From Anseranas semipalmata (taxonomy: Eukaryota; Chordata; Aves; Anseriformes; Anseranatidae), in contig VXAA01003344.1 of NCBI GenBank assembly GCA_013399115.1, positions 64,731 through 128,730 of the forward strand: 64,000 bases of DNA, given 5' to 3'. This document shows, piece after piece, positions 1 through 64,000 of this stretch (its first letter is position 1; every line of letters starts with the position of its first letter). Below the pieces are notes generated by a model. It was not told where the DNA came from. It worked only from the letters and a program-made list of their open reading frames with translations, and searched no databases. The translations under genes were made by a program, and so were the position numbers.

Positions 1-99
1 CCCATTCCCTATGGCTCACATCAAAAGTTCATCTTGAGCAAGGAGGGCAGCAGAGCTGCTTGGTTCATTACTTATTTATTTGTAATGAATGAGAGAGGA

Positions 100-335
100 A
101 AAAATGTAACAAGACAACTCAGGTGAGGTATGAGGAAAAGCTTTCTAATTGTAAGAGGAGTGAGGCATGGGAACAAGTTATCCAGGAGCCATTGAATCTC
201 CTCCCTCAGAGGCTTACAGAGGTGGGCTTAGCCAGCATCTGACAAGGACGTTTGGTTGTATTTGATTCTGCTTCAGTGAAAGAGGGAGGGATGCGATGTT
301 CTCCTGAGGTCCCTCCCAGCTGTACGTGTCTGAGA
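100..335 (+). repeat. CR1 LINE 3'-terminal fragment
   Basis: The stretch has the order of phrases typical of an avian or reptilian CR1 3' end: a TATGAGGAAAAGCTTTCT-like part, GTGAGGCATGGGAACAAGTT, AATCTCCTCCCT, CATCTGACAAGGACG, TTGATTCTGCTTCAGTG, then CTCCTGAGGTCCCTCCCAGC. CR1 copies normally end shortly after GAGGTCCCTTCCA. It is in plus orientation, diverged and 5'-truncated. Its presence supports a sauropsid, most likely avian, source. Confidence 0.85.
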
Positions 336-3300
336 GAAAAATGAAGAAAATTAAATTACAGGTCAGTTGAGACAGGCCTCAGTTTTGATGAAGATATTTC
401 AGAAACATCACCAGAGCGGGAGACATTAGCTTTGGCAACATGCAGATTCCCCAGGATGGATGAAACCAGGAGCTACAGCAGCGTCTTCAAAAATGACTGG
501 AACCAGGTCATTGATAGGCATGCAAGTGGAGGTTTTTGAGGCTGCTTGGAAGCTCTGGGTGCCGTGCAGGAGGAAGGGAGCCGACCTCCCGCACCTGCCC
601 GCCCAGGTGCCTGGCCAGCGCCTGCCACGTGCCACCAACCCAGCTGCTGTGCTGCGCTCGTCACGGGGCTGGTTTTCTGGCTCCAGTGGAAACACGGGGC
701 TGTATCTCGATGCAACCTGCAACGCTGAGATTGGAAGGCACTGTGTAAAGTGCCAGCCATTATCATTAATCGCTCCTCTATGTTGCTGCTGACTTTTATG
801 TGGCAGGCACCGCAATCTGTAACAAGCTATTGTCACTGTAAAAATGTTCCTGCACATTTGCGGCTGAGCCGGAGGGCAGATCAGAAGGGAAAAGCATTTG
901 CAGCTGCCGGGAGGGGTGAAGGGGGCTGAGGCTTTGCAGGTGCTGGCAGAGGTGTGGGCACAAGGCAAGGCTGGGTACAGCCTGAGCAGGGCCGGGCAGT
1001 GCTTCCAGCAGGATTAGGGCTTGCTGCAGGAACTCCATCCGAGTGCAGCCGCAGGGCGCTGGCTCCCTGCATGCAGGCGGACTCGCTGCTGTGTGCAGGG
1101 CTGGAGAGAAGCCACTCACATCTTCTCCTGCAGGTGGACAGCAGCAGTGGACCTGGGGTGGCTCCCAGCAATTAGGCTGTGCAGCCTCATGATTTTGAGG
1201 GCTGAAGGAAGGCTGGAGGAGAAGGACGGAGAAAGCAGGGCCGAGGAGGAAGGACTTCCATCCTAGGGGACTCACAGGACGGGGGAGTTCTGTCGGGGCA
1301 GGGCTGTGGTTCTGGGGGTGCACCAAGGCAGGACTGAAGCACGGAGAGAACAGGGGAGTGAAGGGAGAGCGCAACGGCCCTTCTGGTGCAGGAGGAGGGG
1401 GGTCCCTGTGGCGGGGCTGAGGGGCTGAGCTGCAACGAGCGCATCCCTGGGGACCTGCTGCCCACCACAGAACAGCTCTTCAGGGCACGGGTGGGCTCCA
1501 CGAATGAAGCGTGTCCAAGACAGAAGTGAAGCTGACCACTGCGTCTGCTCTCAGAGCCCCCTTTCCAGCCAACAGCTCCTCTGTGCTGGCGGGCACGGGG
1601 CAGTGGCTTGGGGACACCACACACACGCAGCCCTGCGCCCAGCTCCTACTGCCTCACCTCCGGCTGGGCAGGGGCACAGTCCCCGAGCCACAACCATGTC
1701 CCTTTGGCTTGCCGATAGAGCTGGTGACAGATTAAAGGAGAGAGCAGAGGGTTTTTTCTAGCAGAAATGCTATCACCTTTGGCAGCTTTAATAAGCCGAT
1801 AATCAAATAAAGAGCAGAGTACAATAAATTAACATCTTTTACCAGGAGCCAGGCCAGATTGTTCTTTAAAAGCCATCACCGGCGTTGTAACCGGTGAGAA
1901 AGAGGGTGGGCAGAGGAAGGAGCAGTCGAGGGGAAAAACAGGGGGGGAAAAAAAATGAAGTGTTTAACCCCGCTTGTTAGACATGCGAATCCTGCGTCTC
2001 ATTTCCGACGGCCGTACAGCATGTGCGAGCACTGATAAGGCCCCGTGTGAAATTGCCAGCTCGGGCTGGGGCGTCTATCTGCCACAAAGCAGCTCTTTAT
2101 GGCACAGATAAAGGAGCGGGGCTGGCTGAGCGGGGCTGCGCGATTAAACTCGCCAGCTGAGGAGGGAGAGGTGAAGGAAGCAGCACGTTCCTATTAAGGC
2201 TGCTATTAGTTAATGAGCACGAGGGCGTGCATTCGACGGGACGCGCGGTGTTTGCACGCACACAGGCACGCCTGCTCCCTGCTCGTGTGCGTCCTGGTGC
2301 ACTCCCCAGCTAAGACCGCTGCTGGTCAGCAAGGCGAGTAGGAAGGGGAGAGATGTACAACCCTGGGGCTCTTCCAGCAATAGGTTTCAGCTATAGGAGA
2401 AACCAGCTATAGGTTTCTCTTCTCCTTTCCCCAGCCGTGGAACCCCAGCCCAGTGCCTGCACAGCCCGGCACTTGCACAGCCCAGCATTGTGCTGTGTGG
2501 CCTGAAGGGCTTCAAAACACTTGGACTGGAGCAGGCCCGTTAAATCAGAGCAGATGGCCACATTAGCCCTGCAAAAGAGCAGCGATGCTCCCTGTGCATC
2601 AGCAGCCCCCTTCCAGTCTCAGCCTTCCAATTTTCTCTGCGAGCCTTTGACAGCTGCTCCCAGGGAAATTGCACTCGCTTGGTGAGCCGGGGTTAGAGAA
2701 ACGTAGCCCTCACCTCCTTTCATTACCAATAACCACGCGCTCCCTTTGTCTTCTAAAGCAATTTCATAGCCGGTGCACAAACACGGAGCCATCAAAGGAG
2801 CCTTTCACTGGGCTGGCACCAGAGACAATGGGAAGCAGATACACCTTCATCAACAAAGAGACGCATTTCCATTTTGATAACAAGTGTCTCTGGCTCCCCA
2901 TTGAACACCCGCATCTTGTTTTGCCTCTGTTTTCTCTCTCCTTCCCCGAGCCAGCGAGAGGAGCCCGCCAAGCAGAGCGGCTCGCACAATAGCACCTTCC
3001 CCTTGCTGCTATTGCCAATTGCTGTGCTGACAGATCTGATAGGCCTCCGTGCCATGGTTTGCATTTCATCCTAAACAGGAGAGCGAGGGGGGAGAAAAAA
3101 GGCCTTATTTTCCTCCCTTCGGTGTTATCTTCCTCTTTCATGTTCTCATTACAATGCCACCATGGTGATAGAAAAGGAGAGATGCAGGCGCTGCCAAAAG
3201 AGCCAGCGTGCCTTTTTCTGCACATGTGCTTTCCCAGGTGTGTGCATGCAGGACAAAGCGCAGCTCCCGCTGACCTGAAGCATTCCCGAGCCTCCACCAC

Positions 3301-5260
3301 GGCCAAGCACAGCTCCCGGGTTGTTATTTCAGCCGGCTGCCTTGGTGCACGAGGGAGGAAGACCAGGGCTGCAGGGCAGCAGACCTCATGTGGGTACGCA
3401 CAGCATCCCTTTGGGAACGGTGGACGTGGTCCCAGCTGCACAAAGACACAGAGATGGCTTTTGGAATTAGGGGCCTCCATCCATTTCTAAATTATATACC
3501 TCCATTAACTATCTCAAGCACCTTCTCAGCAGATCTCAGGCCGTGCTGCAGAAGATGGAAATCCCTGTTTCCCCTTCCTCTTGCCAGACTGGAAAAGCAA
3601 GGCGCTGGGTTTGTGTCCATCTCCCACCCCAGGCCTGATGCTGTCCTGTGGCCAAGGTATTTTGCTCACTGCCCGGGCAGTGCTGAGCAAGACCAGCATC
3701 TTGTGACTTGTCTGCGCTGGAGACAAAGAGCCTGCTGTTGTGTTATAGAGAGAAATCAGCACGGACAGCCCTCCTGGTTCAGCTGCTGTCTCTCTGCACG
3801 TTCCTCCCTTTGCTGCTAGCGAGTGGCAATCCAGAGCAGGACTCCAGTGCCAGAACTGGCCAGAAGGCTGCCTTGTCCTTCTTTGTATCAGTCTCTGGTA
3901 AGAAAATGCAAACGAGCACTAGCAACTCCCTCTTGTGATGGCAAAGAGCGCATGCATACACCTGCTGCTGTCCTCAGGAGATGGATGGGCTCCTCTCCTC
4001 AGAGCTTGTTTTCATGGCCACCGTCTCACTACTGGCACTTCTGGCTCTGCCACAGTTTTCATCTGCAGCAGAAGAGCAGTTTCCTTATCAGACTGATCCT
4101 GAGAGGATGCACAGATGTCTCCCTTCATTGCAGCACCTCTGGGTGACACGATACAGAGCAGGGATGGGGAGAAAGCAGGGTTGGAAGGGGAGGCTGATTT
4201 GGAAGAAAGAGGGAGAGAAAGAGACGAGGAAAGAATGGGTAAAACCCACTCTAACCTAAGAAGAACCTAATAAGAGAGAGAGTGGAGTTTGAAGAGGGTA
4301 AGGAAAGACACAGGAGAGCTTTTTTAGAGGTAGGAAGGAATGAAGAAGGACTGGTGAAGTGATGAAAACAGAAAGGTAGAGGAGCATTGCATATGATGGA
4401 TTATTCACCAGGAATCCAAGATCAAAATGCCAACTAAATTAGGGTATTATAGGTCGCTGAACAGAAACCGCACAATGGCTGAGTCTCTAACAAAGGTTAA
4501 AACACGGAACAAAGACAAAGGATGACACAATCCAGAGTCAGTGACCATAAACTCCAAACAAAAAGGAGGGCGTCGCAGCGATGACGGGAAAGCAGAAGAA
4601 ATTGTTGCTTGCAATCAGTGTTCAGCAGGCCAGATTGGAAATAAATGTGCCTTCAGAGCAGGCACTGTAGATGCAAACACAGAGATGCGGGTTTGACAAT
4701 GTCTTCCAATAAAATTATTACACTTAAAACACTTGGTAGGAATGAGAAGCCAAAGTCAGCTTAGGAACAGACAGAAACACGCTTGAAATATACAGAATTG
4801 CATCTGAACATTAGAATGAAGTGTCATAAAGAAGGAAAACCCTGGTTTTTCTGAGCTGCTGAATACAGCTGTCTGGGAATTTTTCAGTAAAATCAGACTT
4901 CAGTTGGAAAATAACAATTTAGCTAAATTGAAGCCCTTTGCATTCAAAAGGGCAGTTTTGCTAAACTTTTGGGTTTGTAAACATTCACAGAAAAGAATTG
5001 AAATGTTTGAAGCATACCAGTGTTAGCCCGGTTTCCTAAGGCAAGGGAGCTTATGAGATCACCCTGTATATGGTATGTGTGCATAGAGGTAATTGTTTTC
5101 CTGTCCCCTCCTACCACTATTGAACCGTTTGATATGTTTCAACCAAATTTAGCAAAGGGTTAGGAGGCCTCAGTGATATTAAACTCCACATGGGTTTGTG
5201 CGTGGGGGAGGTCATGTAGAAAAGGTGTGGGAGCAGCTGGGTTGTGACATCAAGCACTTG
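336..5260. other. Intergenic, no gene seen
   Basis: No supported coding region. The longest frame (2764-3480, minus) has no domain or family likeness. Parts around 1740-2260 and 2640-3060 are AT-rich with many homeobox- and GATA-type words and could be conserved non-coding sequence. A palindrome at 1877-1896 is listed separately. Confidence 0.6.
1877..1896. promoter_or_regulatory. Inverted repeat with a Grainyhead-like site
   Basis: CACCGG (1877-1882) and CCGGTG (1891-1896) form a perfect six-base inverted repeat around the eight-base spacer cgttgtaa. The right arm with its flank reads AACCGGTG, one base from the Grainyhead-like core AACCGGTT. The surrounding sequence is AT-rich. Function is inferred only. 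Confidence 0.3.
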
Positions 5261-5264
5261 CCCC

Positions 5265-5325
5265 TGTTTTCAGGTCTGATGACTCTGTTCTGATGGGGAA
5301 ACTGAGGCACGGGGAGAGGTTGGGT
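5265..5325 (+). repeat. MIR-like SINE core fragment
   Basis: GATGGGGAAACTGAGGCACGG followed by GGAGAGGTTGGG matches the conserved core of MIR SINEs (GATGAGGAAACTGAGGCAC...GAGGTTAAG). It is a short, ancient fragment in plus orientation. Confidence 0.5.
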
Positions 5326-5924
5326 TGCTGCCATTTCTGTGACTCTGCTAAGAGCAGAGCCCGGCCTGCCCCTGCTATGGTCTCTGCAGAAGCCCTGGCT
5401 CCCCAGCCTCACGCACAACGCGCCTCTGCTCTGCCAGACAGGCTGCCCTCTAGGCGACTTTTGGGGTTGCTGTGGCAGCAAAATTGATAACTCCCATCTA
5501 AAGAGGCAATTTGGTGTTGCACAGGGAGATCAACACCATCCATCATGCCTGTACCCCATAGGTGCTGGGTATATGACCACCGTATCTCCTTCAGCTGTGT
5601 TTTTCAGCAGTCCTTGTGGCTGCATGCTGGTGGTTGGGCTGTCCTGTGAGGAGAAAGCCGTGGTCCAGCACACGGGAAGCGAGTGAAGGACTTGCGACAT
5701 CCTCACTTTGCCACAGACACTTTGCTTCACCTTAGGTAAGTGCCAGCAGAGGGTGGCCGTGGCTGCTGCCTGTGGGATGCTCTGCAATTTGGGAGGATGC
5801 TTCGGGTCCTATGTGCTGTGACAGATGCTCCTTCACCCTCATATCTTGTTCTGCTGCGAGTCTGAGATAGGGAAATGCGGCTTTGCTGCATTTCTTCAGG
5901 GTGCTCCCTCTCTCATAGCTCAGA

Positions 5925-6260
5925 TGCCGACGAAGCTGGACGAATAGGCAGAGCGGGGGGTGCGAAGGACAGAGGCAGGCCGCGCGTGGCCGTGACATGC
6001 AGCCGTCTGTGAGCTCTCCCTCCAGAGCGAGGGCAGAGCCGGGAGCAATTCGCCCCGCAGCCACCTCCCCGCAGCCGCCCGCGGAGCCAGCCTGCGGCTC
6101 TCCCTGCAGCTGCAGAGCCAGGGGCTCGTCTCCCCGGCTGGCGCTCGCCCTCGCCCCTTCCCACCAGGCCTGGCCCTGGCACGGTGCGTTCCGGAGGCGA
6201 AGGTCTGAGCTCCTGGGGCCCTAGCAGAGCCAGAGGAGGGGCAGAGCCCGAGCAGGGGCT
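5925..6260. promoter_or_regulatory. Orphan CpG-rich block (CpG island candidate)
   Basis: This stretch holds roughly 30 CpG dinucleotides in about 300 bases, far above its surroundings, including CGCGCG and GCCGCCCGCGG. A second, smaller CpG-rich patch follows at about 6700-6870. No protein-coding exon is evident. It could be a promoter of a non-coding RNA, an enhancer, or a recent GC-biased patch. Confidence 0.45.
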
Positions 6261-9200
6261 GCAGCGACGCACACCGCAGCTGCATGGACCTGCAGGAGGA
6301 GAGAGGGGAGGCACGTAGCAAAGCTGAGTTCACGGTCTGGGTGTAAAACCTCCCGACTGCAAGCAGTTCAGGTGACAAGAGCATGTGGAAGGTCCCTTCG
6401 CTGGGCTGGGCCTCCCTAGGGTCACTGTGTCTCACCCTTTTCTTTGAGACAATCCCGTCTCTGCAAAATACCGGTAAAAGCAAACACTGGCCCTCTCTCC
6501 TCCAAAACCCCAGACAAAAAGACAATGATGAGATCCTGCTGCTTGTGCTACCGGACTTAATGAATGTTGACATTCTTACAGAGAGAACTGTGTAAGTATT
6601 TTATTGGTGTTAATATGATCTACACAGGATTAACAGGATCCCCAGTCGTTCTCTCACCATGCAAGTAAAGGCAGATTTGCTCTTGCCTCTTACTTTGGGC
6701 TCGGTCACGGCGCTCCTTCCCTTTGGCGCTGTGACGGCGGAGCCGGGAGGGGGCCGGCCCCCTCCAGCCCCCACGTTGCCCCTCCAGCCCCTTGCTGGCC
6801 ACGCTGCCCTGCTCTGCTCCGAGGCAGCCGCTGCGCTGCTCAGCCCCGCTCTCGCTCGCCTTCCCTTTTGACCTGCCTTATTTTTAGCCGCCTCTCACAG
6901 CTCTCCGAGCTGCATATTTCTTCAGCTCTGATTGTAGCGGCTGAGGTAGCAATAGCAAGCGCAATTTCCAAGCTATGTTTCATGAACGATTTGGAATAAA
7001 AAGCTCTGCATCAGCCTGAGCAGGCTCTGTAGCATTCACAACGCGACTGCTCATCACACACACATCACTGCCCTCTGCCCTTGCCTCTCCCCTGCTTACA
7101 GGAGTGAGACACCATCAGCTGGCCTGGCCCCGAGCTGCTGTTTGGCCCCCACATAGCCTGCAAACAAACCTCTTCCTCAGTGGCCCTTGAGAGTATGGAA
7201 ACAGCCGCTTTGTGCTTCAGCATCCCTCACCAGTGGTGGAGATGAAGGCTCCTCCTTCCCTGCTGGTCATCCTCCATCCCACGTGGGTACCACACACCAC
7301 GACCCTGCCTGCCAGGTCCTGTGCAGCCTGCTCCCATCCCCTCCCAGCACCCACCCGTGTGGATGCAACCACCTTCCTCTCCTTGAATCCCATGGAAGCT
7401 TCCATGAACTGCTCCACAGCCCCAGCCCTGGTAAATCTCCCTCGCTCACAGCTGTTTGCTCCCCATCGGAGCAGCTGGGATTTGCAGCTCTATAAAGGTC
7501 TCTGGGCAGCACTGGGGCCCCAGGCACCCTCGTGAATAACATTACTCGGTATGGAAATGATCTGTCTGGGGAGGAGACCCGTCAGAGCCCCTGGGCTGCC
7601 ATTGTCTGAGGTGACCTCATCTTTCTGGTGTCCCCGCTGGTCAAGCCAGCCCCAGCCTGTCACCTTCCCGATGGTTTTGCACCTAAAGCATCACCCACCA
7701 TGCAGGGATGAAGGGGGTTTTCCCCACAGCCCCCTGCCTTCCCTGTGAGCCCTGCACTGCCCAGCTCACTGCGTGCAAAGTCCCCAGCACCATGCCCCCA
7801 GGTATAAGGGATAAATCCATTCAGCACCAATATCCCTTGTAGGAAATGGCACCTCCACCTTAGTGCTTTAGTCTCTCCCTGCCAACCGGAGCATCCCCAG
7901 GGAGAAGTCTGTGTGTGATCTGCAGGGAGCACCAACCCCACTGGGGATGGGGCACTGAGGCGCAGGGAGCTCCTGTAAACCTGCAGGTGGAGGAGGCAGA
8001 TACCACTCCTTCCCCTGCCTGCCTTCAGCCACGCACAACTGTGCCACCTTCCTCTGCCATCCCCTGCCTTCCCACCCTGCCATCAGCACTAATCCAGTAC
8101 CACTCAAGCCATGCTGCTCCCAGTGACTCGGCCAGCAGATAGCTGGTAAATACACAGAAAGCTGCTGTCTCCCCATGTTGCCAGCTCTGGGAGGGCAGGT
8201 TCCAGCCCACTCGCTCGGATGCCTCCTTGCCACTGCACCCAGCTGAGCTCAGCACCATGGATCCTCAAGTGGGTGAGCAGGGAAGGGCTTAGCCATGACC
8301 CTATCAAAGCTGCAGCCAGGGAAACAGAGAGGTCTGCACCTCATTAAGTGGAGCTAGGAAGTGTGACGGCGAGCCACACGCAGGCTGCTGGACACTCATG
8401 TGCTGCAGGGGGGTTCCAAGTCTTGAAAGCAGCAGTGGGGAGAAGAGGGCTATTTTGGGAGGAGTGGAAACAAAGCACAGATAAATAGCCAGGCCAGCTC
8501 TGTATCATGGATCTCTGTGCAACTCAGACAGCTGGAGACTCGCACACCTTGCTCTTTCTACTCAGGATGGCACTTTTTTGCCACCTTTGCCACCGCCTGC
8601 CCTGGCACCTGATGCAACATCTCCTGCCTCGGACCTGTGGCTCTGCGCAGCCATGGTGTCTGCCACACCGGGGCAAATGTCTTGGCACAGGGACTGCTGG
8701 CTGTGCAAAAGGGAACCCACCAGCTGGCGAGGGGCTTGGGCCAGATGGTGGGCAGGATTAGAGGCGTTTGATTTTGCAGAATGCATCAGAAACTTAGATG
8801 ATCTAATATCGCTCCAGCTGTGAGACGCCTTAATCCACAGGGAGGAGCTCTTCTGGGGGGAAGGGATGGTCCCTGCCAGCTCCCTTCCTGGAAAGGAATT
8901 CTCTTGCCCTGTAGGGGGCAGAGGTCTGGGAGCGCAGTGAAGGAATTACAGCATCGAGCTGGCTCTTCCCTGGCAAACCGCACAGCCAGCCTTCCCGCAC
9001 TGCAGCTCCCATGCCCTCCACGCAGCCATTTGGGCTACGAGATTTTTAGAAAAATGCCTTTATTACAGGGATTATTATCATAAGTAGGTTAAACCATCAT
9101 TGACAATGCCAGCTACCCCGAGGAGAAAAAAACAGTGACTTGGAGACTAGTGATTCCAACCAGCTGCCCACCTCCCCTCCCAACCCCATTCTGACTAATT

Positions 9201-11610
9201 CAGACCTCGGGCAGATGCCTCTTGGCTATGATCTGCAATGCACAAAAAAAGCCTTATAAATAACCACCATTGTTCCAAGATTGCCATCTCGCTCGCTCCC
9301 TCCTTCGCTCTCTCTCTGAGGCAGATTCCGAGGCCTCTGTTCGTGCCGGGAGAAGCAGAGGAGGCTGCTCACATCCTTTCTGCTCTGCGTTCCCCTTCCT
9401 TCCCATGGCACACATGGCTTTGCTGGAGCAGAGGCACAAAGCTGCGCTCCCCCCGCTTCCAGTGTCCTTTGTGCGGAAGGCGAGGGCGAGCTCAGCTTTG
9501 TGCACTGTTGCCCAATTCTCTCCTGCCCAGGAACAGCTACACAGGGCTGGGGAAACATCCACGGCTGCAGATGGCTCCCTCTCTAGATAACACATGCAGC
9601 CCTCCTTCCCAATCAACTTCATCCCTTCCAGCTTAACACAGACAGAGACCCCGATTTCCCATTTCCCCTTCCCATCAGAGGAGAAGGGCAGGGAGGCACG
9701 GAGCACCCCGGCACCCCGTGGGGGGACAGGCTGGTTCCTCCATGCACGAGCATGGCAAGTGGCCCCCAGCAGTTTCTCCCCGTCTGGTTTCTGTGATGGG
9801 GAAACTCCAGAGCCAGGGAGTGTTTTCCAAGGATTTCCAGAGAAGGGAAGCAGACAATCCCCTGGAGCTGGTTTATGGTAGTTTTACACTTACCAGCTGT
9901 TTGCACATGAAATTGTTTCATGCGATTAGGCAGGTAACAGCACCTTTAAGCCCTGTGTCAAATATTATTACGCAATAAAATAAAACCCTGAAGGAAATCG
10001 CCTTGACACACACCCTGATTTACACCCCGCACCGTGAAGATAATTACATTTCAGTTTGATATATAAGAGGCAGCAGAGGAAGCTTGCGAAGGAGCAGCTT
10101 CCTGCAGCACCTGCTCGCTCTTGCTAATCGCTGTCGTACAGGAATCAGACAAACATTGCTCTGCAGAGAGAGCAAGGCCTGATCGCCAGCATTACTGGGG
10201 AAGGACAGCTTTTGCTCAGTGGATGTCAGGGAGGGCGAGCAGCATGACCTTTCCCTGCTTCTCCATTTCCTAAATAACCCTGTAGCACTCGTTATCCCCT
10301 CCCATGTGCAATTTTTTCATCACCTCTCTAAACAACAACAACAAAAGTGGCTGAGGGTGCGGCTGTGAGTGCATTTGAAGATTTCTCATGCTGGTGGAGG
10401 GATGGGCCAGGAAGGATGCATTTGTCTGGGATGGAAGTCACTAAGAGAAGGGAAAGTATTCCTACTGCCAGAAGAAGGGCGGCTGTACTTAGGTCTTATT
10501 CTGCCTCTGACCAAGCCCATGGGAACAAGTACTGAGCTCAGCAGTCACTGGAGCTTACCTCTAGTCCATCTTTACCTTGCCTTAGTGGAGAAAGTCTTCT
10601 CTTCCTCCTCTGTTATAAGGAAGGTACCTCCTGGGGAAATCCCAGGAAGGAGTGAGATTTAACCCTGCCTCACTGCCAAAAGCTCATGCCGCAAGCTCAA
10701 GATGTGCACTGTTTTTTCCTTTTTTTCTTCTTTTGGTTGGAGGCTGGTGAGACTAGTCCTTCCAGGGTGTGAAAAAGGTAAAAAAAATCCTGAGGCAACC
10801 GAAAGTCCCAGTCCCGGCCTCCTCTCTGTGTAGAGAAACTGTGGCCTGAAAGTGCAGCTCTGTGGTCTCTGACAGAGCAAGAGCCAGAGAGGAGGAGTAC
10901 GTGATGTTGACCATCACTGACTGAAGAGAGCTGCGGAGGATATGGAGCACTTCATTTCTCAGGGGTTCATAACCCTTCAGCCTTGGCAGCCCCTGCAATT
11001 CATCATTTAATGCAAAGGAATATGTATTAGAAATGACAGGCAGATTACACTCTGGGTAGAGCCAAACCTTCTTCATTTGGGTCTGGAGCTGGTTTTAGGC
11101 TGCAGGGGACCTTGACAGTGATAAATTGTTGGTGTGGCGGCCGCTGCTGCCTGCACTCGCAGCTCATTGAGTGGAGTGGGTATTTCATTAACATTATTTT
11201 ATTAACTTCCCAGTGGCGAGAGGCATCAGCCGTTGCGGTGCATTTTGACTTGAGAGGGCACAAGGCAAGCCAGAGACACCACTGAATGCTTGCATCAGTG
11301 CTGGGGCGGGGGTACTGGAGGTGAAGGCAAGAGAGCATTTGCTGGGAGGAGAAGCAGAGATGAAGCTGGACCTGCTGTGGTCCATAGCAGGCCTATGAAC
11401 TTTGCAGTTAAGGCTGGGCTGGGGGCAGACAGGATGGGAACATTGGGACTGTGATAGCTGCTGATGGTGGCTGATGGGAGCTAAGGGGAGCAGGTGGAAA
11501 GCTGGGATTAACGGGGCACTGAAGCATCGAATTGTGTGCTGTCCCACTCTCACATCCTTGCCTTCTTGCTTGTGTGAGCATGGGTGAAATAAGCAGTGTG
11601 ATTAGAAAAA
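6261..11610. other. Intergenic, no gene seen
   Basis: Mixed-composition sequence with a second CpG-rich patch at 6700-6870. Open frames here are short and unrelated to known families. No RNA gene or mobile element is recognisable. Confidence 0.6.
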
Positions 11611-11723
11611 GAAGAGAAGAGAAGAGAAGAGAAGAGAAGAGAAGAGAAGAGAAGAGAAGAGAAGAGAAGAGAAGAGAAGAGAAGAGAAGAGAAGAGAAGA
11701 GAAGAGAAGAGAAGAGAAGAGAA
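11611..11723 (+). repeat. (GAAGA)n pentanucleotide microsatellite
   Basis: Twenty-two uninterrupted copies of GAAGA followed by a partial copy. It is a pure polypurine tract on the plus strand and would be length-polymorphic. The frame through it encodes only repeats of Arg, Glu and Lys and is not a gene. Confidence 0.97.
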
Positions 11724-14700
11724 AGAAATTAATTACTCATAAGAAACTTTTAAGATCATGGGTTAGACACTGCCTTCTTAAAAGTCTCCAAATCCCCATG
11801 AAAAGCCAGGTCCATGCAATGCACTTTACATACTAACAGAGTCTAATTCCCTGTCTGATAAAAGCAGAAGGAAAGATAAAAAAGCCTGAAGGCAAATAGG
11901 ATTAATTGTGTGTCAGAGGTGCCTAATTAGAAAGAATGATGGACTGGAAGGCAACACGCAGGAGGCAGGAGCCAGCCCAAGCTGCACTTAACGGCCTCTT
12001 CTGCATATCCAGGAGCATCAGCTGTATGCAACATAAATGCTCTAACATCAGTGAGTCCCCTTTTTCTGGTCTGTCACTCCACTCAGGGAGCTGGGAAGCC
12101 CTTCGCTACTGACTCCCATGTGTCAACATGACCTTGAGATTTCATCCAGCCACATGCTCATCTACTCCATTTACCTTTCTCCTGAAAAATCAATGCATTA
12201 ATGGAACTCATTCCTTGCTCCCTTTCCATCTTCTTTTAGTGTCTGCCCTTCCTAGCCTTTTCTCCTGCAGGTATTCTGAGCATCTAGAATTTCTGAGGCC
12301 AATATTTCTGCTGGCCTCTTATGAGGACACAGAATTGGCTTCATTAGACTTGCCCCAGGCTGGTAGGAAAGCTGAGCTGCTCAGGTGAACTTGTAGTCCG
12401 TCGGCAGGCAATCAGGATGGGGAGAAGAGCCTTCCACCCCTGGGATTCTTCCCCCGGTGCAGATCAGGCCGGTGCTGCTGAAGGTCCTTGCTCTCTTTTT
12501 GGCTCTGGGGCCTCACCTACCCCACTCCTGCTGGCCAGAGCTCAGAAGAGGAGTCCAGCTGACACCAGCAGAGATACCAAGAGCTGGCTGGACCAGAGAT
12601 ACCTCTCGGCAGTGTCGCATGGCCCCTTAGGAGAGACATTGCCCAGAGGGAGAGCACGGGCTGCAGGTGTGAGAAAACAAATGGCCAGCAGTGTTGCACT
12701 GGAATTTTCCATAAGGGAGAGCAGCTGGAGGGGATCTGCTTATTACACGTGATGGGCAGGCTCCAGTCTCTTCTCCTGCTTGAGGGCTCAGAGAGCATGA
12801 GTGGGACTAATTTCATTTCACCTAAAGCATTCAGTGAATCCTTTTCACCATGTAAAATCCATTGCAGTTTTCTCATTAATCCTCCAAAGCACAGACACTT
12901 ACTCCAGGCCTAATCCCACTCTGCTATTGTGTTTCTCTACTGCAGCCTTCCCTCATCAGCTTAACAAATTCCCTCTATTTCAATAGAATATCCAAAGCCA
13001 AACATGCTGGGCATTAAACTGAAACCACATCCCAAGGGCTGCTGCACCTTCTTCATCCAGAGCCTCATTTCCCAGCCTGGGCAGGGAAGAATCCTATAAG
13101 CGTGCAGGAGAGGTGGAGGTCATGAGCTGTGACATTAAAAAATTGCTTCTCTCTGAGCCTGTGTCAAGTGAGACAAAAAATGTATCATGTCCCAGACAAA
13201 TTAGAATTGATCGCAGCTTAGTTTGGGGTTGGGATTTTTTTTCTCTTTGTCTCTCGTCCAGGGCGGATTCTAACTGAGGTGGGGAAATATCTCAGGAACC
13301 CATGCTGGTGATAAGGCACTGTATCTAATTAAAGACTTTGTCAAAGGTATTAATTAAAGGCTTTGTTTCAGAAGCTCAGCTCCGACCCCCCATCCATCAC
13401 TTCAAAGCAGGCCCTTTCTAAGCATAGATAGTGCAGTCCAAAGTGCCGAGGACCCCCAGCTCCTGCTGTCATTAGGCTGGGAGCCATCTCAGCCAACAGC
13501 TGCTCCTGGGGAAGTTCCTCCAAGGACTTCTGTTTCTTCTTACTGGGGTGCCTGGCTTCTTTCCTCTGTGCTCACTTTGCTTTCCCTTCCTCCTTCCCAG
13601 GCAGGACCCCGGGTTCCTCCTTCATGTTGGCTACTGATTTGTGAGCAAGCTACTGCTCTCCCTCTGTGCATCAGTTTGTCACCTGTAAAACAGAGAGTGC
13701 CTGCCCTTCCATTGGCTTGGAGGTCCTGACGGAAGGGCTGGAGGACGGCTATATGAACAATCTCATCTCCACCTGCTTATGCTTTGTTCACCCATGTAAT
13801 CTGAGCAGCTGCTTCCTTAGTTTGCACCATGAAGTCATCTTGCTTTCTCCTGGTGCAGGCCGTGGCTCCCCCTCTGCAGTGCAGCACCTGTGAGCTGCAG
13901 CAGGGAAGTGATGCTTCACCAACAGCTCCCCATCCCTCCGGTCATCATACAAAGGATTTCAGGCCAGGAAGAGCTAAGTGTCCCTCTGACCCAGGTATTA
14001 CCAAGTTGTAGGCCATTAAGAGCCTTCTCATGACTGTTCACCTAAAGACTAACTAAACGACTGATTACTAACTCTATTTCAGTTGCAACCTGCCACTTTC
14101 CAACAACTTAGTTACTTGAGAGGACATTGAAAATTCAGTGGGGACCTGCTTTAGCTCTCAGGATGCACCTACCACATAAATAAGTTTTGGAGACAGGCCT
14201 AGACTTACGCTCCTTGTAAATAACATAGGCTAATACCATTTGCTGTGTTTCCGTTTGTAAGGCATGCTTCCCATGTAAATGTTTCATTTGCTTCTGAAAT
14301 TACTTTGATCTCTTCTGAATTTTTTATCTCTTTTTATTGCATTCTGGGATCATAATCCTGCTTTATGTCCTGGTGTCTCTTGGATAGGCCAAATGCCTGT
14401 GTGCATTTGTTTTTCAGTTTGGCATTTTCACCGTGCAATTGCTCCATGAGCACACTTCTGAGGGAAAGATTCACAGTGGAAATTAAGCACAGAAGACTCA
14501 ATGCTCCTGTTGAGTGATGAGCTGTTCTGTTGTTTTGTTAAATTTTTAAGAGCATTTGGATGGAAATAGTCCCTTTTTTGGTTTAGTTTTTACAAATCTC
14601 CTCCGAGGAACCATAGCAGCCTTCTGGAAGATGCAAGAAAGACTTGTCCTTTTGAATAAAAGTGAGAAGGGGGAACAAAATAAACCCAGAAATGGCTACA

Positions 14701-17700
14701 CACCCCCTGAAAATAGCAGCGCCACAAGCATCCCACTACAACAGAGTTGGGGGTGATGGTGTGACATGCACAGAAATGGGGAGGATTTTATCTCATCAGA
14801 CGTGCTCCTAGGACAGCGCTGGGTAGGAAGGCAGTGGTTTTACTCTGCTCAGAGCCCAGTGCGATCTGTTTTGTAGAGTGCAGCCCCATCAGCACAATGC
14901 TGACGTGCTGAATTCATGCCATGGGGGGAAATTGGCATCTTCTGATGTGAAGATCTCCACAAGAGAAGAAATATAAGGGATGGGAAGGAAGTGTGGGTGA
15001 AAGGTAGGCTTAGAGGAGATGCATAGTGTGCAGAGGGGAGAATGTGTAGCTGGTGCATTATTTGTGCCTGTGCTGTGAGAGAACAGGTTCTTGTTTTCTG
15101 TCTTTACCATGCTCTGATCTGAAAAGCGAGCTCACCTGGCCAAGGGGCTTACTCAATGTCCGAAAAAAGGCAAAAAACAAGAGCTGTTGATAAAGGACCA
15201 GCCTGAAATTCCCAGCATTAACCTGATAGCGCCTCACATTTCCGTGCAGGACCTCCTGAATTTTATTTTCCTGTATTAATGCACCACTTCTGCCCCCTTG
15301 GAAGCAGCAGGGGACTTAACCTGCGGACGGGTGGCTGCTTGGTGGAGGACCAGCCGAGGTGCCTGGTCTGCCCGTTACACACGCATGTGATCTGGACGTG
15401 TTCCATGAATGGGCACTGAATTTATGCATTCAGCCTCTGATCGAATGGCCCTGAGGCATTAGTAAAACATAAAGCGCAGGACAGGCCTAGGGAATCCTAA
15501 AAGCACAGGCTCAGCACGATCAAACCTGTCTGCCCGTATTACACTTCAATCCTGTCTGCCTGCAGGTCTCCGGGAACAAAGCACAGCCAGCAAGACACGC
15601 GTGTCCCGAGACAGACAGAGCAGCGCGGTGCTGCCTGCGAACGCAGCCTCAGAGGCTGCTGGCAACATTTAAAGAGAAATCAGTCTGCCCCAAACTGGCT
15701 GGGGAGGCTCGGCGACAGCCTCCTGCTCTGCCTCCACCTCCCTCACCATCCTCGCTGCAAGTGGAATGTTTCCACTGAGCATTTGTCTGAGTTACAGAGT
15801 TATGGTAGTTATTAAGTTTGGATATTTTTATAGACTTCTCCACTTACAGTATACAAGCGTGTGTACACACACGCGACCCTTTTGCTTTAATTTCGTTCTC
15901 TCCTTCCCCACACCCCATCAAGTGACTTCTAATAAATGACCGAATAAATGCATTCAGATAGTGTTGTAATGGAGAAAAATTCAGTGTCTAATGAAGGGAT
16001 TGTTCGTACCCTGAGACTGTAAAGATGAATGATGGTGACTACAGTTTGAAAACTCCTTTTAGTTTAAAATATTGCTCTGTGGTAAGGAAAAAAGAAAGCA
16101 ACAAGGAAAAAAAACCCAATCCTGTATAGTTTTTACCAGGATAGAGCTGCACGCAGACAGAACAGAACTGTCGCAGCCAAAATTGCTTCATATATCATAG
16201 ACCAACACCAGGCAGATAATGGCAAACAAGTTCTGATCAGGGAGTGATTATTGCTCCTTGCTCCAAGCACTGATGTGCGGAGAGAACTGACTACAGCTTG
16301 ATTTTCTGTAACCGAACTGACCTTTTGAGGCTGAAATTAAGAATGTGATCACACTGGCCACTAAAATGAGGTGTCAACCTGAAGGAAAATTCATAAAAAA
16401 AATCAGTGCTTCCTCTCACATGCCTTCTTTTTCTGTTTGAAATGTCATTTTCTCTTTCCACATTGTTGCTATGTGTGCTTGTGCTTAAAGAAGAACAAAA
16501 AAAGGCTCTTGTCTGACCTCTTACTGACAGGTATCACATTATTTCACAATCAGCTTGCCCCTGATGGAAGTCTGTAGTCAGATGAGCTAGCAGATTTCTG
16601 GCCTTGGAAGAAATGGGAGTGCAGGGAGTTATGATGGGATCATTTAGCTCAGTACCAGCCTACTGTCCCCTGGCTAGCCTGGGGTACTCAAGCAGCCGTC
16701 CCTCTGTGCAGTCGCAGTTTGGGTTTGTTTTGTCAATGTGGGAGAAGAGCTGTTTGCCCAGAACGAAAGGCAGATGCTGTGATTTGGGAGCAGAAGCCCT
16801 AGCCATGGGATGCACTTGCAGGCAGGGCACAGGGCCCATTAGTGCCACGTCCGCTGGCCAGGAACATGCAAGGGGTGCTTGTCCTTCTGGCTGGTCTGTG
16901 CACCCTAAAGACAATTTTTTGTGTGTGTGTGGTTATTTTTATTTTTTTTATTTTTATTTTTTGGTATTGCATAGGCATCATCTCAGAAAGGATAGTGAGC
17001 TGCATGAATCCCAGGCTGGATCAAATTTGGCAATTCCTATGTGCCTATTATTAACATCCTACTACTGAAGAGCACGCTCCCTGCTGAGAAAGGCACCCGG
17101 CGGTTAAATGAGCATTGTGGGGGCACAGCTCGGCAGAGTGAGACACGAGCACTTTTTACAGGGACCTGCAGGTCTCCAGAGCAGAAGCAGTCAGTGAAGG
17201 GGGAAGCTCAGGTTTCTTCTTTGTCTGGAAGTCTGCACGCTCTGTGGTATGTCATGTGCACCAGCCTGAATCTTGCAGAGAAACAGCTAAGCTTGCTGCA
17301 CCTTCCTTCAGCGTAAATGTAAATCTGGAGTCGTTCCCTAGAAGCCAACAATCAGGAGCAAGCAGAGTTAGCCCCGGTGCGCTCAGTGCCGATGGCTTTG
17401 AGGCAGAAGGTGGCTGGGAGCAGTGGGACAGGCTCAGCTGTGGGAATCTGCCCTCTGCTCATTTCATCCCAATATCGTTAGAGTGTCAGCCGCTGGGGTT
17501 AGTCTGCCTGTCATTACTGCAAGGCAAGAAATCCCGCTGACTGAGAATTTGCAAAGGCTCAGGGGTCTACGGCACGTCCCTGCGCTGGGCTGAGAACTTA
17601 CCCAGGAGAAGTCCTGAGAGGGGAGATCAAAGCAGCAAGCAAACAATACAGCAAGAAAAGTCATGCACAGATGAATCCTCTGCCACCAAGACAACAAGAA

Positions 17701-18180
17701 GCCAACTTTCACCTTTTATGACTAAGGGAGCACATTAAAATTAATTGAATGAGCCCTACCACTCATGAAAGGGATGTTCTGTGGCTGTTCATCTGCATCC
17801 TGGCTTCCCTCACAGACACTTTTTTGTCATTAATCCAGACTTGCTCTGCACATACTCTTTCTTGTAAAGCAGAATGAGACAGACAAGACTCAGGATCTGC
17901 CACAGTTTGTTACTGAGCTCGTAATATGCAATTGTGGGAATGATTATATCACCAACTGGATTTCATCTGTCCCTGCACATTGAAACAGGCAAGCTGAAAT
18001 GAACGGTGACAGGAAAATGTTCTTGTTTGCACACAAATACTTTAATAACTAGCAATTTCAGAAAGAGAAAAGTGGGCGAAAAATAAGTTGAAGAACAAAG
18101 AAATTCACATATTGAATTCTACAGAGAAGTTAACAATATCATTAAGGTTTTCAGTGCACCCTGAAGAGTGGTAAAAGCAA
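11724..18180. other. Intergenic, no gene seen
   Basis: No supported gene. One MIR-like fragment near 13640 is listed separately. A short (GT)n with adjacent T-rich sequence occurs at 16919-16965. Confidence 0.6.
13655..13710 (-). repeat. MIR-like SINE fragment
   Basis: CCTCTGTGCATCAGTTTGTC followed by ACCTGTAAAACAGAGAGTGCC matches the complement of the MIR core (CCTCAGTTTCCTCATCTGTAAAATGGGG). An old, isolated piece. Confidence 0.55.
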
Positions 18181-18480
18181 CTAAAAGGGTTAATTCCCCC
18201 CCTAAATATCTCATCCATCGACCACTACTTTGCACGCCTTTTAAGGCAGCCAGGAAATTATATTAATTTCTCTAATGTGTGCGATGCCATAAGTTCCTTT
18301 TTTAATTATTATGATCAAAATATTGCTTAAAATTAAAGGCAGCTGCATTTGTTTCTGACGGATATCGTAATTGCAATTGTAAATTGGGAAATGTAATGTT
18401 TCCTGGTGCTGCTGTGAGTAATGGTTCTGAAATCATTATAGATAGGTAGATATAAATAAACCAAGAGATCTGTGAAAACA
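18180..18480. promoter_or_regulatory. AT-rich candidate conserved non-coding element
   Basis: A 300-base block without simple repeats, dense in homeobox-type words (TTAATTATTATGATC, CGTAATTGCAATTGTAAATT) and with an E-box CAGCTG. The composition is like that of vertebrate developmental enhancers. Conservation cannot be tested here. Confidence 0.3.
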
Positions 18481-19350
18481 GAGCAAAAGCAAGCTAAAAA
18501 GGATAATTAGCAGAGTGAATAGGAACAGAAGAGTTCAGTGCTCAAAAGAAATCTAAAAATTCTGTGGAGTTCTGAAGTGACTGTATTTGTAGCATCTTGT
18601 AAAAAAATAAAAAATTATCCCCCCAAAAGGAGGAAGAAAACACAAACAGAACAAGAATTAAATTGAACTCTGGATTTACCATGATGTTTCCTTGCTGTCT
18701 TTTATGCCCTGCAGAGAAGTAAATTCCTCCCCACGAGATACCCGAATGCGAACGCTGCAGATAAGAGTCCTGTTGCTTTGGGATGTCCTGCTCCTGGCCC
18801 TGCCTCAGAGCGATGCTCACACATTTTGCCGGCTGCCCTGTCTTTTCTGGGGAGCTGCAGGTGAAAACTGAGTGGTCCTGGGGCTCTGGCATCGCTGGTG
18901 AGGAGAAGATATGTCAGGTCTTTCAAATAAAGCCGTGGAGGAGCGGCTGCTCCTGACGAGGGAATGGGAAGCTGGGTTTGGGCTCCTTGCCCCAGGGCAT
19001 TGTCTGGCCCTGGAGGCTGCTGCCCTTTACACCCTGGAAGCATTTCAATTTCATACAGCTATGGACGGGCTGAATACATTCAGGAAAGCCCTGAAACACC
19101 CAGCAAGATGCAGCTGAGCTCTTTCTACGTGACTCAATGTCCTCCCAGAACATAGCCGGCTGATTCTGAGTGGGTGTAAATCCAGAGGAATGCATTCTGC
19201 AACAGTTTAAGCCACGGGGTAAAAAACAAACAGAACAGAAACAGTTGTAAAAAGTGCAGCATGTGTTTGCCCTAGCCAACACCCATCTATTTGGACTGCA
19301 GAGGGAAAAAAGAAAAAGGTAAAACTAATGTTAATTTCAAAGTCTAGGGC
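18481..19350. other. Intergenic, no gene seen
   Basis: Nothing beyond short frames without family likeness. Confidence 0.6.
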
Positions 19351-19395
19351 TTTATTATTATTATTGTTGTTGTTATTATTATTATTATTATTATT
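19351..19395 (+). repeat. (TTA)n/(TTG)n trinucleotide repeat
   Basis: A 45-base run of TTA units with an internal TTG patch. A frame across it encodes poly-asparagine on the minus strand and is not a gene. Confidence 0.95.
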
Positions 19396-22085
19396 GTAAT
19401 CAGGGAAAAGAAAAATAAAGGTTTTCTGGTACTGAAGGCCCAACAATTGGAAAATGGCCAGCCTAACAGTGACATTTATCAGTACACCCTGAGACTTAAC
19501 AAGCAATCACACTCCAGCTGGTTTATCATCAATAAGCAGGGATGGAATATTAGTAACAATTTTGTAGGCTTTAGAAGGTGAACACTGCAAAAGGAGCAGC
19601 TGCTGCAAATTGGAGACCTCAGCCTGGGTGTCCTGGGCTGCTAAATTCGCTCGTTCGACAGCTCCAGGTGGTGTTGCCACCTAACTGTAGCATGAGAGCC
19701 ATACTGGAAATTGGGGATTGAACCGATGACTCACAGAGAAGATAAACAGACAGAAATGGGAACGCTGTCAACAGCTGTACAAGACCCTGGAACATCTCCA
19801 GATGGAAAAGAAGCTATCACTGGACCCGCTGACCACAGGGCTGGAATTGTTCCCAGCACAGGCAAAATGAGTGGGATGTGGCGATCGAACACTGTTTTGA
19901 AGATGCTTGCTAGAGATACAAATAGAGGCACAGGAAACGGCAAAGAACTGTGGAGCTCTGATGCTCTGGGACAGATGAAACTTGGCTTCTATGGTTTCGC
20001 CCACAAAATCTGCAAGCACAAATAGAGCTGAAGTCATTTAACATCTGCTGAAGAGATGCATGTTCTTGTATGTGTAAGAAGACACTTTGACCTTAATTGG
20101 AGCAAAACCAAGGTCCAGAATTTGACTAGCCAGGCAAAATTCCAAGAAAAGCCAGTCCTTCTTATAAAGTAGATTACCAAGAAACACTTTCCATCTATTG
20201 GGTGCAAGGGGAGAAGCTTAGAGTCTTCTCAGGGTTCATTAGAGAAGTGGGACCATTATTTTCCTTCTTCAGCTCATAGGATCACCTCCTGGAAGGATCT
20301 TCTGGCAGTCAGTAATGAATTTAACAAGGACACTGACCGATAGAAGAGTCTTTGTGCATTCTGTAAACAGTATTGATTTTCACATTCACAGAGAAATGAA
20401 TTAGATGCCAATTGTGTATGAACTGAGCCATGGTCTCTTGTACACGGCGTGTCTCACTGTCTGTGTAATAGAAGTACATCTGCAAAACCCTGGGTGCCCT
20501 TAAGGGAAAAAAGAGGTTGAGGAGGGCGGGATACAGCTGTGGGACTAAAGATGCTGCCTCCAGTCCTCTGCTATTGTCAGCAAAACCTTAGGGAAGGCCA
20601 TTGCTAAACTAATCAGGCTGCTGTATAAAACCATAGAGAAACAGATTTAAACTCCATGATCACCATGGTATTGATGTACATGGTTATAGACTAACCTCAG
20701 ACCTCCTAGCTCAAGGGAACCAGAAGAGAGAATAAATGGTGGATACCAAGTGAATAATGTGAAGCTGGGCTCCCCTCTGCTTCACAGGACTTTTTCCCTT
20801 GCACAGTCCAGCTGCATTTTTATTCTTGTGCTTGGCAAATGACAAAATAGACATGCAGGCTACGAACATCACCATCATCTCCAGGCTAGTCACAATGACC
20901 TTTCCCTTCCACTGCTTTGAAACTACCATTCAGGACAGTCTTCCGTCTCTGGGAGATGGAGGGAGGCAGAGGTTCTGGAGAATGGGCAGGATACCAGTGC
21001 TGTGTCCCCTCCTGTTCTGGCCACATTTGACAAGGGCAGACCCAAGAGCCGTGACAAATGGTGTGACCCCCTGTCATAAAGCTCCATCTCCTACTCCCAT
21101 CATCATCCACTACCATCTCCATCATCACCACCACCAAGATGAGCTCAGTCACTGAAGCCAGGACTGGTTTAATCTTCTGCAGACCTGTAATGACTCTGAA
21201 CCCTCTGTCTGACATCGCTCAGCATGACTGCTTAATTACAGTAATTAGGGAGTGTGATAGAAACCTGCGCAGTGCGAAGGAGGTACTGCTCTCAGGAAAT
21301 GGATTCTCTGTCAGTCGGGTCCATTAGGAGGTCAGCCTGCCTGTCATTTCCAACTCCTGTGGCAGCCTGTGCTCAGATGTGGGAGGCCAGTCTGAAACAC
21401 GCTGGACCAGACCCCGTGTGCTAGGCAGGTGATGTGCAATGTCTCGTCTTCCTTCCTCCCCTCCCATCCCCGGGACTGCTTTCACACTCCAGGACCAGTA
21501 CCAGTGAAAGAGCGCTCCCGGTTACTCTTCTGAAGACAGGCACGGTGCTGGTTGGAGGGGGCTGCTGGCAGTGAAGCCTCCTCTCCTGCCACCACCCCTG
21601 GGAGAGCGAGCGCTCGTCGCAGCTTTGCCACTGCGGCACAGGGAGTCCGTGCAGAGGGCAGGTGGGACTTGACAGCTGGCTTCTGTGCCATGGGGAAAGG
21701 CCTGTGTGGAACTGACGTGGAGCAGAGACCACCAGGACACCACAACTCACCCCAGATGCGGGAGCCAGGACGGCCTTTCCACCCCGTGGCATGTTAAGGG
21801 AGAGCTGAGAGCTTGCCCTCCAAACAGGCGTGACGTACTTCTGGAGAAGCATCGCGCTCCTGGCCATGTCCAGCCAGGGGTGCCGGTGACCTTTGCCGTC
21901 ATCCTGTGGTTCAGAAGCGCCCTCCCTGCTGCAGTGTCCCCAGGCCAGCAGGCGCGGCTTGGCTCACACCTCTCTGGGCGATGCTGAGCGCGGCCGAGGG
22001 ACACGGATCAGAACCTGCCCCCAGCCAGGACAGAAATAATCCTGGCCCCACACCGCTGCACCGAGGAAGGAGCTAGCGCTCTGGC
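19396..22085. other. Intergenic, no gene; faint LINE-like remnant
   Basis: Near 20085-20130 the plus strand reads cttaattggagcaaaaccaa followed by ggtccagaatttg, which translates as LNWSKTKVQNL. This resembles the SWxKTKxQ part of some non-LTR reverse transcriptases. Flanking frames are broken. A CAT/CCA-rich run occurs at 21088-21136. No intact gene. Confidence 0.3.
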
Positions 22086-22680
22086 TCTGAGTTAATGAAC
22101 CATAAATTCCAGCTTAATGAGTTTTATACTGAGGAGAATAATTAATGTAATTAGTACTGATATGAAAATGATGGTACTCGAGCCTGGATTACAAGGGGGA
22201 GGGGGACCTGGGGGTAGGAGGAAGCCTGGAGAAAGCTCGTTCAGTCTGCGGTGCTGTTCACCCAGAGGAACGGGGCCGGATGCATTCTTGGCAGGTTTTA
22301 AAACCTCACCTCCCATCCGCCATAAAGAGAAAGAAAATAGAGCATGACAGTATAGCAAGAAAGAGATCAGCCGTCCCTGTTTGCAGCAGAGATGTGGAAT
22401 CTTTAATGCAGCTCTTCCCTGTGCTGTCCTTTAATTTGCAGCTCCCCCATTCCACTCCATGCTCTCGGTACATTGTCTGCCCTCCACGGTGCCTACTTTT
22501 CGCTTCTATATGTAAAGCTCTTTATAAAGCTGACTAGCTCCAAGGATAAAACAACAGCTCTTTAGCCACAGAAGCATTTTGATACATTGTGTATATTTTG
22601 TGCCGTCCAAGAGGCGGTAACAACAATATTTTAATTTTAAACGTTTATATTTATACCTAAATATCTATACACACATTAAG
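22086..22680. promoter_or_regulatory. Two AT-rich candidate regulatory blocks
   Basis: 22090-22200 (GAATAATTAATGTAATTAGTA) and 22560-22680 (CAACAATATTTTAATTTTAA) are AT-rich, non-repetitive and surrounded by ordinary sequence. They resemble conserved non-coding elements with homeobox-type sites. Conservation is untested. Confidence 0.25.
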
Positions 22681-25600
22681 TGGCCCAGCAGGAGGTACTC
22701 TGTTCTCAGAGAGGCGCTGATCATAGCACATTCGACATGAGAGAAAGAGACCTCAAAACTCGTCTGAAGTGCTGACCCTGCACCACATCCAGTAGTGGAG
22801 GGGAAATAAAAAAAAAAAAGCTGGAATGGGTGTGTTTGGGAGCAGCTTTGTTCGAGCAGACATTGCTCCCACCAAATCTGTGCAGAGTCTGCCTGATGCC
22901 AGCCTGCACGTCTGTGCCTCTGCAGCTCAGCCACCAAGCTCTAGCAGGGCGCTGGTGGGAGCCTCTGTGCAAAGGGCACCAGGCAGAGGTGAAGCCGGTT
23001 CCTTTCTCCCGTTCTGAGAGCAAAAACAGTCCCAGGGGGAGATGCCTGGTTCTGGAAACACAGGATAAACTTGTCTGACTGTGCAAAGCAGGGATAGCAT
23101 TGCCAGCAGCTTGCTTTCACCATGCCATGTGGTTGCTCGGATCTGTGCCCTGTCCTGGACCACTTTGTCCCTGAGGGTGGGGGTGGCTCTCCTTGAACCA
23201 CCAAGAGAAGCTCTGGAGTTCCGAGCAACGTGTGCTGTGGTCCCGACAGCTTATGTCATGCAAGCCAACAGATGCCCACCCAAAAATGATCACCTCTGGC
23301 TGCTGCTGAGCCGGGCTGTATTCAACCCATGGACTGCGGGGCAGAGACCCTTCTCCTCTCCCTTCATGCCCCCACCAGCCCTCTGCCATTTGCCCACCCA
23401 GGTCTATGGCGGAATTGTTCCAGAAGATCTTTATCCAGAGACAGAGGCTCTATCCTTAAGCAGTGGAGCATTTCTATTAAAAAATATCCCGTGGATTTTT
23501 CATTCTCAGAGTTAGTGGTTTGTGCTAAAAATTCTCTAATTGCGTATTGATCAAACCTGTCTGATTGGGCACCTCCTAAGAAAGCGCTGGTTTGGTGTTC
23601 GGCTGTACTGGGTTTACACGCCACTCCCCCACGAGCCACGCGTGCTCTCACACGCGCACACATGTGTCTGTCTGCATACAGCTCCGCCAGCCCTGGTGGG
23701 ATTTGAGCACGCTCGCAGGGACAGACAGGCAGGGCTCCGCAGATCCAGGGGGGTTAATCCCAGCCCAGGCAGCAGGATTTTCAGGGGACATATTTTCCAC
23801 CCAGCACCAGCCCTTCAAGCAGGGGCTGTACATCCTTTGCTCCGGCCGGGCAGAGCATGGATGTGGCAGAGCCAGCCCGGCTGTGGCTGTCCCTGAGGTG
23901 CTGTGACCAGATGTGGGGTGCAGGGGAAGCACCCCCAGATGCCGCCACCTTCTGCTCCTCTCCCCCTGCCCTCTCACAGGACTGCTTTCTTCTCTCTTTT
24001 GGGCACTTGCAGGAAAAGGGGGCTGGAGAGGAGGGTGCCCCCGGGGATGTCATTGCCTATTCCTTCCCCAAACCGGCTGCTTATGGCTCTGAGCCTGTTC
24101 CTCCCACTCGCACGGGGAAGCCTGGGGGAGGCTTCCCGAGAAGGTAACAGGTAAAATGAATGAAGTGCACAAGGCATCTCTCCTAGAGCGCTTGGGCTTC
24201 ATTTCTGTCTGCACGGCTCTGAGAACAGAGCTGCAGCAGCAATCTGCTCCAGGCATTGCCTTGCAGGCCACCTGAGCCCTGCTCCTCTGCCTGCCTCCAG
24301 CTCCTGTGTCGCTGCTGGTGCTGCTTCCAGCGCAGGGTGCAGCATGAGAGGCAGCTCAGTGTGCTCCGGAGGGCAGCCGGGGCAAGCAGGCAGAACCCAG
24401 CCACTCCTGGGACCTGTGCAAAGGCAGGGGTGGGTGAGCAGGCATGTACGTTTCTGGATATGAACGTGCAGGGGATGGTATGTGTAGTGAACACCTCAGT
24501 AATAAGTCTGCATCTGGAGGAAGGAAGAGGTCAAGCAGCTCACACAAGTTTCACAGCCGTGACAGAAGTTGTTATAACTCCTCAGTTCACTTTTATTTAA
24601 GTTCTGTGATCAGTCTTTTCCATCTGCAAGAGCTCTTGTGTCAATGCCACCAGCACATGGAACAGAAATTGCGACATTTCACCCCAGTAGCAGGAAGAAT
24701 GGTTTCATGTCTCACACGAGTAAGACACAGGAACAGCACACCAACTCCTCCCGTGCACTGTTAGCCCACGATGCACGAGCAGGCTCAACCAGTTTCCTGC
24801 TCAACTTGTTCAGCCATCCATCCCCAGCAACGTTACTGGATGGTCCTTTTCCCAGAAAAGGTATCTTTTCAAATCAATTTACACTGTGCCAGGAGGGGAA
24901 CGCCTCTGATTAGCATTGCTGCAGCAGGATTTGTGCACCTGCAAGGTCAGTGTCGACGTGGGCAGCCTTATCATGGAGCAAAGCTAGCGTTAAGCCCTTG
25001 GCATCGGGTCCAGCAAAGTTTGGAAACAGCCATTAGGCAAATGTCATGCAACTGTGGGGAAAGGGAGGGAGGAATCAGAGCCTTGGACCGGAACATTTCT
25101 GAATGCAGCTTTGTAAATCTGAGACAGCCGGCTTGAATCGCTCCCCGTCTCTTTCTCCAGGTAGGGCTTTTTCCCTTTCCCTGAGGTACAAAGGAATTTG
25201 GCGGTACGCAGAGGCTCTCTTTTGCCATTTTTTGAGACCAACCTATTTCTTAAGAAGGAGAATGTTAAGAGGCAACAAGAACCAAGACATCCCTAAGCTT
25301 AATGTATGTGCTGTCAAACGACTGCTTTGAATTTAGGCTTTTCTTGCTTTTTCCCTTTCTGAGGAGGATTGAAATCCTTTCACTTTGCTGAAAAGCACAG
25401 TAAAACCCTTTGTGGTAGTCATCTGTGGGCAGCTCAAATTCAAAGCTGCACAAGGCAACCAGAGTCTCTGTAATGCTGCAGCCTGTGCCTCTGCTTTCCC
25501 CTCCTCATCAAAGCTCTGTTCCCCATCCACTGGCAGCAGAGGAAACCACTTGCAAGATGTTCTCTGCCTCCTCTGCCAAACAGCCATTTTACCTAGCTTG

Positions 25601-27239
25601 TTTTCTAATGCACCTGAAGACCTGACCGTATTCCACTTTTCATTTAAATTTTTAGATCCGGCTGAAACTGCATCAGATGAAAGCTCCCAATCAAATCTAC
25701 TTTAATTGCTGCTGTGCAGGCAGCATCCTGTTATTACAGGCACGCAGAAAGGGAAGTGTATAAGCTTCTTCTCAATGGTCAGTGGTGCTGGGTTGACTCC
25801 AGGATGTCAGAGGCCCCTAGGTTTCCTAGCACCGCAATGCCTTTCCTGCCAGGGTGGCCAAAGGCAGATTTGGCAGAGTCCAAAGCACAGTTCCCTTGCT
25901 GGGGTGAATGTGCTGGCCATGGCTTCAGCTCAGAGCACACCCAATTTCTAGCTCTGTGGTAACCAGAAAGTGCCCCAAGGTATGTTGAGATGAAAACAAG
26001 AGAGAGAAACACATTATCTGAATCAAGACACGTAGCACTTGAGTCCGTTGGTGTAGGGACATGCCTAGCTGAATTTTCTGGAGACTGACAGGGAAACGTG
26101 AATCCAAGTGACTCCAAAAAGGCTTCGATCAGTCGAGACCAAAAGGACAGTATTGGAAAAGTCACACCTAACGCTATAAGGCTACATCTGCACATTCCCT
26201 GACACCTCTGGGAACAGGAGTGCCCCAGGCAGCAGCACACGCAGAGGCTGCTGTGCTGCCTGGAGGCACTGGCCCTTTCAGCTTGGCCAAGATGTGCGTC
26301 AGTGCCCTTCCACCCACACCTTGCCCTGCCAAGCAGAGCTGGCTGGTGTAAGAGCCCACCAGTCTGGCAGGAAACCACCTCCCCACCCGTTTCCCCCCGC
26401 AGTGAGGAACGTGGGTCCTTGTGAGCAGCCGCCACGCTGTCTCCAGAAAGCAGAGAGTGGCAGTGGGCACCAGGGGAAGCGGGGTGGGAAGAGTCTGCAG
26501 GGACGTGCAGTGTGCTGGGCAAGGGGCCGGGGGAGCTGCGAGCCTGGCTTCACCCTCACACGGCGCTATGGTGCCTAGCTGAAGTGTAAACCTCTCTCTT
26601 ATGTACAGATCTATGTATTAGCCTGCAGGGGATCCAGGAGGTAGCGCGAACACACATGTGCTTCTCTGTGGAGGAAGAGGGACAAGCAGGGTGAGTCTTG
26701 AGGCTGCTGTAGGCAATGGGAACAAAGAAAGTGCATAGAACAACAACAGCTGCTTAGATTGAGATATACAAAAATAAAATGGTGCCTCAGTCCGTGTGGC
26801 ACGGCAGGAGCTGGGCTGGTAGCGCCCAGCACAGTACTCGTACCTCCTCCTGCGGGGAGGCTTTCGTCTCGGCGCCAGGTTCACCTCTCGTTTGCATAAG
26901 TGGCACTGAAGCTGGGCTCAGTGGCCAGGCAGCAGGGTAACGGCGTGGTCCCCTTCCCTCCCTCCCACACGTGCTTTGCTCTAACATCCCCTTGGTCTCC
27001 AGAGAGATGTTCAGTGTGCAGCGCCTGCAGAATGCCAAATACCCAGCCCAAGACAGGGGAAAGCAAATGCCCATGCACCAGGCAGGCACATCCCCTCGTT
27101 CACAACTGTCCCAGCCACCATCTCTTCTATGCCATACCTGGGTGAAACAGGTGAACGTTATCCTCGAAGCCAAGCTTATTTACAGGATTTTCATTCCTTT
27201 TTCTCCTCTTCCTCTTCTTTGCTTTTATATACATGTAAG
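22681..27239. other. Downstream of NECTIN1, no gene seen
   Basis: The longest open frame of the region (25779-26522, minus) has no recognisable domain and a composition like that of its surroundings. No mobile element or RNA gene is identified. Confidence 0.6.
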
Positions 27240-28392
27240 TGTATATCTATATTTATTTTTCCTCTAATACACGTGAACACAAATGTGATGTGGAGATAAA
27301 CTCCCTTCTCTAAAACACTTTGTGGTCACAGGTACACATTTGGACTTACATACCCACACACATTCCAAATAGCAAAAAAATTGTAGTCCCAAAACTAAGA
27401 TGCTTTTAAAAAAAGTTAAAAGGCCAGATTCCTCTATTGGCCTTTATCCTTCATTAAGAGTAAGAAGATTACCTGAAATCATGATTTTTTCTTCGTATTC
27501 TGCCTGAGATCATTTTGAAATTCCAATCAACAGATGTGAGAAGGAGAGGGGGAAAAGCCAGTGGGGGGTCACACTAGGCTTTGAAAAGGAAAATTAGAGA
27601 GAATGTTTTTCTTTCTAATTTTTTTTTTTTTTTTTCCCCTCTGGGTTTCAGGTTATAAGAAGGTTATTTAAAGGATGCTTTCCCCAATGTGTTGGCTTCA
27701 AAATATGTCCCCATGCCATCTGGATTAAACAGAGTCAATCAAAACAATTTCGAGTGGGAGTAGGAGGGAAAAAGAATAGAAACAAAACCCCTAAACCAAG
27801 CCCTTCTTTCTATTCTTGGGTTGGTTTTGAGCATCTTTCATTATAAGCATCTTATTATTTGGTTCAGCAATCTTGGCTGTTTAGTTTTTCGCAGCAGGGA
27901 TTTCCTATCCCCACTGCCAAGGGGGAAAACTGTTTTCTCCAAAGGAGGAAGAAACCCTCCAGCCTCAGATTTGGGCACTGGCTGGGATTTGAGACTTCAC
28001 ATAAGCTGGAACAAGGGTTGTGAAGAATCCACGCCTGGCTACTCTGCTGCAGACAGTGCAGAAAGGGAACCCATGGACGTTTGATCAGGTCGGGCACATC
28101 CCATCCAACACAGGGCAGCTGTCACTCACATATGCATGCATGCACATAGCCAGCATGAGAAAAGAAAGATGCAGGAACTGGATGAGATGTGGGTGAAGGC
28201 AGTGTTCCCTTGAGCATTAGCAAGCCAGGCAGATACTTAACCTAATCATGTCACTTACAATTGCACCAAAATTAAAAAATCAATAAATAAAATAAGCAAT
28301 GGCAAAGTGGGGTTTAAAAGGCCTTGGCTGTTGAGCGACAGGGTCAGGAGAAGTGAAAAACATTAGCTTCGTCATTTTGCTGTGTTGACACT
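27240..28392 (-). other. Possible 3' untranslated region of exon B transcripts
   Basis: Sequence between the exon B stop and the candidate polyadenylation signal. It is AT-rich and has a 17-base T run at 27619-27635. No convincing coding potential on either strand. Confidence 0.35.
27252..27257 (-). terminator. Candidate polyadenylation signal for exon B transcripts
   Basis: AATAAA on the minus strand about 1.1 kb after the exon B stop, in an AU-rich stretch followed by ATACACTTACATGTATAT. It would mark the 3' limit of NECTIN1 in this window. Confidence 0.35.
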
Positions 28393-28611
28393 TTAAACAT
28401 ACTGTTCCTTAGGACAGATGTAAGGAGCCCGGGAACCAGGAGGTGGGCAGCAGAAGGAGATGTCAGAACGGTGAGGATAAAGATCTTGCGGGAGATCTGA
28501 CAAGGGGGCATAGACATGAGGGATCTTCTCCAGATATCGATCTTCACGTGAGTAACAGCGGGTCAGGTAATCACTCGCATTCGATATCTCTGAGTGACAC
28601 TTTCCAGAGTT
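28393..28611 (-). CDS. NECTIN1: Candidate NECTIN1 terminal exon B, tail ending EQYV
   Basis: Acceptor gacttttgtctctacttacag (CAG at 28612-28614) leads in phase 0 into 72 codons and TAA at 28393-28395. The peptide starts NSGKCHSEIS, the same Asn-Ser-Gly as exon A and the same eight bases AACTCTGG. It continues with a Tyr-rich charged part (DYLTRCYSREDRYLEK), PHVYAPLSDLPQDLYP, a Cys/Pro part (SFCCPPPGS), and ends ICPKEQYV. The last four residues fit the nectin-family PDZ-ligand consensus Glu/Ala-x-Tyr-Val used to bind afadin. It would therefore restore an afadin link to the alternative-transmembrane isoform, in place of the ITIM tail. FCC next to a proline-rich part could be palmitoylated (inference). 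No cDNA evidence is available to me; acceptor, phase, shared start and the C-terminal motif argue for a real exon. Confidence 0.75.
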   Translation of the reverse strand, partial: NSGKCHSEISNASDYLTRCYSREDRYLEKIPHVYAPLSDLPQDLYPHRSDISFCCPPPGSRAPYICPKEQYV

Positions 28612-31600
28612 CTGTAAGTAGAGACAAAAGTCGATGGGTGAAAACTCTGGGATCACTGGCCATAAAACACGCAACTCAGTTCCTTGCTGAGACTCCCATA
28701 TAACAGGTAGGATGGAAAATTAAATAGTTCTGCTTACTGCTTCAGAAAAATAGAAACCCAGGTGATAAATCCTCACATTTTAAAAATTTTGCCTCACTTC
28801 CTGAAACATCCTTTTTGGTAAAGAATATGTATACATTTTGCATTCTTTGTCCTTTGCCTGTAAGGGCTCTGCCTCTCTCAAAAAAAATAAGCAGTGGAGC
28901 AAGGAAGGGCATTTTATTTTCAGTCTTCCTAACTCCTCCACACCTGAGCTTTGAAAAAGTAGTGCTTGTACGCCTCATTGATCTAACACAGACTCGTGCT
29001 CTTTTATCCAAAGGGCACATTTGTCTGACCGGAGGCTCGGAGGTACAATGGGTTATTGTGTCCGATGCTTACCTAGCAGCTCAGAATGCATGTGCTGAGC
29101 TGTACCTGGGTGAGCAGTTCCTTTGTCAGCCAGATTTGTGAGTCAAAGCAACTAGGGAAAATATAAAGCACTCGTAAGATGGAAACAACTCTGTGGTCCC
29201 ACCAGCTTCCTGGGGTGCATGGAGTGTATTCTTACGGATGCTTTGCAAAATCTGATTCTTCCTCCTTAAGTGCTGTATGAAATGAAAAGCCCCTGGAGTC
29301 CAAAGTGCTTTGATTCCTATTGAGGTAATTTTGCAGAGGTGCAGCAAGCAATACTGAGCAAACGCTGCTTGTCCGAGTGCAAAAATCACAGAGATCCCTT
29401 TTCCCCCCAAAGCTCTGAGCAAACAGCACAGGCGCTGGGACGCTGGTGTGAGCTCCGAGTAGCGCGGAGCAGTCCCACAGCCCTGGCCCTGCTCCCCAGA
29501 GGGTGGCAGCGGGCGGGCAGGGTTCCTCCTGCTCACACACCCTTTCCTCCCAGTTGGAGCCCTGCAAAATGACCCAAGCAGGAGGGACATGTAGCATCCA
29601 CCAAGACCTTGGTCTCATCAAGGGCTAATCTCATCTCTAAGAGGCAGCAAATCCACTGGTAATCACCTTTTATGCCTGTGGTTTGATCTGAGGCTGGTTG
29701 AAGCAAGTAACTTGCCCCTGAGTCCTTCCTTGTTCTCTTTCAAAATACCAGAAACAGTCAGTTTAGCGAAGAGGACAAGAATTTGACCCTCAGGAGAAAA
29801 AGCCTGAAGGAACAGAACAATCTACTCAGCTCCTCTGCTGCCAGTTCCTGGATAAATATTTCACCAGGAAGCTTAAAAAAATCGTATAGAAAACAAAGTG
29901 TTGACAATAATTTATTGATGGTTCAGACTGCTACAAGAGGCAAGAAGCAAGTTGGAGGGCTGCACAGTCTTAAGGCGATTTCAGCAGCAGCCTCACTAAG
30001 AGCAGTGAAGGCCGCTGGAGGAGGGGAAGTTTGAGCACCAGGAAAGCAGCTGCAATACTAAGGTCAATCTAACTTCCATTTCTCTTGCCTTGGCAAAACA
30101 GTGTGCCCCACCACTTAAGCTTTTTAAAGTCAGTGGTCTTGACCTGGCCAGAGAGCAAAGGGGCACATTTTAAGCTCTAGATCCCTTCTATTTAGAATTG
30201 CTGTATTGGTATCTCTGAAATTCGGGCGAGTCATTCCCACAACTATCTCCTGAGGTTTTTCTCCACTTCTGGGTTCTAACTGCAAAGTGAAAAGGAGAAG
30301 AGATGTTGGGCAGCATTACAGCTGTCTAATGGGAGCAACCCAAGCCAGCAGCATGAGGAAGCTGCATTGACTCTGCCTTAACCCCTATAATCTCTTCCCA
30401 GCTGGTCTAAGCAGCCCTGCCATGCAGCTCTCCCGTTCTCAGGTGGGAGCCATATTTACAGGGAAAATTGAGGCCTCTGAAGAATTCCAGGCTCAGGTTT
30501 ACACTGAGCCACACACAGCCCTGTGGCTAGAAAACTGGACAGGCTGTGGCAACACGCACTTAGAGAACAGAGGCAGTTACCTCCATACAAATTCCATAGC
30601 ATAAACAGGGATCCATACCATAATGGAAGAAGGGAGCAAAGAACAGCTGATTGTTATTCTTCTGATTGTACCAGCTGATAAAAAGGGATAGAGAAGGGCT
30701 AACAGACAAGGAGAGTGTTAACCAGCACAGAATGTGCAGAGGTCCTCTCCCTGCATAATCTACTCTCAGGAAATTTTGAATGCAGCAGAGCTCCTTTCTA
30801 TGCCTGTGGGGAGGGAAAAAAAGGTATTAGCCCTGCTCTCCTCCTGCCTTAGAGGTAAGTCATTAACAGGTAACTGAACCTTATGGATAAAGCTAACCTG
30901 AAAGGGAAGTGGTCTTAATGATAGAAATCTAGTAAGTAGGCAAGAGGCTCTCTCAGCCAGGCTAGCAATCAGTTATCAGTTAACTGGGAGGGTAGGTTTA
31001 TATGTGTTTGGGACATACAATGGAAAATCATAGGGCTTCATACAAATATGAGTGCTCAAAAGGTCTAATAGCAAAGAGATTCTCAGTTAATACAAATATA
31101 CCTCTTGTGTAAACTGAGCTCGTGGTCAGCATCCAACACTGAAAGAAGCACATCGTGAGATGCTGTTTTATGGGCTGCCCGTTAGCAATAAGCTGGGTCA
31201 GCAAAACCATATTTCTTTCTGTCTGTCTAGTGGTTAATGTGGGCATGAAATAAACATCCATGAAGCAGGGCTAGAGACAATCAGCGCAGTTCTGTCAGCT
31301 CTTCTGGCCAGGTGAGTACAAACACGCTTTCCTTCCTTTCTCGCCAGTGTTTTGCGCTCATTTTTCATGGGTGAGTGGGGCCGGAGCCGGGCAGCTGGAG
31401 AACGCCAGCCCTGGGGCAGAGGAGGGGAGTTCCCCGTCTCCTTTCACCTTTCTTTAGCATGTGAAGCCAGGAGTCAATTGCTCCTGCTTTGTTCCCTTAT
31501 CTCAGTTCTAAGTAACAAAAGGGAAGAGAACAAAATCAGCCTGATGTTTATTAACATATTTAGCAGCCGGTGCCCTTTGACTTCCTTCCCCAGTCCCACT

Positions 31601-34394
31601 GTGACTTTTTCCAAATCTAATTTATCTTTAACAAAGTTTGAAATTAAATTAGGGATAATGAACTAATTAAATTGAACTGGCACACAATTCTGCCACCTTC
31701 CCCCACCTGACTTCTCCGGCTTGCCTTTGTTTCCAGCATGGCTCCATACAATTCTTCATTATCTGGGTTACATCCTCCCCCCTCAGTTTTATTTTCAAGA
31801 GCTTGATTAAAGGGGATGTCAGCAATCTATCCATTTCAGACAGCCTGGCAGATTACCCTTAAACGGTCTTTATTTGATTGAATTAGAAAGCTCTCATTTC
31901 TGCTATGACTTCCTCTCAACCCTTTTCCATCTCCTATGCACCTGTATTCTACTTGCAGCTCATCTCCTTGGTACAACCAGCTGTGCTCAGACAGCTTTCC
32001 CTCCCATCTGACCGTATCCAATACTTTTAATCAGCCCTAAATGATCAGTTCTTACTGGTCTAAAAGCGAAAAATTCCTTGTCACTGTCCTGAGGATTTAC
32101 CTGCTCTGGTCTCTGGAAGGTCCCAGAGCTGAAATTCCCAAAAGTTAAGAAAGGAGCTATGATGAGGGATGCACCCACAGACACATGCAAATATTATTTA
32201 TGCAGTAAGCTCACTTGTAAGGTTGCATTCCTTCTTTCAGCATGCTTTTAGCTCTTCCGCTAACTATAGCTACTTACCTGTTCTCTGTTCCTACAGCATC
32301 TTAGACCATCAATAACCTTAAACATTTATCCCCATGCTGTTGCTCTTGTGAGCCGTCACCTCTATTCTTTCACAGTCAGGACAGGGTTGGTATCCTCATC
32401 CTAACGAGGAGTCACCTCAGTACTTTGCTTCATTTCTCTTGCAGATTGGAAATGGGGCTACTGAACAGGGGCGTATTCAGGCAACTGCTGTGTTGATAGG
32501 AAGGAAAAGTGATACCTGGGAGCTGAGCCAGTGTTTGGTGGTTCTCCGATACCTCCAGCTCAAACTGCGCCAAATCTGTAATGGGTGCAGATTTAGTGGC
32601 TTTACAGGGACATTCAGAAAGCAGAGCTGGGAATCGGAACCCTGCTCTCTAATTTACTGGGATCTTGATGCAAATCTCAAGGTTTGAGCTATTCTTGCTG
32701 TAACAGGGACAAGAAATTCCCAAACAAAAGTGAGAACAGGAGTGTGGGGAGGTGAAGGGGGAGGAAATAATTAAAAAAGCATAAAAAAACCCACCCTGAT
32801 CCGTGGTGTGTCTTAGCAGGGAGATTTCGTGGCGGTGAGATTACACCTTCAAAGCACCATATGACTGGCTTTATTTTTGCTTCAGAGAAACTGGGAGGAT
32901 TTCCAAATTTGGATTTAGAGGATTACTGTCCTTTTGCTGACAATAAAATCCCCCACCCTGGGGAGGACGAGGTGAGACCTCCCAGGGTGGATTAGGGAGG
33001 ACCCGCCTTGTTCGTACTAACACGAGTGGTCCTCCAGCACAGCCCAGGGAGCTGCTGGGAAGCGGATGTGAGGGATGAGGAGAGGTGGCTGCTTTCAGTC
33101 ACAGCTTCCTGCAGGCAGGAGGCTGCTGGTGATGGGCTGGCTGGTGCCTGGTAGCTGAATACCAACGACAAACAGACCCCGCAACCAAATGGAGAAAAGC
33201 AAAACCAAAGCGATCCAGAACTTACTGTCCACTCTCGCTCGTTACGTCTACGAAGACCTTGATCCTCATTCTGGGAGCAGGGGTGGGTGAGACACCGCAA
33301 GAGAGAGAGGTTACCGCTCTGGTCTGGAGATGGGCCCGCTGCAGACACTTACCTAGGAATGCTTTTGCTACAGCAGGAGAACTACAGGGCTCCTTCCAAC
33401 ACAGGGAAACCACGGGGCACAGGGATAAAGGCAAGCAGAACTAGCCCACCACACACCTTCGGCTCAGGCTCCTCTGCTCCGCCGTCACCCACCTGCTGGC
33501 ACTGAGGTTCCTGGTCTGTAATGAGGCACTGCACCAATAGAACTGTCTGCTGTGGCTTTTTTAAAGGACATTTTCCTCCCAGTCGTCCCCCTGCATGAAG
33601 CTGTTCCCCTCTAAGGGAGTTCCCAAGGATTCAATTCCCTTGCCATTTATTACTCCTCCAAAACAGCCCTCTCCATCCCCAAGCTACTGCTTCCATCTGC
33701 CTCCTCTGATACCCTCTGTTGACCCAGGAGGGATTCAGCGAGCTGCAGAGCATCCCAGCCCTCCCTTTGCTTCCTTCCTTGCCTCCTCCACACCTCTTCA
33801 TTGAGCACCCCAGTGGGGCTGCAGCCCCGTTAAGCCCACAGCCCCTTCCTCCCATTTCAAAGGCAGCAAATAAAGGGAGAGGAGCAGGGTAGAAGCTGCA
33901 ATCACCACAGCTCGGGGAATACAGCTGGACAAGGAGTGAGGGAGAGTCGTAGCTGAGGAGGGAGCTGCCCATGACTTTTTCTTTGGCAACACACAGCAAG
34001 TCTCCCAGGGGGTGGGAGAGTCCCTTTGCTTTGGGTAGGGAACTGGTGGCTTTGATACCTGAGAAATGGGTGTGATTACAGGATAAGGGAATGGGAGAAG
34101 ACCTGAAGACACATCTTTCATTTGCAAATGCCATTCTGCTTCACAGTGTCACTGGTAGCTAGAGAGGACCCAGAACAATCACTCATGGGTTTAAATGCAA
34201 ACTGAGTCCTAAGCAGTCCCTGCTGTGGGACCTGAGCTCTAAGGGCCTTAGTGACACTCAAAGTAGAACAAGCAGGGAAATGATCGGGTCTGATCTCTAT
34301 TTTTGACAAGGACAGCACCAAAGGAAATAATCTTTCTCCCTCTCTCAAACATTCAAACATGCCATCTGCATCAGCCCCATGCAACACAAGCTCT
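28612..34394 (-). other. Region between exon A and exon B
   Basis: Intron for transcripts using exon B. The sequence is mixed, with an AT-rich homeobox-type stretch at 31540-31690 and a MIR-like fragment near 32600-32660. No other gene is supported. Confidence 0.6.
32600..32660 (+). repeat. Possible MIR-like fragment
   Basis: GCAGAGCTGGGAATCGGAAC followed by CCTGCTCTCTAA resembles the MIR part AGAGCTGGGATTCGAACCCAGG. Short and diverged, so uncertain. Confidence 0.3.
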
Positions 34395-34400
34395 TTTATT
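34395..34400 (-). terminator. Candidate polyadenylation signal for exon A transcripts
   Basis: The minus strand reads GCAGAATAAAAGAG followed at once by CTTGTGTTGC, a GU-rich downstream element. It lies about 720 bases after the exon A stop, a normal distance for a short 3' UTR. Confidence 0.45.
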
Positions 34401-35120
34401 CTGCATTTGCAGTCCCTCTCTGGCTGTCTCTTATTCACTGACTTTCAGATGCACGAACCTTTACGTGTTCCCATATTCTCTCACATACTCTCCCACCTTG
34501 TTCTTTCACACATGCACATATGCTCCCTCTTATCTGTAGTCTCTTTCACGCACACAAACTTTTTTTTCTCCTTCAGTCCCCTTCTCTTTCCCTCCCCTTC
34601 TTGCTCTGGGTAGCTTAGGAAGGCCCTCAGCACCTCCCTGAAGTTCTGGCCTCGGCTTCTGCACATCCTAGGATTGCTGCTTTGCTTCGCACTGCGGAGC
34701 CTTGCAGAAGTGCCCCAAAGCAAGCCCCGTGCCCAGAGCTGGACCTTTCAAACCCACCTCATTTCTCCCTGTGGCTGCAGAGGGGCTGCCCGGCCAGAAG
34801 CAAAGCCATTAACCCTTCCCCCTCCCGCATGCCGTGCCTCACTGTAGAAAGCAAAGGAAAAAAATGCAGAAAGCATGCACAGAAGGCAAGGCGGGGACAT
34901 TCCGCTCAGCCCCATGGAACAAGGGTAGCGGAGGAGCAGCTATCGCGGGCAGCGTGCAGGACCGGGCAGGATGGGATGGGCTGCTGAGGAGCTGCCCCAC
35001 AAGAGGGGTGGGAGATGCAGGGGGAAGCACCGAGGTCAGAGGAGCACAGTGAGGAAGGCAGAGTGCGATCGTGTACCTTGAGGCCAGAATCTGAGGGGAA
35101 AGAGCCTAGAGTGACATGCG

Positions 35121-35261
35121 CTAGCGTAAGTTGGGCTGGATGGTTGCATACTCGACTAGGTCTCCGCCAGCATGGATGGAGGTCCGAGGACTGGGTGACG
35201 AGGCCAGAGCGGACGTGTCCAGCTCTGCATAGTGGACATCACAGTCCTTGTTGCCAGAGTT
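35121..35261 (-). CDS. NECTIN1: Candidate NECTIN1 terminal exon A with two ITIM motifs
   Basis: A strong acceptor (gctgctctcttctctccag; CAG at 35262-35264) leads in phase 0 into 46 codons and TAG at 35121-35123. It joins in frame to the 111-nt exon, giving ...YTDKP|NSGNKDCD.... The peptide holds two immunoreceptor tyrosine-based inhibitory motifs: VHYAEL (Tyr at residue 11 of the exon) and VEYATI (Tyr at residue 38), with a Ser/Pro-rich linker (SALASSPSPRTS). In the ITIM family, phosphorylated pairs at such spacing recruit the tandem SH2 domains of SHP-1/SHP-2; that function is inferred here. With the upstream alternative exons the post-ectodomain segment would be 162 residues. I know of no mammalian nectin-1 with this ending. 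Chance remains possible for a short exon, but acceptor, phase and motif content agree. Confidence 0.8.
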   Translation of the reverse strand, partial: NSGNKDCDVHYAELDTSALASSPSPRTSIHAGGDLVEYATIQPNLR

Positions 35262-38200
35262 CTGGAGAGAAGAGAGCAGCAAGGCAGTGGGGACACAGGA
35301 GGAGGGATTTGGGGGTCGGGGTGGGGTGGGGGGGTGAGAACACAAGAGCCGAGCCAAAGGGAGCGAGTGAATGAGATGGGAGAGGGCGTGTGTGATGGGA
35401 TGGGGAGAAAGAAGAAAAGGGTGAAGGGGGGAGGAAGAAAAAACATTTAGAAAGAGGGAGGGAGGGATGTAATGAACAGTCAGGTTAAATCCCAAATCAA
35501 AGCAAAGGTCCCCGTGGCATCGCTCCCCAAAGCCGCCAGTGAGCTGGGTAACCCAGTTGGGCCGGCAGCACCCCAGCAGCCGCCCCTTCGCCAGCGGCTG
35601 TCCCCGCAGCACCTCTCTGTTCCTACCCCCCCATCACCCCCTCTGGGACCAGCACCTGCCTCGGCCAGGGGTGGTTCAGTGAGTTCGAGCCTCACAGGAC
35701 ACCTGAGCTGTCAGTTTTGAGCCAGGAATTCGGGGTTCATCGCAGCACACTGGAGGCGAATGCAGGGCTGGGGGCATGGGTGATAATGATGGGGAAGGAT
35801 TGAGTTTGGGGTGTCAGGAGGGAGACACCTGCAGGGAGTGGCTTCAGAGCCAGAGCACCAAGGGCAGGGTGAAGCTGCAGGCACGTTACTGTAGGGAAAT
35901 GCCACTGCTTAGCCAGCGCTGTTGCTTTGCCCTAGCGTGGGGGCTGTAATGGTCTTTCTTACATGCTATGTTTTTGCACAAGGCTTTACTGCACATTATG
36001 CTACTGCAGATTAACTATGCAGCATGATTTTGTCATTGTGATAATGTAATAGATGCTAAAAGCCTCCTTCTTTGGCATGAAAATATTTATGGGCATTCCC
36101 TTTCTAAGCAGGCTTATCAGCAAGAACTGCATGAATGGAATATTACCCAATTTGTCTGATCACTCCTATCCAGACTTCTTTCACGCTTTGCAAACAATAA
36201 TGGTCAGAGAACCTTGGGAAGCAGGATGGCCTGGAAACCTCATTGCTCGGTGGAGAAAATGAGTTGCCAGGATGAGGAGCGATGTGTTTTTGGGACAGCC
36301 AAGGTGTGAGGGGGTGCCCTGGCTCCTTTCCCTGAGGAGTTTCTTTAATTTCTGTGCCGGCATTCACCAAATATCTGCTAAGCCTCTCTGAGAGGAGAGA
36401 GTTGTCCCTTCCAAATGAAATAGCTTTCCCATTTCTCCATCCCTTTTCCAAAATGGCTGCATCACACAGAAATTATGCAAAAGGGGTTTAATCTGAAAAT
36501 GTTTCTCTTCCTTTTGTTTGGAACTGTCCTCCGCCACGCACCAGCTGTGGCAGAGCCATTTTCAGAAGTTTATGGCCCTGTAACGAGCTGGTTTAGTGCC
36601 TGTTGCTGGAAGGGGCTATTCAGTGATGATCGGCTCTGACCATCACAGACCGAGTGTGGGGGCATTGAGGAGGATTCGTAGTGCCAGCTCCAGCCTCAAA
36701 CCTAAATCTGTGCTCTACAGAACTCTTCCCTTGATCTTTGTATCACAGTACCCTCTCGAGTCTCAGAGAAGGGCAGGCCAAGCCTTTATCTTCTTCCTAT
36801 CCCATTTTGCCTCCTTCCTCTCCAAAATAGTGCTGCCTTCCCCCGGAGGTGCTTTCTCTGGGGAGTTCCCCTACTCTCTGCCACTCTTGGGCTTGCTCCT
36901 GCTCCCTGCTGCTTGTTTGGAGCAAAATTTATTACAATATCAATAATGTGACTTGTATACAAGGTCTAGCACTGCTACATGCAAGCGCTCTGTGTAAATC
37001 ATCAGCATCGGCACCCTGGTAATTGCCCTGTAAACTGAGAGGAATTATTTTGCTGTCTGCAGCAATGAAACTTTCCCTTCTGCCTCTGCAAATGGGTATC
37101 GCTGACACTTACACTAATCACGCCGCTGCTCCTACATGCACTCGTGCTTCCACCTCTCACGCTCATGCTCCTCCTCACACAAGCAGGCAGCATTTGCATG
37201 TCACACTCTGCTATGTGCACGCAGGGCACGCCTCTGCACTTGCCCGCCTTGCTGCACGCACTGACGGGCACCAGCACTCACAGACACACATACCGCTTGT
37301 AGGTGTAACCCGAAGCACACACGCACCTCCCATCCCATTCACTACTGCTTAGATAGCCTCACATGAACCAAAGCTTTTGCTCCACAAGGGCTTGGAGACC
37401 AATGTTGCAGGCAACCCCATCACCCCTTGTACCCCTAATTGCCCACTGCACTGTCCTTGCACGTGTCTGTGCCATCAGCTTTATGTTCACGTTGTCTTTC
37501 CCGCAGCTTGCAACACCCAAACATCCATATTCATGTGTAGCCTCCAAATCTTCAGGCACCCTGTCCCTGTGGATGTGCCCTGGCCTCTCCCCTTCGCCTG
37601 GTGCCCTGCCAGCCCACAGCCGGTACCTGCGCTCCTCCTCCGGGCTGCTCCTCCGCCTGCCTCCCTGATTTTCTGTCCTCCTGGCACCTCTCCCGCTTCC
37701 CCCTCCCTCGCTCTTTGCCATCTCTAATTGCTTTCCGACTCCCTTTCTCATGCCATGAAATTGTCAACCCCAGGCAGCGGCTTTCATGCAGCCTTGTGAT
37801 GAAGCTAGTTTATCCCAAATTATGAGGTTTCGCACAATTCATTTAATGCCAAATGCACCCGCCCCATTTTCCTGCAGAAACAGTTCCCTTCAACTCTCAT
37901 CTTCTTCAGCACCCTCCCATGTCCAATCTCCGGATGAAGCGCAAGCACAACAGGAACATCCTGCCTTTCTCTTTGCCTTCCCCTCAGAAGGATCCCAGAC
38001 CCACGTACCCAGCAGAGCCGCTGCCTGCATCCGCTGCTGGGGAAGGGCGCGGTGGGAGCAGGGCTGTGCCTAGGGGAGGCTGGCAGGGACCCAGTGGAGC
38101 TGCAGGGAACGTGCTTCCCTCCTCATCCTCCCGCTGACCCATCTCTCAGGCAGGTCTAGCTTGCCTTGCTTGGTCCCCTTAGTGTGCTGTTGGGGTGCGA

Positions 38201-40308
38201 GTGCTGTGCCTGAGCTGTGTGTGCTGGTTTCGGTGACCACCAGCATCCCTGGAGGTTTCCATGCAAACGCTGTCCCAGCTGGACACTCTGCAGCATCTCC
38301 TCTGCGGGGAAGTGCACAAAATGTGATTCCTGTGAGTGGTCCTGCAGGGAGGAGGGCAAGAGCTGGCTCCTCTGCAAGGCACAGCTGGGCAACGTGATGC
38401 ACACCTGGCCCTGGCTGTGTTGTCTGAGCAGAATCCAGCACAACCAGCCCTCCTTGGCAGCAAAGGGACTCCCTTCTTCCCCTTGCCAGTCACGAACCTG
38501 CACAGCCTGCTGCCTGCCCAAAGGCAAGAAACGGGAGCAAGCCTCGTCTCGTTCCCGAGGCACGAAGCCAAAGCGCAGTGTGCACGTGTGATGGGGAGCC
38601 CGATAGCATTTATGGGGCCTGCCAGACAAGCTGACCAGGGGAGAGGTCCAGCGCACAGCTGTGCCAGCCCGGTGCCAAGAGCGGGCACAGCTGTGGCAGC
38701 AGTGGCCAAGACACCCAGGCCGTGCATCCCAGCGCAGAGGGACTTTTATCGTGGGCCAGAGGAAGCCAGGGCTCTGCAGCTCGTTGCCACTTGGCTTGAA
38801 GCACGGGTAAGGAGCAGCAAGTGCCAGGCATGGGATGTGGAGATGCATCTTCTCAGACCAGGACTGAGAGCAGCAAACTCGGTTCCCATGGTTACTGAGC
38901 AGCTACCCATCAGGCCCCATCTCACATCACTAACTCTGCCACTTAATTAACTGACTGCTCGTTATTTCCCAAAATGAGCTCCTCCATCCTCCTGCTTGCC
39001 TGAAATCCAGCTCTCAGATGCTCTCCACAGAGCAGCCTGTCTAGCTCTAGTGTCCTGTGTCATTTAAAACTCGTCTGCTGCTCAGCAAGGGTTGAAAGGG
39101 GCTGGAGACAAGCCTCAGGACTGAGTGAGGGCTCCAAGGGGAAGTTTTTCTTTGGGGACATCAGCCACTTTGAGCTAGGATGAGGTAAATAGGATCACAT
39201 CGGCACAGCTCAGTGCAGGGCTGCGTCTGAGCCTTTTTATCACTGATGCCCTCGGCATCTGTCTTGCTGCAGACTTCTGCTAGCTAAAGGTCACTGGGCC
39301 CCATCCCTCTATTATCTGCACAGGAATGCACATTAAAGGGTCATTCCAGGATGAGTAGGAGGGAGGGGAATAATTAGTTATGTTCATAAAATATTACTCA
39401 GTATTGGCTGATATTTATACTGCCTTCTCAAACAAATGGGCTCACGTTGCCAAGATGGAGAGGCACCCGGCTTCGTGCACGGCACCCTGAGCCGCCCCTT
39501 GATGTTCGGGGAGGGAAAGATGATGTCCAAGACCTGGCGGGAGGAAGGTTTTCAGTTTTCTCCTCAAGGAAGGACTCCGGTTCTACCGATGCTCTGTTTC
39601 CTTTGCCTTTGCCCTTCTGTATCTAACCTTTTCTCCACCAGCCGCACTCCTTGAAAACCAGCCTTTCCTGCGTGGCTGCTAGCATCTCTCCCTGACCCTT
39701 AATCTCTCTGCTGCTGTTGCCTCACATTAGCATCTCCCTCTCTGAGGCTGAACAAATCCACACAAAACAAGGGGGTTTAAAGAACTTGTCGATTGAGTCA
39801 AACACTGGCACGCTCTGCCCGGCAGATAATTGCTTTGAGAAGCTCCCGCTGCAGCGCACGCTGCTCTCCGAGAGCCGCTTCACTCAGCTGCCATCACTAA
39901 CAGGGGCTCAGCTGCGGGAGGTGAGGAGTGACCGGGGTGGGACAGCGGGGTTAGCTGTCATATGTAGGTAAAGATGAGGCTCCCCCAGGCTGTGACTGTC
40001 CTCTGATGGAGATTTGGAAGCAGCAGGGTGTTTCACTGGGGAACAACCTGTGAAGCCCCAGCTGTAGGACTTATGGGAAGCAAGGGGCAAGTGCTGAAGC
40101 AGGGCCAGTGGTACGTGGGAGGCAGAGGCTGTGCTCGGAGCGAGGAGGCTGCCTCCCTCCAGGGGAGGATGCTCCTGGCCTCTGAAGGCTGCTGGTGCAC
40201 CCAGCTGGCTGGCGGGGGTCTTTTGTTTTGTGGGGCAAGGGATCCTGGGTGAGAGCAGTGAGGCCAGGGCTGAGGATGAGGGCGGCAGCACGGTTAGCAC
40301 CCGGATCT
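35262..40308 (-). other. Candidate intron from the 111-nt exon to exon A
   Basis: About 5 kb. A CA-rich stretch with many ACAC and GCAC steps runs at about 37100-37330. No further exon, RNA gene or mobile element is recognisable. Confidence 0.65.
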
Positions 40309-40314
40309 CCTTAC
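40294..40314 (-). CDS. NECTIN1: Read-through ending of the 111-nt exon (short isoform 2 tail)
   Basis: If the donor at 40309-40314 is not used, the frame continues six residues (VRRSGC) to TAA at 40294-40296. Human isoform 2, as I recall it, also ends shortly after this point with an Arg-, Gly- and Cys-containing tail, so this short ending may be the direct counterpart of the human form. I find no minus-strand AATAAA close downstream, so its mRNA 3' end is unclear. Confidence 0.5.
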   Translation of the reverse strand, partial: VRRSGC

Positions 40315-40425
40315 CGGCTTGTCGGTGTAGGGAGAGGGCTCGGTGGCTGCCATGTCGTAGTACAGAGGCTGCAGAGGGAGCTTCTGGATTTCCTCCTCGT
40401 GCTTCATGTTGTCCAAGTGGACGAC
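40315..40425 (-). CDS. NECTIN1: NECTIN1 alternative tail exon with YYDM motif (111 nt)
   Basis: A 111-nt, 37-codon exon, phase 0 at both ends, with acceptor ctgatacag (CAG at 40426-40428) and donor CCG|GTAAGG (40309-40314). It encodes VVHLDNMKHEEEIQKLPLQ, then PLYYDMAATEPSPYTDKP. The match to human isoform 2 is clear at VVHLD, the Glu-rich run, and QKLxLQPxYYD. Tyr22-Tyr23-Asp-Met is a YxxM sequence, the consensus for the PI3-kinase p85 SH2 domain; human has Leu at the last position by my recollection. Because it is symmetric, this exon can be skipped without a frameshift. It can splice on to exon A or exon B below, or read through its donor to a nearby stop. Confidence 0.92.
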
Positions 40426-40938
40426 CTGTATCAGAGGAGGGAGGAGAGGGATGAGGGGAGCAAGTGCTGTCCTTCTGCCACAGCCTGGGGCAACATCTGC
40501 TTCAGGTGACACCACCACAAGGTACCACCATGAAGGGCAGTGCATCTTACCTTCTCCCTTGCTCCTCCCATATTATTTGCCTCCTGTTCTCTTTATTTCA
40601 TTCTCACATTCCTCTTCTCATCACAACTACTTGTGCCATTCAAAATGGTGGGGATACTCAAAACCCCTCACACCTAAAAGTCCATCTGAACACCACCTCA
40701 TTCAGAATTCAATCCCTCCTAAAGGGAGCAAACAGGATCCAAATTACAGCTTTCAATTAGTGCCAATCTTCGGGAATTGTGGGCAGACAAGTCCTTACCT
40801 GCTGCCCCTCAAACTCAGGCCATGGACTCCTTTGCTCTTGCAAACCCCGTGTTCCAAAATTTAGGCACTTTGGGCACTGCCTGAAACCAGTTTTCCTTGC
40901 CAGAGGAAGGAGCTCGCAGCGGGGCCGGGGAGCCGTAC
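40426..40938 (-). other. Intron between the 88-nt and 111-nt tail exons
   Basis: A 513-base intron with donor GTACGG and an acceptor ending ACAG. Nothing else seen. Confidence 0.85.
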
Positions 40939-41026
40939 CTGGATGTCTTCTGCAGTCAGGTGGCCTTTCATCTCCTGTTTCCTCTTCGGTGGAGGGGCCG
41001 GTTTGTGGGACGGAGGCAAGTCAATT
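40939..41026 (-). CDS. NECTIN1: NECTIN1 alternative tail exon, proline-rich (88 nt)
   Basis: An 88-nt exon with acceptor tctttacctgcag (CAG at 41027-41029) and donor GTACGG (40933-40938, a weaker form). Its first base completes the leucine codon begun by the transmembrane exon; it then encodes 29 residues, starting IDLPPSHKPAPPPKRK and ending KGHLTAEDIQ, and exits in phase 0. The terminal EDIQ followed by VVHLD in the next exon matches the EDIQVVHLD segment that I recall from human nectin-1 isoform 2, which fixes the identity. PAPPPK fits a class II SH3 ligand (PxxPxK); binding is inference. Confidence 0.93.
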
Positions 41027-42973
41027 CTGCAGGTAAAGAAGTGGCTGCTGGTTAGAGAGCAGGAGAAAGGGGTCTGCTTGCTGTCATATGCCGTAACAGG
41101 CTGGATCCCGTGTGCACTAAAGGTTTGAATGTTTGTCACCAAACTGTCAATATAATCATATAGCTTATTCTCAGCAACCTCCCCTGTCCTTTCTCTCACC
41201 CCAGTTAGCATTGTTAGCAGCAATAAACTCCCTCCCAGCACCCCGTTCCTAACTCCAGGCCAATCCTCACGTCGGACTGCAGATCCCAGGGGGCAGCCGG
41301 GGTACCTGCCTCCCGGCGCTGTCTTGGAGTGGCCCCAAAGCATCCCATGGTCACTGCCAGCCAGCAAGGTAATGTCACACCCAGGGCGGGGGCTTATCGG
41401 GAACTCCAGCCCCTGCCACAGGCTTCCAGCAGGAGATTGAATCTTCCTCATCCACATGCAGGGGGTTCTCCCTGACCCCCGATCAGGGGATCAGCTTTTG
41501 TCCCAGAGCGCAGGGATTGGCAGCCATTATAATCCCAGCCCAGAGCCTGTCTCTCTACATTCTGTTCGTATGTGCAGATGTGTCTAATCCTTTTACAAAA
41601 CTTATTAAAACTCTGATCCACTAATTAGCTAGCTTCCCCTCCCTTCTCTCTCTACAAATTTCACCAGATCTTCTGATAGGGATGGGTGACTTTCCTTGGC
41701 AGCCCAATGCATTCTGACATGGGACTGGAGTTTATGGGTGAGAGGAAGGGTAAAATGGGTCCCAGAGGTTCTGCAAAACATTGACTTTATGGCTCCAAAG
41801 AAAAGAAATGCTATTAACTTCTCAGGGCTTTGGAGCAGACTCCACAATAGAGGCAGCACCTCTGCAGTGTGGGGCACCATTGTATTTCTCTTCTCAGCTA
41901 AAGTGGCTGTTCCCTGTGCCTTCCTGGAGGGCCATTGTGGGGAGCGGAGCGTCTGAATGCGTCTGTCATAGGGCTGATGCTGTTGATGCAATTTCACCTT
42001 GTGGTGCTATTTTTTGTTTGTGTGCCTTTGTCTCTCCTCTTGCTTTCCTCGGTTCCCTTCCCTCCCTCCCTCGCTATCCTCCAATGCCCTCTCTCAAATG
42101 GGATTAAATGGAGCACAAAATGCAACCACATGTAACAACAGCGAGGGGGGCAGTGTGGAAGATGAAAGCAACTTTCAGCCTTTGGGCTCTCAGTGCCTCC
42201 ATGCAAGGTGGGAAGGGGGGGATGCTCCGGTGAAAAGGCAGTGACAAGACAGAGCTTTGCAGGGAGAGGCCAGGGTAAAGGTTTCTGAAGAGGGCTCTGT
42301 TCATGCTGTGCAGTTCCTGCTGGGCTCCATGCCCCTGCATGGTGTGGGGCAGAGCCGAGCAAGCACCCACCGGAGAAGAGCCCATGGGGCTTCACCTCAA
42401 CCTGCTCCAGAATTGCCAGAGTTTGTGCCTTCAGGCTGGCACCACAAGTAAGGATCTGGGATGGTGGGTGGATGCGAATCCTTTCTGGACTCTTTGGGAT
42501 ATGGTCAGAGCAGCTCAGGGTCTGTCAGAAATCCCTTTCTGATGGCAGAACCTGATTCAGTCCAATTCAGGAGCCTGAAGCCATTTCTCTGACAAAGGAG
42601 GAGCAGGATTCTCTCCTACCGCTGGAGGTGAGGGTGGCACTGAGCAGCTGCACCGTGCTCAGGGATGCGCTACTGCAGAAGCAAGCATCTGGGAGAACAT
42701 CCTTGTTCTTCAGCTCCCGCTTAATGCTTGCAATAAGCATTCAGAAATAGGAAAGAGCAGGATGGAAAGCACCAGGGGGCCCCAAGGAAGCGAGTCAGAA
42801 GAGTGAGGCGGAGGGTGGCAGTCAGGAAGAAACGTCAGGAAAAATGTTTCCCTCCTGGCTTTTCTTGCGTGCAGGCAGTGAAAGGACCAGCGGTGCTCTG
42901 TATCTGCCGCCCCGTCCCATAGCACCCGTACCCAAGGATGCACTGTGCTTCCGGCCAGCGCGGTGCTACTTAC
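41027..42973 (-). other. Intron between the transmembrane and proline-rich tail exons
   Basis: A 1.9-kb intron bounded by donor GTAAGT and an acceptor ending CAG. I see no further exon, repeat or RNA gene in it. Confidence 0.85.
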
Positions 42974-43121
42974 AGGTCGTGGTCTGTGTCTGTGCAGTTC
43001 TTCTGTTGCCTCCTGTAGACAATAAACACGGTGACAGCCACCACGATGATGAGAGCTGCTGCGATGACGCCTCCCATGATCCCAATAATGCCTCCCGGGG
43101 CACCCTGAGGTAGTGGCTTGT
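42974..43121 (-). CDS. NECTIN1: NECTIN1 alternative transmembrane exon (isoform 2 / HIgR type)
   Basis: A 148-nt exon with acceptor CAG at 43122-43124 (tract ttccctgtgtgttgcag) and a perfect donor GTAAGT at 42968-42973. Entry is phase 1 (the last base of the upstream exon plus AC), exactly like the alpha exon, so both can be joined to the same Ig-domain exon. It encodes a short proline-containing juxtamembrane stretch (KPLPQGAP), a glycine/alanine/valine-rich helix (GGIIGIMGG...VTVFIVY), a stop-transfer RRQQK, and an acidic NCTDTDHD. As I recall the human isoform 2 tail, it has the matching pattern of KP, helix, YxRQQK and ETD. Exit is phase 2, and the split codon CT|A is completed by the next exon. 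Very different sequence from the alpha helix, same topology. Expression is not shown by sequence alone. Confidence 0.93.
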
Positions 43122-46100
43122 CTGCAACACACAGGGAAGCACAGGACAGAGGGTTAGAGCATCTGACCACACAGCGGGGACAAAGACCAGCAGAGCCAGG
43201 GGCCCAGGGAACAGAGACACCAACGTGCTCTGAAGCTGCCCCAGGCAGCCATGTGCAGACAGCTTCACGGATGGAGACAGGCCATACAGAAATGTAGTAG
43301 TCATTGCTCGGGAGGGACAGAAACCTGGGGCTACATTCGCTGTGTCTCCAAGGTCTAACCGTTTCCTAATCTGTTCTGCAATTTTCCCTTAAAATGGGTG
43401 GTTACTCCTGGATCCATTCTTCTGCCTTTGTTCTGTCCTGGAAGAAGGAAAGGTTGAGGGAAATAAGGTGCCTCAAAGCAGCCTCCAGTGTAGCGCACCT
43501 GCATGGGACTCATGTGGACCTGCCACTTGATATTATCTAATTATCTTGAAAGCATTCAGCAGGGCTTGGTCACAGTCTCTTCACTGAATTCCTGGCCCTG
43601 TTGAAATGGAGGAGAGCTTTGCTTTTAGTGTAGAGATTAGAAAAGCTGAGGACCAATGCTCAATTTATTGAGGTGGAGCAGAGGGATGTGCATCAGAGCC
43701 TGTCATCCCTAAACCTTACAAAATAGATGTCCTGAGTGTAGGATTTAGAGATGAGGGAGAGAGGGATCATGTCTTGCACTCCATCTCCTGCTTGCCCCAT
43801 GGCTGGAGAGCTCTGTGACATGGGCCAGCTCCTCAGTGAGTAACGTGGACCTCATTCAAAGGAAGCCTGTCCCATGGGCTTGATGGGAAACCGCTTTGAA
43901 ACGTACGATAAAAGGATTTAATTTGCTCTACCTTCCAACCTAATTAAACTTGAAAACTAGCTAATTGGTACTTTGTACTTACAGCTCCGGCAGTGATGAA
44001 AGAAGGAGATAATTGGAATGGAGGAAGAAGGAGGAGGAGAAGGAAAAGAAATCCAGGGGAAGGGAGCAAGACAGGGATGACTGAAAAAGGTGCTTTGTGG
44101 AACTTGTCTGTCACACCTAGTTCTTGTGCTTTTCTTGCTGCCCTGTTCTCAGAGACTAGACACTGGACTATATGGACCTTACTCTGCAGCAGTTATGGCC
44201 TCAGTTGTCACAGCGGTGCATAGCCAGTATCTCCACTAAACTACCCATTCCCAAGGTCTCAAAATGATGCCCAGGCTGCACAGTTATAAAAAGTACGTGC
44301 ACATGTTCCCAAACCGCATAGAACCACTCACACAGGACTTCCTGGCCCCACAGCCAGGGGTGCAGCCCTCGCCCAGCCCTGAGGCTGGACCCGCTGCGCT
44401 CCCAGCAGCCAGGCGCAGAGCTGACCGCTCTTGGGCTTCGCCAGCAGTCCTACTGCCAGGGCGCACCCCACAGCCAGCCTTCTCCACCGCCCAGATGTGC
44501 TGCTGTCATCCGGGAGTGAAGCGAGGTGTGTAAGCATGTCCCGGGGAAATCCCCTCGCTGGTCAACACCAGCAAATTGCAGAGCAGAGACCTGCGGTGAT
44601 TACTGTGTCAGTGCACAGCACGGGAACTCCCAGCACTGCACCGAGACGTTGCAACCGATGAGGACTTTGCCCAGGGAACTGTCTTGACACTGATCCCCCA
44701 ACCCCTTCCTGAGGACTTCCATGCAGACCTGCTTTTCTCTTGCTTCACAAGGATACCCCAGAGCCTGCACCAGCCGGCAGCCCTCACCCTGCCTTCCCCG
44801 CTCCCCAATTAAGAGCTCAGAGCTGTATGTCTTCAAGTGGCAGGATGCTGTAGTCATCAAGACGCAAGGTTCCGCTCCCCAGCGTCCTCGGCGCTGGCAG
44901 TCACTTTTCTCTCTCTTCCCTTCTCCATAAGCCACATTATCTTGTAAATAATATTTCTGCCTTGAGACAGCTTGCTTACAGCCGTGCTCAGGCAGACAGC
45001 TGACACGTTGCAATCCAAGCCCCCGGACGACATTCGGGATTGTGGCAGGGACGGTGACGGTAAAGAATCTTCCAGTCACTTTGGCTGGGGCATTTCCATG
45101 ATGGATCAGCCCCTAATGGCGCTCTGGCTGGCAGGTAACGAGCTGGGAACATCAGCCTCCTGCCTTCGCTGTAAATCAGCAGGTGTGTGTGTGTGCGTGG
45201 GGGACGGGGGCGGAAGGAGGAAGAGGGATGGGGAAACAGATGAATAAAGCCGAAACAAATCTGCAGGAACGGGAAGGGGGCTGTGTAATAGCAGAGAGGG
45301 GCCACGGAGATCTAGAGAAATGAAAACACAGCCATCAGTTTGCAGATGAGAGGTAAATATAGGGCACTGAGTACAGACAGTAAAGGGATAAGGAGAGGGA
45401 AAAAATGGGCAAGCACAAGGAGAAATGCAGATATTTTGGGGTGTCTATCAGTGCTTACTTCTTGCCAAGGTCTCGAGGCTGTGGTGTGAACATCCCGGTG
45501 CTGGTACCCATTCCAGCTGCCTATGACAAGGCTGCGTGGCAATGCAGCACTTCCAGAGGGTGGCAAGGACCAAGCAACGACAAAATCCTGTGACAACAAG
45601 CCCTGCCCCTGCACGGGCAGGTCTGCTCCCCAAGGACAGGCCGAGCCAGCCTGCAGAAGTGTTGGGCTTGTCTCTGAAGGAGTCCAGCGAGGGGGAAAAC
45701 AGGAAGAGGCAGAGAGAGACCTTCCCTTCTGCTGGCTCTTCCCTCTTTTTTTCTTTTCTTTCTTTNTCCCCAGCTGTTTATTTCCTCAGTCTCCCCTTCC
45801 TGGGGCAGAGCTGCAGCTGACCCATTTGGGAGGGCTGCTTGCCAAGCGCCTCGAGACACCTCCTGCCAGGCCCTGTCTCCCAGGGGGCAGGGGGCTGCAG
45901 GAAGGGAGCTGCGAGTCCAGCAGGAGGGCACGGGGGAAGCCTCGGGAGCAGCTTCTAAGAACCGGTGGATGAGGATTCGGTTACACGGACAGGACTTTTG
46001 GGCAGCACTGGGAAGATGTTTGAAAGGCTTGTGAATCAGGATCAGAATAAATTGGCAGGACAGCTCAAGGGCCTCCAGAGTGGAGTGGGAAAAGGCTTTT

Positions 46101-49100
46101 GCCAATTAAGAATGTAAAACCCCCTGCTCTGTGTCACGCTCAAATAATTTAAAACTCTCCAAAAAGTTTGTGTGAAGCAGTTGGCAGGGAGGCAGGTACC
46201 AGAGAACCCAAAGGGGCTGAATGAACAGCTCAGCCTTATCTGGATGTCTGAGGGCTGCTGGGAACTCCTCGTTCCTGCTGGAAACTGAATTAATTCAAAG
46301 TATTACAATTAAGGAGAAAAGAAGGACACCCCACCCCCAGCCTCTTGCGGAGCAGTTTGGTTCATTGCTTTGTTCTCCCCCAGCTCTTCTGGAGATGGAA
46401 GCAGACACAGGAAAGGAAGAAACGTGGTTATCTGTCCATAAAGCATCCTCCCTGTCACCCGGGAGCGTGTCTGCGTTTCCAAAAGGAACCAGCAATAGAC
46501 AATGATCTTTCTACCAAGAAGATCAATTAAAACATTTTTGTGAGATGCTGATACTGTAATCCACCAGTCCCGATCCTCAGTTCAATCACATCCAGCAGCC
46601 CAATGGTGTTGGCTGTCCACATCTCCCAGACAAGTGAAGAACGTCTGCTAGAAGGAGAGACACGCCAGGCACGATCGCAGCGCACAACCCATGCATAGCT
46701 TCATAGCGCTGGCTGTGAAAAACCCCCTTGTCCAAACAGCCGCAGGGCTGATGGCTCCATTTGCCAGGACGGAGCCGTGGCTGTGATTTACTGCCTGGTC
46801 CACGCAAACAGCCATGGGAGTGCTTCAAAGCAGCGAGACAAACGGACGGAGCTGTCCACACGCGCCGTGCCCGCAGGGTGAAATAGTGCAGCTGCAGAGC
46901 GCAACAGTAAATAAAAACAGGGGAACAATGACGGCTTTGGGGAACCAGCTCGCAGGAGAGAGAGAGATGTTCCCAAAGGGAACTTGAAGTGAGGCGAAGA
47001 CGGATAAACTGGAAGGCTTCCAGAGGAGGGAATGCCAGCGCAGAGGAAGTGACTCGCCTGCTCTTGGTGCAGGGGGTGTGATGCGGGGGGCTTCGCAGGA
47101 GGGACAGAAAGGAGAGGCAGCGTCTGGCGCGCTTTTGGAAGTAAAGTCTCTTCTCTTAAAGCTGCTTCTGCGGCTGGGACGTTTGCATCATGAAGGACGT
47201 GGCTGGGCTTGGGATCCAGGCTTGGGAGCAGGAGACGTCACATCCCCACCGGGGGGGTGTGCTGCGCTGGGGCTGACTTTTAATGTAAAGCTGGGATCGG
47301 CCGGGCAGTCCAGCCTGAGGTGCAGTACGTGCACAGGGACGTCCCGCCCGCACGGGTGCAGCCCCCAGCAAATCTGAGGCTGGGTCAGCCTCCAGCCCCA
47401 GCTCGCTGCAGCTCTGGGGAAGCTGCTTTGCTCCAAGGGAACCAGGCATTCTTCTGTCTTTGCCTCCTCCTAACTTCAACCTGATCCTTCAGTGCTTCAC
47501 AAGAAACCAGCCTAACAACTCACAACACCTCTAATAAACTGTTTGCTGAAAGGTCTGCCTGCATTCGTAACCAATTGCAAAGAAGGGTTCCCTTTCTGTT
47601 TATCCCCTCCCCACACAAAACAAATCCCCATCCATTTCATGGCTGGCTAGCCAAGGCACTCGGCAACGTGCTGCTTTGCTCACAGCCGCATTGCAAATCA
47701 ATGGGAAGGAGTCGTGATTCTTCTCCTTTCATTAGGCTGGCAGCTTTGAAGCTCTGCTAGCTGCCAGCCTTGCTAGAGTTAATGTAACCTTGGTGCTCGA
47801 TTGCATCCCTGTTCAGGCACATACAGCCTGCATGGCTGAAGCAGGCTGTCCCAGTACAGCGCCAGCTCAAAATAAGCCTGTCTGTGACCTGGATTGCTGT
47901 CCTGATCCAGTGGAAGGGGTTAGCACTTGCTGGACTCTTTCTGCCCGCTGAACCTTCCAGTAACGCCATGAGATCAGATGATGCATATTTATAAAGCACC
48001 CCACCTGACACATTCCAGGGAGCCTGAGACACAGCAAGTTTGCAGAGCTAAATTAAACTGAGCTGAAAAGCTGGCAGAGCAAATACATCCCCAGTTAGGT
48101 TTTAAAGACAAGCAGGATTGGCTAATTTGAGACACGCTGCAGTAGCATACACACCCCCAGGCACAAGCTGGTTCGGAGCCTCGTGGCACCTTCTGTTTGC
48201 AGGGGGTTAATGAAATGCTGCTCCCCAGAGATGTGAGCAGAGAGCTGCTGGGCCAAAGGGTGGGATAAACAGCGGTGCTTGCAGTCGCTGGAGATTTTAA
48301 AGGGATCTTAAGTCTGGGGGAGGGAGGTGGGTTTCTCAGGGGCAGTCCCCTTCGCTGTGTATCTTAAGTGAATCCCTTGCAGGGACAGCTAAGCATCCAG
48401 AGGATAAAAGGGATTAAGAAGGGAAAGACACTGGCTGGAAAGCTGAGCCAGTGGCCCAGGGGCACTGGTGTGAGGCGGGAGTGCCGCCCTGCCCAGCAGC
48501 AGCAGCATCCTCCAGCCGTGCAAAGCTGAGCCCGGAACCTCAGTGCCCCTTCCTTTTGCTGCTGAATGGCCACACGCAAAGCGGAGAGGAGAAGAGGAAC
48601 ATGACACCTCGGGCTCTTTGCACCAAAGCCCTGCTCAGACCTCGCTCCAGCTCCAATCCTCGCCCAGGCTCAGGTGGAGGTGGCCAGACAGCAAGGAACT
48701 GCTGAGAGTGCATTTCACAGCGAGGTGCCCCCGTCCCTCTGCAAGGGGTCCCTTTCAGCTTGGGGGTTGCAGCACCACTTAACTCCTGCAGGATCCCGAA
48801 GCAGCTCCTCTGTTACCAGGTGTTCAGCTGGTGGCCTAAGGTGGGAGAAAGCAGGGGAGGCAGACCTCAGCCTGGGGAAAAGAGGAGCAGTTTGGTTAGC
48901 TAAGGTTGCTGGCAGGGATTTCTGAGCAGGAGGAATCTCATGGCTTCACTTGGTGACAAAGGTATAGCCAGAGCAGAGTGGATCCAGCAGCCCTCCCCAG
49001 CCGTGCCCAGAGCCCACAGAAGGAGCTCAGGACCTCTCCAGCTGCAGAAGATGCTTCTGGTCTTGTCCCCTGGGGGAGCTGGAGCTGCAGCCAGCCAAAC

Positions 49101-51769
49101 AAAGGTTGAACACGGAAAGGAAGGCAGCACTGCCACGCTGCCTCTCTGCCCTGATGCAAGACAGGAGGAATTTTAAAAAACGTCACAGCCTCTCCAGCCA
49201 GGGTGCTTGCTGATGTAACTCATTTATGCAATTAACCACCACACATGCGAATGCCAGGCCGTGCCTGAAGCCCCATCCCCTGGAAATACCCCCGGGCCCC
49301 AGCAGGGTGGGAGCAGCTCGGCTCCCCAGCGGCTGCTCCGCTTGCTGTGGCATCTCGCCGCAGCTGGTCAGAGCAAATGGGTGCTGGGAGGGTCTCAGCT
49401 ATGCTTTGTGTGGGGCTGAAAACTCATGTGGCCAAGTGTGGTTAAACAAACAAATGCTCCTGACCGCTCTCCGCATTGTCCTCCCTCTCCCTCCCATGAG
49501 TGGGAAGCCCTCATGACTGCCAAACCCCTCTGGGAGAGACCTGGTGTATCCCCTCTCTAATTGCTCTGCTGGGAACCAAATGGCTGGGTATCCCTGGCTC
49601 CCGAGCGTGTGCTGGGGCACGGGTACCCCACTGTCTAGGCACTAATCACGACGTCCCTTTAAGAACCCTGCCTGTTTCATTTTCCTCTGTAATTTTTCCT
49701 AGCCCAACTGGTACTTAAAAACCATGCGAACCACTCGCTCGTCTCTGATGAGGTTTGGGGAGAGCCTGGCAGGGGGTGTGCAGAGCCAGCCCCCGCAGGG
49801 CGCTGCTTTGAAGAGCGTGCCCAGCTGCCAGCGGACACATGGATGCGCTTGGTGTTAGTGGGGATTTCACACACATTCCTGTGCCGGCAACCGCTGTGCC
49901 CCTCACCGCGGGCAGGGGCAGCTCAGCCCTGCCTGCAGTGACCAGCTCCCTCCCTCGCCTCTCCTGCATGGGACGCAGCAGAGCCACCCCTGCCTAAGTA
50001 GCTGCTGGCTGCAAAAGCATGCCTGGAATGCGGCTTTAACCCCTGTTGACCTTCCCTCACATGCCTCCCCAGTCTCCTTCCCAGCCAGTAACGCTGCATA
50101 AGAGCAGCAGGAGCAGCGCGTTAACCCCGTGGGATCCAGCCGAGACGAGGTGCGAGTTCTGCGGTGGCTGCTGTGGTGGGAGCTGCCCTGCAGGCACCTC
50201 TCACGGGGCTGGGTCCTCTTCCACTTCTGGAGCAAAGTGTGGTGGTTGTCAGACAGCACCTGGACACGCGGTTTGACAGCTTCGGAAGGAAGCACGTTTG
50301 TTTATGGAAGGACGGAGCTTAGCAGTTACTGCGCAACAGGAAGAGCCACTTGTTGGAGGCTGCGACAGCAGTTGCTTATTTGCAGCAGCGTCTGTGCTCC
50401 TCTCTGTCCACACACGCATGCTGTGTCCCGGTGCTTTCCACCCAGCCGGGAAATGCCTGCATTATCTCCAGATTCTGGGATGTCCCCGTCTCTCTGTGAC
50501 ACTCGGTGGCTCTAGCAAAGAGGGGGCAGACAGGACCTCGTCTCTGCTGTCTCTAACCCAGACCCAGTGCAAAGCTCCCCCTGCCCTCTCTGCAACCCGC
50601 CTGCCCAGCACCACAGACCCCCGGCTTCCCAGGGCCAGGGCTGTGTAGCTTGGTGCAGCAGAACGGAGAGTGCCCCAGCCTGGTTTGGGGCTGATGAGCC
50701 CTGAGTTATCTGATGTTTCCTCTGCCTCCCAACCCTTAATTTTAGTTCTGCTTCATTTCCTTGCAGCTCAGCAGAGTAATGAACAATCAAATCCCTTTGG
50801 TAATTTATTTCTTCTGCTGTACAGTCTCGAGGAGGTGATGACACTTGAAATTGCCTCTCCTGGAGGAACGAAGGGGCCAGATCCCAATTCCCATTACACC
50901 CGAATGTGTCTCTCTTGATCTTGGCAGCCTGCTCTAGCTGCCCAGAGCACAGCAGGTCTCAAAGCCATGTTTAGCCAGAGATACAGCCTTGCTTCCTTGA
51001 TGAGCCCATTAAGGTCATGCTATTACAAGCAGCCACCAGATGAATTGTGTCAGATAGAAGGTACAGGGACTGCAGCTCAGACTCTTTGTGTTAATAGAGT
51101 TAATTTGCTCAGCAATCTTCAGCATCACTCCTGGGAACATCTCACTCTGCTTGGCCATGAGCCCTGGGCCACGCTTGCCTGGCTTTGCCTGCAGGGTGCT
51201 TAGACCACAGGACAGCCGTATCCTGGGTGTCCCCAGAGGATGAGGTCAGCTCCCTGTCCGCACCCGTGCAGGCAGACTGCTTGGAGCTGGGTGCAGGTGC
51301 AAGGTGTGCCGGCAGCGGGGGGACTGCTCTGCTGGCCAAAAGCGAAGAGTTGTGCAAGCAGGAAGGGGGACAGGGCTACAGCTCTCACACAAGGCACTCA
51401 AACATTATTTTCCCGACCCTTTTCTTGATTTCTGTCTCCTGCTCATGGCAAGAAAGACTCCTAACACGTGTTCCCTCCTAACTTTCCAAACGTCTCCTAG
51501 CGCTGCAGGACAGTCTCTGCCTTAGTGTGTAACCACCAATATTTATCCATGTAACCTTATCCAGCTGGGTATTTGTTAGCTCGCACATGGGGAGCTCCCC
51601 CTGTCTCCAATACAGATCAAACAGAAAAGCTGGAAAGAGGGAGACCAGTCAGTATGAAAGAGAAGCTGTGAAGGACGGGCTGTTGATACAAAAGCTAAGG
51701 TCACCCTGGGGAATGCAATGGGGAAAAAAAAAAAGTGCAGTGCTGTATAGGCACTTTACCAGATGGAGA

Positions 51770-52540
51770 TGGTCAAGAGGGCAGTAATAATTCAGAAAAG
51801 GCAGAAGATTTGAATAACTATTCATGATCTGTCTCGGGAGAGAAACAGAAATTTGTTCATGGCTTCTGAGATGACAAAACAATTTCTAGGTGTTGGAGGA
51901 TGGCAGAACCGAGCAGCTTGCTGGACACCATCTCTTAGGATACTGCACTTATTATAAACAAATAGGTTGAAAACTTAGCCAAAGAGACCCCTAGCTCTCT
52001 GCGGTAAGTTTTTTTTTTTTTTTTTTTTTTTTTTTATNACTAGTTAAATTCTAGGAGGTTAAATTCTAGCAGACTGGAAGAGGACACAGAGAATGACTTG
52101 AAAACTATAGGCTGATTTGCTGGCATCAAAGAAAACTGGAACACAGGTTCCAGTTAATAAAGAATTAAAAGGCAGGAATATAATCAATGCCAGTCTACAC
52201 AGTTCACGGAAATAGGTCTTGTCAGTCAAACACAATGTCATTTTTTGCCCACTAAACCAGTCATCTCATCAAAGTAAGCATAGAGAAGGAATAGAAAATA
52301 GATTAAGAACAACTAACTGACAGGTCTCAGGAGGAGCTGTCAGGAGGGGATCACTGCCAGTGGACATGTTTCTGCCCAGGGTCTGCAAGGAGGAGTGGTG
52401 GGCCTGATCCAGCTCAATGCTTTCATCAGGTGGGTGGAAATAATGACCACCTTGGTGCCTCAGCAGTCCTGGCTGAGGCAGAGGTTAGTGCATTTGTGAA
52501 GAGGCCAATAATAGATGCAGGACGCTGTAATACAGCCGCT
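51770..52540 (+). repeat. Decayed CR1 LINE segment (reverse-transcriptase part)
   Basis: Several phrases in the right order match CR1 ORF2 DNA: CAGAAAAGGCAGAAGATTTGAATAA (51793 onward), GAAATAGGTCTTGTCAGTCAAAC (about 52210), AACTGACAGGTCTCAG (about 52314), GTGGACATGTTTCTG, and GGCCTGATCCAGCTCAATGCTTTCATCAG (about 52401). The frame is destroyed by stops and indels. A T27 run ending near an N (52009-52038) interrupts it. Plus orientation, antisense to NECTIN1, within an intron. Confidence 0.65.
52009..52035 (+). repeat. Poly-T tract
   Basis: Twenty-seven consecutive T, followed by AT, an undetermined base at 52038, then AC. It lies inside the CR1 relic and may be a later insertion scar or a sequencing-limited length. 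Confidence 0.9.
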
Positions 52541-53139
52541 GCAATGCTCTGCATCCTTTCCCATATCTTTAAAAGGAAGAGCACCCGGAAGATAAAAAAG
52601 GAGAAAATACCTGAGTCTAGCTTTTCAGCAAGTCTATTGAAAATGGACCTTAAGGCATGTTCCTTACCACCTCCCTGGCAAGAAAGAAATTGGTGGCGAC
52701 CTGCAGCAGGGGAGCAAGCGAGGGCTGGGAGCTGAACACAGAGCCCCAGAGGCTGCCAGAGCTGAGCACAGCCCCAGCGTCACGCTGTAACCACCGGACA
52801 AGCCTTCCCCATGCCTAAATCTCCTTCTCCCCACCCTAATCCCTTGCTGTGTGTCAGCCTTTTGGGCTCGGCAGTCAGCTGAATGCTGAGGGAGGGGAGG
52901 TAACCCCGTCTCTGACACAGGGAAGGTTGTGAGCCTCAAGGAAAGGGCATCCTGGGGAGGCGAGAGGGGTCCCGAAGCTGCCGTGGAGGGTGCAGAGCTG
53001 CTCCGTGCTTCCTCCTCTTCAGCTCCCTCTATTCTGCTGCTTAGGTAACACTTTCGAAGCAGGTCCTCCAAGCAAATTTTTAGGTCAGTTATAATTGGGA
53101 AACCTTGCATGGAGCTATAAAACATCAGTTAATACGCTG

Positions 53140-53330
53140 GAACTATCTAGTTAAATGCCAATTATAAAACCCCATAAGCTCCTCAACTCAAATATATTAA
53201 TAACATAATTAAACATTTATTGCTTATGCAAATTAAGTTAAGTTAATCGGACATCAACGAAACCCCAGGAAGTGACCATTTAAGTAACTAATTTCTATTT
53301 AATTATTATTCCTTCCTATTATAACCCCCC
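53140..53330. promoter_or_regulatory. AT-rich intronic block with a POU octamer
   Basis: The sequence contains the perfect octamer ATGCAAAT (53226-53233) next to AATTAAGTTAAG, plus TAACATAATTAAAC and ATTTAATTATTATT. This cluster of POU- and homeobox-type sites in non-repetitive DNA resembles an enhancer of the conserved non-coding class. Inference only. Confidence 0.35.
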
Positions 53331-54509
53331 CCATGCCATTATTTCTGGACTGCTCTGCAGTGTTTACTCAAGCCATTCAGACTCGGCATTCCCACTCCGG
53401 TATCCATTCATAATCCCAGACAGCTGCAGCATTCATATCAACAGCCGTGGACCTCGCACAGCTGGCAGCAGCTGGAGCGGGTGCCCCTGCTTGTTGCTCC
53501 TTCTCCCACCGCCTCCTCGGCTAAGCTGCTGGGAAGGGCGCAGCCAGGATCCAATCTCCTTCGTTCTCCAGATCCAGGGTGGATAGGGGAAGGGAGATGC
53601 ACCGGACCCATGGAAAGGCACCAGCTGGGGAGTGTGTGTTTGTATGGATCCCATAGGCAGAAGGCAAGGATTTAGATCTCCTGAGTGCCTCCCTGAGCCT
53701 TGTCCCTGGTTCCCTGCACACTTCTGCTGAAGCCACATCACTTCTCTGCATCACCACTGGGGAAGGGCAATTTTTGCACAGTGGGGAAATTGTGGACCTC
53801 GGAGGATGAGTGTTTCAGCTCTTTGGGTGGACAAAGCTGCGTGCCGGCAGAAAGCTACTGTTCATTATTATTGTAAAGAGGTAATTGGAAGGGCTGGGAG
53901 CTACAGCAGGACGATGAAATGAGGCCAGGAGATGGGAAATGAAGCATTTTGTTCCTCGAGGGATGGAGATGTTTCCCCTGGCGAGCCGAGCCTGTGAGGC
54001 CGGGGCCATACGGATGGGCTCCCTCCCTCCGAGCGACAGGCAATCAGTTAAACCTGACAGGTGTGAAGTTGGCAATTTTCTTTTCAAAACTGTGAGATAA
54101 ACAGGCTGGCAGGAGTTTGAGAGGAGCAGAGAGATAAGGGAGAAATAGAAACATTCAGGCACCTCTCTCCATGGGGCTAACGGTGGTTCGCAGACTGATG
54201 GATGGAGACAAAGGGTTGCTTTGCATAGCCCCAGATGCAGCAGGCACTCAGGTGCTAGGCTAGGAAAAGGCTTGGCAACCAGGCACTAAGAGAGAAACCC
54301 CTTCCCTTCCCAGCTGCTCAAAGGGTGCTGCCCTTGATCCCTTAGGATTTGACCCATATTCATCTCCAGGGATTTCACCAGCATGGAATTGCTCCTCCCG
54401 AGCTCACCAGCAAACCACAGGGCAGTGATTTCTGCAAAGGGGTGAAAGGGCATTCAGTGCCTCTTTCGCACACAAGCCATTTTCTTCCCCAAATTCCACA
54501 CAGTTCAGA

Positions 54510-54545
54510 CAAACAAACAAACAACAACAACAACAACAACAAAAA
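54510..54545 (+). repeat. (AAAC)n/(AAC)n simple repeat
   Basis: A 36-base run starting with AAAC units and continuing as AAC units. Confidence 0.95.
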
Positions 54546-57310
54546 CTTCATGTTTCCAACCGGACCTGGATTTGGTTCAGGAACTGTGACACCTACAGGG
54601 AAGGAGTGTCCCTAACTCACCGTGTGCTGGGCTCAGCCAGGTGAGGCCACAATGTTCACCCCAGCTGCTGGGGCTAAGGGAGCCGCTCCAATGACCGGTA
54701 TCCATACATCAGGACCTCTCAATGACTTGGCCCTTTGGGGCTGATGCAACCTTTTTAATGTACATTTAAATCATGTACACATCTGCAATGCTCTGCCCCT
54801 GCTTTGCCTGCACAGCCATGCCTGGTTCTCTTATTTCTGCTAGCTAGTATGTAAAATTTTAGGAGTGCAACACCCATTGAGTTTTTTACAGGCTGATCTT
54901 TCTCTGCAAAAGCTATGTAAGAGAGAGCCCGCATCCAAACACGTCTGGGAAGGCTGTGAAATGCCTTGTTCGGAGGAGGAGTGAGCCAGCCCCCCTTCGC
55001 CTTCTGCCAGGCACCACGGAGGGCATTTGAGGCTCAACAGCACTTCTCAGTGTCACAGGTCCCCCAGCTGGAATACATTTGCATAAAGCAATTTCCTCTA
55101 ACAAATATGTTCATACAACTCAAATGCAAGTTTGCAAATAATCTGAAAACATGAAAAAAAATTAATCAAACATATTTGTTACTACAAATAATTCACCCAG
55201 CTCTGCTCTGAACAGGGAAGTTTCTCTTGGTTCAACTTTTCCAGCACTAGCAGTAGGAGACTCAGCAGTACTTGTGCCCTTGAGTGCTCTGCCTCGAGCC
55301 TCTTACCTCCGATGTGGGACTGCGTCACGTATCTCTGGACCGATGCCCTGTGACCTGACCTGTCTCCAGTGCCCCCTGAGCTGCCACCCCTCCACAGCCA
55401 GCCTGGTTTGACATCTCCCAGCCCTGCTGCCTTCTCTGACTGCTGGACACCTTCCTACTGCCCCATGCAGCTCCAGCTCCCACTGTGCCATGAATGTGGA
55501 TCCCTGGGAGATCTGCCTGGCTGTGAGCGGCGTGCAAGGCTTCAGTCCCAGCATGCAAGGGACATTCCCGGGTGCCTGTGCCCAGGGGTATCGGACAGGT
55601 TGCCTGGTAATTGCCTGATTACGCTGGGCTGTGTCTCACTCTCACTCACCACAAATCCTGCTTAGGCTACGTTACTCTGTGTGGGTGGAAATAAGCATAA
55701 CTCCTTCGTAGTCGGAAAAGTTGGATGTGCTTACACCAGCTGGGAACCTGGCTCTGTATCATCAGCAGGGCTATTTCTGCCCCGCGCCCTGTGCACGGCT
55801 AGTTGCAGGCAGGTACGTCTGCTGCTGTTTGCTCGCCGCTGGACTGGCTCCCTGCTGCCGGACCACTCGGAGGTGGGTGTGCAGCCTGGGAGCAGACACG
55901 ATCCTCTTGTTTGTCCCCTGCCAACCTGGCCTAGCTCTTCCACTGGCTCTCTGCTGGCTCCTCTGCTGATTGAGCGGGCTCTGAAGTTGCTTGTGTGGCC
56001 AGCAGTGCTCGCCTGCAGAGATGTGGCTTTGAGAAGAGATCCAAGCCACGCTGCCATCTTGCCATGGGCTACATGCGTTGCTGGCATTCCTGCCCCCAAC
56101 GTGTTTCTGTTTTGTTCCAGAGAAACACAATACTTAGGGGCACCGTATGGGAGTCAGCTCCCGCTGCGCTCAGCTCTCTGCAACCTGAGCTGCTGAGGAG
56201 AGGCCCCACGCAATGGGTTTTATCCATCATCGCTTAACTGTAAGGCACGGCCTGGGAAATCAGCGCGGCATTTCCCAGGGGTTCATCCCAGCAGGACCAT
56301 GGGCAAAGGCAGCCCCTCCTCTCCTTTTTACCATCCCAGTCCCCCATGCCAGCTCCCCGGTGCTCCTTTTCTTTCTCCCCTTTCTCCCCACCCCCAGACT
56401 TGGCTGATGTGGCTGGGCCAGCTGCAGGGGCTCCTGCTCTGCGGGATGCTGCCCCTCGGCATCGCATGGCCCCCCCTAGGGCTCCTGACCCAAGCGGCTG
56501 CAGCTGAAGCAAAGCTACGCTTCCAACATCTGTCGTTCCTAGGAGGGGCTGGCGGAAAGGGGAAAACAAGAGCGGTAATTACATGAACATATAGATCCAG
56601 CCTGGACAGTGGTCACAACTGCCTTGGCCACGTTGCAGCCTGATGATGGGAGCCTGCCTGGCTTTTCCCCCCTTCACATCTAGGGGTGATGTGAAGCTAT
56701 CCTAAATCTACCGGAGGAGCTTTCTGGAGCCCCTTCCCAAGTGCAGTGCCCCAGCGCAGCCCCTGTTCGGCAGCAGGACGGGGCACGGGCGCTGCCAGGA
56801 GCAGGGCTCTGGGGAGCTGCCAGGCACACGCAGAGCATCCATCAGTGACCCCGGCACCAGCGAGCCCCCGGCTGCTCGGCCGCACACTGCTCTGCTGCTG
56901 GCAGGAGCCGTCTGTCCGCACCAAACCTCTCCTCTGCTGCCCATCCCTGAGCCTTTCCCTCTCCGTCCAGCTCACTGAAAGGGGGGAAAAAACCCGCTCC
57001 TTTTGTTTATTTTGAATGTGCTGCCCAAGAATTTCACATAATGCCACCTATGTCAGTGGCAGAAACCACCATTCCCTGTCCACCTTCTCAGGCCACTTGC
57101 TGTTTTGGAGGTCTCTTAAGCCTTAGCCTTCTGCCTTCACCTGCAAGCAACTCCCATTACCAAACGCTGCGTATCGGGAGCGGACCTGGGATGTTGGAAA
57201 GCAGATGCCACTTCTGCCACTGCAGCTCCTTCCAGCTATGAGCCACAGGAAGCAGAACGACGCAGTCACAGATGTACAAAAAGAGGAGAATGTTTCTTTT
57301 TTTAAAATTC

Positions 57311-57316
57311 TTTATT
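57311..57316 (-). terminator. Candidate distal polyadenylation signal of NECTIN1 alpha
   Basis: The minus strand reads AATAAA, followed after about 30 bases by a U/GU-rich element (CTTTTTGTACATCTGTG, about 57262-57280). The preceding few hundred bases have the mixed A and T homopolymers usual at vertebrate 3' UTR ends. Use of this site is inferred. Confidence 0.55.
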
Positions 57317-57610
57317 TATAAAAAAGTACATTTTTTTCCACAGCTGAGTCACTATTTTTTTTTTATACAAGTAAAAGGAAGGGTGATGCAACACCCCGCC
57401 TACACAAATTATAACCATGAAAATGCCCCCCTGGACCCCAAACAAACAAATTATTACAAAGGATGGAAAACAAACAAACAAAAAAAAATCATAGAAGTCC
57501 ATTACATTATTATTATTTTTATTTTTTATTTTTTACAAAAGCACTTACAACACAGATTACAAAAAAAAAAAAAAAAAAGTGGGGTTGGGGTGGTTTGTCT
57601 GTCTGTAGTC

Positions 57611-57616
57611 TTTATT
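57611..57616 (-). terminator. Second candidate polyadenylation signal in the distal UTR
   Basis: AATAAA on the minus strand within GTGGAATAAAGACTAC. It lies 300 bases before the more distal hexamer, so the two could be tandem sites. Confidence 0.35.
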
Positions 57617-60600
57617 CCACAATGATAATTACAGCAAGAGGAAGAATAAAAAGATAAAACCACTGGAGTTAAGGAATCACGTTTAAAAAAAAAAAAANAA
57701 AGGCAAAAGAAAAGACAAACCAGGCCCTCAGCCAGCATACCTCCACGAACACCGCTTTATGCCAGTGGAGGATGTGACTCCATACGCGTGTTGCATTCAC
57801 CCCAAGCACGTTACATGCAGGTCCGAAGGCCGCCCCCCAGCTCCAGGGCTTCGTGTCCCTCCCTAGCTGGGCACGGACCCCCTGCCCTGCTGCTGACGGG
57901 GGACCCCAAAACCTCGGTGCTACAGCAGGAGCGGCTGCAAATGTGGGAACCTCACGGTGGGTTTCAACCTGCCTGCAGAAGGCTTGCTGCCCGCGGTCAG
58001 CTCGGGGGGACCCCCCCAGCGTGCCCAGAACCACCTCTGCAGGACCCAGGTGCCACCACAGCTGACCACACAAGCGGCCATCGTGCTCCCAGCTCCCTCA
58101 CCGACACATCCCCTTCTGCTTCTCCTCGCACAGCAAAATGCACCCGGGACCCCCCCACATGTTTCTGATCCCCCCGAGCTTCGTGCAGCCGCCGCCACGT
58201 TCCCCCTTCTCCCGTCCTCCCGGGCCATGAGCACTGCCCCGCGAGATGGGGTTTTCCCTCTGCTCTTTGAGCCTGAAACTGCAAAAATCTGTGTGCGTGT
58301 GCTTGTTGTTTGTGTACAGGAAAGAAAAACAGCAAAGGAGTCCAGCAGCCCCCTTTCTAATTGCATTCCCTTCTCTAATTGCTTGAAGATCAATCTTTTG
58401 AGTCTCTCTCTCCCTCTCAAGCCCTCAGTGATTTCTGCTGAACAGTTGTGTTTCTTTTTTTTTTAACTTAACATCGGGAAAATGGCTCCCTTTGTCCCTT
58501 ATGTCTCTGCAATCAATTTGGTGCTACCATTTGAGTTTGATTTTTTTTTACTAAAGAAATCTTCAGGTTTTATTTTTTTCCCCCTGACTGAATGAAAATG
58601 ATTTAACAACTGGAAAAAAAAATCTTGTAATTAAATAAGGGAAAATAACATCACTAGGGTGAATTGCAATGAATAATCCTAGACATAAGCCCCAGCAGGA
58701 AAACAGCCGGGGTGTCTTTGTACGTAAACTACAGGCTCGTTTGGGGTTGTGACACAGATGCGCCTGCTTTGGTGTGGCTCCTGAGCACACCCAGGGAAGG
58801 GGCTGGGGCTCGGCGCACATGCAGCTGGGTGAGACCCAGCAGGGTGCACCGCGGGGCTCGGCTCAGCCCCTCATCCGCCTGCTCAGCTCTCCCACCTGCC
58901 CGGCTGGCTCTGGAGGTACCGCTGGTGTCGCCCCAAGTTGCCGCCCAGGATAGAGGTTTGGGAAGGGAGAAGTGCCACGCTGGTATGTCTCTTCACAGGC
59001 AAGAACCCAGCGAAAGGATCTGGAGAATGACCCCTTGGAGCGGAGGTCAGGCAGCTGTCCCTGCCTCCGAGGCACTTTGCCAGCAGCCGGTCCCCAGGCA
59101 GAGCGATGGTGCTTTCTGGGACACCCCTTCCCAAGCAGAAAGCAACCTTGGGTACAACTAATGCACTGCAGCGTAAGATGGGGCATTTCCAGCGGCCTCC
59201 TGGCACCTAGGTAAGAGAAGGCAGCGCTGTGCCCGCAGCAGGTGATGGATGGGCGAGGACAGGGACGTGCTCCACTGGAGAGGGAGCCGGTGGTCCCACC
59301 CCACCACCCGCTGCTGGCTGTGCAGCAGGGATGCCACCGCAACCAGCTTCTGTCCAGAGCCTCCTGTCTGCCCTTGGCCGGGTCCGGCAGGGACGTTCTG
59401 CACCGCCTTAGCACCTCTGATGAAAGGGGAGCGGGGAAGCAGGGGACTTGCACTTGAGTTGGCGGAGGCCCTCCCAGGAAGCTGCATGCTCCTGTGTGGG
59501 ACCCCTCTGCGCTCACCCTCGGCGTGCGGGGGGCTCAGGTACCGCTTTCTTCCTGCTGCTGGAGCACACCCTGCTCTAGGTACCTTCAAGAACCCCCCCA
59601 GAGCAATTTAACCCATAGGAGGGAGTGATGCTACTACTGGATCAAAACAGCTCTCAGATGAAACATCAATCTGTGTTTTTTTTTTTTTTTCCACACTTCT
59701 TTTTTTCTCCTACCTTGCTATAGATTAATGGCTAATCATTTGGTAATTACCACCCTAAGAGTCTCTTGGCCAGTTAGCTGACCTTGCAAGGGATGGCAAG
59801 AAGCAAATCACTGCACTGAGGTGGCACTGGGGGACAATTGCACCAATGGAGCGATGCCAAAGGGCCCAGGGATGAGGAGGAGAGGAAAGGACCACGGGAC
59901 ACTGCACTGCCAGGGTACCCCCCTGCTGTGCCAGGCAATGCTGCCTAAGGATCTCTCTCGCTTCAGGCTCGCCCAGGTTCTGGATGAAAAGTCCTCATCT
60001 GAGCCCTCTTCTGAACCACGCTGATGAGCCGCTGCAGCTCATCCTCTTTCCTAGACTCGAGCTGGAGCAGCGTCCGCACCGGTCCTGTCCCGGAGGGCGG
60101 GAGGCGTGACTTCGCAGCACGGGAGCTGTGCGTAGGCTGCAGCTTGGAAATTCCACAGTGCTCCGCTATCTCCTCGTCTTCCTCTGAGCCCCACGGTTTT
60201 TCTGAACCCCCACCTGGCTAACTGTATGGGCCATGTGTGGATGGGCAATGAACAAGCCAAGGAGGCAACATCTCAAAAAATGTCACCTCTAAGTGAAGGC
60301 TAATAGCTACCAAAGTGTATTTCCCGGGACTCCTTGCTCTCGTTTCCTGCCAGCCATGCCCTGCCTCAGGCCCGGTCCCACCGGCCGCCCTCCCCAGGTC
60401 TGTCTGCTGGTGTTGCAAGGCTTTGTACCTTTGGCCTCTGGGACACAGCTTCGCTGTGCTCTAAGCTCCCGGCTGGCAGAGCGTGGCATCAGCAAACCAG
60501 GAGCGGTTTGGGGCTCCACCACCAGGCTCTGGAACGCTACGGAGCCAGTGCAAGGTGAGTTTGCCAGATTGGACCTCCTGTGACTAATGCAGAATGTGAA

Positions 60601-61218
60601 AGAATCACTGCTGGACCCCGTGGTTTGCAACTGCCCCTAATAATCTGTTATGGAGAGGTGTCAGAGATTTCATCCTCTTTAGCAGGGGTTGCTTGGTAGC
60701 GGGGCGCTCCTGCTGGTGGGGGATGGACACGGGGAGGTTTAGCCGTGTTTTGGTAAGGCTCAGCCCAGGAGATCCTGGGGGAATCTCTGCTTGCCCTGCT
60801 CCAGGCGGACACAGAGCTTCCTGTGGCATGGGGCTGTTCTGCCAGAAGCCAGGAAGCAGGGAGGGCTGGCAGGAACAGCAGAAAGATTACAGAGCTGCAA
60901 TCGGATTTCCCACTCCCGTACACCACTAATGCAATAAAAGCAAGCTACAAACTGTGGATCGCTCAGGCTGAGCTTGATGTTGTCTGGCCTGAGTGCTGCA
61001 CACTAAAGGAAAGCACTGGAGGCCGCCTGGATCAGAGACCTGACCTTGACTCATCTGCGCGGGTCTGGCTCTCCACCCTCCCTTCTGTAGCAGGATAACC
61101 GCTGGATGCTAGGGAACAGAACCCAGCGGGTAAGGCAGGAGGAGAATTAGTCCTGCTATTTTTAGATGTGCATGATAATACAGCTCAGAAAACTGGGGAT
61201 TTCTTTTCAAACAAGAGA

Positions 61219-61224
61219 TTTATT
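61219..61224 (-). terminator. Candidate proximal polyadenylation signal of NECTIN1 alpha
   Basis: AATAAA on the minus strand, preceded by a long U-rich tract and followed by CTCTTGTTTG, a plausible GU-rich downstream element. It would give an alpha mRNA with a 3' UTR of about 1.5 kb. Confidence 0.4.
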
Positions 61225-62618
61225 TATACATCAAATTAAAAAACAAAACAAAACAAAAAATAAACAAACAAAAAAAAAAAAAAAAAAGAAGAGAAATAAG
61301 CCCCAACCCAGTGAATCTAATTTGGATAAGGTCAGTGTCAGAGGGCCTGGGAGCCTGGAATCCCATTTATCCACAGAGCAGAGATAGCAGCAGTCCAAGC
61401 CCCCATCACAATGCAGGGGCCTGGGGGAAGGAGGACGGGATCAATACCCCAGGCTCACTCCCTCCTGCCCTATCTACTGAGGCTTTGCTTATCAGAGGGA
61501 TAGGATATTGGAAAAGTGGCAATCAGCGCAGACTAAGCCATGTATCTAAGGGCTGGGGTTGCTAAAAGAATTAGAGAGAGCCGCCCGCATGCTCTGACCG
61601 AAAGAAAGAAAAAAAAGTGTAAACACACGACAATTAAGTCTTAGTGGTATGGTAAAACTTGGGGCCCGACGCAGCGTGTGCTGGGGCCCTCCGGGACGCC
61701 GGGTGCTGCGGGAGCTCCCTGTGTGCCGGCGCTAGCTGCTCCGCGGCCGGCACTAGCGACAACAGCAGCAACAGGACCGAAAAGAGCCGGCACTTCTCCG
61801 AGCCGTCGCGGGGGAAAAAATGCCAGCAATAAATACTCCTTTTCTTTCTTTTAAAAGAACGCTCAAACAAAGACAGAAAATGAAAAGCCAGGACATGATA
61901 AATTGTAGGAGGAAAATGGCAGCTCTGTTTCCCTGCCCTGCTATCAGCCCGTGCACCTGGGGTTTGTTCTAGGGCTCTTTTCCCCCCTCTCTCCTCATTT
62001 TCCTTTTATTGAGACATTAAAGCCTGGAGCACATCCCCCAGGCATGCAGTGGGCTATGGGAACACCACCCAGACTGCACTGAAAATGACTTGGCCAGGAA
62101 GAAAAATCATTTCACCTGATAATGGCACCTAAGTTTCCTTCACCATGAGCATTCTGGCCTCTGTCCTACGGACAGCCCACCTGGCCCCCTCCCAAGGTTA
62201 AAATAAAGAAGAAGACAACAACATACAAACAAATTCCAGTGTTTCAGGGGTATGGAAGTGGGAGGAGGGACCTCGGGGAGGGACGTGGGGCCGAAGGGCC
62301 CTCTCAGATATGGAGACACAAACAGAGTGTAATATACAGGCTGGGCAACAGTCGTTAAAGCAAATAGTAACACCTAAGCCACCGACCAATACAAACACCA
62401 CAGAAGGGGACGAAAGTCATCAGAGAAATTAAAAAGCAAAACCAAAACCGAGAAAATAATTACCCGACCTCCCACCTCCCGTCCCCCCAAAAAATGATCC
62501 GTAAGCAAAGCTGCCCCCCGTCCCCGCTCGCCCCAAGCCCGCCCTCCCCGCCAGCGCCGGAGCCTCCAAAGTCTCTGCCGCGCGCCGGGGCCGCGGGTGC
62601 GTGCGTGTGCGGGAGGGG

Positions 62619-62660
62619 NNNNNNNNNNNNNNNNNNNNNNNNNNNNNNNNNNNNNNNNNN
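62619..62660. other. Assembly gap of 42 N
   Basis: The gap lies in very GC-rich sequence just after the NECTIN1 alpha stop codon. It does not touch coding sequence. Confidence 1.
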
Positions 62661-62748
62661 CTCGGCTCGGCGGGGGTGCGGGGGGAGTGGGATGCTCGTG
62701 AGTGTGTGTCTGCGCGCGCATGTGTGTCTGGAGCGAGGGCGAGCCGAG

Positions 62749-63290
62749 CTACACGTACCACTCCTTTTTGGAAATAAAAGATCCGTCGTTCTGCGAGACC
62801 ATGTTCTCTGCTATGTCGAGCTGCTCGGGGTCGTACTGGAAGCCGAGTGTCCTTTCGTCGTAAGGCTCGGGGTGCGCCTCCCCCTCGTCTACCGTGAAGT
62901 AAGGCCGCTTAGCATCCTCCTCGTATTTGTTGGGGCCGCCCAGCTTGCGCTCACCTCCCGCATCCTCGTCCTCGTCTTCGTAGGTGCTGCCGCCCAGCGG
63001 GCCCGGCTTCTTCTCGTCGTCCGAGTCGTCGGGGTACTGGAGGTTTTGGGCCATGGGGGGGTGATGCTGCGGGATGCCGGCCTTGCTGTAGCCATTGCCG
63101 TACACGTGCTTCTTTGTGCTGTAGTCACCCTTGAAGGTGTGACGCCGACGCCGGAGTACCACAAAGAGCACCACGGCCACCACCAGGACCAGCGAGATTC
63201 CTCCCACTATGCCCCCGATCACAGGGGTGGGGATGTTCGTCTGCACCACGGATTTGCGATCATCGATTGGAGACGGGGTGTAGGGAAATT
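62749..63290 (-). CDS. NECTIN1: NECTIN1 alpha terminal coding exon (transmembrane and afadin-binding tail)
   Basis: This is the last coding exon of classical nectin-1 alpha, a calcium-independent adhesion molecule of adherens junctions and synapses. A pyrimidine-rich acceptor ending CAG (63291-63293) precedes it, and entry is in phase 1. It encodes 179 whole codons: about 22 extracellular residues starting FPYTPSP, a hydrophobic helix of about 23 residues (VIGGIVGG...LFVVL), then RRRR and a 134-residue cytoplasmic tail. The tail blocks HTFKGDYSTKKHVYGNGYS, PQHHPPMAQNLQYPDDSDD and NMVSQNDGSFISKKEWYV are diagnostic of nectin-1. The final EWYV is the family's ligand for the afadin PDZ domain, which links nectins to actin. 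TAG is at 62749-62751. An acidic run (EDEDEDAGG) sits where mammals have a longer Glu/Gly stretch. The N-terminal exons lie beyond the window, so the gene is partial here. Confidence 0.98.
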
Positions 63291-64000
63291 CTGGGTAGGA
63301 AAAGACAGATGGAAGGGGGAACAGTGTCAAACCATGCGGAAACGCGCCCTCCCTCCGTGCTTTCATTGCCATTTTTTGGGGGGTGGAGGGGTGGGAAGAT
63401 GAGGGTAAGGAACAGGGAAGGGAAAAACCAGGGAAAGGGGAAAGGGATGCGTCCTCGCAGGGATCAGCGCGCAGCAGCTCTGCCTCGGCGTGGGGAAGCG
63501 CCGTGCCGTGCCAAGCTCGCCAAGCCGCATGCAGGAGCCCAGCAGGCTGGAAGCGGCGTTTCCCTCCGCACCCACCCAGTTCCTCCAGACGTGCTCGGAT
63601 CCCACACGCCCAGCGCCGGGAGGCCGGGTGCTTTCCGTTTCACGCGGGGGGCACCACAGGTCTGGTTTGCCAGCACGTACCGACAGCCCTAAGATGCTTC
63701 AGTGCAGGGAGCAAGACCCAAACCCACCCAACGGTGGGCACCGAGCAGCCACGGTGCTTCACGTCCCCCTCCTCGGCATCCCAGCCCAGCCTGAGCCCAA
63801 CCTGGAGGGCAGCAGCACCTCGTCGTCCCTCTCCCACCCACCCCACCCACGATCCACGGCCACACGGTGATGCCCGGGCTCGTGGCTGGCTCCCGCTTGC
63901 TGCCCACCCTTCTGCTTCTGCTGTTCCCGTGGCCAGCACGGTTCCACTGCTCATGCCAGTCTTGTTCCCACAGACACCCTCAACTATTCATAAAAAAATA
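63291..64000 (-). other. NECTIN1 intron upstream of the alpha terminal exon (partial)
   Basis: The minus-strand acceptor at 63291-63293 defines the 3' end of this intron. The rest to the window edge is C-rich and G-rich without a recognisable exon, so the Ig-domain exon that both modules splice from lies further upstream, outside the window. Confidence 0.85.

Follow-up and report, generated by a model that had tools for sequence, protein, structure and literature searches.

Exon D of NECTIN1 is predicted to end a beta-type nectin-1 of Anseranas semipalmata with two ITIMs; the tail that it encodes is probably inhibitory, acting via SHP-1/SHP-2, and the choice between an anchoring and an inhibitory nectin-1 contact is likely made by splicing. 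Nectins are regarded as adhesion proteins with afadin-binding tails and as ligands for immune receptors of the opposite cell, and nectin-1 is in addition a main entry receptor of herpes simplex and has been linked to clefting. If the proposal is true, nectin-1 itself could receive an inhibitory signal, beyond its adhesion and ligand roles, and such a signalling isoform would bear on epithelial, neural and immune biology. The D isoform is ancient and overlooked: it is found in gene models, and as a biological entity it was not found described in the literature searched.

The NECTIN1 Locus

The window, i.e., the whole 64-kb stretch analysed here, corresponds to positions 64731-128730 of its contig in the A. 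semipalmata genome assembly (1.10 Gb, 4,080 contigs) and carries a portion of NECTIN1 on its minus strand (Table 1). Ig exons are located upstream of the window exons, on the same strand and contig, and are 86-95% identical to a bird homologue, a Myiozetetes model (P0001) harboring V-set and C2-set/Ig domains; no signal-peptide exon was found among these upstream exons. The gene of the window presents the features of nectin-1, namely a V-set and two further Ig domains, a single TM segment and orthology. The donor of the last Ig exon ends in phase 1 and thus fits both exon A and the alpha-type terminal exon, the latter located with a human nectin-1 query.

Table 1. NECTIN1 exons, motifs and signals in the window (positions of the window).
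Feature	Positions	Strand	Evidence
Alpha-type terminal exon, TM segment and tail ending KEWYV (isoform 1)	62752..63290	-	tblastn with human nectin-1 as query, 74% identity; acceptor at 63290
Exon A, alternative (beta-type) TM exon, DKPLPQGAPGGIIGIMGG...DTDHDL	42974..43121	-	Preceding Ig exon donor in phase 1
Exon B, cytoplasmic, IDLPPSHKPAPPPKRKQEMKGHLTAEDIQ	40939..41026	-	
Exon C, cytoplasmic, VVHLDNMKHEEE...YYDM...YTDKP; strong donor; read-through end VRRSGC and stop	40315..40425	-	
Exon D, 46-residue two-ITIM tail and stop codon	35121..35261	-	Sequence reading and homologues
ITIM 1, VHYAEL	35220..35237	-	Tyr kept in 57/58 full-D-ending proteins
ITIM 2, VEYATI	35139..35156	-	Intact in 59/87 fetched proteins with the ITIM 1 pattern; 28/87 leave D after DLV(E/D)
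Internal donor GTCGA/GTATGC within the ITIM 2 codons	35151..35152	-	Weak score, top 18.6% of GT sites
AATAAA, first one 3' of exon D; candidate poly(A) signal for terminal D	34395..34400	-	
Exon E, 45 nt, two open frames (NEDQGLRRRNEREWT; MRIKVFVDVTSESGQ)	33226..33270	-	100% matches to P0088 and P0021 peptides
Exon F, frame 0 NSGKCHSEIS...PYICPKEQYV and stop (E-x-Y-V-type PDZ ligand); shifted frame TLESVTQRYRMRVIT and stop	28393..28611	-	

Exon D and Its Two ITIMs

Read directly, exon D follows a pyrimidine-rich acceptor (...ctctcttctctccag / AACTCTGGC) and encodes the 46-residue peptide NSGNKDCDVHYAELDTSALASSPSPRTSIHAGGDLVEYATIQPNLR, closed by a TAG stop at 35123-35121. Exon C ends with ...GACAAGCCG followed by gtaagg in phase 0, so that the C-D junction is in frame, and the joined window exons give an open TM and tail sequence of 162 residues. 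According to a rough position-weight score, the D acceptor ranks within the top 0.32% of the 10,228 AG sites of both strands of the window, and the C donor within the top 0.66% of 5,904 GT sites. In the tail, 27 residues separate Tyr11 from Tyr38, and both hexamers match (S/I/V/L)xYxx(I/V/L), which gives the two cytoplasmic copies at a spacing of 20-30 residues expected in the sequence of an ITIM receptor. The original prediction, made from the letters of the window, had proposed this exon (35261-35121), its acceptor, its phase-0 continuity with the exon at 40425-40315 and a 46-residue tail with VHYAEL and VEYATI at that distance, all of which were borne out by direct reading.

An ITSM reading of the PD-1, BTLA or SLAM type was rejected because T is lacking at Y-2: the ITSM consensus is TxYxx(V/I), and this position is V in both window motifs and V or I across homologues. 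Canonical nectins carry a C-terminal E/A-x-Y-V PDZ ligand for afadin. The D form ends instead with IQPNLR, whereas the alpha form (KEWYV) and the F form (KEQYV) both end with such a ligand by sequence. No second copy of the tail was found in the same genome, where the single match at E up to 1 is the window's own exon, and comparisons of the tail with solved structures and Pfam gave no match.

Distribution of the Tail among Vertebrates

The query for homologous proteins consisted of the final 93 residues, from the end of exon B through C and D, with a human ectodomain as length filler; 120 of the 166 matches were listed and fetched, and a second search with the tail of a capuchin model added seven. 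These homologues are all gene models or predicted entries. The best match, P0001 (15 member sequences), is 91% identical over the last 93 residues. Full-tail nectin-1 is present in sharks and rays (P0003, P0017, P0029, P0060, P0061, P0096), many ray-finned fish, axolotl and frogs (P0022, P0047, P0071, P0076), snakes (P0058, P0069), one bird (P0001) and, as weak matches, capuchin and rat, to which the capuchin-tail search added models of horse, beaver, guinea pig and badger. An elephant-shrew model also exhibits both motifs, inside a fused prediction.

According to their ends, the 127 fetched proteins comprise 58 with full D, 26 continuing downstream of the D internal donor, 34 ending with F and nine others, and a whole-length recount of 128 proteins gave both motifs in 59 and departure from D after DLV(E/D) in 28. 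Turtles, crocodilians and lizards had no full-D model among the matches listed (120 of 166) and present the F or internal-donor form instead; that full D is missing from their fetched models does not mean that it is missing from their genomes. The tail-bearing isoform is already in databases as a predicted entry and hence is not new there. The original prediction treated the tail as a feature of this one genome, a view that has to be replaced by that of an ancient isoform already included in automatic models of many vertebrates.

Conservation of Exon D and Its Motifs

The two tyrosines are separated by 26 (n = 3), 27 (n = 22) or 28 (n = 33) residues in the 58 full-D proteins. An alignment across vertebrates had been proposed to follow both tyrosines, and these are kept from fish to mammals, as expected for orthologues of an ITIM receptor, with the exception of the badger model, in which the first motif reads IHHAEL and has lost its tyrosine. 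The invariance of VEYATI within the 58 is circular because this set was chosen partly on VEYATI; a less circular statement is that no mutated ITIM 2 occurs among the 87 proteins found by ITIM 1, in which it is either intact or spliced away.

Between P0001 and six fetched full-D proteins of cartilaginous fish, exon D is 85-89% identical and the Ig ectodomain 66-68%; for exon C, included in five cartilaginous-fish proteins, identity is 59-70%. The same comparison of D with the ectodomain was made for 57 full-D proteins, the badger model, which has no Ig ectodomain, being dropped. D is more identical than the ectodomain in 49 of the 56 comparable proteins (one of the 49 with a truncated ectodomain) and less so in seven, namely two snakes (74% vs 77-78%) and five mammals (52-61% vs 74-76%). 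Divergence in mammals extends over the entire beta tail and offers a natural test. Six mammalian tails agree with the window at 67 of 72 cells of the 12 motif residues (93%) and at 81 of 198 cells elsewhere in D (41%), with a Fisher p of about 6e-16 that is indicative, as the sequences are related and shared ancestry is ignored; 2 of 20,000 random site sets were equally conserved. The corresponding counts in 52 non-mammals are 567/624 for the motifs and 1255/1716 for the rest of D. Both motifs are kept, together with a DTSAL stretch behind ITIM 1 and a Q behind ITIM 2, and the linker drifts at constant length. The conserved motif cores speak for selection on a tail of phosphotyrosine type, and a drifting linker of fixed length between kept motifs would correspond to the needs of a bivalent SH2-docking tail.

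Exon C encodes a YxxM-like (PI3K-type) site, which reads YYDM in 112, YYDL in 11 and YYDI in three of the 126 fetched proteins (of 128) showing the local pattern. YYDL is found in mammalian tails, and likewise in a shark (P0061) and a crocodile (P0084).

Alternative 3' Ends

Eight exon combinations joined from the window are each open to a natural stop, and models for each alternative end are present in other vertebrates. Read-through of exon C ends immediately (DKPVRRSGC and stop), splicing of C to D gives two ITIMs, cutting D at its internal donor leaves one ITIM followed by E and F in the shifted frame to ...TLESVTQRYRMRVIT and stop, and direct splicing of C to F gives ...PYICPKEQYV, with an E-x-Y-V end as in canonical nectins. 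The KEQYV end of the F form is a predicted afadin-type PDZ ligand. The internal donor scores weakly in the window, and its use here is therefore uncertain. The original prediction did not include the competing exons E and F nor the donor inside ITIM 2.

F-type ends, of which the fetched proteins have 36, read EQSV (22), EQYV (13) or KEQA (1). A dedicated search for exon F found none in mammals among its 14 matches (19 candidates), which come from sauropsids and a sturgeon. Exons E and F can each be read in two open frames, of which lizard models use the shifted one (MRIKVFVDVTSESGQ in P0021, TLESVTQRYRMRVIT in P0020) and others frame 0; the shifted frame of F is reached via the internal donor of D, and the window encodes peptides identical to both lizard sequences. 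Conserved dual coding of F was considered and rejected: in many teleosts the shifted frame ends early (TLGGVQKSC-like), so independent selection on that frame of F is not claimed.

Comparison with Known Systems

The closest known protein of the same gene is nectin-1 beta/HIgR (isoform 2), which has the common Ig ectodomain, the beta TM exon and exons B and C. It reads through the C donor and ends at once, whereas the D form splices to D and gains two ITIMs. Mammalian models of 457 and 458 residues (P0126, P0127), which we take to be HIgR, agree with the capuchin D form as far as exon C; the 458-residue P0126 ends with SVRTTELGGECP at the exon C read-through position. The VRRSGC read-through end of the window is the counterpart of this mammalian end.

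CEACAM1 is described as an adhesion protein that acquires, through alternative splicing, a tail whose two ITIMs bind SHP-1/SHP-2 (PMC6468645). The likeness between CEACAM1-L/-S and nectin-1 resides in an Ig adhesion protein with an ITIM pair spliced on or off, but gene and tail are different, and nectin-1 uses alternative 3' ends, one of which is a predicted PDZ ligand. The alternative ends of such a putative CEACAM1-like switch are exons in the window and gene models elsewhere. By analogy, CEACAM1 may serve as the closest working model for the tail switch of nectin-1.

A study on PD-1 and BTLA describes two tyrosine motifs in each (ITIMs VDYGEL and IVYASL), which bind SHP-1/SHP-2 through both SH2 domains in parallel, and reports that alanine at pY+1 of an ITIM favours SHP-1 (PMC8631942). 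The tyrosines are 25 residues apart in PD-1 (Y223/Y248) and in BTLA (Y257/Y282; PMC8631942). The second motif of both proteins is an ITSM, unlike the VEYATI of nectin-1 with its V at Y-2, and both are dedicated immune receptors. SIRPalpha has a different ectodomain and a different ligand, CD47. What it has in common with the D tail is an alanine at pY+1 of its ITIM (PMC8631942). Within the nectin family, a 2020 survey singles out PVR/CD155 (Necl-5), of nine human nectins and necls, as the one with an ITIM, in a tail that lacks the nectin PDZ and necl 4.1 sites (PMC7286890).

Proposed Function

Inhibitory signalling by the D form is plausible from its sequence. Paired ITIMs recruit SHP-1/SHP-2. 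Binding of a neighbouring cell would lead to tyrosine phosphorylation of the D tail, which would then recruit SHP-1/SHP-2 and damp kinase signalling at the contact. By comparison with PD-1 and BTLA, a tail with tyrosines 27 residues apart would bind a single phosphatase through both of its SH2 domains, and the alanine at pY+1 of both motifs would admit SHP-1 beside SHP-2. Gene models suggest that the splice choice after C lies between D (two ITIMs), D cut internally (one ITIM), F and read-through (short tail). In the F form, KEQYV is predicted to tie nectin-1 to afadin and actin, and splicing would decide between anchored and inhibitory nectin-1 contacts, like CEACAM1-S/L.

A broader reading can be put forward more tentatively, and we would not favour it over its negation: nectin-1 might serve jawed vertebrates as an inhibitory contact receptor of ancient origin, with a switch after C between an actin anchor, a double-ITIM brake and a single-ITIM form produced by the cut in ITIM 2 and F in the other frame. 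As for the setting, a table in one review gives nectin-1 as lacking on T and NK cells, with no determination for B cells or monocytes/macrophages (PMC10045777), so that contacts in epithelium or neural tissue are no less likely than an immune setting.

Alternative Explanations

The main rival is a sorting tail, in which YAEL and YATI would serve chiefly as YxxPhi signals, for basolateral sorting or for endocytosis through AP-2, and thus give a fast-internalised nectin-1 rather than an inhibitory one. Both words do match the YxxPhi consensus of endocytic signals, in the window and in nearly all homologues, but that consensus requires neither V/I at Y-2 nor a fixed spacing, whereas all full-D proteins (58/58) have V or I at Y-2 of ITIM 1 and a spacing of 26-28. 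We consider endocytic sorting unlikely as the main role; it may coexist with an inhibitory one. The tail could also dock other SH2 proteins, such as Src kinases, SHIP, or Grb2/PI3K together with the YYDM of exon C, and deliver an activating or switching signal. This is less probable still: the prevalence of YYDM in exon C speaks for it, but mammalian tails keeping both ITIMs carry YYDL in its place, and an alanine at pY+1, as both motifs have, has been described in the ITIMs of BTLA, SIRPalpha and Siglec-6/-9 (PMC8631942).

If D were a regulatory or poison exon, kept for its splice signals and stop and lowering nectin-1 output by decay or premature polyadenylation, its peptide would be incidental. 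The stop codon and the internal donor, with E and F downstream, would suit such a role, which is nevertheless very improbable given that residue conservation is specific to the motifs in mammals and that D outconserves the ectodomain between bird and cartilaginous fish; moreover, the internal donor requires only about GTATG and would leave ITIM 1 and the following T-I-Q unexplained. Least credible of all is an unused open frame carrying two random ITIM-like words. The motif is short; yet at least two ITIMs occurred in only 357 of 200,000 shuffles of the 46 tail residues, and homologous tails are present in cartilaginous fish, ray-finned fish, amphibians, snakes, a bird and mammals. A chance frame was thus rejected on the conservation of the tail, and we regard the same tail in other vertebrates as a stronger argument than chance estimates.

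Standing in the Literature

The 2020 survey of nectin evolution assigns PDZ ligands (afadin) to nectins and an ITIM to PVR alone, and used the longest isoform per gene (PMC7286890), a choice by which the D isoform could be passed over. No description of an ITIM-bearing nectin-1/PVRL1 was found among the matches listed, mostly at the level of titles and abstracts and including passages of PMC7286890, PMC6373967, PMC10045777 and PMC11989267. Similarly, the strings VEYATI, YAELDTS and HYAELD have no occurrence in the literature text searched. The claim that no nectin-1 form of this kind is described consequently stands as far as the literature searched is concerned and has to be qualified by the existence of predicted database entries.

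Additional 3' Matches

Terminal pieces of several bird nectin-1 models match other parts of the window. The terminal piece of a peafowl model (P0083) matches the intron past exon C at 40186-40315, with 55% identity. An ostrich model (P0088) reads part of D and the sequence downstream in another frame (CPLCRAGHVRSGLVTQSSDLHP...; 35077-35250, minus strand, 91% identical), which looks like a gene-model error because the window has a stop near the start of that frame. Downstream of F, 25928-25984 and 26928-27137 (minus strand) match the terminal pieces of nectin-1 models of a woodpecker (P0089) and a crane (P0080), and represent possible extra 3' exons or UTR.
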